Source: Streptacidiphilus carbonis
GTDB lineage: Bacteria > Actinomycetota > Actinomycetes > Streptomycetales > Streptomycetaceae
DNA: 64,000 nucleotides
Assembly: GCF_000787775.1 (NCBI RefSeq)
Contig: NZ_BBPM01000004.1
Location: forward strand, 180,052 to 244,051
Reading direction: 5' to 3'
Shown: positions 1 to 64,000 of the stretch, in pieces
Position numbering within the stretch: the stretch's first letter is position 1
Layout: each line of letters begins with the position of its first letter
Position numbers and translations under genes: made by a program
Notes under the pieces: generated by a model
What the model was told of the DNA's origin: nothing
The model's input: only the letters and a program-made list of their open reading frames with translations
Databases searched by the model: none

Positions 1-938
1 GCCCCTGCGGCAGCCCCGGTACCGCGGCGCGGGGGCAGCGGGGGCGTGGCCGAGGCGGCGCCCACGGGCCCGGTCGGGGTGCCGGCCGGGCGGTCGGCCA
101 GTTCGTGCAGCAGGATGCCGTGCCGGTAGGCGAGTTCACCGATCTGGGTGCGGGACACGCCCGCCACCGCGAGGCCTGCTCCGCCCTCCCGGCGCACCTG
201 GGCGCCGGCCTCGGCCAGCAGGTCTGCCAGCCGCCCCACCTGGGGACCGCGCACCGACACCTCGTCGCGCAGCCTGCCGCCGACGAAGTCGGCCCTGGTC
301 TGGTCCGCCAGCAGTCGGCCGCCGTCCAGGGTGACCACATGGTCGGCCAGCGCCGCGGCCTCGCGCGGGTCCCGCACCGTGGCCAGCACGGTGCCGCCGC
401 CGGCGGCGAAGGCCCGGAGGAAGGCGTGGAACCATTCGGTGTTCTTGGGCGAGAGCCCGACTGTGGGCTCGTCCAGCAGCAGCGTGCCGGGGTCGCCGAG
501 CAGCGCCTCGGCCAGCGCGAGCCGGCGGTTCATGCCGGGCGAGAAGGTGCGCAGCCGGTGCCCCGCCGCCGGGGCGAGCCTGGTCTGCTCCAGCAGTTGG
601 TCGGCGCGGCGGGCCGGAACCCCGACGGCGGCGGCGACCATGCGCAGATGCGCGCGGGCCTGGCGACCTGGATGCCCGGGGTGACGCCCTGGTTCGCCGA
701 GCAGCACGCCGACTTCGCGCTCGGGACGCCGGATCCGCCGGTAGGGGCGCCCGTCGAAGAGCGCGACGCCCTGCCCACGCTCCAGTCCGAGGGCGAGCCT
801 CAGCAAAGTGGTGCGACCCGACCCCTCAGGTCCGAGCACGACGGTGACCTGACCCTCGCGCGCGTCGAAGGAGAGGTCCAGCACGGCCGGGGGACGGCCC
901 TTGCGCCAGCTCTTGGTCAGTCCGATCGCCTGGAACAC
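1..938 (-). CDS. ABC transporter ATP-binding protein with altered nucleotide-binding motifs (C-terminus cut by window edge)
   Basis: A cytoplasmic ABC ATPase that would energise an unseen permease. I start it at the GTG at 936-938, preceded by GAGGTGA at good spacing; 312 codons are visible and it runs off the left edge. The Walker A region at residues 36-44 reads GPEGSGRTT, so the invariant lysine is arginine (residue 42). The signature is FSPGM rather than LSGGQ. Walker B (TLLLDEP) is intact. The usual switch histidine is replaced (ATVRDPREA). Beyond the fold is a Pro/Ala-rich tail. No partner permease lies in the window, although one could lie to the left. The family is clear; catalytic competence is doubtful. 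Confidence 0.85.
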   Translation of the reverse strand, partial: MFQAIGLTKSWRKGRPPAVLDLSFDAREGQVTVVLGPEGSGRTTLLRLALGLERGQGVALFDGRPYRRIRRPEREVGVLLGEPGRHPGHPGRQARAHLRMVAAAVGVPARRADQLLEQTRLAPAAGHRLRTFSPGMNRRLALAEALLGDPGTLLLDEPTVGLSPKNTEWFHAFLRAFAAGGGTVLATVRDPREAAALADHVVTLDGGRLLADQTRADFVGGRLRDEVSVRGPQVGRLADLLAEAGAQVRREGGAGLAVAGVSRTQIGELAYRHGILLHELADRPAGTPTGPVGAASATPPLPPRRGTGAAAG

Positions 939-1061
939 AGGGCTTCACCTCGCGATGCCGGTGCGCAGCCTTCCTCCGCCCGTTGCCAGCACGATAGACC
1001 GACATAGTTACTTTGCGTGGTATTGGCGCTACGTCAGGTGGCGAGTGGCGCTGATGCGCCG

Positions 1062-1808
1062 TCAGGCGTCGGGCCTCAGCATCGGCGGATTCAGCACTGT
1101 GGCGTCCCCGGCCCGGAACAGCTGGGCCGGGCGCCCGCCCTGACGAGTGGTGGTGCCGCCGGCCGGCACCAGGAAGCCGGGCGTCCCGGTGACCTTGCGG
1201 TGGAAGTTGCGCGGGTCCAGCGAGACCCCCCACACCGACTCGTAGACCTGCCGCAGCTCCCCGACCGTGAACTCGGCCGGACAGAAGGCGGTGGCCAGCG
1301 AGGAGTACTCGATCTTCGAGCGGGCCCGCTCGACGCCGTCGGCGAGGATCCGGGTGTGGTCGAAGGCGAGCAGCAGCCCGTCGTCCTTACCGCGCCCCAG
1401 CAGCTCCTCCACGGGGGCCCAGCGGGCGCTGCGGACGTCCCCACCGGGGCGCGGGGTGGGCAGATCGGGAGCCAGGGCCAGATGGGCGACGCTGACCACC
1501 CGCATCCGCGGATCACGCTGCGGGTCACCGTAGGTCGCCAGCTGCTCCAGATGGGCTCCCACGCCGGGGCCCTGGCCCGCTGCGCCGTGGGTGCGCAGCC
1601 CGGTCTCCTCGGCCAGCTCGCGGGCCGCCGCCTCGATCAGCCCCTCGTCGGGGCGGACGAACCCGCCGGGCAGCGCCCAGAAGCCCTGGAACGGCGGCTC
1701 GCCCCGGCGCACCATCAGCGCGCACAGTGCATGATCGCGAACGGTCAAGACGACCAGGTCAACAGTGACCGCGAACGGGGGGAAGGCCGACGGATCGTAA
1801 CGCGACAT
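1062..1808 (-). CDS. NUDIX hydrolase / NrtR-type regulator
   Basis: A protein of about 248 aa with an N-terminal NUDIX fold and a C-terminal winged-helix-like region, the layout of NrtR regulators and related ADP-ribose-binding NUDIX proteins. The NUDIX box is readable: [20 protein letters not shown], followed by TGL. The tail resembles the NrtR DNA-binding domain ([17 protein letters not shown], then DPRNFHRKV). NrtR proteins sense ADP-ribose and control NAD metabolism genes, but no NAD gene is adjacent, so the target is unknown. I prefer the ATG at 1806-1808 over a start 12 codons upstream. A TATGAT -10 element ends 7 nt before it, implying a leaderless transcript, and the peptide from there begins [12 protein letters not shown]. 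Confidence 0.88.
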
Positions 1809-1815
1809 GGGCGCG

Positions 1816-1837
1816 ATCATAGTCGTCTCACTGACGA
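1816..1837 (-). promoter_or_regulatory. Leaderless promoter and inverted-repeat operator of the NUDIX gene
   Basis: On the minus strand a -10 element TATGAT (1816-1821) is followed by 7 nt and then the ATG at 1808, so transcription would begin at the start codon. Just upstream, inside the -35/-10 spacer, lies the inverted repeat TCGTC-tcact-GACGA (1823-1837). The site also overlaps the stop codon of the upstream DUF4192 gene. A dyad there suits autoregulation by the NrtR-like product, but binding is inferred. Confidence 0.5.
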
Positions 1838-3036
1838 TAAACACCCCCGCCCGCCGGTCCCGCGCATCCGGTCCGGCGACCGGCCCTGACCCGTCTGCGC
1901 TCGCCAGGGGCCCGTCCGGGTCCGCGCCCCGACCCGCGCCGCTGCCGGGCGCGGCGCTCGGCCCGCAGGGTGGCGCACAGCGACTGCGGCTGGGCGCCGG
2001 TGTTCACCGCCTCGTAGAGCAGCCTGGCGAAGGCGTAGTCCTCGTCCGTCTCCAGCGCCCTGCGCAACGCGATCCGGGCGGTGACCTGGTCACCGGTGAC
2101 CCAGGCCGTCCACGCGAGCAGCGACAGCGGAGCGGCCGCGTGGTCGTCGAAGGGCCCGGCGCAGCGACGGGCCAGGAATCTCCACAGCCGCTGGGCGTGC
2201 TCCACGTCGGGCGGGTCGAGCCACTCCGCGGCCCGGTCCCTGGCCAGCCGGTCCTGCAGGCCGAGGATCAGCCGGGCGGCCTCCTCCGGCGGCAGTTCGA
2301 CGGCGCCGGTACCGAAGCGCAGCACCGCGGCGTCCACCAGTTCGGCCGTACGGGCCCGGACCGCCTCCCGGCCGCCGTCCTCCGACAGCTCGGCCACCAG
2401 CGCGGGGACCACCCGCTCGAAGGCCCGCAGCTGCTCCTCCGCGCCGGCGGCGCCGACCGGGGCGAGCTCCTGCTCCAGCTCCTTGAGGCTGCCGCGCACC
2501 GTGATCCCGGCGTAGGCGGCGGCCGCGGCCACCGCCGGGGTGCTGCCGGGCCGTTCGACCGGCGTGCCGTCGGCGGGGCAGCAGACCGGGTTGCCGCAGG
2601 CGTAGGACCACCAGCGCCCGCCCGAGACGCAGAGCGACTCGTGCAGCGGGATGCCGACCGCGCTGAACGCCTCGGCGAGCGCCGTCGCCAGCGGTGCCAG
2701 CGAGTCGCGGACGGCGCGGCCGTCCTGGCCCGGTCCGGGATCGCGGCAGAGGTAGAGGATCACCGCGTCCGGACGCCGGTCGCGGTGCTCCGAGAGGGCC
2801 ACCAGGTAGCGGGCCACCTCCGCGGCGGCGTCGGGCCAGGCCGCGGGCGGGGGCAGGTCGATCCGCACGGTGCCGCCCTGCCTGCGCCGGGGCCCCTGCA
2901 GCCCCAGTGCGACCACGCTGTCACTGGGGAAGAAGCCGAGCAGGAAGGGCAGGACGTCGACCATGTCGGCTGGGGTCCGCATGGTCACCACGGGATGGTC
3001 GAAGGAAGTGGCCGGAGGCTGCACGTGCTCGTTCAT
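1828..3036 (-). CDS. DUF4192 family protein
   Basis: A 402-aa cytoplasmic protein starting at the ATG at 3034-3036 ([15 protein letters not shown]). The opening [20 protein letters not shown] is typical of the actinobacterial DUF4192 family. The last third includes a tetratricopeptide-like stretch ([20 protein letters not shown]-type text), followed by an Arg/Gly-rich tail. The molecular function is unknown. It is divergent from recQ across 183 bp, and its stop codon lies in the promoter of the downstream NUDIX gene. Four cysteines ([12 protein letters not shown]) sit mid-protein; whether they bind metal is not known. Confidence 0.85.
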
Positions 3037-3219
3037 GGGTCGAGGATGTCCGCTCCCGAGGCGCGACGGTGCAGGTCCGGTCCGGTCTGTGGACAACCCG
3101 GGGGCTGTGCGTATCCCGGCCACCCGCACGGGTGAAGCAGAATCGTCCCGGCTCCGTCGGGACCGTCGGGTCAACCCCGCCGTTCGCCGATTGTCCGACC
3201 CAGCGGCTATCAATGAGCC

Positions 3220-5412
3220 ATGGACCAGACCCCGGACAATCAGTCGCCCACCGACCGCGCGGCGGTCCGCGAGCGGGCCGACGCCGTACTCCGCGAGCTC
3301 GCCGGCGGCGACGCCCGGCTGCGCGAGGACCAGTGGCGTGCCATCGAGGCCCTGGTCGTGGACCGCCGCAGAGCCCTGGTGGTGCAGCGAACCGGCTGGG
3401 GCAAGTCCGCCGTCTACTTCGTGGCCACCGCCCTGCTCCGGGCGGCCGGCGCCGGGCCCACGGTGATCGTCTCCCCGCTGCTGGCCCTGATGCGCAACCA
3501 GATCGACTCCGCCGCCCGGGCCGGGATCACCGCACGCACCATCAACTCCGCCAACGCCGACGAATGGGAGACGGTCCAGGCCGAGGTCGCGGCGGGCGCG
3601 GTGGACGTGCTGCTGGTCAGCCCCGAGCGGCTGAACAACCCCGACTTCCGGGACCAGGTGCTCCCCCGGCTGGCCGCCTCGACCGGACTGCTGGTGGTCG
3701 ACGAGGCGCACTGCATCTCGGACTGGGGACACGACTTCCGCCCCGACTACCGGCGGCTGCGCACCATGCTCGCCGAACTGTCCCCCGGCGTCCCGGTGCT
3801 GGCCACCACCGCGACCGCGAACGCCCGGGTCAGCGCCGACGTGGCCGAGCAGCTGGGCACCGGCGGCGGGGAGGCGCTGGTGCTCCGGGGGCCGCTGGAC
3901 CGGGAGAGCCTGGCCCTGTCGGTACTGCCGCTCGGCGACCCGGCGCACCGGCTCGCCTGGCTCGCGGACCACCTCCCGGACCTGCCGGGATCCGGCATCG
4001 TCTACACCCTGACCGTGGCCGCCGCCGAGGAGGTCACCGCGTTCCTGCGGCAGCGCGGCTTCCCGGTCGCCTCCTACTCCGGACGCACCGAGGACGTCGA
4101 CCGCCGCAGCGCCGAGGCGGACCTGCTGGCCAACCGGGTGAAGGCGCTGGTCGCCACGTCCGCGCTGGGCATGGGCTTCGACAAGCCCGACCTGGGCTTC
4201 GTGGTGCACCTGGGCTCACCGCAGTCCCCGATCGCCTACTACCAGCAGGTCGGCCGAGCCGGGCGCGGCATCAAGCGGGCCGAGGCACTGCTCCTGCCGG
4301 GCCCGGAGGACCAGGCGATCTGGCGCTACTTCGCCGGCCTGGCCTTCCCGCCGGAGGAGCAGGTGCGGGCCACGCTGTCGGCGCTGGCCTCCCACACCGA
4401 CCCGGACGGCTCGCCGCTCCCGCTGTCCACCCCGGCCCTGGAGGCCCGGGTGGACCTGCGCCGCACCCGGCTGGAGACCATGCTCAAGGTCCTGGACGTC
4501 GACGGCGCCGTGAAGCGGGTGCGCGGCGGCTGGATCTCCACCGGCCGCCCCTGGTCCTACGACAGCGAGCGCTACGCCAGGGTCGCCGAGACCCGCAGGG
4601 CCGAGCAGCAGTCGATGCTGGACTACGCCTCGACCACCGGCTGCCGGATGGACTTCCTGCGCCGGCAGCTCGACGACGGCGAGTCGGCGCCCTGCGGCCG
4701 CTGCGACAACTGCGCCGGGGCCCGCTTGCCGGTGGAGGCCTCCGCCGAGGCCCTGGACGCGGCCCGGGCGGCGCTCGGGCGGCCCGGCATCGAGCTGGAG
4801 CCCCGGCGGCAGTGGCCGACCGGCCTCGCCGCGGCCGGGATCGACCTCAAGGGCCGGATCGCTCCCGGCGAGCAGAGTGCCGCCGGACGGGCCCTGGGCC
4901 GTTTGTCGGACATCGGCTGGGGCACCCGGCTCCGGAGCCTGCTGGCCCCCGGGGCCCCGGACGTCCCGGTCCCGGCCGATGTGCTGGACGCGGTCGTGAC
5001 GGTGCTCGCCGACTGGGCCCGCGGCCCCGGCGGCTGGGCCGGGGCCGACGCCACGTCGGCCCGGCCGGCCGGGGTGGTGACGCTGGCCTCCCGCAGCCGC
5101 CCGCAGCTGGTGGAGAGCCTGGGCGCGGGTATCGCCCGGGTGGGCCGACTCCCGCTGCTGGGTCGGATCGAGTACACCCCCGGCGAGCCCCGGCCCGGTT
5201 CGCGCAGCAACAGCGCGCAACGGCTGCGGACCCTGCACGGCTCCTTCGAACTACCCGAACAGCTCAGCGCGGCCCTCTCGCTGCTGGAGGGCCCGGTGCT
5301 GCTGGTGGACGACTTCACCGACAGCGGGTGGACCCTCGCCGTCGCCGCCAGAATGCTGCGCCGGGCCGGTGCGCCGGGCGTGCTCCCGCTGGTGCTGGCC
5401 CAGCAGGCCTGA
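3220..5412 (+). CDS. recQ: RecQ-family ATP-dependent DNA helicase with C-terminal phosphoribosyltransferase-like tail
   Basis: A 730-aa SF2 3'-5' DNA helicase. Walker A is TGWGKS at residues 58-63 and the DEAH box is at 161-164 (VVDEAHCISDWGHDFRPDYR). Helicase motif VI is QVGRAGRGIKRAE. RecQ zinc-cluster cysteines follow (CGRCDNC from residue 492). Instead of an HRDC domain, the last ~230 residues end in VLLVDDFTDSGWT (about 693-705), the PRPP-binding signature of type I phosphoribosyltransferases. E. coli RecQ is about 609 aa, so this tail accounts for the extra length. It probably acts in recombination and replication repair; the tail may bind a nucleotide-like ligand. The helicase call is firm, the tail call is inference. 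Confidence 0.93.
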   Translation: MDQTPDNQSPTDRAAVRERADAVLRELAGGDARLREDQWRAIEALVVDRRRALVVQRTGWGKSAVYFVATALLRAAGAGPTVIVSPLLALMRNQIDSAARAGITARTINSANADEWETVQAEVAAGAVDVLLVSPERLNNPDFRDQVLPRLAASTGLLVVDEAHCISDWGHDFRPDYRRLRTMLAELSPGVPVLATTATANARVSADVAEQLGTGGGEALVLRGPLDRESLALSVLPLGDPAHRLAWLADHLPDLPGSGIVYTLTVAAAEEVTAFLRQRGFPVASYSGRTEDVDRRSAEADLLANRVKALVATSALGMGFDKPDLGFVVHLGSPQSPIAYYQQVGRAGRGIKRAEALLLPGPEDQAIWRYFAGLAFPPEEQVRATLSALASHTDPDGSPLPLSTPALEARVDLRRTRLETMLKVLDVDGAVKRVRGGWISTGRPWSYDSERYARVAETRRAEQQSMLDYASTTGCRMDFLRRQLDDGESAPCGRCDNCAGARLPVEASAEALDAARAALGRPGIELEPRRQWPTGLAAAGIDLKGRIAPGEQSAAGRALGRLSDIGWGTRLRSLLAPGAPDVPVPADVLDAVVTVLADWARGPGGWAGADATSARPAGVVTLASRSRPQLVESLGAGIARVGRLPLLGRIEYTPGEPRPGSRSNSAQRLRTLHGSFELPEQLSAALSLLEGPVLLVDDFTDSGWTLAVAARMLRRAGAPGVLPLVLAQQA

Positions 5413-5604
5413 CCCTGCGGACCCGGCCGCGTCCACCGGCACATCATCGCAACGGTGCTGATAATGAAAAGAACTGACAGAAGATTGCTGCCGGATCGGC
5501 TGAACACGGACACTTCCGACAGAGTGCCCGTTGCCGCATTCGACCCCGGGACGTGAGAATTGGACCGACCGGCACATGGGGCACGGGGAGGGAGGGCCTT
5601 GAGC

Positions 5605-6264
5605 ATGGACTCCGGCAATCGCAGGCCCCCCGCCAGGACCCCCGCCCGCATCACCCTGCACGCGGTGTCGCTCCCGGGCTCCTCGACCCGCCTCATCGAC
5701 CAGGAGAGCTGGGTCCAGTCCACTCCCCCGCTGCTGCGGGCCCCCCGCGAGCTGGTCAACGACCTGCACCGGGTGCACCGGCCGCAGCCGGGCACCGCGG
5801 TGCTCGGGGTGCTGGCCCAGGACGGCCGGGTGGTCGCCGGGGCCTCGTTCTCGTCCCGGGTGGGTCACGGCGACGGCTGGCAGTTCCGCAACACCATCCT
5901 GGCCCAGCTGCGCGGCATCGTCCCGCACGATCTGCGTTTGGCCCGCCCGGTCCGCACCGCGGTGCTGATGCTCTGCCGGCGCGGCAGCCCCGAGTGGACC
6001 GAGGCGGACGGCGCCTGGATGTGGGCCCTTCGCGACGCCAGCAGTCTGCACGGTGTGCGCTGCGGTGCCTATGTCACCCTCACCGACGCCGGCTGGCACG
6101 TGCTCGGGGAGGGCCGCGGCGGCCGCCGTCCCAACTCGGGCTCCTGGGCCGAGGAGGCGGTGCAGCCGGTCCGCTCCCTCAATACGCTGGCTCCGCACGG
6201 CGCGATCGCACCGCTGCGGGTCCTGGAGGCCGCGCCCGAGCAGGCCAGAGCCGCCGTCCGCTGA
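5605..6264 (+). CDS. Conserved actinobacterial protein of unknown function
   Basis: A 219-aa soluble protein (ATG at 5605, behind a GGGAGGGAGGG-like purine run). It has no signal peptide, transmembrane segment or motif I recognise. The centre (HRVHRPQPGTAVLGVLAQDG, then GASFSSRVG) has regular beta-rich spacing, and the tail reads GAIAPLRVLEAAPEQARAAV. A TTG at 5599 is an alternative start. It lies 190 bp after recQ and converges with the gene at 6294, 29 bp between stops. G+C bias and length support a real gene. Confidence 0.7.
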   Translation: MDSGNRRPPARTPARITLHAVSLPGSSTRLIDQESWVQSTPPLLRAPRELVNDLHRVHRPQPGTAVLGVLAQDGRVVAGASFSSRVGHGDGWQFRNTILAQLRGIVPHDLRLARPVRTAVLMLCRRGSPEWTEADGAWMWALRDASSLHGVRCGAYVTLTDAGWHVLGEGRGGRRPNSGSWAEEAVQPVRSLNTLAPHGAIAPLRVLEAAPEQARAAVR

Positions 6265-6293
6265 CCGGCGGACGGGCTGTGCGCCCGAAGGCG

Positions 6294-6998
6294 TCAGCCC
6301 TGCTGCGCCGGGATCAGCCCCGGGTCGCCGCAGAGCACCACCAACCGGGTCGCCCGCTCCAGGGCCGCGGCCAGCGCCTGCCTGGCGACGGTCGGCGAGC
6401 CGCCGTTCACCGCGAGCACGACGACCTCGCGGCGGACCGGACGGCACTGCGCCGCTTCGGCGTAGAAGACGTCGTCGCCCTCGTCCAACTGCGCCCAGTA
6501 GCGCTCGGCGCCGAAGGACTGCTCGTGCTGCTGCCACGGGTGCGCCTCACCCGTCGTCAGCACCAGTACCTCGCCGGGCCGTCGGCCGGCGTCCAGCAAC
6601 AGGTCGACCGAGTCGTCGGCCCGGTCGAGCGCACCCTCCGCACCGGCCGGGACCGACTGGATCTCCACGGCGGGCGGGGCGGGCCGCGAGGCGGGCGACG
6701 CGGCCGGGGCGGACGCAACCGGGGCGGACGGGACCGGTGCGACCGGAGCCGCCGGGGCGGTGGAGTGCGGGTGCAGCGGGGCAGCCGGGCGGCGTGGGAC
6801 GGGACCCGGCTTGGGCACGCGCGGCGGCCCGGGACGCGGAACCGGGCGCGCGGCGGCAGGACTGTGTACGGCAGGGTTCGCAGGCGGTGTCACAGAAGGC
6901 ATGGTGCGGGCTGTCGCGTCCGTCTCGTCGTTGGATGGAACACGAGGGCCCGGGGCGGTCTTGTGGATCTCCAGCTCCTCGGCAGAATCTGGCGGCAC
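6294..6998 (-). CDS. Hypothetical protein with long proline/alanine-rich linker and UvrD-tail-like C-terminus
   Basis: About 234 aa. Residues 1-110 are a low-complexity Pro/Ala/Val segment, probably disordered. A compact domain follows, ending in RREVVVLAVNGGSPTVARQA and LERATRLVVLCGDPGLI. That end resembles the last strand-helix unit of UvrD/PcrA helicases, where ALTRA..LVVVGD text is common, but no ATPase motif is present. It may be a domain fragment reused as an adaptor. The start is uncertain because several in-frame GTG/ATG codons lie in the linker region. It is followed by rnhB upstream on the same strand. No function assigned. Confidence 0.55.
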   Translation of the reverse strand: MPPDSAEELEIHKTAPGPRVPSNDETDATARTMPSVTPPANPAVHSPAAARPVPRPGPPRVPKPGPVPRRPAAPLHPHSTAPAAPVAPVPSAPVASAPAASPASRPAPPAVEIQSVPAGAEGALDRADDSVDLLLDAGRRPGEVLVLTTGEAHPWQQHEQSFGAERYWAQLDEGDDVFYAEAAQCRPVRREVVVLAVNGGSPTVARQALAAALERATRLVVLCGDPGLIPAQQG

Positions 6999-7138
6999 TC
7001 CGGATGGCGTCGCGCAGCGCCCCAGAGCTTACTCGGTGGCGTCGAACAGCCGGTAGGGGGCCCGCCGGTCCCTTCGGGACGCTCCGTTAACTCAGCGAGG
7101 ACGCCCCCCCAACGGCAGAAGAACTTGTCGATTCCCCG

Positions 7139-7819
7139 TCAGAAACCCAGCGACAACTGCTCCGAATCGTCCCGGCTGCGCGAGGTCCGCAGATGCCTCC
7201 AGGCCGGCAGGTCGTCCAGGTACGACCAGGAGAGGCGGTGGTGCGGGGTGGGTCCCAGTTCGGCGAGCGCCGCCCGGTGGACCGGCGAGGGATAGCCGGC
7301 GTTGTCCTCGAAGGCGAAGGCCGGGAAGTCGGGGCCGAGGCCGGCCATCATGCCGTCGCGTTGGACCTTGGCCAGCACCGAGGCGGCGGCTACCGAGACA
7401 CAGGACTGGTCGCCCTTGATCACCGTGCGCACCCGCCAGGGGCCGCCCAGGTAGTCGTGCTTGCCGTCCAGGATCACCGCGTCCGGCCGCACCGGCAGGG
7501 CCTCCAGCGCGCGGACCGCGGCGAGCCGGAGCGCGGCGGTCATGCCCAGTTCGTCGCACTCCAGCGCAGAGGCGTGGCCCAGCGCATGGGCGGTGACCCA
7601 CTCGGCCAGCAGCGGGGCGAGCTCGCTCCGGCGCCGCGGGGTCAGCAGCTTGGAGTCGGTCAGCCCCTGCGGCGGCCGGCGCAGGCCGGTGACGGCCGCG
7701 CATACGGTGACCGGACCGGCCCAGGCGCCGCGACCGACCTCGTCGACCCCGGCCACCACCTCCGCCCCGGCCCTGCGCAGGGCGCGTTCGACGCGGTGGT
7801 CCGGTGGCTCCACAGGCAT
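7139..7819 (-). CDS. rnhB: Ribonuclease HII
   Basis: A 226-aa type 2 RNase H that cuts the RNA strand of RNA-DNA hybrids and removes single ribonucleotides. The active-site motif [15 protein letters not shown] gives the first Asp and Glu. [10 protein letters not shown] and [20 protein letters not shown] supply the further conserved acidic and basic positions, and the C-terminal [20 protein letters not shown] matches the family end. The ATG at 7819 has GGAGAGACCCAG just before it. Stand-alone monocistronic layout. Confidence 0.96.
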
Positions 7820-7841
7820 CTGGGTCTCTCCGAGTTCAGGC

Positions 7842-7868
7842 GGTCGGGTCGGTCGGGTCGGTCGGGTT
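7842..7868. repeat. Three tandem 9-bp repeats upstream of rnhB
   Basis: The unit GGTCGGGTC is repeated at 7842-7850 and 7851-7859 and, with one change, at 7860-7868. Related GGGTCGGGTTCAG text continues to about 7900. It lies between the rnhB start and the end of the tetR gene. Probably slippage-prone noncoding sequence. Confidence 0.7.
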
Positions 7869-8034
7869 CAGGCTGTCGGATTCAGAGGGTCGGGTTCAGA
7901 CGGCCGGGACGGGGCGGCGGGGCGGCGGCCCGGCTGTCAGTGGCCGGGTGCACAGTGGAATGTGCACTGTTCCAGTGTCCCAGCCGCGACGGGCCGATCC
8001 GTCCGGCAGGAAGGAGCGCACCGTGCGCGCCGAC

Positions 8035-8658
8035 TCATCCCTTGCCGGGAAGGGCCCGTACCAGCGGCAGCATGACCTCGTCGACCAGGGCGACCGTGTC
8101 CTCCTCGGTCGGCGGGCCGTGCATCTTGGCCCGGTACAGCATCAGAGCCGGGGCGACATCCGCCACCAGCGGGGTCACCGCCTCGGCACGGACCTCGCCG
8201 CGCTCGGCGCCGCGCCGCAGCACCTCCAGGATCACCCCCTTGTTCGGCTCCATCACGCATTCGTGCACCAGCCCCAGGAAGGGGCGGGCCCGTTCGTGGT
8301 CGAGCTCGCCCATGATCACCCGAACCGCGCAGCCGGGCAGCGAGACCATCGCCGCCCTGGCCCGCTGCATCAGCTGCAGCAGATCGCCGCGCAGGCTCCC
8401 GGTGTCCGGCACCGGGCCCAGCGGGGGCAGCGTGGCCCGCATCGCGCCGAGGACCAGCTCCTCCTTGGAGGACCAGCGGCGGTAGATGGCGGCCTTTCCG
8501 GTCTGCGCCCCGGTGGCCACCGCCTCCATGCTCAGCCGGGCATACCCGGAGGCGACCAGCTCGTCCAGGGTCGCCCGGAAGATCGCCTGTTCGAGCACTT
8601 TGCCGCGCCTGCGCGAGGAACGGGGCCCGATGCCCCCGGTCGCCCCTGCCGTCACCAA
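8035..8658 (-). CDS. TetR/AcrR family transcriptional repressor
   Basis: A 207-aa repressor. The N-terminal helix-turn-helix is typical: LDELVASGYARLSMEAVATG, then GKAAIYRRWSSKEELV. The ligand domain has a conserved TetR C-terminal pattern (CAVRVIMGELDHERARPFLG). I place the start at the TTG at 8656-8658, 8 nt after GGAGG; the adjacent GTG (8653-8655) is possible. It is divergent from a DHA2 exporter, with two matching dyads in the 111-bp gap, so it most likely represses both that exporter and itself until a substrate binds. Confidence 0.92.
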   Translation of the reverse strand: MVTAGATGGIGPRSSRRRGKVLEQAIFRATLDELVASGYARLSMEAVATGAQTGKAAIYRRWSSKEELVLGAMRATLPPLGPVPDTGSLRGDLLQLMQRARAAMVSLPGCAVRVIMGELDHERARPFLGLVHECVMEPNKGVILEVLRRGAERGEVRAEAVTPLVADVAPALMLYRAKMHGPPTEEDTVALVDEVMLPLVRALPGKG

Positions 8659-8683
8659 GGAAGCCGCCTCCAGAAGATCTCCA

Positions 8684-8701
8684 GTGAACGATTGCGTTCA
8701 C
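8684..8701. promoter_or_regulatory. TetR-type operator 1
   Basis: Perfect inverted repeat GTGAACG-attg-CGTTCAC. It shares both arms with a second site 28 bp further on. It lies just upstream of the tetR start, where bound repressor would block tetR transcription. Confidence 0.75.
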
Positions 8702-8728
8702 AATGTCCGCCCCACTACCGTCGATTGT

Positions 8729-8748
8729 AGTGAACGGTTCCGTTCACT
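8729..8748. promoter_or_regulatory. TetR-type operator 2
   Basis: Perfect inverted repeat AGTGAACG-gttc-CGTTCACT, the same arms as the site at 8684-8701. It ends 21 bp before the GTG of the exporter, so binding here would block the exporter promoter or early elongation. The two sites are centred about 46 bp apart. Confidence 0.78.
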
Positions 8749-8769
8749 CCAGGTCCACAGGGGGAATCC

Positions 8770-10353
8770 GTGGCCACTCCCAGCACCATCACCCGCTCGA
8801 CACCGCCCCGGGCAAGCCGCGGCCAGCACCCGGGCATCGCCCTCACAGTCATCGCCGCCACGCAGCTGATGGTGATCCTCGACGCCACCATCGTGAACGT
8901 CGCGCTGCCCCACATCGAGACGGCACTGAAGCTCTCGACCACCAATCTGTCCTGGGTCGTCAACGCCTACACCCTGACCTTCGGCGGACTGCTGCTGCTC
9001 GGCGGCCGCATCGGCGACATCATGGGCCGCCGCCGCACCCTGATGGCCGGCGTCCTGCTGTTCAGCCTGGCCTCGCTGCTCGGCGGACTGGCCACCGCTC
9101 CCTGGATGCTGCTCTCCGCGCGAGCGCTGCAGGGCATGGGCGCAGCCGTCGCCTCGCCCACCGCGCTGGCCTTGATCGCGACCAACTTCGAGGAGGGACC
9201 GGCGCGCAACCGTGCCTTCGGGGTCTTCTCCGCAGTGGCCGGGGCCGGCGGCGCGATCGGTCTGCTGGCCGGCGGAATGCTGACGACCTGGCTCTCCTGG
9301 CGCTGGGTGCTCTTCGTGAACGTACCGATCGGTATCGCGATCGCCCTGCTCGCGCCCCTCTACGTCAACGACTCCGAGCGCCACCCCGGCCGCTTCGACC
9401 TGCCCGGCGCGCTGAGTTCCACCATCGGCATGGTCTCACTGGTCTACGGGTTCATCCGGGCCTCGCAGGACGGCTGGTCCGACCCCTGGACCCTGGGCGC
9501 CTTCGGCCTCGCCGTGGTGCTGCTGAGCGGATTCCTACTGATCGAGTCGCGCACCGCCGAGCCGATCACCCCGCTGCGGATGTTCCGCAACCGCAACCGC
9601 TCCGGCAGCTACGGGATCATGCTCTGCCTGGCGGCGGCGATGTTCAGCATCTTCTTCTTCGTCACCCTGTTCGTGCAGAACGTCCTGGGCTACAGCCCGC
9701 TGCGGGCGGGCCTCGCCTTCCTGCCGATCAGCTTCGCCATCGTCATCGCCGCGCAGATCGCCGCCCGGCTCCAGAGCACGCTGGGGGCCAAGCCGTTCTT
9801 CATCACCGGCTCCCTGCTGGTCACCGCCGGCATCGCCTGGTTCACCCAGATCAGCGTGGACAGCAACTATGTCAGCGGGGTGCTCGGCCCCACCCTGCTG
9901 TTCGGCTTCGGCATGGGCTCCATCTTCGTGCCCATGATGCTGACGGCCGTCGCCGGCGTCGCCCCCCGGGAGACCGGGTCCGCGACCGGACTGCTCAACG
10001 CCACCCAGCAGGTCGGCGGGTCGCTGGGCCTGTCCATCCTGGTCACGGTATTCGGCACGGCCAGCCGTAACGAGGGCAAGCACCAGGCCGCCCAGTTCCT
10101 GGCGCACGCCACCCCGCAGCAGCTCGCGGCGTTCAAACACAGCGGGCAACTGCCCAAGCACTACTCCGACCTGGTCCTGAGCCACAGCATCGCCACCGCC
10201 TTCGAGATGGGCCTGGTCTTCGCCGTGCTGGCCGTTCTCATCTCGGTGTTCGTCGTCAAGAGGCCACCGGCTCCGGGCACCCCGGGTGGACCGGGGCTGC
10301 AGGACGCTCCCCCGATCGGCCTGGCGAAGCAGCCGGACGAGGAGGCGGCCTGA
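8770..10353 (+). CDS. MFS drug exporter, DHA2 (EmrB/QacA) family
   Basis: A 527-aa inner-membrane proton-coupled exporter with about 14 predicted helices. The first helix carries QLMVILDATIVNVALPHIET (DHA2 motif D1), followed by LSWVVNAYTLTFGGLLLLGG and GGRIGDIMGRRRTLM (motif A). The GTG start follows GGGGGAATCC. Length and helix number match EmrB/QacA proteins. Expression is probably controlled by the divergent TetR. The substrate cannot be read from the sequence; antiseptics, dyes or a secondary metabolite are typical for the family. Confidence 0.94.
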   Translation: MATPSTITRSTPPRASRGQHPGIALTVIAATQLMVILDATIVNVALPHIETALKLSTTNLSWVVNAYTLTFGGLLLLGGRIGDIMGRRRTLMAGVLLFSLASLLGGLATAPWMLLSARALQGMGAAVASPTALALIATNFEEGPARNRAFGVFSAVAGAGGAIGLLAGGMLTTWLSWRWVLFVNVPIGIAIALLAPLYVNDSERHPGRFDLPGALSSTIGMVSLVYGFIRASQDGWSDPWTLGAFGLAVVLLSGFLLIESRTAEPITPLRMFRNRNRSGSYGIMLCLAAAMFSIFFFVTLFVQNVLGYSPLRAGLAFLPISFAIVIAAQIAARLQSTLGAKPFFITGSLLVTAGIAWFTQISVDSNYVSGVLGPTLLFGFGMGSIFVPMMLTAVAGVAPRETGSATGLLNATQQVGGSLGLSILVTVFGTASRNEGKHQAAQFLAHATPQQLAAFKHSGQLPKHYSDLVLSHSIATAFEMGLVFAVLAVLISVFVVKRPPAPGTPGGPGLQDAPPIGLAKQPDEEAA

Positions 10354-10444
10354 ACGCTTCGGCCGATCGTTAATCATCAGTGAACGGTCGATGGTAGAAC
10401 AATTTGCTGGTGCTAAGGGATTCTGGGCCCGCACCCTGGTAGGC

Positions 10445-11329
10445 ATGCACCCCTACTTCGGACGCACCCTGCCGGCGATGGTCACGCCGTTCCACCCCGA
10501 CGGAAGCCTGGACCGCGAAGGGGCCCAGGTCCTCGCCACCCACCTGGTGGACCGGGGCTGCGACGGCATCGTGCTCAGCGGCACCACCGGGGAGTCGCCC
10601 ACCACCAGCGACGCCGAGAAGGACACCCTGCTCCGGGCGGTGCTGGAGGCCGTCGGCGACCGGGCCCGGGTCACCGCCGGAGTGGGCAGCAACGACACCC
10701 GCCACACCGTCGAACTGGCCCGCGCGGCGGAGCGGGCCGGCGCCCACGGGCTGCTGCTGGTCACCCCGTACTACAACCGGCCGGGCCAGGAGGGCATCCA
10801 GCGGCACTTCACCGCCGTCGCGGACGCCACCGCACTGCCCGTGATGCTCTACGACATCCCCGAGCGGGCCGGCAGCCGCCTCACCGAGGACACACTGCTC
10901 CGGCTGGCTGAACACCCACGGATCATCGCCGTCAAGGACGGCACCGGGGACCTCGCCCTGAGTGCCCGCGTGATCGCCCGCACCGGCCTGCAGTACTACT
11001 CGGGGATCGACGAACTCAACCTTCCGCTCTACGCCCTGGGCGGGGTGGGCGCGGTGAGCACCGTCGCCAACGTGGCCCCGGAGCAGACGCTGGCCCTGCT
11101 GGACGCCTACCTGCGCGGGGCCAACGACGAGGCGCTCCGGCTGCAGCAGCAGCTGATCCCGCTGGTCGAGGCCATGATGACGCTCGCCCCCGGCACGGTG
11201 ACCGCCAAGGCGCTGCTCCGGGCCAGGGGCCTGCCCGCAGGACCGGTCCGGCCCCCGCTGGTCGACGCCGACCCCGGGCTCAGCACCACCCTGACCCGGG
11301 CACTGGCACAGCTGTCACAGCCGGACTGA
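10445..11329 (+). CDS. dapA: 4-hydroxy-tetrahydrodipicolinate synthase family protein
   Basis: A 294-aa TIM-barrel aldolase that condenses pyruvate with aspartate semialdehyde in the lysine/diaminopimelate pathway. Key positions are present: GTTGESPT (pyruvate carboxylate site), the catalytic tyrosine in LLVTPYYNRPGQEG, and the Schiff-base lysine in IIAVKDGTGDL. I chose the ATG at 10445 (MHPYFGRTLPAMVTPF); an in-frame ATG at 10391 would add 18 residues. Streptomycetes usually hold more than one DapA homologue. This copy sits among exporter genes, so it may be a paralogue, possibly with another aldol substrate. Confidence 0.88.
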   Translation: MHPYFGRTLPAMVTPFHPDGSLDREGAQVLATHLVDRGCDGIVLSGTTGESPTTSDAEKDTLLRAVLEAVGDRARVTAGVGSNDTRHTVELARAAERAGAHGLLLVTPYYNRPGQEGIQRHFTAVADATALPVMLYDIPERAGSRLTEDTLLRLAEHPRIIAVKDGTGDLALSARVIARTGLQYYSGIDELNLPLYALGGVGAVSTVANVAPEQTLALLDAYLRGANDEALRLQQQLIPLVEAMMTLAPGTVTAKALLRARGLPAGPVRPPLVDADPGLSTTLTRALAQLSQPD

Positions 11330-11375
11330 GGCCCCGTCACGCCGAGGCCCCGTCACGCCGAGACCCTGTCGCACT
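11328..11375. repeat. Three degenerate 16-bp tandem repeats after dapA
   Basis: GAGGCCCCGTCACGCC occurs at 11328-11343 and 11344-11359, with a decayed third copy (GAGACCCTGTCGCACT) at 11360-11375. The array starts in the dapA stop codon and fills the gap to the convergent yciI-like gene. No obvious role. Confidence 0.75.
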
Positions 11376-11400
11376 GAGCCCCCATCAGGTACGGGTTCCG

Positions 11401-11700
11401 TCAGGAGGCGGGCGGCTGTCTCAGGAAGGCCAGTTCGGGCGCGGTGCCCGACGGCGTGAACTCCACCACCTGGTACTCGGCCGCTCCGGCGCGGGCGAAG
11501 GGGTCACCGGCCAGGACCGCGTCCAACTCCTCACGGTCCACGGCGCGCGCCAGCAGCACCCCGCCGGTCCGCGGCACCCGCGCCCCCGAGAGCAGCAGCA
11601 CACCGGCCGCGTAGTTCCGGTCCAGCCAGGCGCGGTGCTGCGGCAGCAGTTCATCGATCCGCTCCAGCGGCGCGGTGTAGGTCAGGACGACGACGAACAA
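11401..11700 (-). CDS. YciI family protein
   Basis: A 99-aa ferredoxin-like alpha/beta protein. The family signature is visible: FVVVLTYTAPLERIDELLPQ, then HRAWLDRNYAAGVLLLSGAR, and later GDPFARAGAAEYQVVEFTP. YciI proteins carry a conserved His/Asp pair and are thought to be small dehydrochlorinase-like or ligand-binding proteins; the physiological role is generally unknown. The start is 13 nt after the stop of the phosphatase gene, so the two are co-transcribed. Confidence 0.9.
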   Translation of the reverse strand: MFVVVLTYTAPLERIDELLPQHRAWLDRNYAAGVLLLSGARVPRTGGVLLARAVDREELDAVLAGDPFARAGAAEYQVVEFTPSGTAPELAFLRQPPAS

Positions 11701-11713
11701 GGGATCCCCCCGG

Positions 11714-12346
11714 TCAGGCCCAGCGGTCGAAGGGCCGGTCGAGTGTATAGCGGTCGTCGGAGCCGAGCAGCAGGGTCCGGCACTCCCCGTTGTCGGGGTT
11801 GGAAAGCGCCTCGAACTCCTCCACCGACCAGTGGAACCAGCGCATGCAGAACAGACGCATCATCAGGCCGTGCGTCACCAGCAGCACATTCGGCGGATAG
11901 TCCGGGCGCTCGAAATTGCGGTGCAGGGTCTCGAAGAACGCGCCCACCCGATCGTAGACGTCGGCGCCCGACTCGCCCTGGGTGAAGCGGTAGAAGAAAT
12001 GCCCGTAGGCGTCGCGTGCCTTGCGCTGGCGGCGGATGTCCTCGGCGTCCTGGAGGTTTCCCCAGTCCTGTTCGCGCAGCCTCGGCTCCTCCATCACCCG
12101 GGTCCGGGTCGGATTCATCCCCAGCAGTGCGTAGGTCTGCCGATTGCGCAGATACGGGGAGACATAGGCCTGCACCGGCTCCATTCCGAACTGGGCCCGC
12201 AACTCCTCCCCCACCGCCCGCGACTGTTCCCGGCCCTTGGCGGTCAGTTCCAGCGCATGGTCGGGCACCCGCTCGTAGATCGTCTCATCGACGTTCCCCT
12301 GCGACTCCCCATGCCTGACCAGCACAATGCGCTGTGGACGTGCCAT
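11714..12346 (-). CDS. Histidine phosphatase family protein (phosphoglycerate mutase-like)
   Basis: A 210-aa branch-1 histidine phosphatase. The catalytic RHGE motif is at residues 11-14 (RIVLVRHGESQGN), and the second conserved histidine is in VLLVTHGLMMRLFCMRW. The intermediate arginine region reads AYVSPYLRNRQTYALLG. Substrate not predictable; the family covers sugar phosphatases, cofactor phosphatases and mutases. First gene of a two-gene operon with the YciI protein. Confidence 0.92.
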   Translation of the reverse strand: MARPQRIVLVRHGESQGNVDETIYERVPDHALELTAKGREQSRAVGEELRAQFGMEPVQAYVSPYLRNRQTYALLGMNPTRTRVMEEPRLREQDWGNLQDAEDIRRQRKARDAYGHFFYRFTQGESGADVYDRVGAFFETLHRNFERPDYPPNVLLVTHGLMMRLFCMRWFHWSVEEFEALSNPDNGECRTLLLGSDDRYTLDRPFDRWA

Positions 12347-12472
12347 ACCGCCACCCTAACCGGCGGCCCAGCGGCGGGCGCGGCGCCCACTGCCCACACC
12401 CACGCCCGCCCCACAAAGGCAAAGGTTCCCTTCCGGATAATCCGCCACAGATCGAATTGCTACCCTGATTCC

Positions 12473-12961
12473 ATGACCGCCATGACGCCCACGCGGACCG
12501 AGCCCGACCTGTCCTTTCTGCTGGACCACAGCAGCCACGTCCTGCGGACCCGCATGTCGGCGGCGCTCGCGGAGATCGGGCTGACCGCGCGGATGCACTG
12601 CGTGCTGATCCACGCCCTGGAGGAGGAGCGCACCCAGGCGCAGCTCGCCGAGATCGGCGACATGGACAAGACCACCATGGTGGTCACCGTGGACGCCCTG
12701 GAGGAGGCCGGACTGGCCGAGCGCCGCCCGTCCAGCCGGGACCGCCGGGCCCGGATCATCGCGGTGACCGAGGAAGGCGCCCGGGTCGCCGAGCAGAGCC
12801 AGCAGATCGTCGACGGCGTCCATCAGCGGGCCCTCGACACCCTTCCCGCAGCAGCCCGCGAGTCCCTGCTGAACGCGCTGAACCTGCTGGTCAGCGACCA
12901 TCTGGCGGAACCTGCCGCGGCACCGCGGTCGGCCCGGAGGGCGCGGCAGCGAGAGATGTAG
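12473..12961 (+). CDS. MarR family transcriptional regulator
   Basis: A 162-aa winged-helix regulator. The recognition helix and wing are clear (QAQLAEIGDMDKTTMVVTVD, then RRPSSRDRRARIIAVTEEGA). The ATG at 12473 is preceded by TACCCT at the distance expected of a leaderless -10 element. It lies 74 bp upstream of a DHA2 exporter on the same strand, with a dyad between them, so it probably represses the exporter and releases it on binding a small phenolic or drug ligand. Confidence 0.92.
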   Translation: MTAMTPTRTEPDLSFLLDHSSHVLRTRMSAALAEIGLTARMHCVLIHALEEERTQAQLAEIGDMDKTTMVVTVDALEEAGLAERRPSSRDRRARIIAVTEEGARVAEQSQQIVDGVHQRALDTLPAAARESLLNALNLLVSDHLAEPAAAPRSARRARQREM

Positions 12962-12969
12962 CACTGAAA

Positions 12970-12995
12970 CAGATCGTCTATAACAAAACTATCTG
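12970..12995. promoter_or_regulatory. Candidate MarR operator upstream of the second exporter
   Basis: Imperfect inverted repeat of two 10-bp arms, CAGATCGTCT and AAACTATCTG, with 8 of 10 positions complementary and a 6-bp AT-rich centre (ATAACA). It is the most AT-rich stretch nearby and lies where the exporter promoter is expected. Confidence 0.55.
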
Positions 12996-13000
12996 CTAGC

Positions 13001-13032
13001 GTCTCTCCTGTCGCCCAACGGACAGGAGAGAC
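13001..13032 (+). promoter_or_regulatory. Perfect hairpin enclosing the exporter ribosome binding site
   Basis: GTCTCTCCTGTC (13001-13012), an 8-nt loop (GCCCAACG), and GACAGGAGAGAC (13021-13032), ending 3 nt before the ATG at 13036. The right arm contains the Shine-Dalgarno GGAGAG. In RNA the 12-bp stem would hide the ribosome binding site; as DNA it is also a possible protein-binding dyad. Which applies depends on the transcription start. Confidence 0.7.
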
Positions 13033-13035
13033 GCC

Positions 13036-14538
13036 ATGCCTGCCACACCGACTGCCGCTGCACCGTCTGCTGCCATACCGCCTGCCCCATCCCGGAACCG
13101 CCCGCTCGCCCTGGCCGTCATCGCCACCGGCCTGCTCATGGTCGTGCTCGACGGCAGCATCGTGACCGTGGCGATGCCCGCCATCCAGAACGACCTCGGC
13201 TTCTCCGCCACCGGACTCAGCTGGGTCGTCAACGCCTATCTGATCGCGTTCGGCAGCCTGCTGCTGCTCGCCGGACGGCTCGGCGACCTGATCGGCCGCA
13301 AGCGGATGTTCCTCGCCGGAACCGCCGTCTTCACCGCGGCCTCGGTCCTCGCCGGGACGGCCACCACCCCGGCCCTGCTCATCGCAGCCCGCTTCCTCCA
13401 GGGCCTCGGCAGCGCCATGGCCTCCGCGGTCGGGCTGGGCATCCTGGTCACCCTCTTCACCGCAGCAGCGGAACGCTCCAGGGCCATCGCCGTGTTCAGC
13501 TTCACCGGCGCGGCCGGCGCCTCCATCGGCCAGGTCCTCGGCGGTGTGCTCACCGACGCCCTCGACTGGCACTGGATCTTCTTCATCAACCTGCCGATCG
13601 GACTCGCCACCTTGGCGGTCGCGGCCGCCGTCCTGCCCGACGACCGGGGCCTCGGCCTGCGGGCCGGCGCCGACGCCATCGGCGCCGTGCTGGTCACCGC
13701 CGGGCTGATGCTCGGGATCTACACCGTCGTCCAGGTCGACCGTTACGGCTGGACCTCGACCCGCACCCTCGGCCTCGGCGCACTGGCCGCCGCGCTGCTC
13801 GCCGCGTTCGCCGTACGGCAGACGACCGCGGCCAACCCGCTGGTACCGCTGCGGCTGTTCCGCTCGCGCACGGTGGTCGCCGCCAACCTGGTGCAGATGC
13901 TGATGGTGGCCGCCCTGTTCTCGTTCCAGGTACTGGTCGCCCTCTACCTGCAGCACGTACTCGGCTACAGCGCCACCGCGACCGGGCTGGCCATGCTGCC
14001 GGCCGCCGCCGTCATCGGCGCGGTGTCACTGGGCGTCTCCGCCCGCCTCAACGCACGCTTCGGCGAACGCGCCGTCCTGCTGAGCGGGCTCGTCCTGCTG
14101 ATGGGCGTGCTCGGGCTGCTCGCCCGGATCCCGGTGCACGCCCATTACGCCACCGACCTGCTCCCGGTGATGCTGCTGGCCGCGGGCTTCGGGCTGGCCC
14201 TGCCCGCGCTGACCACCCTGGGCATGTCCGGCGCGAAAAGCACCGACGCCGGACTCGCCTCCGGACTGTTCAACACCACCCAGCAGATCGGCATGGCCCT
14301 CGGCGTCGCCGTACTCACCACCCTCGCCGCTGGCCGCACCACCCGCCTGCTCGCCCACGGCAGCGCCCGGGCCGCCGCCCTCACCGGCGGCTACCACCTG
14401 GCCTTCACCGTCGGCGCCGGCCTCCTCCTCACCGCCTTCGCGGCGGCAGCACTGCTGCTCCGCTCCCCCGGCGCTGCCGTCCGGACCTACCGGCCCACCC
14501 GCTCGGCCGCCGCGGAGGAACCGGCCCGCGCGCGCTGA
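13036..14538 (+). CDS. MFS drug exporter, DHA2 family (second copy)
   Basis: A 500-aa, roughly 14-helix inner-membrane exporter with DHA2 landmarks: GLLMVVLDGSIVTVAMPAIQ, then LSWVVNAYLIAFGSLLLLAG and GRLGDLIGRKRMFLAG. It resembles the exporter at 8770 in plan but clearly differs in sequence, so the two are not a recent duplication. The ATG has GGAGAG at correct spacing, inside a hairpin. Control is probably by the MarR gene just upstream. Substrate unknown. Confidence 0.94.
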   Translation: MPATPTAAAPSAAIPPAPSRNRPLALAVIATGLLMVVLDGSIVTVAMPAIQNDLGFSATGLSWVVNAYLIAFGSLLLLAGRLGDLIGRKRMFLAGTAVFTAASVLAGTATTPALLIAARFLQGLGSAMASAVGLGILVTLFTAAAERSRAIAVFSFTGAAGASIGQVLGGVLTDALDWHWIFFINLPIGLATLAVAAAVLPDDRGLGLRAGADAIGAVLVTAGLMLGIYTVVQVDRYGWTSTRTLGLGALAAALLAAFAVRQTTAANPLVPLRLFRSRTVVAANLVQMLMVAALFSFQVLVALYLQHVLGYSATATGLAMLPAAAVIGAVSLGVSARLNARFGERAVLLSGLVLLMGVLGLLARIPVHAHYATDLLPVMLLAAGFGLALPALTTLGMSGAKSTDAGLASGLFNTTQQIGMALGVAVLTTLAAGRTTRLLAHGSARAAALTGGYHLAFTVGAGLLLTAFAAAALLLRSPGAAVRTYRPTRSAAAEEPARAR

Positions 14539-14570
14539 CCGGCACAGCGCTGACCGGCTGCGGCAACGGG

Positions 14571-14605
14571 CGCGGCCCCCGAAGCACCTGGCTTCGGGGG
14601 CCGCG
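14571..14605. terminator. Bidirectional intrinsic-type terminator between exporter and nrdJ
   Basis: A perfect 15-bp stem, CGCGGCCCCCGAAGC with GCTTCGGGGGCCGCG, and a 5-nt loop, between the convergent exporter and nrdJ genes. No U-run follows, as is usual in streptomycetes. Confidence 0.85.
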
Positions 14606-14658
14606 TCACGGCTGTGCAGTATCAACTGGGTCCGGCAAGTATCAACTGCGGCCGCTTG

Positions 14659-17571
<2,913 letters not shown>

Positions 17572-17749
17572 TGCCGCCTCCTCCTGGGCAAAACGCCCTG
17601 GGCGCCCCGCTGCTTCCCGGGGACCCGTCGTATCCGCAAAATCCGCAAATCAATTCCGCGCAGGCAGAAGCGCCCCCTCGGGCGTCCCTGATGCGTTGGC
17701 GTGTGTGGTGCGTGCTGTGTTGGTGCGTGCTCGGCCGTTGGAACAGCGG

Positions 17750-18250
17750 CTACTGCGACGCGGGGGCGGGAGCGGGCACGGCTGCGCCCTCCTCCGCCGC
17801 TGGAGGCCGGTCCACGCGGAGCTCCGCGATGGCGGCCTCGAAGTCCTCGAGTGATTCGTATGCCCGGTACACCGAGGCGAACCTCAGATAGGCCACCACG
17901 TCCAGCTCCTTGAGCGGACCGAGTATGGCCAGGCCCACGTCATGGGTGGAGAGCTCGGCGCTGCCGGTGGCCCGGACGCACTCCTCCACCCGCTGGCCGA
18001 GCAGGGCGAGCGCGTCCTCGCTGACCGGGCGCCCCTGGCAGGCCTTGCGCACGCCGCTGATCACCTTGTCGCGACTGAACGGCTCGGTGACCCCGCTGCG
18101 CTTGACCACCATCAGCGCCGCGGTCTCCACCGTGGTGAAACGGCGGTTGCAGTCCGGGCACTGGCGGCGGCGGCGGATCGAGGTGCCGTCGTCGGTGGTA
18201 CGGGAGTCGACCACCCGGCTGTCCGGGTGCCTGCAGAAGGGGCAGTGCAT
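17750..18250 (-). CDS. nrdR: Transcriptional repressor NrdR
   Basis: A 166-aa ATP/dATP-sensing repressor of ribonucleotide reductase genes. The N-terminal zinc ribbon has two Cys pairs ([17 protein letters not shown], and [14 protein letters not shown]), followed by an ATP-cone domain ([20 protein letters not shown]). The family is usually about 150-180 aa. Two NrdR-box-like sites lie 112-160 bp upstream of the ATG, suggesting autoregulation of a nrdR-nrdJ operon. Confidence 0.97.
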
Positions 18251-18361
18251 GGTGCTGGTGTCCCTTCTGTCCCCGACGGGCCCGACCGTCCGACCGGGCG
18301 GCTCCAGGCTGATTCTAGGTGATGGCCAGGGCGGGGTCTCACGCGGGTTCCATGCGGGAAA

Positions 18362-18377
18362 CCACTACCTGTGGCCG
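18362..18377. promoter_or_regulatory. NrdR box, distal (weak right half)
   Basis: CCACTACCTGTGGCCG fits the left half of the NrdR consensus (acaCwAtATaTwgtgt) and is poor on the right. It starts exactly 32 bp from the stronger box at 18394, the spacing expected of paired NrdR boxes. Confidence 0.5.
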
Positions 18378-18393
18378 TCGGAGACCTATGTAA

Positions 18394-18409
18394 CCACTAG
18401 ATCTGGTGC
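18394..18409. promoter_or_regulatory. NrdR box, strong
   Basis: CCACTAGATCTGGTGC is a near-palindrome agreeing with most informative positions of the NrdR consensus. It lies upstream of nrdR on the minus strand, next to AT-rich text (TTACATAGG on that strand) that could hold the -10 element. Confidence 0.7.
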
Positions 18410-18669
18410 CCGCGCCAAGCCTTCGCACACCGCGTGTCGTAGCCCGCAGCTCACGCCCAGCGATCACCGCAGGTCAGACCGGAGGGCCTGGAGGAGCACC
18501 TGGGGAACTCTCACCCGGTTGGCTCGCGAGGGACGAAAAGTACGGGAGGGGACCGCTGCGGCGGGATTCATGAGATCCTGCTGATCGAACAAACGATCGC
18601 ATCATCGACTGCGCCGACCTTGTACACCGTCAACCTTGATCACGTCAGGCAACCGAGTAATAATTCACT

Positions 18670-18683
18670 CGAACGTGTGTTTG
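18670..18683. promoter_or_regulatory. LexA (SOS) box upstream of lexA
   Basis: CGAACGTGTGTTTG matches the Gram-positive/actinobacterial LexA box (GAAC-N4-GTTY) and lies about 70 bp before the chosen lexA start. It implies autoregulation. A second, poorer GAAC-containing site is at 18586-18599. The whole 18251-18751 gap between nrdR and lexA otherwise holds only the NrdR boxes and AT-rich promoter-like text. Confidence 0.7.
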
Positions 18684-18751
18684 GCGCAACCTTTCGATCA
18701 GTCATACCGTTGGCCTATTCAAAGGGAGAACGTCCGTCGAGAGGGGCCGCC

Positions 18752-19663
18752 GTGACCACCGCAAAAAGTAGCACCGTCCCGGTGCAGGAAAGCTCCCAGC
18801 ACTCCAGCACCGCGCACAGCAGCCAGACCCAGACCCGTAGCCGGGAAGAGATCGGGAATACCGTCTCGGGACTCCTTCCGAGCCAGGCTTCCGGTCCTTC
18901 CGCACCCCACTCCTCGGGACACTCCTTGGACGCTCTTGAGAACGGCGCGGCCGACAGCGCCGCCGACGAGACCATCGCGGGTGAAAGCCCCGCACGCTCC
19001 CTTCCGGGGCGCCCCCCGGGAATCCGCACCGACGAGGCCGGACTGACCGAAAGGCAGCGCCGCGTCATCGAGGTCATCAGGGATTCCGTGCAGCGGCGCG
19101 GATATCCGCCGAGCATGCGGGAGATCGGCCAGTCGGTGGGCCTCTCCAGCACCTCCTCGGTGGCCCATCAGCTGATGGCGCTGGAGCGCAAGGGATTCCT
19201 GCGCCGCGACCCGCACCGTCCGCGCGCCTACGAAGTACGCGGCATGGACGTGGTCCGCCCGGTGCCGGAGAGCACCACCGGGCGCCCGGCGACCTCCTAT
19301 GTCCCGCTGATCGGGCGGATCGCCGCCGGTGGTCCGATCCTCGCCGAGCAGTCGGTGGAGGACGTCTTCCCGCTGCCCCGGCAACTGGTCGGCGACGGCG
19401 AGCTGTTCGTGCTCAAGGTCAGCGGCGACTCGATGGTCGACGCCGCGATCATGGACGGTGACTGGGTCACCGTGCGCCGCCAGCCGGTGGCGGAGAACGG
19501 CGACATCGTCGCGGCGATGATCGACGGCGAGGCGACCGTGAAGCGCCTCAAGCGCGAGGACGGCCACATCTGGCTGATGCCGCACAACGCCGCCTACGAG
19601 CCCATCCCCGGCGACAGCGCGACGATCCTGGGCAAGGTCGTCGCGGTGCTGCGCCGGCTCTGA
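18752..19663 (+). CDS. lexA: SOS response repressor LexA with extended N-terminus
   Basis: A self-cleaving repressor of DNA-damage genes. The winged helix begins at about residue 98 ([20 protein letters not shown], then [20 protein letters not shown]). The autocleavage site is Ala192-Gly193 (IAAGG), with catalytic Ser227 (GDSMVDA) and Lys264 (EATVKRL). I start at the GTG at 18752, after GAGAGGGG, giving 303 aa. Typical streptomycete LexA is about 230-260 aa, so roughly 95 Ser/Thr/Gln-rich residues precede the DNA-binding domain. A later start is possible but I see none with a better binding site. Followed by a shared terminator and the convergent dinG-like gene. Confidence 0.95.
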
Positions 19664-19680
19664 GGCATCGGCGGACGTGT

Positions 19681-19731
19681 CCACGGCTGCGTCGGTCCTC
19701 CCCGATCGGGGGCGGGCCGACGCAGCCGTGG
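19681..19731. terminator. Shared terminator between lexA and the dinG-like gene
   Basis: Perfect 15-bp inverted repeat CCACGGCTGCGTCGG with CCGACGCAGCCGTGG, holding a smaller CCCC-gatc-GGGG hairpin in its loop. It fills the 68-bp gap between the convergent stops. Confidence 0.85.
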
Positions 19732-21927
19732 CTACCGGGCCTTGACCGGACGCGGTGGCACCGCGGCGGCGTTGATCGCGGCCAGCGAACGGCGGACCTG
19801 ATTGCGGTCGGTGGTGTACCAGAAGTCCGGCATCGAGGAACGGAAGAACCCGCCGTAACGGGCCGTCGCCAGACGTGAGTCGAGCACCGCGACCACCCCG
19901 CGGTCCTCCGCCGCCCGGATCAGCCTGCCCGCCCCCTGTGCCATCAACAGCGCGGCATGGGTGGCCGCCACGGCCATGAAGCCGTTGCCGCCGTGCTCCT
20001 CGACCGCCTTCTGCCGGGCGCTCATCAGCGGATCGTCCGGACGCGGGAACGGGATCCGGTCCATCACCACCAACTGGCAGGCGGAGCCCGGGACGTCGAC
20101 GCCCTGCCAGAGCGACAGCGTGCCGAACAGGCAGCTCTCGGTGGAAGCCGAGAAGTTGCGGATCAGCTCGCCCAGGGTGTCCTCGCCCTGGAGCAGGATC
20201 TCGCCGGGCACCCGGGACCGCAGCGCCTCGGCCGCCGCCTTGGCGGCGCGCATCGAGGAGAACAGGCCGAGGGTGCGGCCGCCGGCGGCCTCGATCAACT
20301 CGGCCAGCTCGTCCAGCATCGCCGGACGGTCGGGCTCGCGGCCCGGCGGCGGCAGATGCCGCGCCACATAGAGGATGCCCTGCTTGGGGTAGTCGAAGGG
20401 CGAGCCGACATCCATGGCCCGCCAGGCGGGGGTGGACTCCGCCAGCGGCTCGCCGATGTCGTCACGCCCCGCGGCGCCGGCCGGGACCCGGCCGCCCTCG
20501 CCGATCCGGCCCTCGGGGCCGAGGCCCAGCGACAGCCCGACCCCGTTGAAGTCGCCGCCGAGCTTGAGGGTGGCCGAGGTGAGGACGACCGAGCGCTCCT
20601 TGTAGAGGTTCTCCCGCAGGAGACCGGAGACGCTCAGCGGGGCGACCCGCAGCGAGGAGGTGCCGGCGCCGAAGCGGTCGTTGTTCTCGATCCACAGCAC
20701 CTCGTACTCGGAGCCCTCCAGCATCCGGTCCGTGGTGTCGTGGATGGTCTCCACCGAGGCCAGCGCCTGCTTGCGGACCGCGTCCTCGTCGGTGACGCCC
20801 TTGTCCCGGACCTCGCCGATGGAGGTGATCACCGCCCGGGCCGCCTCACGGATGGCGGCCACCGCGTAGCCGATGTTCTCCGGCAGCTCCTCGACCCGGC
20901 CCGGCTGGGCGATCTCCATCAGGCCGTGGAAGTTCTCGGCGGCGGCCTGGAGTGAGTCGACCGCCTTCTCGTTGGCGAGTTTGGCCGCCCGCTTCACCGC
21001 CCGGTTGACCGCCCCGGTGGTCAGCTCCGCGGTGGCGATGCCGGTGACCCGGGAGACCAGTTCATGCGCCTCGTCGACGATCAGCAGCTCGTGCTCGGGC
21101 AGCACCGGCGCACCCTCCAGGGCGTCGATGGCCAGCAGTGCGTGGTTGGTGACGACCACGTCCGCGAGCTTGGCCCGCTCACGCGCCGACTCGGCGAAGC
21201 ACTCGCCGCCGTACGGGCAACGGGTCGCGCCCAGGCACTCCTTGGAGCTGACGGCCATCTGCGCCCAGGCCCGGTCGGAGACCCCGGGTGACATGTCGTC
21301 ACGATCGCCGGTCTCGGTCTCGTCGGCCCAGTCGCGCAGCCGGACGATGTCCTGGCCGAGCTTGCTGGTGGGGCCGCCGAGGACCTCGGCCGGGTCGAAC
21401 AGCCCCTCGCCCTCGTCGCTGGGCGCGCCCTCGTGCACCCGGTGCAGGCAGAGGTAGTTGGAGCGGCCCTTGAGCATCGCGAACTGGGGGCGGCGGCGCA
21501 GCAGCGGCTGCAGGGCGTCCACGGTGCGCGGCAGGTCGCGCTCCACCAGCTGCCGTTGCAGGGCCAGGGTCGCGGTGGCCACCACCACCCGGTCCCCGTG
21601 GGCGAGGGCGGGAACCAGGTAGGCGAGTGACTTGCCGGTTCCGGTACCGGCCTGCACCAGCAGGTGCTCGCGGCCGTCGACGGCCGCGGCGACGGCCTCC
21701 GCCATGGCGATCTGGCCGGGTCGTTCAACACCGCCGACGGCGGTGACGGCGGCATGCAGCAGTTCCCCGATCCGGCCGGAGCCGGCGGGGGCGTCGGCGG
21801 CGGTCCCGGCTGGAGTCCCGGCTGGGGTCTCCGCCGGGACTTCCGCCGCTCCTGCCGCTGGGACCGGTGCTGCGGCCGATGGGGTGTCGTCGGTGGCGCC
21901 CGCGCCGGGCGTGGGAAGTTCAGTCAT
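19732..21927 (-). CDS. DinG/YoaA-type ATP-dependent DNA helicase
   Basis: A 731-aa XPD-like SF2 helicase. After a 50-residue Ala/Pro-rich leader, Walker A is LVQAGTGTGKSLAYL and the DEAH box is LLIVDEAHELVSRV. Four cysteines in the iron-sulfur-cluster region (CLGATRCPYGGECFAE plus an upstream one) suggest a 4Fe-4S cluster as in DinG/XPD. Late motifs include LFGTLSLWQGVDVPG and QGAGRLIRAAEDRG. It would unwind R-loops or damaged replication intermediates. It is convergent with lexA, but I see no LexA box before its start. Confidence 0.93.
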   Translation of the reverse strand: MTELPTPGAGATDDTPSAAAPVPAAGAAEVPAETPAGTPAGTAADAPAGSGRIGELLHAAVTAVGGVERPGQIAMAEAVAAAVDGREHLLVQAGTGTGKSLAYLVPALAHGDRVVVATATLALQRQLVERDLPRTVDALQPLLRRRPQFAMLKGRSNYLCLHRVHEGAPSDEGEGLFDPAEVLGGPTSKLGQDIVRLRDWADETETGDRDDMSPGVSDRAWAQMAVSSKECLGATRCPYGGECFAESARERAKLADVVVTNHALLAIDALEGAPVLPEHELLIVDEAHELVSRVTGIATAELTTGAVNRAVKRAAKLANEKAVDSLQAAAENFHGLMEIAQPGRVEELPENIGYAVAAIREAARAVITSIGEVRDKGVTDEDAVRKQALASVETIHDTTDRMLEGSEYEVLWIENNDRFGAGTSSLRVAPLSVSGLLRENLYKERSVVLTSATLKLGGDFNGVGLSLGLGPEGRIGEGGRVPAGAAGRDDIGEPLAESTPAWRAMDVGSPFDYPKQGILYVARHLPPPGREPDRPAMLDELAELIEAAGGRTLGLFSSMRAAKAAAEALRSRVPGEILLQGEDTLGELIRNFSASTESCLFGTLSLWQGVDVPGSACQLVVMDRIPFPRPDDPLMSARQKAVEEHGGNGFMAVAATHAALLMAQGAGRLIRAAEDRGVVAVLDSRLATARYGGFFRSSMPDFWYTTDRNQVRRSLAAINAAAVPPRPVKAR

Positions 21928-21966
21928 GGCTCGCCCAGCGTAGAGGTCGGCACTGACAACCGGGCA

Positions 21967-23313
21967 TCAGCGTACCGAGCGCTCGGGCAGGCAGCCGGGC
22001 GTGGGGACGCCGAAGGTGGTCCAGGCGGTGCGGGCCGGGAGGCGGTGGACGGTGCGGGCGGCGACGGCGTTGAGGATGGTGGCGGCGCGGTGCGCGCCGA
22101 GGCCCAGGTCCGGGGTGCCGACGCCGTGGGTGTGCAGTTCGGCGTTCTGGACGTAGATGCCGCCGGTGACGTCGGGGCGCAGCCCGATCCGGTGCTCCAG
22201 GTCCACCAGCAGGCGTCCCTGGTCGTCCCGGTCGACCAGGTCGCCCAGCGGGTCCAGCAGGGCGGGGCGGCGGGCGCCGTGTCCGGTGGCCAGGATCACC
22301 GAGCCGGTGCGCCGGGTGTAGGTGATGCCGGTCTGCAGGTGCCGGCAGTGCAGCTCCAGTCCGCCGCAGGCCCCGAGCCTGGCGGCCTCGACCTCCGTTC
22401 CGGGCAGGATCTCCACGTCGGCGGGGGCCGCCCCGAGGGTGCGGTCGTAGAGGGCGGCGTGGATGTCGGCGAGGGTCTCGGCACTGGCCGCCTTGTAGAG
22501 CTGCCACTGGTCGGGCACCAGGGCGTCCTTGGTGTGGCTGGGCAGCGCGTGGAAGTAGCGGGTGTAGTCGGGGGTGAAGTGTTCGAGACCCAGTTTGGAG
22601 TACTCCATGGGGGCGATGGCCCGGGTTCGGGTGAGCCATCGCAGCTGGCGGCCGGGCGCCTCGCCGCGGCTCCGCAGCAGGTCCAGGAAGACCTCGGCGC
22701 CGGACTGGCCGGAGCCGACGACGGTGATGTCGGTGCTGTCCGCCAGCGCGTGGCGCACGTTGAGGTAGTCCTCGGCATGGTGCACCACCCCGTCCGCGTG
22801 GAGTTCGGCGAAGGCCTCGGGCACGACCGGCTCGGTGCCGATGCCGAGGACGATGTTGCGGGCGGCCACCGATGCGCCGTCCGGCAGCCCGATCCGGAAC
22901 AGCCCGGTGCCCGGGTCCCAGCCGACGGCGTCGACCGGGCTGCAGAAGCGGCAGTTGGGCAGTCGGGCGGCCGCCCAACGGCAGTAGTGCTCGTACTCGC
23001 GGCGGCTCAGATGGGACCGCTCGGCGAAGTAGAAGGGGAACAGCCGGTCGTGCTCGCGCAGATAGGCGAGGAACGTCCAGGGGCTGGTGGGATCGACCAG
23101 CGAGACCAGGTCGGCGAGGAAGGGCACCTGCATGGTCGCTCCCTCGACCATCAGCCCGGGATGCCAGCTGAACTCGGGCTTGGCGTCCAGGAAGAGGGTG
23201 CGCAGGTCGGCGACGCCGTCGGCGAGCGCGGCCAGGGAGAGGTTGAACGGCCCCAGGCCGACGCCCACCAGGTCGTAGGGCTCGGTGCGGAGGGCGTCGG
23301 CGGTGGTGTCCAC
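21967..23313 (-). CDS. Siderophore amine N-hydroxylase (lysine/ornithine N-monooxygenase family)
   Basis: A 448-aa flavin- and NADPH-dependent monooxygenase that makes the N-hydroxyamine of hydroxamate siderophores. The FAD site is DLVGVGLGPFNLSLAAL, the NADPH site is ITVVGSGQSGAEVFLDLL, and the C-terminal family motif is IVYTH-like text ending LATGHGARRP. The GTG at 23313 has only a weak binding site. It lies 71 bp after the acyltransferase gene, the largest gap in the operon. Judged by the neighbours, the substrate is more likely 1,3-diaminopropane than lysine, but the family alone cannot say. Confidence 0.9.
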   Translation of the reverse strand: MDTTADALRTEPYDLVGVGLGPFNLSLAALADGVADLRTLFLDAKPEFSWHPGLMVEGATMQVPFLADLVSLVDPTSPWTFLAYLREHDRLFPFYFAERSHLSRREYEHYCRWAAARLPNCRFCSPVDAVGWDPGTGLFRIGLPDGASVAARNIVLGIGTEPVVPEAFAELHADGVVHHAEDYLNVRHALADSTDITVVGSGQSGAEVFLDLLRSRGEAPGRQLRWLTRTRAIAPMEYSKLGLEHFTPDYTRYFHALPSHTKDALVPDQWQLYKAASAETLADIHAALYDRTLGAAPADVEILPGTEVEAARLGACGGLELHCRHLQTGITYTRRTGSVILATGHGARRPALLDPLGDLVDRDDQGRLLVDLEHRIGLRPDVTGGIYVQNAELHTHGVGTPDLGLGAHRAATILNAVAARTVHRLPARTAWTTFGVPTPGCLPERSVR

Positions 23314-23384
23314 GGCGAGGTGCTTTCGTCGGAGGGGTGGGTGGCTGCGATGGGCGGCTGGAGGTGTCGTTTCGTCGGACGGCG

Positions 23385-24086
23385 TCAGATTCGGTCGCGG
23401 ACCATCAGGGCGGCCCGCTTGGCGGGCAGGTCGAGGTCCTGCTCGTGGCGGAAGCCGGCCTTCAGGAAGGCCCGCACGGACGGGATGTTGCGTACATCGG
23501 GCTCGGCGACGATCCGGGCCGCCGAGCGGCGCTCCCTGAGCGCGCGTGCGGCGACGGCGCGGAGCAGACGGGGGCCGAGGCCCCGGCCCCGGCACTCGGG
23601 CGGACCGAGCAGCAGATGCACCCCGGTGTCGTGCGGCCGGGCCGGGTAGTGCCGGGCGATCGGGTCGAGGTCGGCCCGGTAGAGCTCCCAGTAGCTCATC
23701 GGGGTGCCGTCCAGCAGTCCCAGGCAGGGGACGCTGCGGCCGTCGCCGTCGAGTTGCGCCCGCAGGTGCTGCTCGGTCAGCCCGGTCGGCCCGGAGAGCT
23801 CCCAGAAGGCCGTCACCACCGGATCGTTCATCCAGCCGGCCACCAGGCCCAGGTCCCTGGCCAGGCGGACCGGGTGCAGTCGGAACTGGCCGACCGGGGT
23901 GTCCATCACGCCCCAGCGGCTGACCCCGTCGAGCAGGTCCGCCGTGGGCAGTCGGGACCGGGTCGGCCGCGGCGGGGTCTGCGCCGGTACGGCCGCGCGG
24001 GTGGCCCGCAGATGGTGCGGGGTGAGCACCCGGTGCGGCGGCAGCGGGTTCCCCGAACCCGGCGCGGGAATCGGCGGCCGGCTCAT
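23385..24086 (-). CDS. GNAT N-acyltransferase of the siderophore operon
   Basis: A 233-aa acetyl/acyl-CoA transferase (AcCoA-binding stretch LLLGPPECRGRGLGPRLLRA) related to IucB/RhbD-type enzymes that acylate an N-hydroxyamine to a hydroxamate. A Pro-rich leader of about 65 residues precedes the fold. The ATG overlaps the stop of the NIS synthetase gene by 4 bp (ATGA). MYWELYRADLDPIARHYP-like text (here SYWELYRADLDPIARHYPAR) fits the siderophore acetyltransferase subgroup. The acyl donor, acetyl or longer, is unknown. Confidence 0.9.
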   Translation of the reverse strand: MSRPPIPAPGSGNPLPPHRVLTPHHLRATRAAVPAQTPPRPTRSRLPTADLLDGVSRWGVMDTPVGQFRLHPVRLARDLGLVAGWMNDPVVTAFWELSGPTGLTEQHLRAQLDGDGRSVPCLGLLDGTPMSYWELYRADLDPIARHYPARPHDTGVHLLLGPPECRGRGLGPRLLRAVAARALRERRSAARIVAEPDVRNIPSVRAFLKAGFRHEQDLDLPAKRAALMVRDRI

Positions 24087-26014
24087 CGGAGCGCCCCGCG
24101 GGCCGGCACGGCGGCGACGGCCTCCGCCGCCAGCGGATTGTCCACGGTGACGTACACCGACTGCGTCTCCACCGGGCCGACCAGTTCGTCCAGACCGTTC
24201 AGCCGGGTGCGCAGGTTGGCCTTGCAGCGCAGGGTGGGCGCGTCGAGCAGCAGCGCGGGCAGGCTGGACCGGCTGGCGGCCGCGGCCGCCCCCGCCAGGA
24301 ACCGGCGCAGAGCGGCCAGCAGCACCCGCTCGTCCGCCAGCCGCTGCGAGCCGAACGCTCCTACCAGGCCCAGCAGATGGTTGATGCCGAGGTAGTACGC
24401 GAAGCGCTCGTCGGCCACGGCGTCCGGGACGAAGGTGTCGCTGCGGCCGCCGATCCCGGGCAGCCTGGCGTCCAGGGGGGCGGCGTGCGAGTCGCGGAAG
24501 TAGTAGCCCTGGTTGTCCCGGTAGCGGCCGCCGACCGGCCAGCCGTGCTGGTCCAGCAGCACCAGGCTGTTCTGCTGGTGCGCCTCCAGGGCGATCCCGG
24601 CCTGCCCGTCGAGCCAGAGCAGCGGGAGCACCACGGCATCGAGGTAGCGCAGGAACCATTCCGTGGCCACCGTCGCCACCGGGCGACCGGCGCGGGCGGC
24701 GAGCCGTTGCAGCAGTGCGCCCAGGCGGGAACCGGCCGGGGCGCCGTCGTCGGTGCGGCTCGGCCGCTCGGCGACCAGGCCGGCCACGCACAGGACCCGG
24801 TCCTCCCGGCCGAAGGGGTTCTGCCGGATCACGGTGTCCAGGCCGGTGGCGGCAGCAGCCGTTCCAACGGCAGCCGTTCCGGCCGCACCGGGCAGGGCCG
24901 CACCCGGCAGGTCCACGCCGATCCAGGCCGGGTCGCGGACGATGTCGAAGCCCGGGTGGGCGGCCTGCCACTCCTGGCCGAGGCCGCCCGCGAGCAGCCG
25001 GTGCACCTCGACGCCCCGGTGCAGTTCCTTGCGCAGGTTCTCCCGGCGGGAGTTGGTGATCCGCAGACCCAGCGACAGCTTCAGCATGAAGGGGGCGCCG
25101 GGCCGGTGGACCGTCCGCACCGAGGAGGTGGGGTGCCAGAGCGGGCCCGCTGTGCCGAGGTCGTGCAGCAGGCCTGCTTCGAGCAGTCCGCGGATGTCCT
25201 GCCGGTGCGTCAGCTCCCTGGCCTGCCACGGGTGCAGGGGGAGTGCGATGGAGCCTGGCGGCAGCGGTCCGGCGTCCGGGCCGCGCAGCGCTGCGGTGAT
25301 CGCCGCGGCCGGGGAGGGCAGTGCCGAGTCCGAGGCGGCCAACTCCTGGTCGACGGCGAACCAGTGCAGTCGGTGGGCGCCGCGCAGTTCGGGCGAGTAG
25401 GCGGCGGCCTCGGACTCACCCAGCCCCTCCCGGCTCTTGGGGGTGGGGTGCAGCGGATGCCCCAGCAGCAGGGCCTGCTCGCCGTCCAGGAACGGGCTGG
25501 TGCCGGGCGGTGGCTCCGGGTCCTTCCGGTGTCCGGCGATGAACACGGCGGTGCGGCGCACCGAGTCGACGACGCGCCCGGCGAGGTCGGCGACATGGCG
25601 CGGGGCGACCGGGTCGCCCCCGGAACCGCCACGGGCCAGCAGGGCCGCGACGGTGACGGCGTCGACCGGGTGGCCGCCCGGATGACCGCTCCGGGGGGCG
25701 GCGGCCTCGGTTCCGACTCCGGCGCCGGCTCCGGCGACCAGGGCGGCGCGGCCGAAGCGGTGCCAGCCGCAGGGCGACCAGTAGCGGACCGGGACGGCGA
25801 GCTGCAGTCCGTCGCCGAGGGCCACGGAGAGCAGCCTGCCCGGCGGATCGGTGATGCCGCTCTCACGCACCCAGCAGCGCAGCAGGCTCTCGGTGGCCGC
25901 GCAGTCGGCGGCGACCGCTGGGTCGGGGTGCAGCAACGGGTCTGCGGCGTCGGCAGCCGGGAGCGGCCCGGCCTGACCCTGCGCGGGGACTCCGCCACGG
26001 GCAGCAGTGCTCAC
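24083..26014 (-). CDS. IucA/IucC family NRPS-independent siderophore synthetase
   Basis: A 643-aa ATP-dependent ligase that joins a carboxylate, normally citrate or succinyl units, to an amine or hydroxylamine. Family landmarks are HPGFDIVRDPAWIG, HPWQARELTHRQDIRG, PTSSVRTVHRPGAPFMLKLS and the C-terminal LEAHQQNSLVLLDQHGWPVG plus RDNQGYYFRDS. All are core elements of the IucA/IucC plus FhuF-like region. GTG start overlaps the decarboxylase stop (GTGA). The only NIS synthetase in the operon, although rhizobactin- and aerobactin-type pathways use two. Subclass (A, B or C) needs a tree. Confidence 0.95.
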   Translation of the reverse strand: MSTAARGGVPAQGQAGPLPAADAADPLLHPDPAVAADCAATESLLRCWVRESGITDPPGRLLSVALGDGLQLAVPVRYWSPCGWHRFGRAALVAGAGAGVGTEAAAPRSGHPGGHPVDAVTVAALLARGGSGGDPVAPRHVADLAGRVVDSVRRTAVFIAGHRKDPEPPPGTSPFLDGEQALLLGHPLHPTPKSREGLGESEAAAYSPELRGAHRLHWFAVDQELAASDSALPSPAAAITAALRGPDAGPLPPGSIALPLHPWQARELTHRQDIRGLLEAGLLHDLGTAGPLWHPTSSVRTVHRPGAPFMLKLSLGLRITNSRRENLRKELHRGVEVHRLLAGGLGQEWQAAHPGFDIVRDPAWIGVDLPGAALPGAAGTAAVGTAAAATGLDTVIRQNPFGREDRVLCVAGLVAERPSRTDDGAPAGSRLGALLQRLAARAGRPVATVATEWFLRYLDAVVLPLLWLDGQAGIALEAHQQNSLVLLDQHGWPVGGRYRDNQGYYFRDSHAAPLDARLPGIGGRSDTFVPDAVADERFAYYLGINHLLGLVGAFGSQRLADERVLLAALRRFLAGAAAAASRSSLPALLLDAPTLRCKANLRTRLNGLDELVGPVETQSVYVTVDNPLAAEAVAAVPARGALR

Positions 26015-27591
26015 GAGTTGGCCTCCCGTTGTTCTTCGGCGTCCGCGTCCGCCTCTGGTTCGGCGTGTGCGTCTGCTTCGTCGGCGTCGACCTGGGCGTC
26101 AGCCGCAGCCTCGGCCTCGGTGCCTGCGGTGACGACGCGGGCGATCAGGCGGTCCAGGTCCGCCGTGGTGGTGTGCGGGTTCAGCAGTGTCAGCTTCAGT
26201 CGGACCGAGCCGGGCCCGGTGCCGACTTCGGTACGGCCCACGACGGCGCTGCCCTGTTCCAGCAGTCGCCGTCGGAGAACGGCGTTCAGCCGATCCGTGG
26301 CAACCGGACCGACGCCGTCCCGCTGCGGCAGGCAGCGGAAGAGCACGGTGCTGAGCACCGGCTCCGCGACCAGTTCCAGCCGCGGTTCGGAAGCGATCCG
26401 CTCCGCCGCGAACCGGGCGAGGTCGTGGCAGCGGTCCACCAGCGCGCCGAGGCCGGACCGGCCCAGGGTGCGCAGGGTGACGGCGATCTTGAACGCGTCC
26501 GCTCGACGGGTGGTCCGCAGCGACCGGCCCAGCAGCGAGGTGTAGCCGGCCTCTTCGTCGTCCACCGGGTTCAGGTAGGCCGCACGCAGCTCCAGCGGCT
26601 CGAACAGGGCCGCGTCGCGCACCAGGAGCACCCCGGCCGCGATCGGCTGCCAGCCGAGTTTGTGCAGGTCCAGGCTGATGGTGTCCGCCTGCGCCACGCC
26701 GTCCAGCAGCGGTGCCAGGCGTCCCGAGAACAGTGCCGCACCGCCGTAGGCGGCGTCCACGTGCAGTCGGACGCCGTGACGGCGGGTGACGGCCGCGACC
26801 GCGGGCAGGGGATCCACGGCTCCCAGGTCGGTGGTCCCGGCCGTGGCGACGACGCACATCGGCACCCGGCCGTCGGCGCGGGCGTCCGCGAGGGCCCAGT
26901 CCAGCACCCGGGGGTCCATCCGGCCGTCCGGCGCGGTCTGCACCGGGACCACGGCGTCGCGGTCCAGCCCGAGCAGCGCGGCGGAACGGGCGATGGAGAA
27001 GTGGGCGGCCTCCGAGCAGTGCACGGCGAGCCGCCCCTCGGCGAACTGATCGCGCGGGAAGGTGTCCCGTGCCAGCAGCAGGGCCATCAGATTGGACTCG
27101 GTGCCGCCGGTGGTCAGCACCCCGGCCGCCGCCTCGGGCCGGACCAGGCCCACCAGTTCGGCGAGCACCCGGATCACCGCGAGCTCCACCGAGGTACTGC
27201 CGGGGGCCTGGTCCCAGGAGTCCAGCGAGGCGTTGACCGCGGCTGCGGCGAAATCGGCCGCGACGGCCACCGCGAGCGGCGGTACGTGCAGATGGGCGGC
27301 GCAGGCGGGATCCGCCGGATCGGCGGCTGTGGCGGCCAGCGCCTCGACCAGCGTGCCGAGCGCGAACGGATCGCCCAGCTCGGGGAGCAGCTCCGACGGG
27401 TCCAGCAGCGCCCGCAACCCTTCCGCCACCGCCGTGGGACCCCCGGCCGGCAACGGACCGCCGCGGCGTTCGGCGCCCCGGCGCAGTGCCTCCAGCGCCT
27501 CAGCGACCAGCGGTTCCAGCGCGTCCGGGCCGGCGACCCCGCCCGCCAGGGCTGCCTCCGGCGGCCGGTCGGGGGCGGTCGGCGCGGTCAT
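26011..27591 (-). CDS. PLP-dependent decarboxylase, probable L-2,4-diaminobutyrate decarboxylase
   Basis: A 526-aa group II decarboxylase. The PLP lysine is in TISLDLHKLGWQPIAAGVLL, the pocket includes HVDAAYGGAALFSG, and GGTESNLMALLLARD supplies phosphate-binding residues. Beside a diaminobutyrate aminotransferase, the likely reaction is 2,4-diaminobutyrate to 1,3-diaminopropane, as in rhizobactin/schizokinen pathways; lysine to cadaverine is the alternative. The C-terminus is an unusual Asp/Glu/Ala-rich tail of about 35 residues. ATGA overlap with the upstream aminotransferase stop shows translational coupling. Confidence 0.9.
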   Translation of the reverse strand: MTAPTAPDRPPEAALAGGVAGPDALEPLVAEALEALRRGAERRGGPLPAGGPTAVAEGLRALLDPSELLPELGDPFALGTLVEALAATAADPADPACAAHLHVPPLAVAVAADFAAAAVNASLDSWDQAPGSTSVELAVIRVLAELVGLVRPEAAAGVLTTGGTESNLMALLLARDTFPRDQFAEGRLAVHCSEAAHFSIARSAALLGLDRDAVVPVQTAPDGRMDPRVLDWALADARADGRVPMCVVATAGTTDLGAVDPLPAVAAVTRRHGVRLHVDAAYGGAALFSGRLAPLLDGVAQADTISLDLHKLGWQPIAAGVLLVRDAALFEPLELRAAYLNPVDDEEAGYTSLLGRSLRTTRRADAFKIAVTLRTLGRSGLGALVDRCHDLARFAAERIASEPRLELVAEPVLSTVLFRCLPQRDGVGPVATDRLNAVLRRRLLEQGSAVVGRTEVGTGPGSVRLKLTLLNPHTTTADLDRLIARVVTAGTEAEAAADAQVDADEADAHAEPEADADAEEQREANS

Positions 27592-29036
27592 CCCCGGACT
27601 CCGGACCGGGCTGCCGGCACCGTGCGGTGCGCCGCCGAGGCAGCGTCGAGCGCCTCTGCCAGGCGTTCGAGCACGGCTTCCGCCTCCTCGTCGGTCATGG
27701 TCAGCGGGGGCAGCAGCCGCACCACGCTGCTGTGGCGGCCGCCCAGTTCGACGATCAACCCCCGGCGCAGCGCCTCCTGCCGCACCGCTGCGGCGAGTCC
27801 GGGAGCGGCCGGCCGCGCGCCCAGCGCGTCGGCGTCCGCCTCCGGTTCGACGATCTCGACCCCCAGCATCAGGCCGCGCCCGCGCACATCCCCCATCGCC
27901 GGCAACAGGCGGTGCAGCGCGCGCAGCCGGGCCAGCATCCGCTCGCCGAGGCCGGCGGCGCGCTCCGCCAGCCGTTCCTGACGGACGAAGCGCAGCGTCG
28001 CGGCCCCGGCGGCCATGGCGAGCTGGTTGCCCCGGAAGGTGCCCGCGTGCGCGCCGGGTTCCCAGACGTCCAGCTCGCCCCGGTAGACGACGGCCGCGAG
28101 CGGCAGGCTGCCGCCGACGGCCTTGGACACCACCATCACGTCGGGGACCACGCCCGAGTGCTGCACGGCCCAGAAGGCCCCGGTCCTGCCGACTCCGGTC
28201 TGTACCTCGTCGACGATCAGCGGAATGCCGCGGGCGCTGGTGATCCGGCGCATCTCGCGGAGCCAGCCGTCGGGGGCGGGAACCACACCGCCCTCGCCCT
28301 GGACCGGCTCGACGATCATGCCCGCCGACGGGTCCACCCCGCCCTTGGGGTCGGCCAGCAGCGACTCGGTCCAGCGGGCGGAGACCCGGGCGCCCTCGGG
28401 ACCGCCGAGCCCGAAGGGACAGCGGTAGTCGTAGGGGAACGGCAGCCGCACCGGCGTGGACGCCGAACCGCCGAGCCCGGCCCTGGCGGCGCTGTCGCCG
28501 CCGGCGGCCAGCGCTCCCGCGGTCATCCCGTGGTAGGCCCCGGTGAAGGCCAGCAGACCGCTGCGGCCGGTGGCGGTGCGGACCAGTTTGAGCGCCGCCT
28601 CGACGGCGTCGGTACCGGCCGGGCCGCAGAACTGGATCCTGGCGTCGCGGGCGAACTCCTCCGGCAGCGAGGCGAAGAGCTCGGTGGTGAAGGCGTCCTT
28701 GACCGGGGTCGCCAGGTCGAGCACGTGCAGCGGGGCGCCGGAGTCCAGCAGTTCGCGGATCGCCTGCAGCGCCACCGGGTGGTTGTGGCCCAGGGCGAGC
28801 GTCCCGGCCCCGGAGAGGCAGTCCAGATAGCGCCTGCCGTCCGCCCCCTCGATCGTCATACCGCTCGCCCGCACCGGGACGACGGGCAGGGAGCGGGCGT
28901 AGGTACGGGCCGCGGACTCGCGGGCCGCCTGGCGGGCGAGGATGGCCGCCGGGTCGACGATCGCGGTGGCAGCTTCGGCGGCGGCTGGCCCCGGGGCCGG
29001 AACGGTCGCGGCTGGTGGCAGGACGGTCGGCGACAC
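27588..29036 (-). CDS. Class III aminotransferase, probable diaminobutyrate-2-oxoglutarate aminotransferase
   Basis: First gene of the siderophore operon, 482 aa. It would transfer an amino group from glutamate to aspartate semialdehyde to give 2,4-diaminobutyrate. PLP-fold signatures are [18 protein letters not shown] and the lysine motif [15 protein letters not shown]; the substrate side reads [20 protein letters not shown] and [11 protein letters not shown], as in DABA/EctB-type enzymes. I start at the GTG at 29034-29036, ten bases after AGGAGG; the open frame continues 29 codons upstream without a binding site. Its stop overlaps the decarboxylase start. Confidence 0.92.
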
Positions 29037-29212
29037 GGCCTCGGTTCCTCCTGGCTGGTCAGGACGGTCCGCAGCGCCGGGGGCCGCCCCCGGAGGGACG
29101 GTTCGCGGGGCTGGGACGGGCACCCCCTCGGGCGACGCCCCTCCGGTCTAACGAGCCAGGACCCTCCCGATCACGCGCGATCGCGAATCGGCCCGACGGA
29201 ACATCCAGGCAT

Positions 29213-29253
29213 GCCGAAGGGCGGCTGCCCCATACGGAGCAACCGCCCTTCGG
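29213..29253. terminator. Hairpin terminator after hflX
   Basis: CCGAAGGGCGG (29214-29224) and CCGCCCTTCGG (29243-29253) form a perfect 11-bp stem with an 18-nt loop just after the hflX stop. The siderophore operon promoter must lie between here and 29037; I see no clear iron-regulator box (TTAGGTTAG-type) in that interval. Confidence 0.75.
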
Positions 29254-29271
29254 GCACGCACTGACGCGGGA

Positions 29272-30819
29272 TCAGCCAGGCTGGCCGGCCAGGCTGTAGC
29301 GCTCCAGCTCGGCCGCCAGGTCCGGCAGCACCCGCGCCTTGAGCAGGGTCCCCTCACCGGTGTGCTCCTCGGAGAGCACCTCGCCGTCCCGGTGCACCCG
29401 GGACACCAGGTCACCCCTGGTGTAGGGGACCAGGGTGGTCACCTCCACCGCGGGGCGCGGCAGCTCGTTCTCGATCAGCCGCAGCAGTTCCTCGATGCCC
29501 TCGCCGGTCCGGGCCGAGACCACGACGGCGTGCGGCTCACGGCGCAGCAGGCGGGCCAGCACCTCGGGGTCGGCCGCGTCCGCCTTGTTGATCACCACGA
29601 TCTCGGGGACGTTCTGCGCGTCCACCTCGACGATGACCTCGCGTACCGCGGCCAGCTGGGATTCCGGCTCCGGATGCGAGCCGTCCACCACATGCAGGAT
29701 CAGGTCGGCGTCGCCGACCTCCTCCATGGTCGAGCGGAAGGCCTCGACCAGGTGGTGCGGCAGGTGCCGGACGAATCCGACCGTGTCGGCCAGCGTGTAG
29801 AGCCGGCCGCCCGGCGTCTCGGCCCGGCGCACCGTCGGGTCCAGGGTCGCGAACAGCGCGTTCTCGACCAGCACCCCGGCCCCGGTGAGCCGGTTGAGCA
29901 GCGAGGACTTGCCCGCGTTGGTGTACCCGGCGATGGCCACCGAGGGGACCTGGTGGCGCCGCCGCTCCTGCCGCTTGGTGTCGCGGCCCTTCTTCATGTC
30001 GGCGATCTCCCTGCGGAGCTTCGCCATCTTCTCGCGGATCCGGCGCCGGTCCGTCTCGATCTTGGTCTCACCGGGACCGCGGGTGGCCATACCGCCACCG
30101 CCGCCGGCCGAGGAGCCGCCGCCACCACCCATCTGCCGGGACAGCGAGGCGCCCCAGCCGCGCAGTCGCGGCAGCATGTACTGCATCTGCGCGAGCGACA
30201 CCTGGGCCTTGCCCTCACGGGACTTGGCGTGCTGGGCGAAGATGTCCAGGATCAGGGCGGTGCGGTCGACCACCTTGACCTTGACCACGTCCTCCAGGTG
30301 GATCAGCTGGCCGGGGCTGAGCTCACCGTCGCAGACCACGGTGTCGGCACCGGTGGCCTCGACGATCTCACGCAGCTCGCGGGCCTTGCCGGAGCCGATG
30401 TAGGTGGCCGGGTCGGGCCGGTCACGGCGCTGGATCACGCCGTCGAGGACCTCGGAGCCGGCCGTCTCGGCGAGTGCGGCCAACTCCGCGAGGGAGTTCT
30501 CCGCCTCCTCCACCGTTCCGTCGGTCCAGACGCCGACCAGGACCACCCGTTCCAGGCGGAGCTGGCGGTACTCGACCTCGGTGACGTCCTGGAGCTCGGT
30601 GGAGAGCCCGGACACCCGGCGCAGCGACGCCCGGTCGCTTCGGTCGAACTGGTCGCCGTCGTAGTCGTTGCTGCGGCCTGCGCCGCCGAGGGCCTCGTCG
30701 AATCCCGCGAGGTCCTCGTCCATCAGTGCGTCCGCCCTGCGGGTGGCCCGGTCCTGCTGAGAGGTGAACCGGGGGTCCTGCTGGTCGGCAGCGTCGCGGG
30801 TTTCGTACGTGGAGGTCAT
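29272..30819 (-). CDS. hflX: GTPase HflX
   Basis: A 515-aa ribosome-associated GTPase that splits stalled ribosomes. The N-terminal HflX domain (IGSGKARELREIVEATGADT, and LSPGQLIHLEDVVKVKVVDR) is followed by a Gly-rich linker and GPGETKIETDRRRI. The G domain follows, with G1 AGYTNAGKSSLLN, G3 LADTVGFVRHLP and G4 VVINKADA. Longer than E. coli HflX because of a ~90-residue acidic N-terminus. The ATG at 30819 is 7 nt after the rshA stop, so both are probably one transcript. Confidence 0.96.
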   Translation of the reverse strand: MTSTYETRDAADQQDPRFTSQQDRATRRADALMDEDLAGFDEALGGAGRSNDYDGDQFDRSDRASLRRVSGLSTELQDVTEVEYRQLRLERVVLVGVWTDGTVEEAENSLAELAALAETAGSEVLDGVIQRRDRPDPATYIGSGKARELREIVEATGADTVVCDGELSPGQLIHLEDVVKVKVVDRTALILDIFAQHAKSREGKAQVSLAQMQYMLPRLRGWGASLSRQMGGGGGSSAGGGGGMATRGPGETKIETDRRRIREKMAKLRREIADMKKGRDTKRQERRRHQVPSVAIAGYTNAGKSSLLNRLTGAGVLVENALFATLDPTVRRAETPGGRLYTLADTVGFVRHLPHHLVEAFRSTMEEVGDADLILHVVDGSHPEPESQLAAVREVIVEVDAQNVPEIVVINKADAADPEVLARLLRREPHAVVVSARTGEGIEELLRLIENELPRPAVEVTTLVPYTRGDLVSRVHRDGEVLSEEHTGEGTLLKARVLPDLAAELERYSLAGQPG

Positions 30820-30826
30820 TGCATCC

Positions 30827-33190
30827 TTAGCGGAAGGGATCAGGTCCAGGAAGCGGGAGAGCCGCCTCCTCATCGGACAACGCCCCAGCATTGCTGCGGA
30901 TTCCCGACGACGACGATGGTCGCACGGGCTCCTCCGGGCCGTCATCCGGATTTGCCGTCTGTGCGACCGCCCGGTAGACGTCGTAGACCCCGGCCACCCT
31001 GAGCATCGCCTTCATCAGCCCGGGCAGCAGTCCGGCGTCGGGCAGCTCCACCGTGTAGCGGTGCCGTACGCGCAGTTCCTGGGGCGGTTCCACGGAGGCC
31101 GAGACGATGTCCGCGCCGACCGCGGAGATCGCGGCGGTGAGGTCGGCGAGCAGCCGCGGCCGGCCAAGGGCGTCGGCCTGGACGGTGACCGTGTAGCCCA
31201 CCGGCTGGGCGTCCTGGCCCCAGGCGTCCCGGGCCCAGGCCACCTCGACCGGCGCACGCCCGCCGCCGGCCATCCCGCTGCCGGTCGGGCAGCCGCTGCG
31301 GTGCACCGCGATGCCGCCCTTGACCGCGAATCCGAGCAGTTGGTCGGGCGGGACCGGGGTGCAGCAGCGGGCCAGCCGGACCGGGGCGCCGGGCCTGTCG
31401 GCGGCGACGACCAGGGCCCGGTCCCGGGGATCCCGTCCCGGGGCGGACGGGAGCTCGACACCGACCCGCTCCACCATCGCCTCGGCCCCGGCCTGCGCCG
31501 CGGGCTGCTGCGGGTGCTCGGCGAGCCAGCGCTCGATGGCGATCCGCGCGGACGCGGTCCGGGCGTGGCCCAACCACTCCGGCGAGGGGCCGCCGGGCTC
31601 CCCCGCCCCGTCGGGGTCGTCCTCGGTCAGCACGTCCACCACGTCGCCGTCTTGCAGTTCGGTGGAGAGGGCGGCGAGCCTGCCGCCCAGCCGCACCCCG
31701 ATACATCGGTGGCCGACCTCCTCGCCGAGCGCGTAGGCCGCGTCCACACAGCTGGAGCCGACCGGCAGATGCAGGGTGCGGCCGTCCTCGGTGACCACCG
31801 TGAGCTCGCCGTCGCCGGAGAGGTCGGCGGTGAGCGCGGACCAGAAGGTGTCGGCGTCGGGCGTCTCCCGCTGCCACTCCAGCAGCCGGGAGAGCCAGCC
31901 GGGCCTGGCCGGGTCGGTGCGGTCCAGCTCGTCCCGGCCGCCGGCCGCCTCCTCGGCCTGCGCCTCGTCCGCGCGGGCCGCCGGGCTGCCCAGGGCCACC
32001 ACGCCGAACTCGGCGACCTGGTGCATCCTCCCGGTGCGCACCAGCACCTCGACGACGTCCTCGCCGGCCCCGCCGGGCGCGGTGGCCACCGCGGTGTGCA
32101 GCGACTGGTAGAGGTTGAACTTGGGCGCGGCGATGAAGTCCTTGAACTCCCCCGGCAGCGGTGACCAGCAGGTGTGCAGCTCGCCGAGGACGGCGTAGCA
32201 GTCGGCGTTCTCCTCCACCACGACCAGGACCCGGGCGAAGTCGCAGGGCGCGAGCTCGCCGCGCCGCATCCGGCTGCGGTGCACCGAGACGGCGTGCCGG
32301 GGACGCACCGTCACCTCGGCCTGGATCCTGGCCTCGCGCAGCTGGCGCCGCAGCGCCCCGGCGAACTCCGCCAGCGGGTCCAGCCCCTCCGCCTGGGCGC
32401 CCTCCCTGGCGGCGATGAGCGCACGGGTCGCCGCGTACTCCTCGGGGTGCAGCGTGGCCAGGACGATGTCCTCCAGCTCGGTCTTGACGACCTGGATACC
32501 GAGCCGCTCCGCCAGCGGGATCAGCACATCCCTGGTGACCTTGGCGATCCTGATCCGGCTGGCCGGCTTCATGTGCCGGATGGTGCGCATGTTGTGCAGC
32601 CGGTCGGCCAGCTTGATGACCATCACCCGGACGTCCTCGCCGGTGGCCAGCAGCATCTTGCGGAAGGTCTCGGCCTCGGCGGCGGCGCCGAAGTCGACCT
32701 TCTCCAGCTTGGTCACGCCGTCGACCAGGTAGGCGACCTCCTGACCGAAGCCCTCCCTGACCTGATCCAGCGTCACCGCCGTGTCCTCGACCGTGTCGTG
32801 GAGCAGCGAGGCGACCAGGGTGGTGGTCTCGGCGCCGAGTTGGGCCAGGATCATGGTGACGGCGAGCGGATGGGTGATGTACGGCTCGCCGCTCTTGCGG
32901 GTCTGGCCCCGGTGGGAGGCCTCGGCGAGCTGGTAGGCCCGGTCCAGCAGGGCGAAGTCGGCCTGCGGATGGTGCACCCGGTGCGCCCGGACCACGGGTT
33001 CCAGCGCGTCCGCGAACTGCGGCCGCCCGCCGCCGACCAGCAATGCCGCGAAACCGGCCCGCCCCAGCCCGGACCGCGCCCTGGCCCGGCGCAGGCCGCC
33101 GCTGACGGCCTCGCCGCCCTGGTTCGGCGGAGAGACGGTTCTGCGACCGCCCAGGGGAACGGCTGGGAGATCACTGGCATCGACGTTCAT
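30827..33190 (-). CDS. rshA: RelA/SpoT homologue (RshA-type) with divergent synthetase motif
   Basis: A 787-aa (p)ppGpp metabolism protein. The hydrolase HD domain is intact (ASLLHDTVEDTAVTLDQVRE and KLADRLHNMRTIRHMKP). In the synthetase domain, FKDFIAAPKFNLYQSLHTAV and the glutamate in VVEVLVRTGRMHQVAEFG persist. The ATP-side motif is RPRHAVSVHRSRMRR where others read RPKHYYSIYQK, and the following catalytic-Asp segment is CDFARVLVVV. A TGS domain and a C-terminal ACT-like domain follow. It is probably a competent hydrolase with a weak or conditional synthetase. ATG at 33190 follows GGAGGTGTGC. This matches the second RSH gene of streptomycetes. Confidence 0.92.
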   Translation of the reverse strand: MNVDASDLPAVPLGGRRTVSPPNQGGEAVSGGLRRARARSGLGRAGFAALLVGGGRPQFADALEPVVRAHRVHHPQADFALLDRAYQLAEASHRGQTRKSGEPYITHPLAVTMILAQLGAETTTLVASLLHDTVEDTAVTLDQVREGFGQEVAYLVDGVTKLEKVDFGAAAEAETFRKMLLATGEDVRVMVIKLADRLHNMRTIRHMKPASRIRIAKVTRDVLIPLAERLGIQVVKTELEDIVLATLHPEEYAATRALIAAREGAQAEGLDPLAEFAGALRRQLREARIQAEVTVRPRHAVSVHRSRMRRGELAPCDFARVLVVVEENADCYAVLGELHTCWSPLPGEFKDFIAAPKFNLYQSLHTAVATAPGGAGEDVVEVLVRTGRMHQVAEFGVVALGSPAARADEAQAEEAAGGRDELDRTDPARPGWLSRLLEWQRETPDADTFWSALTADLSGDGELTVVTEDGRTLHLPVGSSCVDAAYALGEEVGHRCIGVRLGGRLAALSTELQDGDVVDVLTEDDPDGAGEPGGPSPEWLGHARTASARIAIERWLAEHPQQPAAQAGAEAMVERVGVELPSAPGRDPRDRALVVAADRPGAPVRLARCCTPVPPDQLLGFAVKGGIAVHRSGCPTGSGMAGGGRAPVEVAWARDAWGQDAQPVGYTVTVQADALGRPRLLADLTAAISAVGADIVSASVEPPQELRVRHRYTVELPDAGLLPGLMKAMLRVAGVYDVYRAVAQTANPDDGPEEPVRPSSSSGIRSNAGALSDEEAALPLPGPDPFR

Positions 33191-33363
33191 GCACACCTCC
33201 GGCAGCGATCACCGGAGCGGCTCGACACCCCGATGGTCCATGCTAGCGATTGCAACACGCGCAGCGATGCCACGTGTTCCCAACGTCACCTTGATCACCC
33301 ATTCGGGGGATTTGAACCGGGGCGGAATTGGCAAGGCTCTAAGGTTGCGCGAAACCCGCCGGC

Positions 33364-34251
33364 TCAGGACTCCAGCCACTCCGTGGACAGTTGACCCTCC
33401 GCCAGCACCACGGCCGGGCCGGTCATCTCGACGACGCCGTCCACCCGCTCGGTGATCACCAGTCGGCCGCCGGGCACGTCCACGGTGTAGGTCACCGGCT
33501 GCCCGGTCAGCGCCGGGTCGGCGCCGTCCCTGCGGGCCGCCGCGACCATGACCGCGCAGGCGCCGGTGCCGCAGGAGCGGGTCTCCCCCGAGCCGCGCTC
33601 ATGCACCCGCATGGCGACATGGCCCGGTCCGCGGTCCACCACGAACTCCACGTTCACACCGGCCGGGTACGCCGACGCGGGCACCACCGAAGGCGCCTCG
33701 TAGAGGTTGCCGGCCTGGGCGAGGTCGTCCACGAAGGCCACCGCGTGCGGATTGCCCATGTCGACATGGAGCGCCGGCCAGCTGAGCTCCCCCACGGTCA
33801 CCACCACGGACCCGGAGTCAGGCAGTCCGGCCCGCCCCATCCGCACGGTGACCTGGCCGGGCGCACCGGGACGGTCGGCCTCCACATGGACCTGCCGCAC
33901 CCCCGCCCGGGTGGCCACCGCCAGGTCGCCGCTCTTGGCAAGGCCGGCCAGCACCAGGTAGCGGGCGAAGACCCGGACGCCGTTGCCGCACATCTCGGCG
34001 ATGCTGCCGTCGGAGTTGCGGTAGTCCATGAACCACTCGGCCTCGGCGGCCATCGACGCCGCCTCGGGATGGGCGGCCGAGCGCACCACGCGCAGCACCC
34101 CGTCCGCGCCGATCCCGGCCCGCCGGTCGCACAGCCGGGCGACCGCCGCGGGCGGCAGGTCCAGCGCGCCGTCCGGGTCGGGCAGGATGACGAAGTCGTT
34201 CTCGGTGCCGTGGCCCTTCAGGAAGCTCGGGCCGTTCAAGATCTCGCTCAC
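33364..34251 (-). CDS. dapF: Diaminopimelate epimerase
   Basis: A 295-aa cofactor-free epimerase turning LL- into meso-diaminopimelate for lysine and peptidoglycan. The two catalytic cysteines lie in FMDYRNSDGSIAEMCGNGVR and GSGETRSCGTGACAVMVAA. N-terminal FLKGHGTENDFV is family-typical. The start is uncertain: the GTG at 34251 lies almost on its GGAGGG, and a TTG at 34239 has better spacing. The 173 bp to rshA shows only vague promoter text. Confidence 0.96.
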   Translation of the reverse strand: MSEILNGPSFLKGHGTENDFVILPDPDGALDLPPAAVARLCDRRAGIGADGVLRVVRSAAHPEAASMAAEAEWFMDYRNSDGSIAEMCGNGVRVFARYLVLAGLAKSGDLAVATRAGVRQVHVEADRPGAPGQVTVRMGRAGLPDSGSVVVTVGELSWPALHVDMGNPHAVAFVDDLAQAGNLYEAPSVVPASAYPAGVNVEFVVDRGPGHVAMRVHERGSGETRSCGTGACAVMVAAARRDGADPALTGQPVTYTVDVPGGRLVITERVDGVVEMTGPAVVLAEGQLSTEWLES

Positions 34252-34339
34252 CCCTCCATCGTAGGGGGCGGCCACCGCCTTCAGGTCAGGCACCGCACTT
34301 CACGTCACAGGCACCGCAGCTCAAGCACCGCAGGTCGGC

Positions 34340-34840
34340 TCAGGCACCTATGCGGGCGACCCGCCACCAGCCCAGCGCCAGCGCCAGCCCCACCAGGGCC
34401 GCGTACGCGAGCAGGGCGCGCCAGCCGGCCCGGCGGCCGGAGCCCTGCCGGGGCAGCCCCGGCCAGGCGTAGCCGGCCCGGCGCGCGGCCATGCCGCCCC
34501 AGCCGGCCGAGGCAGTGGTCAGCAGCAGTCCGAGCATGCCGACGAACCGGCCCGCGTCACCGGACTGGAAGGCCAGCGGGAAGGCGAACAGCAGCGAGCC
34601 GAAGATCGCCAGAGCGGCGATGGGGATGACCTGCCAGAGCCGGAGCAGTCCGGCCGGGCGCAGCTCGCGCCCTTCGAGCCCGGCCTCGCCGATGCTGTCG
34701 GCCGGCGGCAGCGGGGTCAGCGGCGACAGGTCGGATCTCGGCCGCTTGGAGAGGTCGATCAGCGCCGGATGCGACGAGGGCGAGCCGTCGAGGCCGAAGG
34801 GGTCCTCCGGCAGACGATGCGTCTCGGGGCCGGTATCCAT
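34340..34840 (-). CDS. Small hydrophobic membrane protein of unknown function
   Basis: A 166-aa protein with a ~70-residue polar N-terminus (LPEDPFGLDGSPSSHPALID) and three predicted membrane helices: VIPIAALAIFGSLLFAFPLA, FVGMLGLLLTTASAGWGG and ALLAYAALVGLALALGWW. The ATG at 34840 is 10 nt after GGGAGG; the GTG at 34846 is an alternative. It lies between miaA and dapF on the same strand. Function unknown; the Arg/Gly stretch between helices 2 and 3 would face the cytoplasm. Confidence 0.72.
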   Translation of the reverse strand: MDTGPETHRLPEDPFGLDGSPSSHPALIDLSKRPRSDLSPLTPLPPADSIGEAGLEGRELRPAGLLRLWQVIPIAALAIFGSLLFAFPLAFQSGDAGRFVGMLGLLLTTASAGWGGMAARRAGYAWPGLPRQGSGRRAGWRALLAYAALVGLALALGWWRVARIGA

Positions 34841-35167
34841 CGACACGCGGCCTCCCTGGCGATTGGTGCCGGTGGTGATCCACGACGGCGGAATGTCTCC
34901 CTCAGTGCTCGATGATGGCACGTGGGCCCGGGCCGACCCCCCTCTCCAGGGCCGGATCGGTGATCCGTGGCCATGACGTGATCAGCCCGTAACCGCCCGT
35001 CCTCGCAAGGCTCCGCGCGTACACCCGGATGTGCGCCGGGGGCGCGCAGTTCGGCCTGATACGCCTCTGGGCAGCGACGCTTCCTGTGCGAAGACTGTGG
35101 CGGCGCCGAGGGCGATCCCGCGACGACCGCGACGAACGTCACGGCCGGGGCGGCGACCGTCAGGCCG
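34841..35167. other. Intergenic stretch without a recognisable feature
   Basis: About 327 bp between miaA and the membrane-protein gene. No open frame with plausible codon use and no strong hairpin. It presumably holds the promoter of the membrane-protein gene. Confidence 0.5.
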
Positions 35168-36097
35168 TCAGTCGCCGGCCACCAGTGCCAGCGAGCGCCG
35201 CAGCAGCTCGGACTGGTCCCCGGAGTCCTCCCGGCCGAGCCAGTGCACCCGCGGGTCCCGGCGGAACCAGGACTCCTGCCGCCGGGCGAAACGCTTGGTG
35301 GCCCGCACCGTCTCCTCGCGCGCCTGCTGCTCGCCGCAGTCCCCGTCCAGTTGGGCCAGCGCCTGCTGGTAGCCGAGCGCCCGGGAGGCGGTGCGGCCCT
35401 CGCGCAGCCCGGCCGCGGCCAACTGCTCCACCTCCGCGACGAGTCCGGACTCCCACATCCGGTCGACCCGCAGCGCGATCCGCCGGTCCAGCTCCGGTCG
35501 CGGCACCAGCACGCCGATCTGGACCGCGTCGTAGACCGAGTCATGGCCCGGCAGATTGGCGGTGAACGGCTTCCCGGTGATCTCCACGACCTCCAGCGCC
35601 CGGACGATGCGCCGCCCGTTGCTGGGGAGGATGGCCTGCGCGGCCAGCGGGTCGAGGCCGGCGAGCCTGCGGTGCAGCTCGCCCGGGCCGACCTGGTCCA
35701 GTTCCTGCTCCAGCCGGGCCCGCACCTCCGGGTCGGTGCCCGGGAAGTCCAGCTCGTCGATGGCGGCGCGGACGTACAGCCCCGAGCCGCCGACCAGTAC
35801 CGGCGTGCGCCCCTGGGCCAGCAGCGCGTCGATGGTGGCCCGCGCCATCCGCTGGTACTCGGCGACACTGGCGGCGACCGTCACGTCCCAGACGTCCAGC
35901 AGGTGGTGCGGGACGCCCTGGCGCTCCTCGACGGTGAGCTTGGCAGTGCCGATGTCCATGCCCCGGTAGAGCTGCATGGAGTCGGTGTTGACCACCTCTC
36001 CGCCGAGCTCCCTGGCCAGGGCCACGCCCAGGTCCGACTTGCCTGCGGCGGTGGCGCCGACGACGGCGATGACACGGGGAGCGAGGGGGCTGTTCAC
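35168..36097 (-). CDS. miaA: tRNA dimethylallyltransferase
   Basis: A 309-aa enzyme that puts a dimethylallyl group on A37 of tRNAs reading UNN codons. The P-loop is AVVGATAAGKSDLG; the acceptor loop includes VVNTDSMQLYRGMDIGTAK, VPHHLLDVWDV and VLVGGSGLYVRAAID, and SNGRRIVRALEV is also conserved. The GTG at 36097 has GGGAG at good spacing. The same tRNA base is then modified by MiaB, encoded about 1.2 kb away. Confidence 0.97.
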   Translation of the reverse strand: MNSPLAPRVIAVVGATAAGKSDLGVALARELGGEVVNTDSMQLYRGMDIGTAKLTVEERQGVPHHLLDVWDVTVAASVAEYQRMARATIDALLAQGRTPVLVGGSGLYVRAAIDELDFPGTDPEVRARLEQELDQVGPGELHRRLAGLDPLAAQAILPSNGRRIVRALEVVEITGKPFTANLPGHDSVYDAVQIGVLVPRPELDRRIALRVDRMWESGLVAEVEQLAAAGLREGRTASRALGYQQALAQLDGDCGEQQAREETVRATKRFARRQESWFRRDPRVHWLGREDSGDQSELLRRSLALVAGD

Positions 36098-36188
36098 CCC
36101 CTCAGTCTCCCAAACGTACGCACACACATGCTCCACAGCTGCACTGGACAGTGATGGACAGTACGGTGTGCCTAAGTACGGGCGTTTT

Positions 36189-36203
36189 GTCCAATTGTTG
36201 GAC
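36189..36203. promoter_or_regulatory. Inverted repeat upstream of the antitoxin gene
   Basis: GTCCAA-ttg-TTGGAC, a perfect 6-bp-arm dyad 34 bp before the antitoxin ATG. Two GGACAGT direct repeats lie 40-50 bp further upstream. Possible operator; no direct proof. Confidence 0.4.
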
Positions 36204-36236
36204 CAGTCGCCGCGGCCCCGCTACGCAGGAGCAACC

Positions 36237-36542
36237 ATGGGTCTCTCGGACACTCTCAAGGGCGCTCTCGGTCAGGCCAAGGAGAAGGCCACCGAGTTCG
36301 CGGAGAAGCACAACTCCACCATCGACTCCGGCCTGGACAAGGTCGGCGAGATGGCGGACAAGGCCACCAAGGGCAAGTACAGCGACAAGATCCACACCGG
36401 CCGGGACAAGGCCAAGGAGGCTCTGGACAAGGTCGGCCAGGAGCACCCCGTCGTCGAGGGCGAGACGGTCGGGGGCGACACCGTCGACGGCGCGACGGTC
36501 GACCGCGAGACGGTGGAGAAGCAGGACCCGCCGGCGTCCTGA
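36237..36542 (+). CDS. MT0933/Rv0909-type antitoxin family protein
   Basis: A 101-aa, strongly charged protein. The start MGLSDTLKGALGQAKEKATE and the GLDKVGEMADKATKGKYSDK stretch are typical of the MT0933 antitoxin family. The C-terminal third (VEGETVGGDTVDGATVDRET) is repetitive and acidic. GCAGGAG precedes the ATG. No toxin gene adjoins it; the next gene is convergent with no gap. Streptomycete members are usually solitary, so an antitoxin role is by family name only. Confidence 0.88.
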   Translation: MGLSDTLKGALGQAKEKATEFAEKHNSTIDSGLDKVGEMADKATKGKYSDKIHTGRDKAKEALDKVGQEHPVVEGETVGGDTVDGATVDRETVEKQDPPAS

Positions 36543-37238
36543 TCAGGTCCAGGCGGCGACGAAGTAGCCGACCCCGTACGGCGCGTCCTCATAGAGCAGC
36601 TCGGCGCCGAGCGCTCCGGCCGCGGCGCCCGCGAGCACCTGCCAGGGTGCCCGGCCGGAGGCCATCAGCTCGTACGCCAGCTCGTCGTCCAGGGTGGACA
36701 GCTCGCCGTCGGCGTCCCCGGTGGCCAGACCGCGGGCGATCATCGCGTCGAAGTCCTCGGCCCGTTCGTCCAGGTAGCCGGGGGCCTTCAGCGAGCGCCG
36801 GGCGCTGCCCTCGCCGACGACGAGCAGGCCGACCCGCTCGGCCGACTGCGCCAGCCTGACCCCGTTCGCGGCGCAGAGCTCGGGTTCCAGATAGTCGGGG
36901 ACGGCCAGGCCGCGGGCCCGCCCGGTCCAGCCGGAGCGCTGCAGCAGCCAGGCCCCCACCGTGAGCGAGGCGGGCAGCGGCTCCGGCCCCGCGCCCTCTC
37001 CCAGGGTCACCGAGACGTCGACGCCGAACGGCTGGAACGAGCCGGTGCCGCCCTCGTCGAAACTGCTGTGCTCGGCGTCGGGGCCGACCACCCAGACCAC
37101 CTCGGGCCCGGCCGCGAGCACCGCGCCGAGCGCGGTGTCGCAGACGGCGCGGAGCCGGTCCAGTTCGGGCGCGGCACCCGAGGCGACCTCGGGGACCAGC
37201 AGCGGCGGGCAGGGGCAGACGGCGGCGGCGACCAGCAT
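36543..37238 (-). CDS. Class III extradiol dioxygenase subunit B-like protein
   Basis: A 231-aa protein beginning MLVAAAVCPCPPLLVPEVAS, the actinobacterial form of the extradiol dioxygenase (LigB-like) fold. The inner stretch VVWVVGPDAEHSSFDEGGTG holds a histidine where the metal site would be. RVGLLVVGEGSARRSLKAPG and YEDAPYGVGYFVAAW also fit the family. Enzymatic activity of this branch is not established to my knowledge. It converges with the antitoxin gene, stops abutting. Confidence 0.82.
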   Translation of the reverse strand: MLVAAAVCPCPPLLVPEVASGAAPELDRLRAVCDTALGAVLAAGPEVVWVVGPDAEHSSFDEGGTGSFQPFGVDVSVTLGEGAGPEPLPASLTVGAWLLQRSGWTGRARGLAVPDYLEPELCAANGVRLAQSAERVGLLVVGEGSARRSLKAPGYLDERAEDFDAMIARGLATGDADGELSTLDDELAYELMASGRAPWQVLAGAAAGALGAELLYEDAPYGVGYFVAAWT

Positions 37239-37280
37239 GGCTCCGACCCTACCGCCGGTCCGGGCAGCGTCCGCCGTGCC

Positions 37281-38852
37281 TCAGCGGCAGCTCGGCGCCT
37301 CGGCCACCGGCAGCGGGGCCGGGGCGCCGACGGACGGCAGTCCCAGCATCACCCCGGCCGGCGCCGGCGGAGCGGCCTGCCGCTTCTCCCAGGCGTCACC
37401 CGCACGGGTGCGCCGCACGGACAGCGGGGCCCCTTCGGCGAGCAGATGGTGCGGAGCGGCGTAGGTGATCTCCACGGTGACCACGTCGCCGGGCCGCGGA
37501 GCGGAGCCGGCGACCGATGTCGCAGTGCCGGGCCGCGGAGCGGAGCCGGCGACCGATGTCGCAGTGCCGGGGCCCACACCTTCTGCGGGACGCGTGAAGT
37601 GCACCAGCCGGCTGTCCGGCGCGCGGCCGGAGAGGCGGTCGGTGTGCTGGTCCTTGCGCCCCTCGCCCTCGGCGACCAGGACCTCCAGGACCTTGCCGAC
37701 CTGCTTCTTGTTCTCCTCCCAGGAGATCTCCTCCTGGAGCGCGACCAGGCGCAGATAGCGCTCCTGGACGACCTCCTTGGGGATCTGCCCCTCCATCTCG
37801 GCCGCGGGGGTGCCGGGCCGCTTGGAGTACTGGAAGGTGAACGCCTGGGCGAAGCGGGCCTCGCGGACCACGTGCATGGTCTGCTCGAAGTCCTCCTCGG
37901 TCTCGCCGGGGAAGCCCACGATGATGTCGGTGGAGATGGCCGCGTCGGGCATGGCCGCGCGCACCTTCTCGATGATCCCCAGGTACCGCTCCTGCCGGTA
38001 GGAGCGCTTCATCGCCCGCAGCACGCTGTCCGACCCGGACTGCAGCGGCATGTGCAGCTGGTGCATCACGTTGGGCGTCTCCGCCATGGCCGCGATCACG
38101 TCGTCGGTGAAGTCCTTGGGGTGCGGCGAGGTGAACCGCACCCGCTCCAGTCCGTCGATCCCGCCGCAGGCGCGCAGCAGCTTGCCGAACGCCTGGCGGT
38201 CGCCGATGTCCTGCCCGTACGCGTTGACGTTCTGGCCGAGCAGGGTGACCTCGACCACGCCCTCGGCGACCAGCGCCTCCACCTCGGCCAGGATGTCGCC
38301 GGTGCGGCGGTCCTTCTCCTTGCCGCGCAGCGCCGGGACGATGCAGAAGGTGCAGGTGTTGTTGCAGCCGACCGAGATCGACACCCAGGCCGCGTAGGCG
38401 GACTCGCGCCGGGTCGGCAGGGTGGACGGGAAGACCTCCAGCGACTCCAGGATCTCGACCTGGGCCTCCTCCTGGACCCGGGCGCGTTCCAGCAGCGCGG
38501 GCAGGTGGCCGATGTTGTGGGTGCCGAAGACCACGTCCACCCAGGGGGCCCGCTTGACGATGGTCTCGCGGTCCTTCTGCGCCAGGCAGCCGCCGACGGC
38601 GATCTGCATCCCCGGCTGCACCGCCTTGACCGAGGCGAGCTGCCCCAGGTTGCCGTACAGGTGGTTGTCGGCCTTCTCGCGCACCGCGCAGGTGTTGAAG
38701 ACCACGACATCGGCATTGGCGCCCGACGGCGCCTTGGCATAGCCGGCGTCCTCGAGCAGCCCGGCCAGCCGCTCGGAGTCGTGGACGTTCATCTGACATC
38801 CGTGCGTGCGGATCTCATAGGTCTTGGAAGCTTCTGCGGTACCCACGCCCAC
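37281..38852 (-). CDS. miaB: tRNA-2-methylthio-N6-dimethylallyladenosine synthase
   Basis: A radical-SAM methylthiotransferase of 523 aa acting on the MiaA product. The N-terminal MTTase domain has its cysteines in [30 protein letters not shown] and AVGGCLAQK. The radical-SAM triad is [22 protein letters not shown]-terminal TRAM domain follows. Inside it, 13 residues ([13 protein letters not shown]) are repeated in tandem from a 39-bp duplication. The GTG at 38852 has no good binding site, and the GTG at 38846 is equivalent. Confidence 0.95.
37489..37566. repeat. Perfect 39-bp tandem duplication inside miaB
   Basis: Positions 37489-37527 and 37528-37566 are identical, beginning CCGGGCCGCGGAGCGGAGCC. 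The unit is a multiple of three, so the frame is kept. The next five bases (CCGGG) begin a third copy. Confidence 0.95.
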
Positions 38853-38925
38853 AAGGGTACGGGCAGGGCGGAGCGCCCTGATCCCGAGCTTCCCGAAGGG
38901 GGGTAGGACTGGCAGGATCACCCGC

Positions 38926-39960
38926 ATGGCGGACACCTGGCGGCTCCACGACCTGCTCTCCCGAGGGGTGCGCTCGCCTGCCGTCCGGGTGCTGACCGTG
39001 ATGGTGGCGCTGGCCGCCGCCGCCCTCGGCTACTGGCTGGTGGCACCCAACGGGGTGGCCTACCCCAAGGGCGTGTTCGGGATGGCGACCGGCTCCAGCG
39101 GCGGCGTCTACGAGAAGTACGGGCAACTGCTGAAGCCGAACGTGGACCGGGACCTGCCCGGGGTGGAGCTGCGACTGGACTCCTCGGCCGGCGGCCCGGA
39201 CAACCTGGCCAGGATCGCCGGCGGACGGGACGACTTCGGCATCGCCACGGCGGACGCGGTGGCGCACTACCGGGGGGCCGACGCCGGCGAGCTGCGGGCG
39301 ATGGGCCGGCTCTACGACGACTACGTGCAGCTGGTGGTGCCGACCGGTTCGAGCATCAGGAGCGTCGGCGACCTCCGCGGCAAGAAAGTGGCGATCGGCC
39401 AGGTCAACTCCGGGGTGGCACTGATAGCCGAGCGGATCTTCCAGGTGGCCCACCTCGATCCGGACCGGGGCGACCTGACCGCCGAGCCGCTGGGCATCGA
39501 CGAGGCGCCGAAAGAACTCGCCCAGGGGAAGATCGACGCGTTCTTCTGGTCCGGCGGCATTCCCACCTCGGGCGTCACCGACCTCACCGACACCTCCCAC
39601 GTCCGGCTGGTACCGCTGGGCAACCTGGCGACCGCGCTGGACGCTCTCGCCTCGGAGCAGGACCCGGAGGCCCGGAACAGCCAGATCTACCGCAGCTCGA
39701 CCATGCAGGCCAGCGCCTACCCGAGGACCGACCCCGACGTCGCGGTGTCCACCATCGCCGTCGCCAACCTCATGGTGACCAGGGCCGACGTCCCGCTGGG
39801 GCTGGTCCAGCGGGTGACCGCCGCGGTGATCGACAGCAGGGACTCCATCGGGCGCCAGGTGCACTCGGCGCAACTGGTGGACATCCGCTCGGCGATCTAC
39901 ACCGACCCGCTGCCGCTGGCGGAGGGCGCCCGCAGGTACTACGTGTCGGCCAAGCCCTGA
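38926..39960 (+). CDS. TAXI family TRAP transporter solute-binding protein
   Basis: A 344-aa extracytoplasmic binding protein. It starts with a membrane anchor ([16 protein letters not shown]) after a short basic N-terminus. The TAXI-type fold shows [40 protein letters not shown] and [20 protein letters not shown]. No TRAP permease subunits adjoin. In streptomycetes TAXI proteins often sit near a two-component system, and one lies about 3 kb away. Its 3' end overlaps the convergent merR gene by 22 bp. Confidence 0.9.
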
Positions 39961-40850
39961 CCGCCGCCACTGTCCGGCCCGCCGTCCCCCTGCCCACTGC
40001 CTCCCCGCCTGCCGTCTCCTGGCGTGCCACCGGCCGGCCCGCCGCTGTCCGCGCCGCCGCCGAGCTCGTGCTGCACCAGGTCGCGCAGCGGACCGGTGAC
40101 CGCGGCGTCCAGCAGTTTGGTCGCCTCCACCCGCATCGCCCTGGCCAGTTCGGCGTCCACCACCGACTGGGCCAGCGGCCGCAGCCGGCGCACGGTGCCG
40201 ATGGCCTCGGCCGCCTCGGCGTTGTCCAGCTGGTGTCCCGCATAGCGGACGAAGACATGGATCGCGCTGAACTCGACGAAGCGGCGGGCCAGATGGTCGA
40301 TGTCGCCGCGGAGCTCCTCCAGGTGGGCCACGATCGCCGGCAGCGGGACGCCCAGCTCGTGCAGTTCCACCGCGACGGCCAGCAGGCCCGGGCTCGGCAC
40401 CAGGAACTGGGCCGCCTCCGCCGGGTCCACCAGCGGCGGCTCCGGCTGCAGCACCCCGAGCCGGACCGCGTCGGCTATGGCCCGGTGGTCCTCCACCCCG
40501 TGGAAGGAGGCGACCAGTGCCTCCCGGCTGATCCGCTCCGCGGCCTCGTCCGTCCAGGGCGCGGTGACCTCGGCGACCAGGCCGAGCACGCCGCCCAGGC
40601 CGCGCCCGCTCTCCCAGGCGTCCAGCAGCTCCTTGATGCCCGCCAGGGTGTGCCCGCGGTCCAGCAGTTGGGCGATCAGCCGCAGCCGTTCCAGGTGCTC
40701 ACGCTGGTAGACGTTGGCGCGCCCGCGCCGGTCCGCCGCCGGGAGCAGGCCGCGGTCCTGGTAGGCACGCACATTGCGGACAGTGGTTCCGGCCGCCCGG
40801 GCGAGGTCGTCGATCCGGTAGTCCGCGCGCTGCTCGGGCACCGTCGTCAC
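39939..40850 (-). CDS. MerR family transcriptional regulator
   Basis: A 303-aa regulator. The N-terminal MerR winged helix is YRIDDLARAAGTTVRNVRAY, then QDRGLLPAADRRGRANVYQR. A long helical region (HTLAGIKELLDAWESGRGLG) and an effector domain follow, without the cysteines of metal sensors. A Gly/Ser-rich disordered tail ends it. The GTG at 40850 has GGAGG eight nt upstream. It is 32 nt downstream of the hydrolase gene in one operon, and a palindrome in that operon's promoter is a likely self-binding site. Confidence 0.92.
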   Translation of the reverse strand: MTTVPEQRADYRIDDLARAAGTTVRNVRAYQDRGLLPAADRRGRANVYQREHLERLRLIAQLLDRGHTLAGIKELLDAWESGRGLGGVLGLVAEVTAPWTDEAAERISREALVASFHGVEDHRAIADAVRLGVLQPEPPLVDPAEAAQFLVPSPGLLAVAVELHELGVPLPAIVAHLEELRGDIDHLARRFVEFSAIHVFVRYAGHQLDNAEAAEAIGTVRRLRPLAQSVVDAELARAMRVEATKLLDAAVTGPLRDLVQHELGGGADSGGPAGGTPGDGRRGGSGQGDGGPDSGGGQGLADT

Positions 40851-40882
40851 GTCGTGCTCCTCCACTCCCCCGGCCTGACGGC

Positions 40883-41839
40883 CTAGCGCGGAACCGAGCG
40901 TACCGCCGGATTCTCCGAGCGTGTGGGCGAGGGGACCAGGCCGGAGCGGACTTCGTCGACGAAGTCCGCGATCAGTCCGGCCAGCTCCTCCGGCCGCGTC
41001 AGCGGGAGCCAGTGGCCCGCAAGGACGGTGCGCCGACGGAGTACCGGAGCCCACTGGTCCAGATCGTCGTAGAGATGGGGCGACAGATAGGGGTCGCGCA
41101 GCGGGACGACCAACTGGACCGGGACGGTGGCGATCCGGTCCCGGCGCGGATGCCGCAGCCGGGGGCGGACATTGGCCCGGTAGAGCCAGGTGCCGTTGGC
41201 CGCGTCCTCCGCCAGGGTGGGCGACGGCCGGTCGTCCGGCACCGGCAGCCGCTCCATGGCGCGGCGCAGCGCGGGCCAGTGCCGGCCCAGCGGTCCGCGC
41301 CACAGCAGCTCGGGCACCCGGGGCACCTGGAAGGCGTAGACGTACCAGGACCGCAGCCCCTGCCCGGCGGCCTGGGCCAGGCTGCGGCCGGTGGGCCGGC
41401 GCAGCCGGGAGCTCAGCCACAGTCCGAAGTGGTCCAGCCCGGGGCCGGAAATACTGGTGAACGAGGCGAGGCCGCCGCGCAGCCGGGGCGAGGTGGCGAA
41501 CTCCCAGCCCTGGACCGAACCCCAGTCGTGGCCGACCAGGTGGACCGGGCCGTAGGGGGCGAGTGCGTCGAGGACGGCCAGGAGGTCGTCCTCCAGCCGT
41601 TCCAGGAGGTAGTTCTCGGTGCACGGCGCGGGCGCGGTGGACTGCCCCGCGCCCCGCACGTCGTAGGCGACCACGTGGTAACGGTCGGCCAGGCGGCCCA
41701 TCACCGGTTCCCAGACCTGCTTGCAGTCGGGGTAGCCGTGCAGGAACAGCAGCGTGGGCCTGGTGGCATCACCGGCCTCGACCACGGCCAGCTCCACATC
41801 GCCTGCGGACACTCGGTGCTCGACAGCCCCGGGGATCAT
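40883..41839 (-). CDS. Alpha/beta hydrolase (epoxide hydrolase/haloalkane dehalogenase-like)
   Basis: A 318-aa alpha/beta-fold hydrolase. The oxyanion loop is LFLHGYPDCKQVWEPV, and the nucleophile is the Asp in VHLVGHDWGSVQGWEF, as in epoxide hydrolases and dehalogenases rather than serine esterases. RDPYLSPHLYDDL is near the acid and GHWLPLTRPEELAGLI carries the catalytic histidine. In other actinobacteria this domain is often fused ahead of a short-chain dehydrogenase; here it stands alone. The ATG follows GGAAGGG. Confidence 0.92.
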   Translation of the reverse strand: MIPGAVEHRVSAGDVELAVVEAGDATRPTLLFLHGYPDCKQVWEPVMGRLADRYHVVAYDVRGAGQSTAPAPCTENYLLERLEDDLLAVLDALAPYGPVHLVGHDWGSVQGWEFATSPRLRGGLASFTSISGPGLDHFGLWLSSRLRRPTGRSLAQAAGQGLRSWYVYAFQVPRVPELLWRGPLGRHWPALRRAMERLPVPDDRPSPTLAEDAANGTWLYRANVRPRLRHPRRDRIATVPVQLVVPLRDPYLSPHLYDDLDQWAPVLRRRTVLAGHWLPLTRPEELAGLIADFVDEVRSGLVPSPTRSENPAVRSVPR

Positions 41840-41883
41840 CGTCGTTCCCTTCCGCCTGCGCGGTTCCTGCCATGCGCCAATGT

Positions 41884-41907
41884 GCCAGTGGCCACTGGCG
41901 TGGTCAA
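41884..41907 (-). promoter_or_regulatory. Promoter of the hydrolase-merR operon with a perfect 16-bp palindrome
   Basis: GCCAGTGGCCACTGGC (41884-41899) is a perfect palindrome. On the minus strand a TTGACC -35 element (41902-41907) lies just before it, and a weak -10 (CACATT, 41879-41884) just after. A dyad filling the -35/-10 spacer is the MerR-family arrangement, so the operon's own MerR is the first candidate to bind. Confidence 0.6.
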
Positions 41908-41952
41908 TGGCTGTGCCGAGGCAATTCATCATCCCATTATTCGAGACAGATC

Positions 41953-41981
41953 TTCTCACCTGGAGAGACAGTCTCTAGAGT
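41953..41981 (+). promoter_or_regulatory. Promoter of the methyltransferase gene with an internal dyad
   Basis: A -35 of TTCTCA (41953-41958) and a -10 of TAGAGT (41976-41981) are separated by 17 bp. The dyad AGAGACAGTCTCT (41964-41976) lies in the spacer. A further GAGACAG half-site at 41943-41949 is in direct orientation. The arrangement suits a repressor, identity unknown. Confidence 0.55.
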
Positions 41982-42026
41982 CCAGGACTACGGCACATCT
42001 GCTGACGGACCGACAGGGAGACCACC

Positions 42027-42833
42027 ATGAGCGGCAAGGCCACCTACACCCACGGCTTCCACTCGTCCGTGCTGCGCTCGCACAGCTGGCGCACCGCGGC
42101 CAACTCCGCCGCCTACCTGGTCCCGGAACTGAAACCGGGTCAGCAGCTGCTGGACGTCGGCTGCGGCCCCGGCACCATCACCGCCGACCTGGCCCGACTG
42201 GTGGCGCCGGGCCGGGTCACCGCCGTGGACAGCTCCGCCGAGGTACTGGCGCAGGCCGAGCGGGCGGCGGCGGAGGCCGGGGTCGACGGGATCGTCTTCG
42301 CCACCGCCGACGTGCATGCGCTGCCCTACCCGGACGACTCCTTCGACGTGGTCCACGCCCACCAGGTGCTGCAGCACGTCGCCGACCCGGTGCAGGCGCT
42401 GCGGGAGATGCGCCGGGTGTGCCGCCCCGGCGGGGTGGTCGCGGCCCGAGACTCCGACTACGCGGCCTTCACCTGGTTCCCGGCCCGGCCCGAACTGGAC
42501 GAGTGGAACGCGCTGTACCACCGGGTGGCCCGGAGCAACGGCGGCGAGCCCGAGGCCGGACGGATGCTGCGGTCCTGGGCACGGGCGGCCGGCTTCGAGG
42601 AGATCCACTCGGGCTCCGGCACCTGGTGCTACGCGTCCGACGAGGAACGCGCCTGGTGGGGCGGGATGTGGGCGGAGCGGATCACCTCCTCGGGGATCGC
42701 CGCGCAGGCTCTGGCCGAAGGCTTCGCCACCGAGGACGAGCTGCGGCGGATCTCGGCCGGGTGGAGCGGGTGGGCCGCCGACCCGGACGGCTGGTTCAGC
42801 GTGCTGCACGGTGAGGTGCTCTGTCGGGCTTAG
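42027..42833 (+). CDS. Class I SAM-dependent methyltransferase
   Basis: A 268-aa UbiE/menG-like methyltransferase. SAM-binding motif I is LLDVGCGPGTITADLARLV; motif II-like text is VTAVDSSAEVLAQAERAAAE. The later FDVVHAHQVLQHVADPVQAL and GGVVAARDSDYAAFTW fit small-molecule O/C-methyltransferases. The ATG follows GGGAG. It is divergent from the hydrolase operon and ends before a repeat-derived hairpin. Substrate unknown. Confidence 0.92.
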   Translation: MSGKATYTHGFHSSVLRSHSWRTAANSAAYLVPELKPGQQLLDVGCGPGTITADLARLVAPGRVTAVDSSAEVLAQAERAAAEAGVDGIVFATADVHALPYPDDSFDVVHAHQVLQHVADPVQALREMRRVCRPGGVVAARDSDYAAFTWFPARPELDEWNALYHRVARSNGGEPEAGRMLRSWARAAGFEEIHSGSGTWCYASDEERAWWGGMWAERITSSGIAAQALAEGFATEDELRRISAGWSGWAADPDGWFSVLHGEVLCRA

Positions 42834-42850
42834 GTACTGTGTCGGGCTTA

Positions 42851-42925
42851 GGTGGTGCGACTGAACCGCTGCCGGCGAGTCGCACCATCAGGGGCGCGGG
42901 GAACCGCGCGGCAGGCGACCCGCGA
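42851..42925. repeat. Streptomycete intergenic repeat with hairpin (copy 1)
   Basis: GGTGCGACT (42854-42862) pairs with AGTCGCACC (42878-42886), extended by three more pairs. Downstream text GGGGCGCGGGGAACCGCGCG belongs to the same dispersed family as 49391-49440 and 59864-59936. It lies between the convergent methyltransferase and sensor-kinase genes and may terminate both. Confidence 0.65.
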
Positions 42926-42936
42926 TCAGGAACCCG

Positions 42937-44343
42937 TCAGCGAACGGAGGGGACGGCCAGCGTCACGGTCAGGCCGCGGGGTTCGTTGGGGGAGAACTCC
43001 AGCGAGCCCCCCGAGGCGGCCAGCAGGGTCCTGGCGATGGAGAGCCCCAGGCCGGAGCCGTCCACGTTCTGGTGGCGCGGACTGCGCCAGAAGCGGTCGC
43101 CGATCCGGCCCAGCTCCTCCTCGGTCAGCCCCGGCCCCGCGTCCCGGACCGCCACCGCGACCCGCCCGGGGCCGGGCCCGTCCAGCACCGCCACCCGCAC
43201 CCGGTCGCCCTCGGGGGTGAACTTGAGGGCGTTGTCGATCACCGCGTCCAACGCGCTGCCGAAGGCGACCGGGTCGGCGAGGCCGAGCAGCGGGCCGGCC
43301 GGCTCCTCGAAGTCCAGGCCGACCCCGCGCTCGCCGGCCAGCGCGGTCCAGCCCTCGACGCGTACCGCGGCGAGCGCGGACAGGTCCGTGGGCTCGGCGC
43401 CGTGGCCGGCGTGCTCCGCGACGGCCAGGCCGAGCAGGTCGTCCAGCACCGAGGCCAGCCTGCGCCCCTCGACCCGGACCCCGGCCAGCTCGTCCTCGTG
43501 GCCCTCCGGCAGCTCCATGCCCATCGCCTCGACCCGAAGCATCAGCGCCGCCAGCGGATTGCGCAGTTGGTGCGAGGCGTCCGCGACGAAGGCCCGCTGC
43601 TGGTCCAGCACCTGCTCGACATGGTCCGCCATCTCGTTGAACGCGCGGGCCAGCCGCCGCAGTTCGGGCGGCCCGCCGGCCGGGGCGACCCGGGAGGCCA
43701 GCCGGCCGGTGGCGATGTCATGGGTCACCTTGTCCAGGTCCTGGACCGGTCGCAGCACCCAGCCGGTGAGCAGCACCGCGGCCGCGACGGCCACCAGGAC
43801 CGCGCCCGCCTCGCCCCCGGCCAGCAGCAGCCAGCCGCGCAGGATCCGCGCGTCCAGCGCCCCGGTCGGCGACTCGGTGACCACCACGGCGACCACGTCG
43901 CCGTCCCAGACCACCGGCGAGGCGACCACCAGCTCACGGTGCGACTGCCAGGGCCACGCCTGCGCCGGGTCATGGCTGCGCCGGCCGTCCAGTGCCTCCA
44001 GGAAGGCCTGCGCGGACTCCCCCTGGGCGGCGTCGCTCCATTCGGCCGGGTCGGCGGTGACCGGCTTTCCGGAGAGCCCGAACACGCCCGCCTTGATGCC
44101 GTAGACGTTGTAGTAGCGGCGCAGCTCCGTGGTCAGGGTGGAAAGCTGCTCCTGCGCCGTCGGCGTGCCGGACTGGCCGACCGGGTTCTGGGCCAGCGCG
44201 GCGAAGCGCGCGGTGTCGTCGATCCGGTCCACCACCAGGCGCTGCTGCTCCGCCGCAGCCTCACTGATGGCGAGCGGAAGTCCCAGGGCGATCAGCACAC
44301 AGGCCATCAGGGCCAGCAGGATGCCGAGCAGGCGGGTACGCAT
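42937..44343 (-). CDS. Two-component sensor histidine kinase
   Basis: A 468-aa membrane kinase: helix 1 (LLGILLALMACVLIALGLPL), a ~130-residue extracytoplasmic sensor region, helix 2 (AVLVAVAAAVLLTGWVL), then HAMP, HisKA with the phosphorylated His in FVADASHQLRNPLAALML, and an HATPase_c domain (N box DAVIDNALKFTPEGD, G box DAGPGLTEEELG, then GSGLGLSIARTLL). The start overlaps the regulator stop by one base (TGATG). The signal is unknown. Confidence 0.95.
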   Translation of the reverse strand: MRTRLLGILLALMACVLIALGLPLAISEAAAEQQRLVVDRIDDTARFAALAQNPVGQSGTPTAQEQLSTLTTELRRYYNVYGIKAGVFGLSGKPVTADPAEWSDAAQGESAQAFLEALDGRRSHDPAQAWPWQSHRELVVASPVVWDGDVVAVVVTESPTGALDARILRGWLLLAGGEAGAVLVAVAAAVLLTGWVLRPVQDLDKVTHDIATGRLASRVAPAGGPPELRRLARAFNEMADHVEQVLDQQRAFVADASHQLRNPLAALMLRVEAMGMELPEGHEDELAGVRVEGRRLASVLDDLLGLAVAEHAGHGAEPTDLSALAAVRVEGWTALAGERGVGLDFEEPAGPLLGLADPVAFGSALDAVIDNALKFTPEGDRVRVAVLDGPGPGRVAVAVRDAGPGLTEEELGRIGDRFWRSPRHQNVDGSGLGLSIARTLLAASGGSLEFSPNEPRGLTVTLAVPSVR

Positions 44344-45122
44344 CAACCAGCGGCCGGGGCGGCCGGCGGTCCGGGCCGTTGCTGCGGGTCGCTCGGGGGC
44401 GCGGCCGCCCCGGCCGGCTCGACGACCAGCCGGTAGCCGACCCCGCGCACCGTCTCGATCAGCGAGGGGACGGCGAGCTTCTGCCGCAGCGAGGCGACAT
44501 GGACCTCCAGGGTCCGCGAGGTGCCCTCCCAGCTGCTGCGCCAGACCTCGCTGATGATCTGCTCGCGCCGGATCACCACCCCCGGGCTCTGCGCCAGCAG
44601 CGCCAGCAGGTCGTACTCCTTGCGGGTCAGCGGCACGTCCCGGTCGTGCACCAGGGCCTTGCGGGCCGCCGGGTCCAGCCGCAGGCCGCAGGAGCGGCTG
44701 ATCCGGTCGGCGGTGGTCTCGGCCGGGCGCGCCTGGTCGGCGGCGGGCTGCGGAGCCGTGCCGCGCCGGGCCACCGCGTGGATCCGGGCCAGCAGCTCGC
44801 CCATGTCGTAGGGCTTCACCACATAGTCGTCGGCGCCGAGGTTCAGTCCGTGGATCCGGGAGTTGATGTCCGACCGGGCGGTGACCATGATCACTGGAAT
44901 GCCTCCGCGCCGCCGGATCTGGCCGCAGACGTCGAAGCCGTCCCGGTCGGGAAGCCCCAGGTCCAGCAGCACCACCCGGTACGGGCCGCGCCCGTCCGGC
45001 ACCAGCGCGTCCAGCGCCTCGTTGCCGGTCCTGGCGTGGCGCACTTCGAAGCCGTGCTTGGTCAGCACGGCCACCAGCGCCGCGGCCACATGGTCGTCGT
45101 CCTCGACAAGGAGCAGGCGCAC
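44343..45122 (-). CDS. OmpR/PhoB-family response regulator
   Basis: A 259-aa regulator. The receiver domain has acidic residues in LLLVEDDDH, the phospho-acceptor Asp in VVLLDLGLPDRDGFDV, and the Lys in DDYVVKPYDMGELLARI. After a short linker comes a winged-helix DNA-binding domain (DVPLTRKEYDLLALLAQSPG, and REQIISEVWRSSWEGTSRTL). The GTG follows GAGGAG. It precedes and overlaps its kinase gene. Confidence 0.95.
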   Translation of the reverse strand: MRLLLVEDDDHVAAALVAVLTKHGFEVRHARTGNEALDALVPDGRGPYRVVLLDLGLPDRDGFDVCGQIRRRGGIPVIMVTARSDINSRIHGLNLGADDYVVKPYDMGELLARIHAVARRGTAPQPAADQARPAETTADRISRSCGLRLDPAARKALVHDRDVPLTRKEYDLLALLAQSPGVVIRREQIISEVWRSSWEGTSRTLEVHVASLRQKLAVPSLIETVRGVGYRLVVEPAGAAAPPSDPQQRPGPPAAPAAG

Positions 45123-45366
45123 GGTCGACTCCTCTGTTCAGCGGTCGGCGGGAGACCGGTACCGGGCATTCCCATGTACCCCATCCCGGTTGTGCCCCCG
45201 CGGTCAAGAGGATGTCCCGGTGAGTGCACGGACCGTTACCGAGCTGCGATGAACGTCACGGCCCGGGGCGGCGGCCGGTTCCTCAAATCCCGCTCAGATA
45301 GTCGGCACCACCCCCGCGAGCAGGCATATCGTCTGAAGTGATCAACAGAGAACAGGGGGGCACGAG

Positions 45367-46110
45367 GTGCGCGAGGCCGTTCAGCAGGAGGGCACGAGCC
45401 TGGTCACCCTGCGCGGCGTCAGCAAGCGCCACGGGCTGGTGCAGGTGTTGCACGAGATCGACCTGGACCTCTGCCCGGGAGAGGTGGTCGCCGTACTGGG
45501 ACCGGTCGGCGCCGGGAAGTCGACCCTCTTCCGGGCCATCAACGGGGCCGAGCGGATCGATTCGGGGAGCATCAGCGTGGAGGGCCGCAAGCCGCTCCCC
45601 CGGCGGCGCCTGCTGCCGGGCCTGCGCCGCCCGGCGGCGGAGCCCGGGGAGCTGGTCGAGCACCGGACCGTGCTGCAGAACGTGGCACGGGGACAGACCT
45701 GGCTGCGGCGGCTGACCCAGGCCGAGGCCGCCCGCCGGGCGCAGGCGCTGCTGGAACGGGTGGGCGCGGGCGACTGTGCGGCCCGCTACCCCGGGGAGCT
45801 GACCGGCGGGCAGCGCCAGCTGGTCTCGCTGGCCCGGGCTCTGGCTGCCAATCCCCGGTTGCTGCTGCTGGACGAGCCGTGCGGCTCCCGCTCCCCCGCC
45901 GTACTGCGCGGTCTCGCCGCCGACGGCACGGCCGCGCTGCTCGCCACCGACGACCCCGCCTTCGCGCGCGCCGCGGCGGACCGGGTCCTCTTCATGGTCG
46001 GCGGACGCATCACCGAACGCGGCACCCCGGAGGAGTTCTTCACCACTCCGCGCACCGCCCGGGCCCGTGACTTCCTGGCAGGTGGGGCGAGCGGGGGCGC
46101 GCAGCGCTGA
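45367..46110 (+). CDS. Stand-alone GluA-like ABC ATPase with degenerate catalytic loops
   Basis: A 247-aa protein closest in layout to amino-acid ABC ATPases (GluA/GlnQ). Walker A (GPVGAGKST, about 45-53), a near-normal signature LTGGQRQ (145-151) and Walker B LLLLDEP (Asp169, Glu170) are intact. The Q-loop glutamine is not visible (RPAAEPGELVEHRTVLQNV where VGMVFQ is expected). The D-loop SALD is GSRS. The switch histidine is Asp195 in LATDDPAFARAAADRVLFM, about 6 residues too close to Walker B. The end RITERGTPEEFFTTPRTARA is GluA-like. No binding protein or permease follows; in S. coelicolor gluABCD occupies the comparable region. It may be a relic or a regulatory ATPase. Confidence 0.85.
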   Translation: MREAVQQEGTSLVTLRGVSKRHGLVQVLHEIDLDLCPGEVVAVLGPVGAGKSTLFRAINGAERIDSGSISVEGRKPLPRRRLLPGLRRPAAEPGELVEHRTVLQNVARGQTWLRRLTQAEAARRAQALLERVGAGDCAARYPGELTGGQRQLVSLARALAANPRLLLLDEPCGSRSPAVLRGLAADGTAALLATDDPAFARAAADRVLFMVGGRITERGTPEEFFTTPRTARARDFLAGGASGGAQR

Positions 46111-46301
46111 CGTTCCCGCCGGGGCGGGCGCGGCGTGGGCGCGGGTCGGCCGCGCCACGAACCGGCGTACCCCCGAAGCTGCTTGACGCCGCACCAGGCG
46201 ATCTGTTGCAGTGACTCCATGACCGGTCCTGCCCGCACCGGAAGTACGGCGCCCGCCGGCCTCCAGGCGGCGGGCGGCCCCGTCGGAGTCGAGAGGCAGC
46301 C

Positions 46302-47924
46302 GTGGACCCCGTGATCATCGTCGGCGCCGGCCCGGTCGGGCTGGCGCTGGCTCTGGCGCTCGCCCGCCACCAGGTGCCCACCGTCGTCCTGGACGACGGC
46401 GCCGGGGTCTCCCCCGAGGGGGCGCGCTCAACGGTGCTGCGCGCCGACACCACGGAGTTCCTCACCAGGATCGGCTACCACCGGGTCGCCGCCGACGGCC
46501 GCGCCTGGACCTCCTGGCGGACCCTGCGGCGCAACCGCGAGCTGCTGCACCTGCCGCTGCCCGACGACGAACTGCTGCACCTGGCCCAGCACCGGCTGGA
46601 GCGCGGGCTGCGCGACGCCGTCTCGGCCACCCCGCTGATCGACCTGGTCCACGACTCGCCGGTCAGCGAGATCGAGCAGGACGACGACGGCGTCAGCGTG
46701 CACGCCCGGCGGACCTGGTGGCGCGGCAGCCATCTGGTGGGCTGCGACGGCCCCCGGTCCACCGTGCGCAAGCAGCTGAGGCTCCGCTTCCCCGGACGCA
46801 CCGCCGCCGACCACTACGCCGTCGCCACGGTCCGGGTCGACCTGCCGTTCCCGGGCGAGGCCCGGCTGCACCGGGACCCGCACAGCGACCGGGCCCAGAT
46901 CAGCCGCGAGGTCACCGCACGCCCGCTGCCGGACGGCGTCTGGCGGCTCGACTGGCGGCTGCCGGTCCAGCACCCCGCGCTCACCCCCGACGCCCTGGTC
47001 GAGCAGCTCCAGGCCACGCTGGCCAGCTGGCACGAGGGCACCCTGCCCGGCTACGAGCTGGTCACCACCGCCGACTACACGGTGCAGCAGCGGCTGGCCA
47101 CCCGCTTCCAGGTCGGCCGGGTGTTCCTGGCCGGGGACGCGGCGCACCTGCTCGGCGCACTCGGCATGCAGAACCTGGACGAGGGCCTGCGCGACGCCGA
47201 CAACCTGGCCTGGAAGCTCGCCCTGGTCTGGCACAACTGCGCCACCGACCGCCTGCTGACGACCTATCAGCAGGAGCGCCGCAGCTCGGTGATCGCCCGG
47301 CTGCGGGCGGTGGACCAGGCCATGCCGCTGCTCGAACCGGCCACCCCGCTGCTGGAGGCCCGACGCAGCGTGCTCTCCGGATCGCTGCGCCGCAACGCCA
47401 CCCTGCTGTCCGACGGGACCCTGGGGCGCGGGCGGCTGGGCGCGGCCCCGGCCTACCCCGGGCGCAACCGCCCGTCGCTGAGCCCGGCCCTGTCGCCGAC
47501 CAGCCCGGGAGTGCTGGTCCCCGACGTCCCGGTGGTGACCCCGGACGGGTCCACCGACCGGCTGCGGGCCAGGCTGGGCCGGGGGTTCCTGGTGGTGCTG
47601 GTCGCGCCGGGCACCGGGGTGTGGGCCGTCGAGCACTGGCTCGGCGCCGGACTGATGCCGCAGCTCAGCGAGGCCACCAGGGCCCTGCCGCTGCCCGCCG
47701 AACTGCTGGTCACCGAGGACTATCCGTCCGCGCCTCCGCACACCGTGCTGCTGATCCGCCCGGACGGGCACCTGGTCGCCGCGCTCCGCGGCTGCCGCCC
47801 GGACGACCTGTGGGCACTGGCCGACCGGGCCCGTGGCGGCTCCGCCGAACTGCCGACCCCGCGGGCCGGCGCGGCGGCGCAGCCCGCCGACGCCCGGGTC
47901 GCCGGCGACCGGGCCCGGGCCTGA
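46302..47924 (+). CDS. FAD-dependent aromatic monooxygenase (PHBH family)
   Basis: A 540-aa flavoprotein hydroxylase. The FAD dinucleotide site is VIIVGAGPVGLALALALARH, DG-motif region HLVGCDGPRSTVRKQL, and the GD motif is VFLAGDAAHLLGALGMQNLD followed by DADNLAWKLALVW. The C-terminal ~140 residues form a thioredoxin-like domain as in phenol/RdmE hydroxylases, then a disordered tail. The GTG start at 46302 lacks a strong binding site. Substrate unknown; no pathway genes adjoin. Confidence 0.92.
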   Translation: MDPVIIVGAGPVGLALALALARHQVPTVVLDDGAGVSPEGARSTVLRADTTEFLTRIGYHRVAADGRAWTSWRTLRRNRELLHLPLPDDELLHLAQHRLERGLRDAVSATPLIDLVHDSPVSEIEQDDDGVSVHARRTWWRGSHLVGCDGPRSTVRKQLRLRFPGRTAADHYAVATVRVDLPFPGEARLHRDPHSDRAQISREVTARPLPDGVWRLDWRLPVQHPALTPDALVEQLQATLASWHEGTLPGYELVTTADYTVQQRLATRFQVGRVFLAGDAAHLLGALGMQNLDEGLRDADNLAWKLALVWHNCATDRLLTTYQQERRSSVIARLRAVDQAMPLLEPATPLLEARRSVLSGSLRRNATLLSDGTLGRGRLGAAPAYPGRNRPSLSPALSPTSPGVLVPDVPVVTPDGSTDRLRARLGRGFLVVLVAPGTGVWAVEHWLGAGLMPQLSEATRALPLPAELLVTEDYPSAPPHTVLLIRPDGHLVAALRGCRPDDLWALADRARGGSAELPTPRAGAAAQPADARVAGDRARA

Positions 47925-48127
47925 GCCGCGCCGCGTGGCGCCGACAGCCCCGCAGCAACCGGGCAGCCCGGCGATCCCGGGCCGTACCTGCGGTATCTGA
48001 CGGACGATCAGTATTGACGATCACCCTGCTCCGTGCTTCACTGGCGCCCATGCGGCAGCAGTGCAGGTGGCTACGGCCACTCGGAGTTTCGGCGGAGGGC
48101 TCGGGTGTCGCCCCCCGGGACGTCGGA

Positions 48128-48223
48128 GTGCTGCCCCTGACCGGTGCGACCAGCGTCCGTCTGGTCCGCCGCGCCCATCTGGACCTGGTCCGGTACGTAG
48201 GCGCCATCTGTACGGCCGGCTAG
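48128..48223 (+). CDS. Putative leader peptide upstream of cysteine dioxygenase
   Basis: A 31-codon frame ending RLVRRAHLDLVRYVGAICTA plus G. This fits the actinobacterial leader-peptide pattern (L-V-x-R-R-x-H-x-D-L-x-R-V-x-x-A-I-C) found ahead of sulfur-metabolism genes. The cysteine codon near the end suits attenuation by charged tRNA-Cys. The GTG at 48128 is my choice; an in-frame ATG at 48050 would give 57 codons. A TTGACG -35-like element is at 48014. About 200 bp of GC-rich, foldable DNA separates it from the dioxygenase; no other gene lies in 47925-48424. Confidence 0.6.
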   Translation: MLPLTGATSVRLVRRAHLDLVRYVGAICTAG

Positions 48224-48424
48224 CAGCCGTCCTGCCCCGGTAGATCCAGAACCGCACCTGTCGCGGCCGCTTCGCCGCATCCTCGCACCCGCCCCGGTCC
48301 CGGGGTCGGCGTGCCGTACCCCCGCACTCCCGCAGGACCCGCTGCGGTACCCGAACGCGTCCGTGCGCAGCGCCGCGCGCCGCTTTCGCGTACCCGGCCG
48401 CCTCCACACCCCAGGATGCCCGCC

Positions 48425-48961
48425 ATGTCGATCACCCCTACCCGCACCGAGGCTCTTCGCGCCAAGGCCCCGGCACCCACCCTCGCCGAGATGCTGGACT
48501 TCGCCAGGACCACCGCCACCGATCCCGAACTGCTGGCGCGGCTGCCGCTGGACCCCGGGCAGCGCACCTGGGTCCGGTTGGCGGGTCCGCTCGGCAGCGA
48601 GGCCTGGCTGATCGGCTGGCCGCCCGGGTCGGAGACCGGCTGGCACGACCACGGCGGCTCCAGCGGGGCGTTCGTCACGGCCGACGGCGAGCTCAGCGAG
48701 CTGTCGCTGGGGCTGCCCATCCCCACCGACGGCTGGCGCAGCCTGGAGCTCGAGGAAGGGGTCGACCGGCAGCGCAGTCTGCCCCAGGGGCGGGGGCGGT
48801 CCTTCGGGCCGCACCATGTGCACCAGGTGATCAACCCCTCCGAGGAGCGGCACGCCGTCTCGGTGCACTGCTACTACCCGCCGCTGCCCAGACTGCGACG
48901 CTATGAGCGCAGCGGCGACGTGCTGCGGCTGGCGCTGGTCGAGATCCCCGAGGAGTGGTGA
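48425..48961 (+). CDS. Cysteine dioxygenase family protein
   Basis: A 178-aa cupin that oxidises L-cysteine to cysteine sulfinate using ferrous iron. The metal motif is in ETGWHDHGGSSGAFVTADGE, with the third histidine in GPHHVHQVINPSEERHAVSV. Length and order fit bacterial CDOs. The ATG at 48425 was preferred to the ATG at 48416. The rhodanese gene follows after 3 bp, so the pair forms one sulfur-handling operon. Confidence 0.93.
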   Translation: MSITPTRTEALRAKAPAPTLAEMLDFARTTATDPELLARLPLDPGQRTWVRLAGPLGSEAWLIGWPPGSETGWHDHGGSSGAFVTADGELSELSLGLPIPTDGWRSLELEEGVDRQRSLPQGRGRSFGPHHVHQVINPSEERHAVSVHCYYPPLPRLRRYERSGDVLRLALVEIPEEW

Positions 48962-48964
48962 CGT

Positions 48965-49360
48965 ATGGCGGTCGGCATCGATGAACTGCTGGAACGCGAG
49001 CGCGGGCATTTGCGCCGGCTGACCCCCGCGGAGGCCGCGGCGGCCGTGTCGGAGTCCGGGGCGGTGCTGGTGGACATCCGCTACGCAGCCCTCCGGGAGC
49101 GGGACGGCACCGTCCCGGGCGCACTGGTGGTGGAGCGCAACGAACTGGAGTGGCGGCTGGACCCGCTGTGCGAGTACCGGCTCCCCGAGGCGACCGGGCA
49201 CGACCTGCAGGTCATCGTGGTCTGCAACGAGGGCTACGCCTCCAGCCTGGCGGCCCGCTCGCTCCAGGCCCTGGGGCTGGCGCGGGCCACGGACCTGATC
49301 GGCGGGTTCCAGGCGTGGGCCGCGGCGGGGCTTCCGGTCACGGCACCGAGCCGGTCCTGA
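48965..49360 (+). CDS. Rhodanese-like domain protein
   Basis: A 131-aa single-domain sulfurtransferase. The active-site loop is VIVVCNEGYASSLAARSLQA, with the persulfide-forming cysteine first, preceded by AVLVDIRYAALRERDGTVPG and followed by GGFQAWAAAGLPV. Starts 3 bp after cysteine dioxygenase. It probably handles sulfane sulfur from cysteine or thiosulfate. Confidence 0.93.
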   Translation: MAVGIDELLERERGHLRRLTPAEAAAAVSESGAVLVDIRYAALRERDGTVPGALVVERNELEWRLDPLCEYRLPEATGHDLQVIVVCNEGYASSLAARSLQALGLARATDLIGGFQAWAAAGLPVTAPSRS

Positions 49361-49390
49361 CGGCGTTCGGCTGCGGATCGTAGGTGGCCG

Positions 49391-49440
49391 GTCGCGCAGC
49401 TCCCCGCGCCCCTGGGGGTATGCAACCGGCTCGGTTGCAC
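49391..49440. repeat. Streptomycete intergenic repeat with hairpin (copy 2)
   Basis: GTCGCGCAGCTCCCCGCGCC plus downstream text is the common streptomycete intergenic element. It contains TGCAACCG-gct-CGGTTGCA (49421-49439), a perfect 8-bp hairpin. It lies between the convergent rhodanese and rny genes and probably acts as a terminator. Confidence 0.75.
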
Positions 49441-49510
49441 AAGCCAGGGCCCCGGGGAAATGCGCGCCCGGCCAGGCAGGCGCCGCACCCGAATGACACA
49501 AGAACCCCCG

Positions 49511-50917
49511 CTACCGGGCGAACTCGGTCGCCCTGCTCTCTCTGATCACGGTGATCCGGATCTGCCCGGGGTAGGTGAGCTCCTCCTCCACCTGCTTGGC
49601 CACATCCCTGGCGATCACCTGCGCCTGGAGGTCGTCCACGGCCTCCGGCAGCACCATCACCCGGACCTCGCGTCCGGCCTGCATGGCGAAGACCTTGTGC
49701 ACGCCCTCGTGCCGGCGGGCGATCTGCTCCAGCCGCTCCAGCCTGCGGGCGTAGAGCTCCAGCGACTCCCGGCGCGCGCCGGGCCGCCCCCCGGAGCAGG
49801 CGTCCGCCGCCTGGGTCAGCACCGCCTCGACGGTCTGCGGGTCGACCTCGTTGTGGTGCGCCTCTATCGCGTGGACGACCTCGTCGGCCTCGCCGTAGCG
49901 GCGGGCCAGTTCGGCCCCGATCAGCGCGTGGCTGCCCTCCACCTCATGGGTGACTGCCTTGCCCACGTCGTGGAGCAGCGTGCAGCGCTTCACCAGTACC
50001 GGATCCACCCGCAGCTCGGCGGCCATCATCCCGGCGATATGGGCCGACTCGACCAGGTGCCCCAGTACGTTCTGGCCGTATGAAGTGCGATAGCGGAGCC
50101 GCCCCAGCAGCCGCAGCAGTTCGGGGTGCACCTCGCCGACCCCGATCTCGGCGAGCGCGTCCTCGGCCGCACGCCGGCACTGCCGCTCCACCTCGGCCAG
50201 GCTGCGCTCGTACTCCTCCTCGATCCGCAGCGGCTGGATCCTGCCGTCGGCGACCAGCGCCTCCAGGGTCAGCCGGCCGACCTCCCGGCGCACCGGGTCG
50301 AAGCAGGACAGCAGCACGGAGGCGGGGGTGTCGTCGATGACCAGGTTGACCCCGGTGACCGACTCGAAGGAGCGGATGTTGCGGCCCTCGCGGCCGATGA
50401 TCCGGCCCTTCATGTCGTCGCCCGGCAGCCGCACCGTGGCGACCACCGACTCGGCGGTCTGCTGGGCGGCGACCCGCTGGACCGCCGTGGCGACGATCTC
50501 CCTGGCCCGGGCCTCGCCCTCGGCGCGGGCCCGGCGCTCTATCTCACGGACTGTGCGGACCGCCTCCCGTTTGGCCTGCTCCTCGGCCGCGTGCACGATC
50601 TCCGCCCTGGCCTGGGCGCCGCTGAGACCGGCCACCTGCTCCAGGGCCAACCGCCGCTCGGCCTCCGCCATGGCCGCCTCGGCCCGAAGCTCCTCACGCT
50701 GCCTGGCCAGGACGGCCTGGATCTCGGCAGCGTCGACCGCACAGGCGTGCAGCCGCCGCTGCTCCTCGTCCAGCCGCCGTTCGCGCTCGGTGCTTCGGAG
50801 CTCGCGGCGCTCCCACTCGATGCGCAGGCGACGGCGATGGGTGAAGGCGCCGAACACAATCACAGCCAGGGTCGCTGCCAGGGCCAGACCGGCCAGGACG
50901 ACAAGCGCGATCTCCAT
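49511..50917 (-). CDS. rny: Ribonuclease Y
   Basis: A 468-aa membrane-anchored endoribonuclease. The N-terminal helix is LVVLAGLALAATLAVIVFGA, then a long charged coiled coil (REEL..EAERR type), a KH RNA-binding domain (MKGRIIGREGRNIRSFESVT) and an HD domain (CTLLHDVGKAVTHEVEGSHA). The C-terminus matches the family (DVAKQVEEELTYPGQIRITV). Shorter than B. subtilis RNase Y (520 aa) because of the coil. Monocistronic, upstream of recX. Confidence 0.94.
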   Translation of the reverse strand: MEIALVVLAGLALAATLAVIVFGAFTHRRRLRIEWERRELRSTERERRLDEEQRRLHACAVDAAEIQAVLARQREELRAEAAMAEAERRLALEQVAGLSGAQARAEIVHAAEEQAKREAVRTVREIERRARAEGEARAREIVATAVQRVAAQQTAESVVATVRLPGDDMKGRIIGREGRNIRSFESVTGVNLVIDDTPASVLLSCFDPVRREVGRLTLEALVADGRIQPLRIEEEYERSLAEVERQCRRAAEDALAEIGVGEVHPELLRLLGRLRYRTSYGQNVLGHLVESAHIAGMMAAELRVDPVLVKRCTLLHDVGKAVTHEVEGSHALIGAELARRYGEADEVVHAIEAHHNEVDPQTVEAVLTQAADACSGGRPGARRESLELYARRLERLEQIARRHEGVHKVFAMQAGREVRVMVLPEAVDDLQAQVIARDVAKQVEEELTYPGQIRITVIRESRATEFAR

Positions 50918-51038
50918 GGGCCCTCCCTCACTGAAGGCGAGGCTACGGGCGGGTTACGAAACGGTCAAGATAGCGATCAGATCTGACCATTCGTCACCAG
51001 CCCATTCACATAACCTCCTTGCCCCGTCCTCCGGGCAT

Positions 51039-51791
51039 TCACTCCAACCGGCCCTCTTCTCCCTCTTCCTGTTCCTCCCGGTCCAGCGCGGTACGGACCA
51101 CCCGCAGCGCCAACCCCTCCGAGTAGCCGCGCCGGGCGAGCATCCCGGCGAGGCGCCGGATCCGGACCTGCCGCTCCAGCCCCCGGGTCGAACGGAGTTT
51201 GCGTTCGACCAGCTCACGAGCCGTCTCCGCCTCCTGCTCCGGATCGAGCTGGGCGACGGCCTCGGCCACCACTCCGTTGTCCACTCCCCGGCTGCGCAGC
51301 TCCATCGCCAGCGCCCGCCGGGCCAGGCCCCGGCCCCGGTGCCGCGACTCGACCCAGGCCCCGGCGAAGGCGCTGTCGTCGATCAGCCCGACCTCCTCGT
51401 AACGGTCGAGCACCTCCTGGGCGACGTCGTCCGGGATCTCCCGCTTGCGCATCGCATCGGCGAGCTGCTTGCGGGTCTTCGCGGAACCGGTGAGCAGCCG
51501 CAGGCACACCGCCCGCGCCCGGGTGGCAGGGTCCGCGGACTCGGCGGAATCGCCCGCCGACCCGCGTCCGGTGGCAGTCCCGACCTCGCCGCCGGTCGCG
51601 GCAACCGTCCCGTACCCGGCCTCGTCATCCTCTTCGTACTCGTCCGGACCGGCGTCGACCCCGGCAGCGGCGGGGAGGAGGTCGAACCCCTCCCCGCCGT
51701 CACCACTCGCGCACCAGTCGCGCGGCCCCCAGGCCTCGCGCGTGGACGTCCGCGCCGACCGCTCGGGCCGCTCCGGTTGCTGCCCGGCCAC
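51039..51791 (-). CDS. recX: Regulatory protein RecX
   Basis: A 250-aa inhibitor of RecA. The RecX three-helix repeats start near residue 90 (AVCLRLLTGSAKTRKQLADA, VLDRYEEVGLIDDSAFAGAW, and RRALAMELRSRGVDNGVV). The ~90-residue acidic N-terminal extension is common in actinobacteria. The GTG start lies 2 bp after the recA stop, so it is translated from recA mRNA. Confidence 0.95.
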   Translation of the reverse strand: MAGQQPERPERSARTSTREAWGPRDWCASGDGGEGFDLLPAAAGVDAGPDEYEEDDEAGYGTVAATGGEVGTATGRGSAGDSAESADPATRARAVCLRLLTGSAKTRKQLADAMRKREIPDDVAQEVLDRYEEVGLIDDSAFAGAWVESRHRGRGLARRALAMELRSRGVDNGVVAEAVAQLDPEQEAETARELVERKLRSTRGLERQVRIRRLAGMLARRGYSEGLALRVVRTALDREEQEEGEEGRLE

Positions 51792-51793
51792 CC

Positions 51794-52990
<1,197 letters not shown>

Positions 52991-53103
52991 GGATTCCGTC
53001 CTGGGGGTCTGTGCTGAGCGCTTCATCACCAAAGACGCTAGCGCGCACCACTGACAATCGGCCGCCGTGCGGACCCGGGCCTGTGGACAACTCGCCGCCT
53101 CTC

Positions 53104-53124
53104 AGTATAGAGAACATCAGTTCG
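53104..53124 (-). promoter_or_regulatory. recA promoter with LexA box
   Basis: GAACATCAGTTC (53112-53123) is an exact GAAC-N4-GTTC LexA site. On the minus strand a TATACT -10 element (53104-53109) starts two bases after it, so LexA would sit in the -35/-10 region. The rest of the 277-bp gap to the DUF3046 gene shows nothing else. Confidence 0.8.
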
Positions 53125-53266
53125 ATTCATCCGCAGGGCCACCAGCCACTCCTCCCTGCTCACCCCGATCACGGTCCTGAGCTGCACCTTCCCCCACGGC
53201 TCCGGCGCGTCGCCCACCCCGCGCGCCCGTCCGGAGATCGGCACCACCTCGTAGAAACCGCACCGA

Positions 53267-53461
53267 TCAGCGCAGCGAGGCCGGAACCTCCATCACGGCG
53301 CAGACCACCCGCCACACGTCCTTGGCCTCCCAGCCCGCGTCCAGGGCCTGCTGCACCGTGCGGCCGCCCAGCTCGGTCATCACATGGTCCCGCGCGAAGC
53401 TCTCCGCGTAGGCCGAACCGAAGTGGGCGTCCATCCTCTTCCAGAACTCCGTCAAGCGCAT
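53267..53461 (-). CDS. DUF3046 family protein
   Basis: A 64-aa actinobacterial protein: MRLTEFWKRMDAHFGSAYAE, then DHVMTELGGRTVQQALDAG and KDVWRVVCAVMEVP. Helical, with no known function. It starts 15 nt after the stop of the subtilase gene, which probably provides its promoter. A neighbour of recA in many streptomycetes. Confidence 0.92.
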   Translation of the reverse strand: MRLTEFWKRMDAHFGSAYAESFARDHVMTELGGRTVQQALDAGWEAKDVWRVVCAVMEVPASLR

Positions 53462-53476
53462 GGCGTCCAGTATCGG

Positions 53477-55027
53477 CTAACGGGTCGGCAGTTCGACCAT
53501 CCCGTAGCCGTAGTACGCCGCACCCGGGCAGTCGCCGCCGCCCACCTTCCCGGAGGGGCACTGCACCGGCAGCGCCCCCTGCTCCAGCCGCCGGACCAGC
53601 CCGGCACTGCTGTCACCCGGGTGCAGCGCCGCCTCCACCGCCGCGGCGCCGCTGACATGGGCGGCGGCCATCGAGGTGCCGGCCAGTGCCGCGTAGCCGC
53701 CGCCGGGCCAGTCGGACACCACCGACTGGCCGGGGCCGCCGTCGGGGTCGCCGCCCGGCGCGGCCAGCTGAACCCGGCCCTCGCCCCAGTTGGAGTAGCC
53801 GGCCAGGCTGCCGTCGGCGGTCACGGCGGTCACGTCGACCACGCCGGGCAGGCCGCCGGGGAGGCGGATGCACTCCGCCCCGAGGCGGCGGTCCGGCTGC
53901 GGCGAGCCGTCGGCGTGGTCGTTCGGGCTGCGGTCGTCGGTGCGGGGCGCGCCCAGGTCCTGGGCGTCGTTGCCGGCCGAGGCGACCACCACGGCTCCGC
54001 GCTGCTGGGCGTAGCGCACCGCCCGGCCGACGGCGGCGGTGATCGCGGCCTGGTCCGGGTCCTCGGGGCAGTTGTACTTCCACGGGTCGGAGAAGTAGCT
54101 GTCGTTGATCACCCGGGCCCCGTGGTCGGCCGCCCAGAGGAAGCCGCAGACCATGTTCTCGCCGTAGTACTGCCCGGCCGGGCCCAGCAGGCGCACGGCG
54201 GCGATCCGCACGCCCGGGGCTACCCCGACCACGCCGTCACCGACCCGGTCGGCGGCGATGATGCCGCTGACATGGGTGCCGTGGCCGCTCTCCCCCACCG
54301 CCGGGTCGGGCCGCCAGGCCCCGGGCCTGGTGTCCGGGCTGCCGGTGGCGCAGGAGGCCGACCGGCTGGTGTCCACGGCCTGGCGCAGGTCCGGATGGGT
54401 GTCGTCGACCCCGGAGTCGAGCACCGCGACCACGGTGCCGCGCAGCGCGGCGGCGGAGGGGAGCGGGCCGCCGCCCAGCATCCGCTGGTTCCACTGCGGC
54501 TGCCCGTCCGGATCGGGCGCGGGCGGGGTGTCGTCCTGCTTCAGCTTTTCGGAGAGCGACCCCCCGCTCGGGAGTGCGTCCTGGGCGGACCGGGCCTGGC
54601 CGGACGCCCCCTGCCCGGAGGCGCCGGTGGTGAGCGAACCGGAGACCCCGGTCCCCGCTCCGGCGCCGGGGTCGACGAACGGGGCGGTCCGGCTCGCACC
54701 GGCGACCAGCACGCCCGGCTCCCGGCGCACCCTGGCGGCGAAATCCGTGCCGACCGAGTACGCCAACAGCGTGCCGATCCGGGGGTACTCGGCGGCCACC
54801 CGGCCGCCGTCGGCGTGTACCGCCCGCTCCAGGGACGGCATCGCCCCGGGACCGTTCTGACGGCCCACCACCAGGTAGCTGAGGGAGAGCCGGGCGTCGG
54901 CGGAGTCATAGGGGACCGCTCCGCCCAGCAGCACCCCCGCCAGCGCCAGCACGGCGGCGCAGCGGGCGAGCCCTGCGGCGCGACTCGCGCCGCGGCCCGC
55001 GCCCCACTCCTCGCTCACTGCACGCAC
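53477..55027 (-). CDS. Secreted S8 family serine protease (subtilisin-like)
   Basis: A 516-aa protease. An N-terminal hydrophobic segment (AAGLARCAAVLALAGVLLGG) acts as a signal or anchor. A propeptide-like stretch and a Gly/Ser/Ala linker follow. The catalytic triad is complete: Asp204 (VVAVLDSGVDDTHPD), His252 (ESGHGTHVSGIIAAD) and Ser452 (AALAGTSMAAAHVSGAAAVE). Several cysteine pairs suit secretion. I start at the GTG at 55027, six nt after GGAGG. Co-transcribed with DUF3046; divergent from the Lhr helicase across 149 bp with AT-rich promoter text (GATATTCATACGATATGAG). Confidence 0.93.
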   Translation of the reverse strand: MRAVSEEWGAGRGASRAAGLARCAAVLALAGVLLGGAVPYDSADARLSLSYLVVGRQNGPGAMPSLERAVHADGGRVAAEYPRIGTLLAYSVGTDFAARVRREPGVLVAGASRTAPFVDPGAGAGTGVSGSLTTGASGQGASGQARSAQDALPSGGSLSEKLKQDDTPPAPDPDGQPQWNQRMLGGGPLPSAAALRGTVVAVLDSGVDDTHPDLRQAVDTSRSASCATGSPDTRPGAWRPDPAVGESGHGTHVSGIIAADRVGDGVVGVAPGVRIAAVRLLGPAGQYYGENMVCGFLWAADHGARVINDSYFSDPWKYNCPEDPDQAAITAAVGRAVRYAQQRGAVVVASAGNDAQDLGAPRTDDRSPNDHADGSPQPDRRLGAECIRLPGGLPGVVDVTAVTADGSLAGYSNWGEGRVQLAAPGGDPDGGPGQSVVSDWPGGGYAALAGTSMAAAHVSGAAAVEAALHPGDSSAGLVRRLEQGALPVQCPSGKVGGGDCPGAAYYGYGMVELPTR

Positions 55028-55176
55028 GCATGGCCTCCAGATGAGAAAGCCCTGGTCGTCACGGTGTGGCCAGGGATATTCATACGATATGAGCGGATAT
55101 GGGATCTCGCTCGCCCTGATCCGCCGCCCAGCGGTCACACGCCGCGTTGTCAGTGCCGCGGTGCAGGATGGTGGGC

Positions 55177-58100
55177 ATGGCCGGTCCCGAGCCCCGCACC
55201 CCTGCCAGCAGCGACCCCGCCCAGCCGGCGGCCGACCCGCTGGCGGGCTTCGGCGCGCCCGCGCGCGAGTGGTTCCACGGGGCCTTCCCCGCGCCGACCG
55301 CCGCCCAGGCCGGCGCCTGGCGCGCCATCGGCGAGGGCTCCGACGTGCTGGTGGTGGCGCCGACCGGGTCCGGCAAGACCCTCGCGGCCTTCCTCTCCGC
55401 CCTGGACCGGCTCTCGGTCACCCCGCCGCCGGCCGAGTCCAGGAAGCGCTGCCGGGTGCTCTATGTGTCACCGCTCAAGGCGCTGGCGGTCGACGTCCAG
55501 CGCAATCTCCGCGCCCCGCTGGCGGGTCTGCGCCAGGCCGCCACCCGGCTGGGGCTGCCCGAGCCGGAGATCGAGGTGGGCATCCGCTCGGGCGACACCC
55601 CGGCGGCCGAGCGGCGGCGTTTCGCCACCCATCCGCCGGACATCCTGATCACCACCCCCGAGTCGCTCTTCCTGATCCTCACTTCGGCCGCCCGGGAGGC
55701 GCTGCGCGGCGTGGAGACGGTGATCCTGGACGAGGTGCACGCCGTGGCCGGGACCAAGCGCGGCGCGCACCTGGCACTCACCCTGGAACGGCTCGACCGG
55801 CTGCTGCCCGCCCCGGCCCGGCGGATCGGCCTGTCCGCCACCGTGCGCCCGGTCGACGAGGTGGCGCGATTCCTCAGTCCGCAGCGCAAGGTGACGATCG
55901 TTCAGCCGCCCTCCGAGAAGCGCTTCGACCTCTCCGTGGTGGTCCCGGTCGAGGACCTCGGCGAGCTCTCGGGCGGCAGGCCCGGCACCGAGGAGCCGGA
56001 GAAGAACAGCTCGATCTGGCCCCATGTCGAGGAGCGGATCACCGACCTGGTCCAGGAGCACCGCTCCACCATCGTCTTCGCGAACTCCCGCCGCCTCGCC
56101 GAACGCCTCTGCGGGCGGCTCAACGAGATCGCCTTCGAGCGGACCACCGGCGAATCGCTCGCCGACGTGCACACCCCCGCCCAACTGATGGCCCAGTCCG
56201 GGGTGAACAAGGCCGCCCCGCCGGTGCTGGCCAGGGCGCACCACGGCTCCGTCTCCAAGGAGCAGCGCGCCGACGTCGAGGAGCAGCTGAAGTCCGGACG
56301 GCTCCCGGCCGTGGTCGCCACCTCCAGCCTGGAGCTGGGCATCGACATGGGCGCGGTCGACCTGGTGGTCCAGGTCGAGTCGCCGCCCTCGGTCGCCTCC
56401 GGGCTGCAGCGGGTCGGCCGCGCCGGGCACCAGGTCGGCGCGGTCTCCACCGGGGTGGTCTTCCCCAAGTACCGGGGCGACCTGGTGCAGGCCGCCGTGG
56501 TGGTGGAGCGGATGCGCAGCGGCGCCATCGAGGCGCTGCGGATCCCGCGCAATCCGCTGGACGTGCTGGCCCAGCAGATCGTCGCGGTCACCGCGATGGA
56601 CAGCTGGGACGTGGACGAGCTGCTGGCCATGGTCCGCCGGGCCGCGCCGTTCGCCGCGCTGCCCCAGTCGGCGTTCGAGGCCGTGCTGGACATGCTCGCC
56701 GGGCGCTACCCCTCCGACGCCTTCGCCGAGCTGCGCCCCCGGATCGTCTGGGACCGCGTCGCGGGCACGGTCACCGGACGGCCCGGCGCCCAGCGGCTGG
56801 CGGTCACCTCCGGCGGCACCATCCCGGACCGCGGCCTGTTCGCCGTCTTCCTGGCCGGCCAGGACCCCAAGAAGGGGGGCGGCCGGGTCGGGGAGCTGGA
56901 CGAGGAGATGGTCTACGAGTCGCGGGTCGGCGACGTCTTCACCCTCGGCACCTCGTCCTGGCGGATCGAGGACATCACCCATGACCGGGTGCTGGTCTCC
57001 CCCGCGCCGGGCGTCCCCGGCAAGCTGCCGTTCTGGCACGGCGACTCCCTGGGCCGCCCGCTGGAGCTGGGCCGGGCGCTGGGCGCCTTCCTGCGCGAAC
57101 TCGGAGGGCTGAGCCCCGAGGCCGCGACCGACAGACTGCACGGCGCCGGGCTGGACGACTGGGCCGCGTCCAATCTGCTCGCCTACCTGGCCGAGCAGCG
57201 CCAGGCCACCGGACACCTCCCGGACGACCGCACCATCGTGGTCGAGCGGTTCCGCGACGAACTGGGCGACTGGCGGATCGTGGTGCACTCCCCCTTCGGC
57301 GCCCAGGTGCACGCCCCCTGGGCGCTGGCGCTGGGGGCCCGGCTGGCCGAGAAGCACGGCCTGGACGCCCAGGTGATGCACGCCGACGACGGCATCGTGC
57401 TGCGGCTGCCGGACGCCGACCTGATGGACTTCCCGGCGGACTTCGCCGACCCCGGCGCGCTCGACGCACCCGCCGCGACCGCCGCCGACGAAGCCCCCAT
57501 CGGTGCCGAGGCCACCGTGTTCGACCCGGGGCAGATCGAACAGACCGTCACCGACCAGGTCGGCGGCTCGGCCCTGTTCGCCTCCCGCTTCCGCGAGTGC
57601 GCCGCCCGCGCCCTGCTGCTGCCCCGCCGCAGCCCGGGCCGGCGCACCCCGCTCTGGCAGCAGCGCCAGCGCTCGGCGCAGCTGCTCCAGGTGGCCAGTG
57701 AGTTCGGGTCCTTCCCGATCGTGCTGGAGGCCGTCCGCGAGTGCCTCCAGGACGTCTTCGACGTGCCCGGCCTGGTCGAGCTGATGGGCGACATCGAGTC
57801 GCGCCGGGTCCGCATGGTCGAGGTGACCACCCCGGAGCCGTCGCCGTTCGCCCGCTCGCTGCTGTTCGGCTACGTCGCCCAGTTCCTCTACGAGGGGGAC
57901 TCCCCCCTCGCCGAGCGCCGCGCCGCCGCGCTCGCCCTGGACTCACGGCTGCTCGCCGAACTGCTCGGCCAGGCCGAGCTGCGTGAACTGCTGGACCCGG
58001 CGGTACTGGCCGAGCTGGAGGCCGAGCTCCAGCGGCTCACCCCGGACCGGCGGATCAAGGACGCCGAGGGCCTGGCCGACGCCCTGCGGCTGCTCGGCCC

Positions 58101-59841
58101 GCTGTCCGACGCCGAGCTCGCCGAGCGGGGCTGCGCCGCCGACTGGCCGCCGCAACTGGAGGCCGCCCGTCGGATCATCGCCGTCAGGATCGCCGGCGAG
58201 CAGCGCTGGGCCGCGATCGAGGATGCCGGACGGCTCCGCGACGCCCTGGGCGCCCCGCTGCCCGTGGGCGTTCCCGAGGCCTTCACCGAGCCGGTCAAGG
58301 ACCCCCTCGGCGACCTGCTGGCGCGGCATGCCCGCACCCACGGCCCGTTCACGGTTCATGACGCCGCGGCCCGGTTCGGGCTCGGCCCGGCGGTGGTCCA
58401 GGGCACCCTGCAACGGCTGGCCGCACACGGCCGGGTGGTCCAGGGCGAGTTCCGCCCCGGCGGCTCCGGGGTGGAGTGGTGCGACGCCGAGGTGCTGCGG
58501 CGGCTGCGGCGGCGCTCGCTGGCCGCACTGCGGCACGAGGTGGAGCCGGTGCCGCCGCGGGCGCTGGCCGCCTTCCTGCCGCAGTGGCAGCACCTGGGGT
58601 CGCACCGGCTGCGCGGCATCGACGGCCTGCTGCGGGCGGTCGAGCAGCTGCAGGGCTCACTGGTGCCCGCCTCGGCGCTGGAGCGCATGGTGCTGCCGTC
58701 CCGGGTCGCCGACTACAGCCCGGCCATGCTGGACGAGCTCACCGCCTCCGGCGAGGTGCTCTGGAGCGGCGCCGGAGCGCTGCCCGGCAAGGACGGCTGG
58801 ATCACCCTGGCCCCGGCCGACACCGCGCCGCTGCTGCTCCCCGCCGCACTGCCGCTGGAGCAGACACCGCTGCACCGGGCCGTACTGGCGGCGCTGGCGC
58901 CGGGCTACGGCCTGTTCTTCCGGCAGATCGCCGACCACGTCCAGCAGCAGGGCCTGACCGCCACCCCGGCGGAGCTGGCCACCGCGCTGTGGGATCTGGC
59001 CTGGGCCGGCCGGCTGACCAATGACACCCTCGCTCCGCTGCGGGCCCTGCTGGGCTCCGGACGCACTGCCGGAGCCACCGCCCATCGCGCACCGAGGGCG
59101 ACGCCGCGCGCCCGCTACGGCAGCGCGCGCCCCGCCGCCCGCAGCTCGTCGCTGCCCACCACGGCCGGGCGCTGGTCACTGCTGCCCGCCCCGGTGGCCG
59201 ATCCGACCCAGCGCACCCACGCCCTGGCGCAGACCCTGCTGGACCGCCATGGCGTGGTCACCCGGGGCGCGGTGCAGGCCGAGCGGGCGCCCGGCGGTTT
59301 CGCCGGGGTGTACCGGGTGCTGACGGCCTTCGAGGAGAACGGCCGCACCAGGCGCGGCTATGCGGTCGAAGGCCTGGGCGCGGCCCAGTTCGCCACCGAC
59401 GGCGCCATCGACCGGCTCCGCGCCGTCGCGACCCGGCTCCCCGGCGGCGGCACCGAGGACCGGGCTCCCAGCGCGGTCGTACTCGCCGCCGCCGACCCGG
59501 CCAACGCCTACGGCGCCGCACTGCCCTGGCCGGAGGCCCCGGCCGGGCAGACCTCGGGCCACAAGCCGGGGCGCAAGGCCGGTTCCCTGGTGGTCCTGCT
59601 GGACGGCGAACTGACGGTCTACCTCGAACGCGGCGGCAAGTCGATGCTGTCCTGGGCGCCGGACGAGGCCACCCTGCGAGCGGCCGCGGACGCGCTCACC
59701 GGCGCGGTGCACTCGGGCGTCGTCCCCGCCCTCGCCGTGGAACGCATCAACGGCGAGGCCGCACTGACGTCCGCGCTGAGCGCCCCGCTGGAGGCCGCCG
59801 GCTTCCACCCGACCCCACGGGGGCTCCGGCTCCGCGCCTGA
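55177..59841 (+). CDS. lhr: Lhr-family ATP-dependent helicase
   Basis: A 1554-aa SF2 helicase. Walker A lysine is residue 67 (VVAPTGSGKTLAAFLSALDR); the DEVH box starts at 185 (VILDEVHAVAGTKRGAHLAL). Motif IV-VI text is TIVFANSRRLAERLCGRLNE, VVATSSLELGIDMGAVDLVV and LQRVGRAGHQVGAVSTGVVF. A winged-helix/beta-sheet Lhr core and a long C-terminal extension (to PTPRGLRLRA) match full-length Lhr (E. coli 1538 aa), whose C-terminus carries a DNA glycosylase activity. Likely a repair helicase. A near C-terminal Ala/Arg-rich stretch (about 1300-1340) is low complexity. Confidence 0.95.
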   Translation: MAGPEPRTPASSDPAQPAADPLAGFGAPAREWFHGAFPAPTAAQAGAWRAIGEGSDVLVVAPTGSGKTLAAFLSALDRLSVTPPPAESRKRCRVLYVSPLKALAVDVQRNLRAPLAGLRQAATRLGLPEPEIEVGIRSGDTPAAERRRFATHPPDILITTPESLFLILTSAAREALRGVETVILDEVHAVAGTKRGAHLALTLERLDRLLPAPARRIGLSATVRPVDEVARFLSPQRKVTIVQPPSEKRFDLSVVVPVEDLGELSGGRPGTEEPEKNSSIWPHVEERITDLVQEHRSTIVFANSRRLAERLCGRLNEIAFERTTGESLADVHTPAQLMAQSGVNKAAPPVLARAHHGSVSKEQRADVEEQLKSGRLPAVVATSSLELGIDMGAVDLVVQVESPPSVASGLQRVGRAGHQVGAVSTGVVFPKYRGDLVQAAVVVERMRSGAIEALRIPRNPLDVLAQQIVAVTAMDSWDVDELLAMVRRAAPFAALPQSAFEAVLDMLAGRYPSDAFAELRPRIVWDRVAGTVTGRPGAQRLAVTSGGTIPDRGLFAVFLAGQDPKKGGGRVGELDEEMVYESRVGDVFTLGTSSWRIEDITHDRVLVSPAPGVPGKLPFWHGDSLGRPLELGRALGAFLRELGGLSPEAATDRLHGAGLDDWAASNLLAYLAEQRQATGHLPDDRTIVVERFRDELGDWRIVVHSPFGAQVHAPWALALGARLAEKHGLDAQVMHADDGIVLRLPDADLMDFPADFADPGALDAPAATAADEAPIGAEATVFDPGQIEQTVTDQVGGSALFASRFRECAARALLLPRRSPGRRTPLWQQRQRSAQLLQVASEFGSFPIVLEAVRECLQDVFDVPGLVELMGDIESRRVRMVEVTTPEPSPFARSLLFGYVAQFLYEGDSPLAERRAAALALDSRLLAELLGQAELRELLDPAVLAELEAELQRLTPDRRIKDAEGLADALRLLGPLSDAELAERGCAADWPPQLEAARRIIAVRIAGEQRWAAIEDAGRLRDALGAPLPVGVPEAFTEPVKDPLGDLLARHARTHGPFTVHDAAARFGLGPAVVQGTLQRLAAHGRVVQGEFRPGGSGVEWCDAEVLRRLRRRSLAALRHEVEPVPPRALAAFLPQWQHLGSHRLRGIDGLLRAVEQLQGSLVPASALERMVLPSRVADYSPAMLDELTASGEVLWSGAGALPGKDGWITLAPADTAPLLLPAALPLEQTPLHRAVLAALAPGYGLFFRQIADHVQQQGLTATPAELATALWDLAWAGRLTNDTLAPLRALLGSGRTAGATAHRAPRATPRARYGSARPAARSSSLPTTAGRWSLLPAPVADPTQRTHALAQTLLDRHGVVTRGAVQAERAPGGFAGVYRVLTAFEENGRTRRGYAVEGLGAAQFATDGAIDRLRAVATRLPGGGTEDRAPSAVVLAAADPANAYGAALPWPEAPAGQTSGHKPGRKAGSLVVLLDGELTVYLERGGKSMLSWAPDEATLRAAADALTGAVHSGVVPALAVERINGEAALTSALSAPLEAAGFHPTPRGLRLRA

Positions 59842-59863
59842 CTGCGGCGTCCGCCTGGTTGAT

Positions 59864-59936
59864 CGCGCAGTTCCGCGCGCCCCTGACCATGTGCAACCGG
59901 GCCGGCTGCCGACCCCTGGGGCGCGGGAACTGCGCG
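59864..59936. repeat. Streptomycete intergenic repeat with long hairpin (copy 3)
   Basis: CGCGCAGTTC (59864-59873) pairs with GAACTGCGCG (59927-59936); the flanking CGCGCGCCCC and GGGGCGCG extend the stem. Same family as 49391-49440. It follows the lhr stop and probably terminates it. Confidence 0.8.
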
Positions 59937-59958
59937 ACAGGCCGTCCACGATCCGCAG

Positions 59959-60198
59959 CTAGGAACCGTCCGGAGGCTCCACCGGCGGACGCACCCTACG
60001 GCGGGGCCGAAAGCGGGTGCTGTGCACCGGCAGCAGACTCAGTGTCCACCCCCCGGCGAACATCAGCCCCACCCCGCTGCGTGCACTGAGCAGCCCGCTC
60101 AGCAACGCGCCCCAGCAGGCGAGGGTCGCCACCGCGGTCGCCCCCCACAGCAGCGGGCTCCGGTGCGGGAATCCACCGGCTATCGAGGGCCTTCTCAT
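59959..60198 (-). CDS. Small predicted membrane protein
   Basis: A possible 79-aa protein with two hydrophobic stretches (WGATAVATLACWGALLSGLL and VGLMFAGGWTLSLLPV) and a basic/proline-rich tail (RFRPRRRVRPPVEPP). It has an ATG with GGCGGTG upstream, and lies alone on the minus strand between the lhr repeat and the clgR terminator. Length, hydrophobicity and position favour a real gene, but I recognise no family. Confidence 0.5.
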   Translation of the reverse strand: MRRPSIAGGFPHRSPLLWGATAVATLACWGALLSGLLSARSGVGLMFAGGWTLSLLPVHSTRFRPRRRVRPPVEPPDGS

Positions 60199-60288
60199 TC
60201 AGCACCGCCTTGGAGAGCCCGCCAGGAGCGGCGGAGCAGAAATTCCATCGTAGCCAGATACCGACAAAGCGGTCAGATCGCATAAGGC

Positions 60289-60312
60289 CGATCGATGCAC
60301 CGATCGATGCAC
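60289..60312. repeat. 12-bp tandem direct repeat
   Basis: CGATCGATGCAC occurs at 60289-60300 and again at 60301-60312, between the small membrane protein and the clgR terminator. Each copy contains the CGATCG palindrome. Role unknown. Confidence 0.8.
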
Positions 60313-60336
60313 AAAGGGGCGCGCAGCACACAGCAG

Positions 60337-60371
60337 TGCGCCGGTGACTCCGGGTGGGAGTCACCGGCGCA
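60337..60371. terminator. Terminator of clgR
   Basis: TGCGCCGGTGACTC (60337-60350) and GAGTCACCGGCGCA (60358-60371) give a perfect 14-bp stem with a 7-nt loop, 19 bp after the clgR stop. Confidence 0.9.
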
Positions 60372-60390
60372 CAGGTGCCGGGGGTCGTCG

Positions 60391-60747
60391 TCAGGCTGCG
60401 ACGACGTCCATGGCGCTGGCCTTGGGAACCAGCGACGGCATTCGATCGGGCGCACCGGCGGGTACCGGCACCGGCTCGACCAGGACCGGCCGCACCGGCT
60501 CGCCGGCAGCCAGCTCGGCGAGCGAGAGCTCGTCGCTCACCTCACGCATGACCTCGGACATACGCACGTCCAAGGCGTCGCAGATGGCGGAGAGCAGCTC
60601 GGAGGAGGCCTCCTTCTGACCGCGTTCCACCTCGGACAGGTAGCCGAGCGAAACCCGGGCGGCGGCAGAGACCTCGCGCAGGGTGCGGCCCTGGCGCTGG
60701 CGCTGCCGACGCAGCACGTCACCCAACAGACGACGGAGCAGAATCAT
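60391..60747 (-). CDS. clgR: Transcriptional activator ClgR of clp protease genes
   Basis: A 118-aa XRE-type regulator that activates clp and related protease genes. The helix-turn-helix is [20 protein letters not shown], followed by [20 protein letters not shown]. The whole N-terminal 80 residues match the streptomycete ClgR pattern. The C-terminus ends in DVVAA, a Clp-type degradation signal of the kind reported for ClgR. The ATG at 60747 follows AGGAGGGAGCC. Third in the rimO-pgsA-cinA direction but separated from cinA by 192 bp, so it probably has its own promoter. Confidence 0.94.
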
Positions 60748-60939
60748 CGGTGGCTCCCTCCTTGGACCGCGGCTCGAGACGTCACTGCCCCACCGTACCG
60801 CTTGGCCCGCGTCGCGTGCGGGGAGCCCGGTCGTGTTCACTCTGAGCTGTATCCATGGCCCCTCCCCTGCCGTTCGCGGTATGGACGCCGACTGTTTCCG
60901 GTCCATCACTTGTTCCTATTCCCGGTGGGACCACCCTCA

Positions 60940-61440
60940 CTAACCCTCCGGACCTTCACTGTTGCCGGATCGCAGTGCCTCGCCCAGCAGCGCGAGGGCG
61001 GCCTCCACGGTCCTGCGTCGGATTGTGGCACGCCCCTGTGACAACAGGAGCGAGGAGCGGAATACTCCCTTCGGCCCCGCCACGGCCAGGTGTACGGTGC
61101 CCACCGGCTGCCCGTCCTGGGGGTCGGGACCGGCCACTCCGGTGGTGGCGACCCCGTAGTCCGCCCCCATCAGCCGCCGTACGCCCTCGGCCATCTGCTC
61201 CGCGACGGCGGGGTCCACCGCTCCCTTCGCGGCGAGCAAGTCCGGGTCCACGCCGAGCACCGAGCCCTTGAGTTCGGTGGCGTAGGCGGTGACCGAGCCC
61301 CGGAACGCCCGGGAGGCACCGGGGACGGCGACCAACTCGGCCGCCAGCAGACCGCCGGTCAGCGATTCGGCCACGGCGACCGTCGCACCGGCCGCCACCA
61401 GCGCCGCGAGCACCTCCTCGGCCGCGCCGGCAGCGCTCAC
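60940..61440 (-). CDS. CinA-type nicotinamide-nucleotide amidase
   Basis: A 166-aa single-domain CinA C-terminal protein that deamidates NMN. Family signatures are VAVAESLTGGLLAAELVAVP, GASRAFRGSVTAYATELKGS and YGVATTGVAGPDPQDGQPVG. The N-terminal molybdopterin-like domain of full CinA is absent, as is usual in streptomycetes. GTG start overlaps pgsA by 4 bp (GTGA). Confidence 0.94.
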   Translation of the reverse strand: MSAAGAAEEVLAALVAAGATVAVAESLTGGLLAAELVAVPGASRAFRGSVTAYATELKGSVLGVDPDLLAAKGAVDPAVAEQMAEGVRRLMGADYGVATTGVAGPDPQDGQPVGTVHLAVAGPKGVFRSSLLLSQGRATIRRRTVEAALALLGEALRSGNSEGPEG

Positions 61441-62126
61441 GAGGAAGCCGCCCGCTCACGCGCCAGCCCGGCCCGGCGCAGCACCACGGCCTGGCGCACG
61501 TAGTCGAGCCCGGTACCCACGGTGAGCAGCACCGCGACCCCCATCAGCCAGGCCCGCGCACTCGCCAGCGGTCCGCTGAGCACCAGTACGTACATGCCCA
61601 CCGCGATGCCCTGGGTGAGGGTCTTCAGCTTGCCGCCGCGACTGGCCGGAATCACCCCGTGCCGGATCACCCAGAACCGCATCAGTGTGATTCCGATCTC
61701 ACGGACCAGGATGACGATCGTCACCCACCACGGCAGGTCGCCCAGCGCGGAGAGGGCCACCAGCGCCGTGCCCATGATCGCCTTGTCGGCGATCGGGTCC
61801 GCGATCTTGCCGAAGTCGCTGACCAGGCCCATCCGCCGGGCCAGCTCACCGTCGAAAAGGTCGGTGATCATGGCGATGGCGAAGGACGCCCAGGCCACCG
61901 CGCGCCACTTGGGGTCGTGGCCGCCGTCGGCCAGCAGCAGCGCGGCGAAGACCGGGACGATCAGCAGCCGCAGCATGGTCAGCATATTGGGGATGTTCCA
62001 CAGGCTGGGCCGGCCCCCGGACTCGTCCCGGACCTCCAGCTGCGGGGTCTTGCCGGCGCCGCCGTCCTGGCCGGCCGTGCTCCTGACGGCCCCGCCTCTG
62101 GCTCCCCCCTCGGCGCCTGCGCTCAC
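61437..62126 (-). CDS. pgsA: CDP-diacylglycerol-glycerol-3-phosphate 3-phosphatidyltransferase
   Basis: A 229-aa membrane enzyme making phosphatidylglycerol phosphate. The CDP-alcohol phosphotransferase motif is complete across [20 protein letters not shown] plus ADPIADK (DG-AR-G-D-D). About five helices, with [20 protein letters not shown] first. The ~40-residue N-terminus is polar. The GTG overlaps the rimO stop (GTGA), and its stop overlaps cinA. Confidence 0.95.
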
Positions 62127-63637
62127 GCGCCCACCCCGGCAGCCGTCCCCAGCACCTCGGCGATCAGGTCCACACCCTCGCTGGCCACGACCTTGGCCAC
62201 CAGCAGGTCGCCGACCTTCACCCCGTCCAGTTCCCCGGTCAGCGAGGTGATTCCGTCGGTCTCCGGGGCCTGGTGCTCGGCGCGGCCGATCACCGAGCCG
62301 TCGCCGTCGTTCTCCTCGGCGTCCTCGTCGATCGACTCGACCAGGACGGTGACCGTGCTGCCGATCCGCTCCTCGGCGCGCTGCGCGGTCATCTCCTCGG
62401 CGAGCCGGCTGATCCGCGCCAGCCGCTCGGCTACCACGTCCTCCGGGAGCTTGCCGTCGTAGTCGGCCGCCTCGGTGCCGTCCTCGTCGGAGTAGCCGAA
62501 GACGCCGATGGCGTCCAGCCGGGCGTGGGTGAGGAAGCGTTCCAGCTCGGCCAGGTCCGCCTCGGTCTCGCCGGGGAAGCCGACGATGAAGTTGGAGCGG
62601 GCGCCGGCCTCCGGGGCCTTGGCCCGGATCTGGTCCAGCAGCGCCAGGAAGCGGTCGGTGTCGCCGAAGCGGCGCATCCGGCGCAGCACATCGGCCGCCG
62701 AGTGCTGGAAGGACAGGTCGAAGTAGGGCACCACGCCGGGGGTCGCGGTCAGCGCGTCGATCAGGCCGGGGCGCATCTCGGCCGGTTGCAGGTAGCTGAC
62801 CCGGACCCGCTCCAGCCCCTCGATCGCGGCCAGTTCCGGCAACAGCGTCTCCAGCAGCCGGATGTCGCCCAGGTCCTTGCCGTAGGAGGTGTTGTTCTCA
62901 CTGACCAGCATGATCTCGCGGACCCCCTGCTCGGCGAGCCAGCGGGCCTCGTTGAGGACGTCCGAGGGACGGCGGGAGAGGAAGGAGCCGCGGAAGGCGG
63001 GGATGGCGCAGAAGGAGCAGCGCCGGTCGCAGCCCGAGGCCAGCTTCACCGAGGCGACCGGACTGTCGTCCAGTCGGCGCCGCAGCATCCGCGGTCCGGA
63101 GACCGGGGCCAGCCCCTCCGGGAGGTCCTCGATCGGCAGGTCCTCGATCGGGGTCTCCTCGCCGTGTCCGGGCAGCGCGACCGCGCCGCCCTCGGCGGCG
63201 GCCTGCCGCTCGACCGGGCTCAGCGGCAGCAGCTTGCGGCGGTCCCTGGGGACGTGCGAGGTGTGCTTGCCGCCGGAGAGGATGGTCTGCAGCCGGTCGG
63301 TGATGTCGGCGTAGTCGTCGAACCCCAGCACCGCGTCGGCCTCCGGCAGGGCCTCGGCCAGTTCCTTGCCGTAGCGCTCGGCCATGCAGCCGACCGCGAC
63401 GACCGCCTGGGTCCGGCCGTGGCCCTTGAGGTCGTTCGCCTCCAGCAGGGCGTCGACCGAGTCCTTCTTGGCCGCCTCGACGAAGCCGCAGGTGTTCACG
63501 ACCGCGACGTCGGCGTCCGCCGCGTCCAGGACCAGCTCCCAGCCGTCGGCCTCCAGGCGCCCGGCGAGTTCCTCGGAATCCACCTCGTTGCGGGCGCATC
63601 CGAGCGTGACAAGGGCGACTGTGCGGCGTGGGGACAT
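62123..63637 (-). CDS. rimO: Ribosomal protein S12 methylthiotransferase RimO
   Basis: A 504-aa radical-SAM enzyme that methylthiolates an Asp of S12. MTTase cysteines are in [35 protein letters not shown] and [11 protein letters not shown]. The radical-SAM triad is [21 protein letters not shown] linker between domains holds the repeat [13 protein letters not shown]. The TRAM domain closes the protein. ATG at 63637. First gene of rimO-pgsA-cinA. Confidence 0.96.
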
Positions 63638-63677
63638 GACGCCAAGATTACCGAGGTTTTCAGCGCGGTGACGCGAA

Positions 63678-63716
63678 GGGCCCGCAGCGGCGTTGTCGAT
63701 CTTGCGCTGCGGGCCC
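63678..63716. terminator. Terminator between the RodZ-like gene and rimO
   Basis: GGGCCCGCAGCG (63678-63689) and CGCTGCGGGCCC (63705-63716) form a perfect 12-bp stem with a 15-nt loop, 25 bp after the RodZ-like stop. It suggests rimO has its own promoter in the 40 bp that remain. Confidence 0.85.
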
Positions 63717-63741
63717 TCGGCCGCTCCTGCGGACGGCCTGC

Positions 63742-64000
63742 TCACCCGGCCTGCGGGTCGCCCGGGGTGTACGTCGCCTTGACCACCTGGCCGTCGTTCC
63801 CGGCCTGGCCGAGATCCTTGCCGTTCACCCAGAGGTGCGCCGCGCCGCCGTCGCCGTAGACCACCTTGAGGCTCTTGGCGTCGGTGAAGACCTTGGAGTC
63901 GCCCTTGGCCAGGTCGCCCTGGAAGAGCTGGTCGCCCTTGCTGTTCTGCACCAGCAGCCAGCTGTCGCCCGACTCGGCGCTCACCTTGAGGGTGACCCGG
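63742..64000 (-). CDS. C-terminal part of a RodZ-like (DUF4115) protein
   Basis: The last 86 residues of a gene continuing past the right edge. [20 protein letters not shown], then [20 protein letters not shown] and [20 protein letters not shown] fit the extracytoplasmic DUF4115 beta-domain that ends helix-turn-helix/membrane RodZ-type proteins. A gene of this type lies ahead of rimO in streptomycetes. Confidence 0.82.

Follow-up and report, generated by a model that had tools for sequence, protein, structure and literature searches.

Hairpins that mask the ribosome binding site (RBS) of late and homing-endonuclease genes are described for phage T4 and its relatives (I-TevI, I-TevII, I-TevIII, segB, mobE of Aeh1, soc and e), where they form in long RNAs initiated upstream, and where a promoter nearer to the gene starts transcription too far downstream for the hairpin to arise (PMC2988022). 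The locus analysed here, a MarR-family regulator gene (marR) followed by an exporter gene, would share this principle, with the RBS hidden only in upstream-initiated transcripts. It differs in that the T4 examples are phage genes timed early or late, whereas here we deal with a chromosomal actinobacterial repressor–exporter pair and a presumably ligand-controlled promoter, and in that some of the T4 cases have been experimentally tested, whereas the present one is known from sequence, through about 200 loci and a contrast in gene order. In IS10/Tn10, transcripts reading in from outside fold so as to conceal the transposase start, and RNA from the element's own promoter lacks the fold; there, however, a mobile element guards itself against random neighbours, whereas here the neighbour, marR, is fixed. 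Read-through from lacI into lacZ likewise lets the operator region fold over the lacZ RBS. The lac arrangement resembles ours in its upstream repressor gene and in a palindrome that spans the start site close to the RBS, but the lac palindrome is itself the repressor operator, whereas in our case the presumed MarR dyad is a distinct element located upstream.

Among MarR systems, sav_4189–sav_4190 of Streptomyces avermitilis also places a MarR-family regulator and an MFS efflux gene in tandem, but its genes, 22 nt apart, are reported to be cotranscribed, its operator, TTGCCYKHRSCAA, is another one, and the accessible part of that report describes no guard hairpin (PMC6036246). SCO3205 and SAV4189 were considered as matching MarR systems and rejected, since their operators differ. 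SCO4121/SCO4122 is another Streptomyces MarR-system pair.

In the 64,000-nucleotide stretch of DNA that was analysed (the window), marR occupies positions 12473–12961 of the forward strand. Its product contains a MarR winged-helix domain, with both PF12802 and PF01047 exceeding the gathering score (MarR_2, 2.3e-10), and it has orthologues that are up to 92% identical. The exporter gene (13036–14538) follows immediately on the same strand and encodes a DHA2 (EmrB/QacA-type) MFS protein, scoring 236.6 bits against TIGR00711 (4.9e-70), above the cut-off of 230.2. Another DHA2-like MFS exporter ORF is found on the same strand about 3 kb upstream (8770–10353). A presumed −10 element of marR, TACCCT (12461–12466), is located only 6 nt before the ATG, for which reason the marR mRNA looks leaderless; in most of the orthologues aligned a TAnnnT element is found 6–7 nt before the start codon, similar to the leaderless exporters described below. 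Preceding this element there is a palindrome, CGGATAATCCG (12434–12444), whose GATAATC core recurs upstream of the aligned orthologues and which suggests autoregulation of marR by a presumed MarR site.

Between the two genes, the arms GTCTCTCCTGTC (13001–13012) and GACAGGAGAGAC (13021–13032) are perfect complements flanking the 8-nt loop GCCCAACG (13013–13020). An earlier note on this DNA had described these arms and this loop correctly, but the stem, which it took to be 12 bp, is perfect over 14 bp (12999–13012 with 13021–13034; −29.2 kcal/mol). It had also placed the right arm on the Shine–Dalgarno (SD) region, as we find: the SD AGGAG lies at 13024–13028, and the 13021–13032 segment stops 3 nt short of the exporter ATG at 13036. 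In the 8.46-Mb genome there is no second copy of the exact element. Three perfect inverted repeats of at least 14 bp, the exporter stem among them, are present in the real window, compared with one, with a loop of 3–15 nt, in 20 windows of 64 kb simulated from a first-order Markov model (about 0.05 per window). A perfect 15-bp hairpin right after the exporter stop (14571–14605) is terminator-like, without a clear T-run, and the longest hairpin in the window, with a perfect 16-bp stem, a 5-nt loop and the left arm GTGCGCCGGTGACTCC, is found at 60336–60372. An Rfam search returned no family for the exporter hairpin, its sole match being sub-threshold and located elsewhere, and promoter and terminator consensus scans gave nothing useful for this element. 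The GC-rich stem is followed by CATGCC instead of a T-run, and a scan of 12300–13200 detected no U-tract terminator between marR and the exporter gene, which is why we propose that marR transcription enters the latter.

In order to compare this arrangement with its relatives, marR orthologues were gathered from genome contigs and from the genus and family, and a promoter/operator pattern, GTCTNYWACRRAACYWTCYGYTANSGT, was searched in the class, the family and one large genus, and the matching loci were retrieved. The related loci, about 200 from several actinobacterial orders, include members of Streptomyces, Kitasatospora, Streptosporangium, Nonomuraea, Planotetraspora, Microbispora, Actinomadura and Saccharothrix. 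Deduplication left 206 loci with promoter and exporter start codon; 191 of them, having an adjacent marR and a leader of sufficient length, were scored (154 tandem and 37 divergent); the weak-looking tandem stems of L093 and L306 are start-codon misassignments. The alignment points to an exporter promoter with a −35 element, TCGTCT (12974–12979), in which T-x-G-T-C-T is highly conserved, followed after 17 nt by the −10 element TAGCGT (12997–13002), for which the consensus is TACGGT after TGC, with T, A and the final GT near-invariant. The latter fits the Streptomyces −10 consensus TANNNT well (PMC4895711). The dyad noticed previously at 12970–12995 is real, if imperfect, overlaps the −35 element and the spacer, and is likely the MarR operator, as had been suggested.

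The position of the transcription start can be approached through seven loci from Actinomadura, Asanoa and Micromonospora (L039, L045, L049, L060, L065, L070 and L073), in which the start codon, ATG or GTG, lies exactly 7 nt past the −10 element. These loci look leaderless (in S. coelicolor about a fifth of the primary starts yield leaderless mRNAs; PMC4895711), and their start codons would place the start at the eighth base after the −10 element, which here is G13010, inside the left arm. The leaderless calls at +1 in L099, L209 and L263 are probably TTG artefacts. In the Asanoa loci L065 and L070 the ATG sits at the loop of a perfect inverted repeat of 8 bp, TACGGTCC/GGACCGTA, and in L060 the right-arm segment GAACCAGGGAAAGAC occurs as a tandem duplicate just inside the exporter coding start.

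With a start near 13010, the exporter's own mRNA would lack the stem, which makes an RNA switch in that mRNA unlikely, and the stem could form only in RNA reading in from marR. The earlier note had the stem regulating the exporter's own transcript and needing to be opened, which disagrees with this start, and it opposed a start before 13001 (an RNA device) to one after 13012 (a DNA operator), a dichotomy that misses a start within the left arm. In contrast, its expectation that the RNA hairpin would hide the RBS is borne out by the predicted folding of read-through RNA, where 14 bp cover the SD, as in the T4-type hairpins, and where the SD has an unpaired probability of 0.0002. RNA from 13010 retains three left-arm bases, GUC, and its SD is predicted to be open, with an unpaired probability of 0.46. 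Over the 154 tandem loci the predicted medians are 0.11 for read-through RNA and 0.41 for own-start RNA. Moreover, in 163 tandem loci the left arm begins 29 nt or more beyond the marR stop, so that a terminating marR ribosome probably does not reach and melt it.

These observations lead us to regard the hairpin as a probable cis-acting guard against exporter translation from marR read-through RNA. Transcripts from the marR promoter would continue into the exporter gene, and in this RNA the 14-bp stem would mask the SD, so that the exporter is not made. The exporter promoter is presumably repressed by MarR at 12970–12995 and released by a drug-like ligand, whereupon RNA would start near 13010 with its SD open. 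The pump would thus be made only from RNAs begun at its own regulated promoter.

The pairing is conserved among the related loci, as the comparison of orthologues proposed in the earlier note reveals, and in agreement with its opinion that the hairpin is unlikely to be neutral. At the core positions of 153 tandem loci, C/U exchanges in the left arm opposite G, which keep a G-U pair, account for 52 parsimony changes over three positions, versus 11 for U/C exchanges opposite A, which break the pair. In counts, 85 of 431 are G-U-preserving versus 11 of 351 pair-breaking (Fisher p ~1e-13, with loci treated as unrelated), an asymmetry that could derive in part from a pyrimidine or promoter preference around the start. 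In addition, position 0 alternates between C-G, U-A and U-G, and position 1 between U-A and G-C, as compensatory pairs, and loop length varies between 5 and 55 nt among the relatives. The G-U-preserving changes and the variable loops argue that the stem behaves as RNA and not as a DNA operator.

Gene order provides a further comparison, as a divergent marR allows no read-through from marR into the exporter gene. The median stem energy is −19.6 kcal/mol in the 154 tandem loci versus −12.6 kcal/mol in the 37 divergent ones, and the median z against shuffled left arms is −3.7 versus −1.2, with a fraction of 0.89 versus 0.38 below −2. In all ten clades that are entirely divergent, defined on a FastTree topology of the MarR and exporter proteins, the stem falls short of the strength it has in the closest tandem relatives (sign p = 0.002); restricting the test to well-supported branches leaves five independent contrasts, nearly all of which agree in direction but which are too few for p < 0.05. 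The promoter columns and the first dyad are similarly conserved in tandem and divergent loci, whereas the left-arm columns lose conservation in the divergent ones. A clean pair is formed by L286 (divergent), which has no stem, and its neighbour L107 (tandem), which has a strong one. Nevertheless, gene order does not fully account for stem strength, since some divergent loci (L057, L182 and a CCAGTC/GACTGG clade) retain a fair stem. In the latter clade (L125, L177, L309 and L337) the stem is kept through the swapped pair CCAGTC/GACTGG, which marR read-through cannot account for.

The main rival is that the hairpin acts as a noncanonical transcription terminator or 3′-end stabiliser of the marR mRNA and overlaps the exporter SD by coincidence. 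Such an element would likewise be kept only with a tandem marR, and U-rich motifs accompany a minority of the 3′ ends mapped in Streptomyces (S. lividans, 194 of 1,640; PMC6742748). However, the left arm holds its position relative to the exporter start even where the gap after the marR stop extends to 241–352 nt (L096 and L255), and in these long gaps there would be room for a terminator ahead of the promoter; loops of up to 55 nt, the covering of the SD by the right arm and the lack of a U-tract also speak against this explanation, which we judge unlikely. We find it improbable that the palindrome is a second DNA operator, to which MarR or some other dimeric protein binds, as the earlier note had offered with its second protein site: the palindrome does span the start site, a common operator position, but an arm spacing of 5–55 nt does not resemble the fixed half-site spacing of a dimer site, many of the changes preserve G-U pairs and not DNA symmetry, and the arms decay in divergent loci that retain the promoter and the first dyad. 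The lac operator is similarly placed at the start site.

It is very improbable, in our view, that the exporter's leader itself holds a switch, be it a riboswitch, a thermometer or an attenuator, with a start before 12999 and a signal that opens the stem. The very stable stem over the SD would suit such a device, but the promoter and the leaderless relatives put the start within the left arm, no Rfam family matched, neither an aptamer-like element nor a constant loop length was seen, and the stem should persist in either orientation of marR, yet it weakens when marR is divergent. There is hardly any likelihood that the stem reflects chance or composition, by which a pyrimidine-rich start region would complement a purine-rich SD. 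Both regions are constrained and some complementarity survives in the divergent loci, but the tandem stems exceed those of shuffled left arms by the margin given above, their pairs covary, and the stem weakens where marR is divergent although the promoter is the same. A guard against read-through from marR is the reading that we prefer, with the gene order serving as its natural test.

Although the principle is known from phage T4, our survey of mostly open-access literature found nothing specific on read-through guards at chromosomal bacterial genes, and no report for a chromosomal MarR–exporter locus. If the guard reading is true, this would be a clear and widely conserved chromosomal case of a device best known in that phage. 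It also carries the caution that a hairpin over an RBS need not act as a switch within the mRNA of that gene. In relatives of the leaderless type, a start codon that is internal and lacks an SD should likewise be used poorly when the RNA reads through, so that the two solutions may serve one end. We therefore advance, tentatively, that Actinobacteria gate exporter translation by the mRNA start in two interchangeable ways, either by a guard hairpin that hides the SD in read-through RNA or by a leaderless start codon that is efficient only at the 5′ end, and that such guards may be a common form of insulation in GC-rich genomes with few U-tract terminators. Under the guard reading, a tandem repressor–exporter pair without a conventional terminator would stay tightly regulated, with the pump mRNA being read only when it starts at its own promoter.
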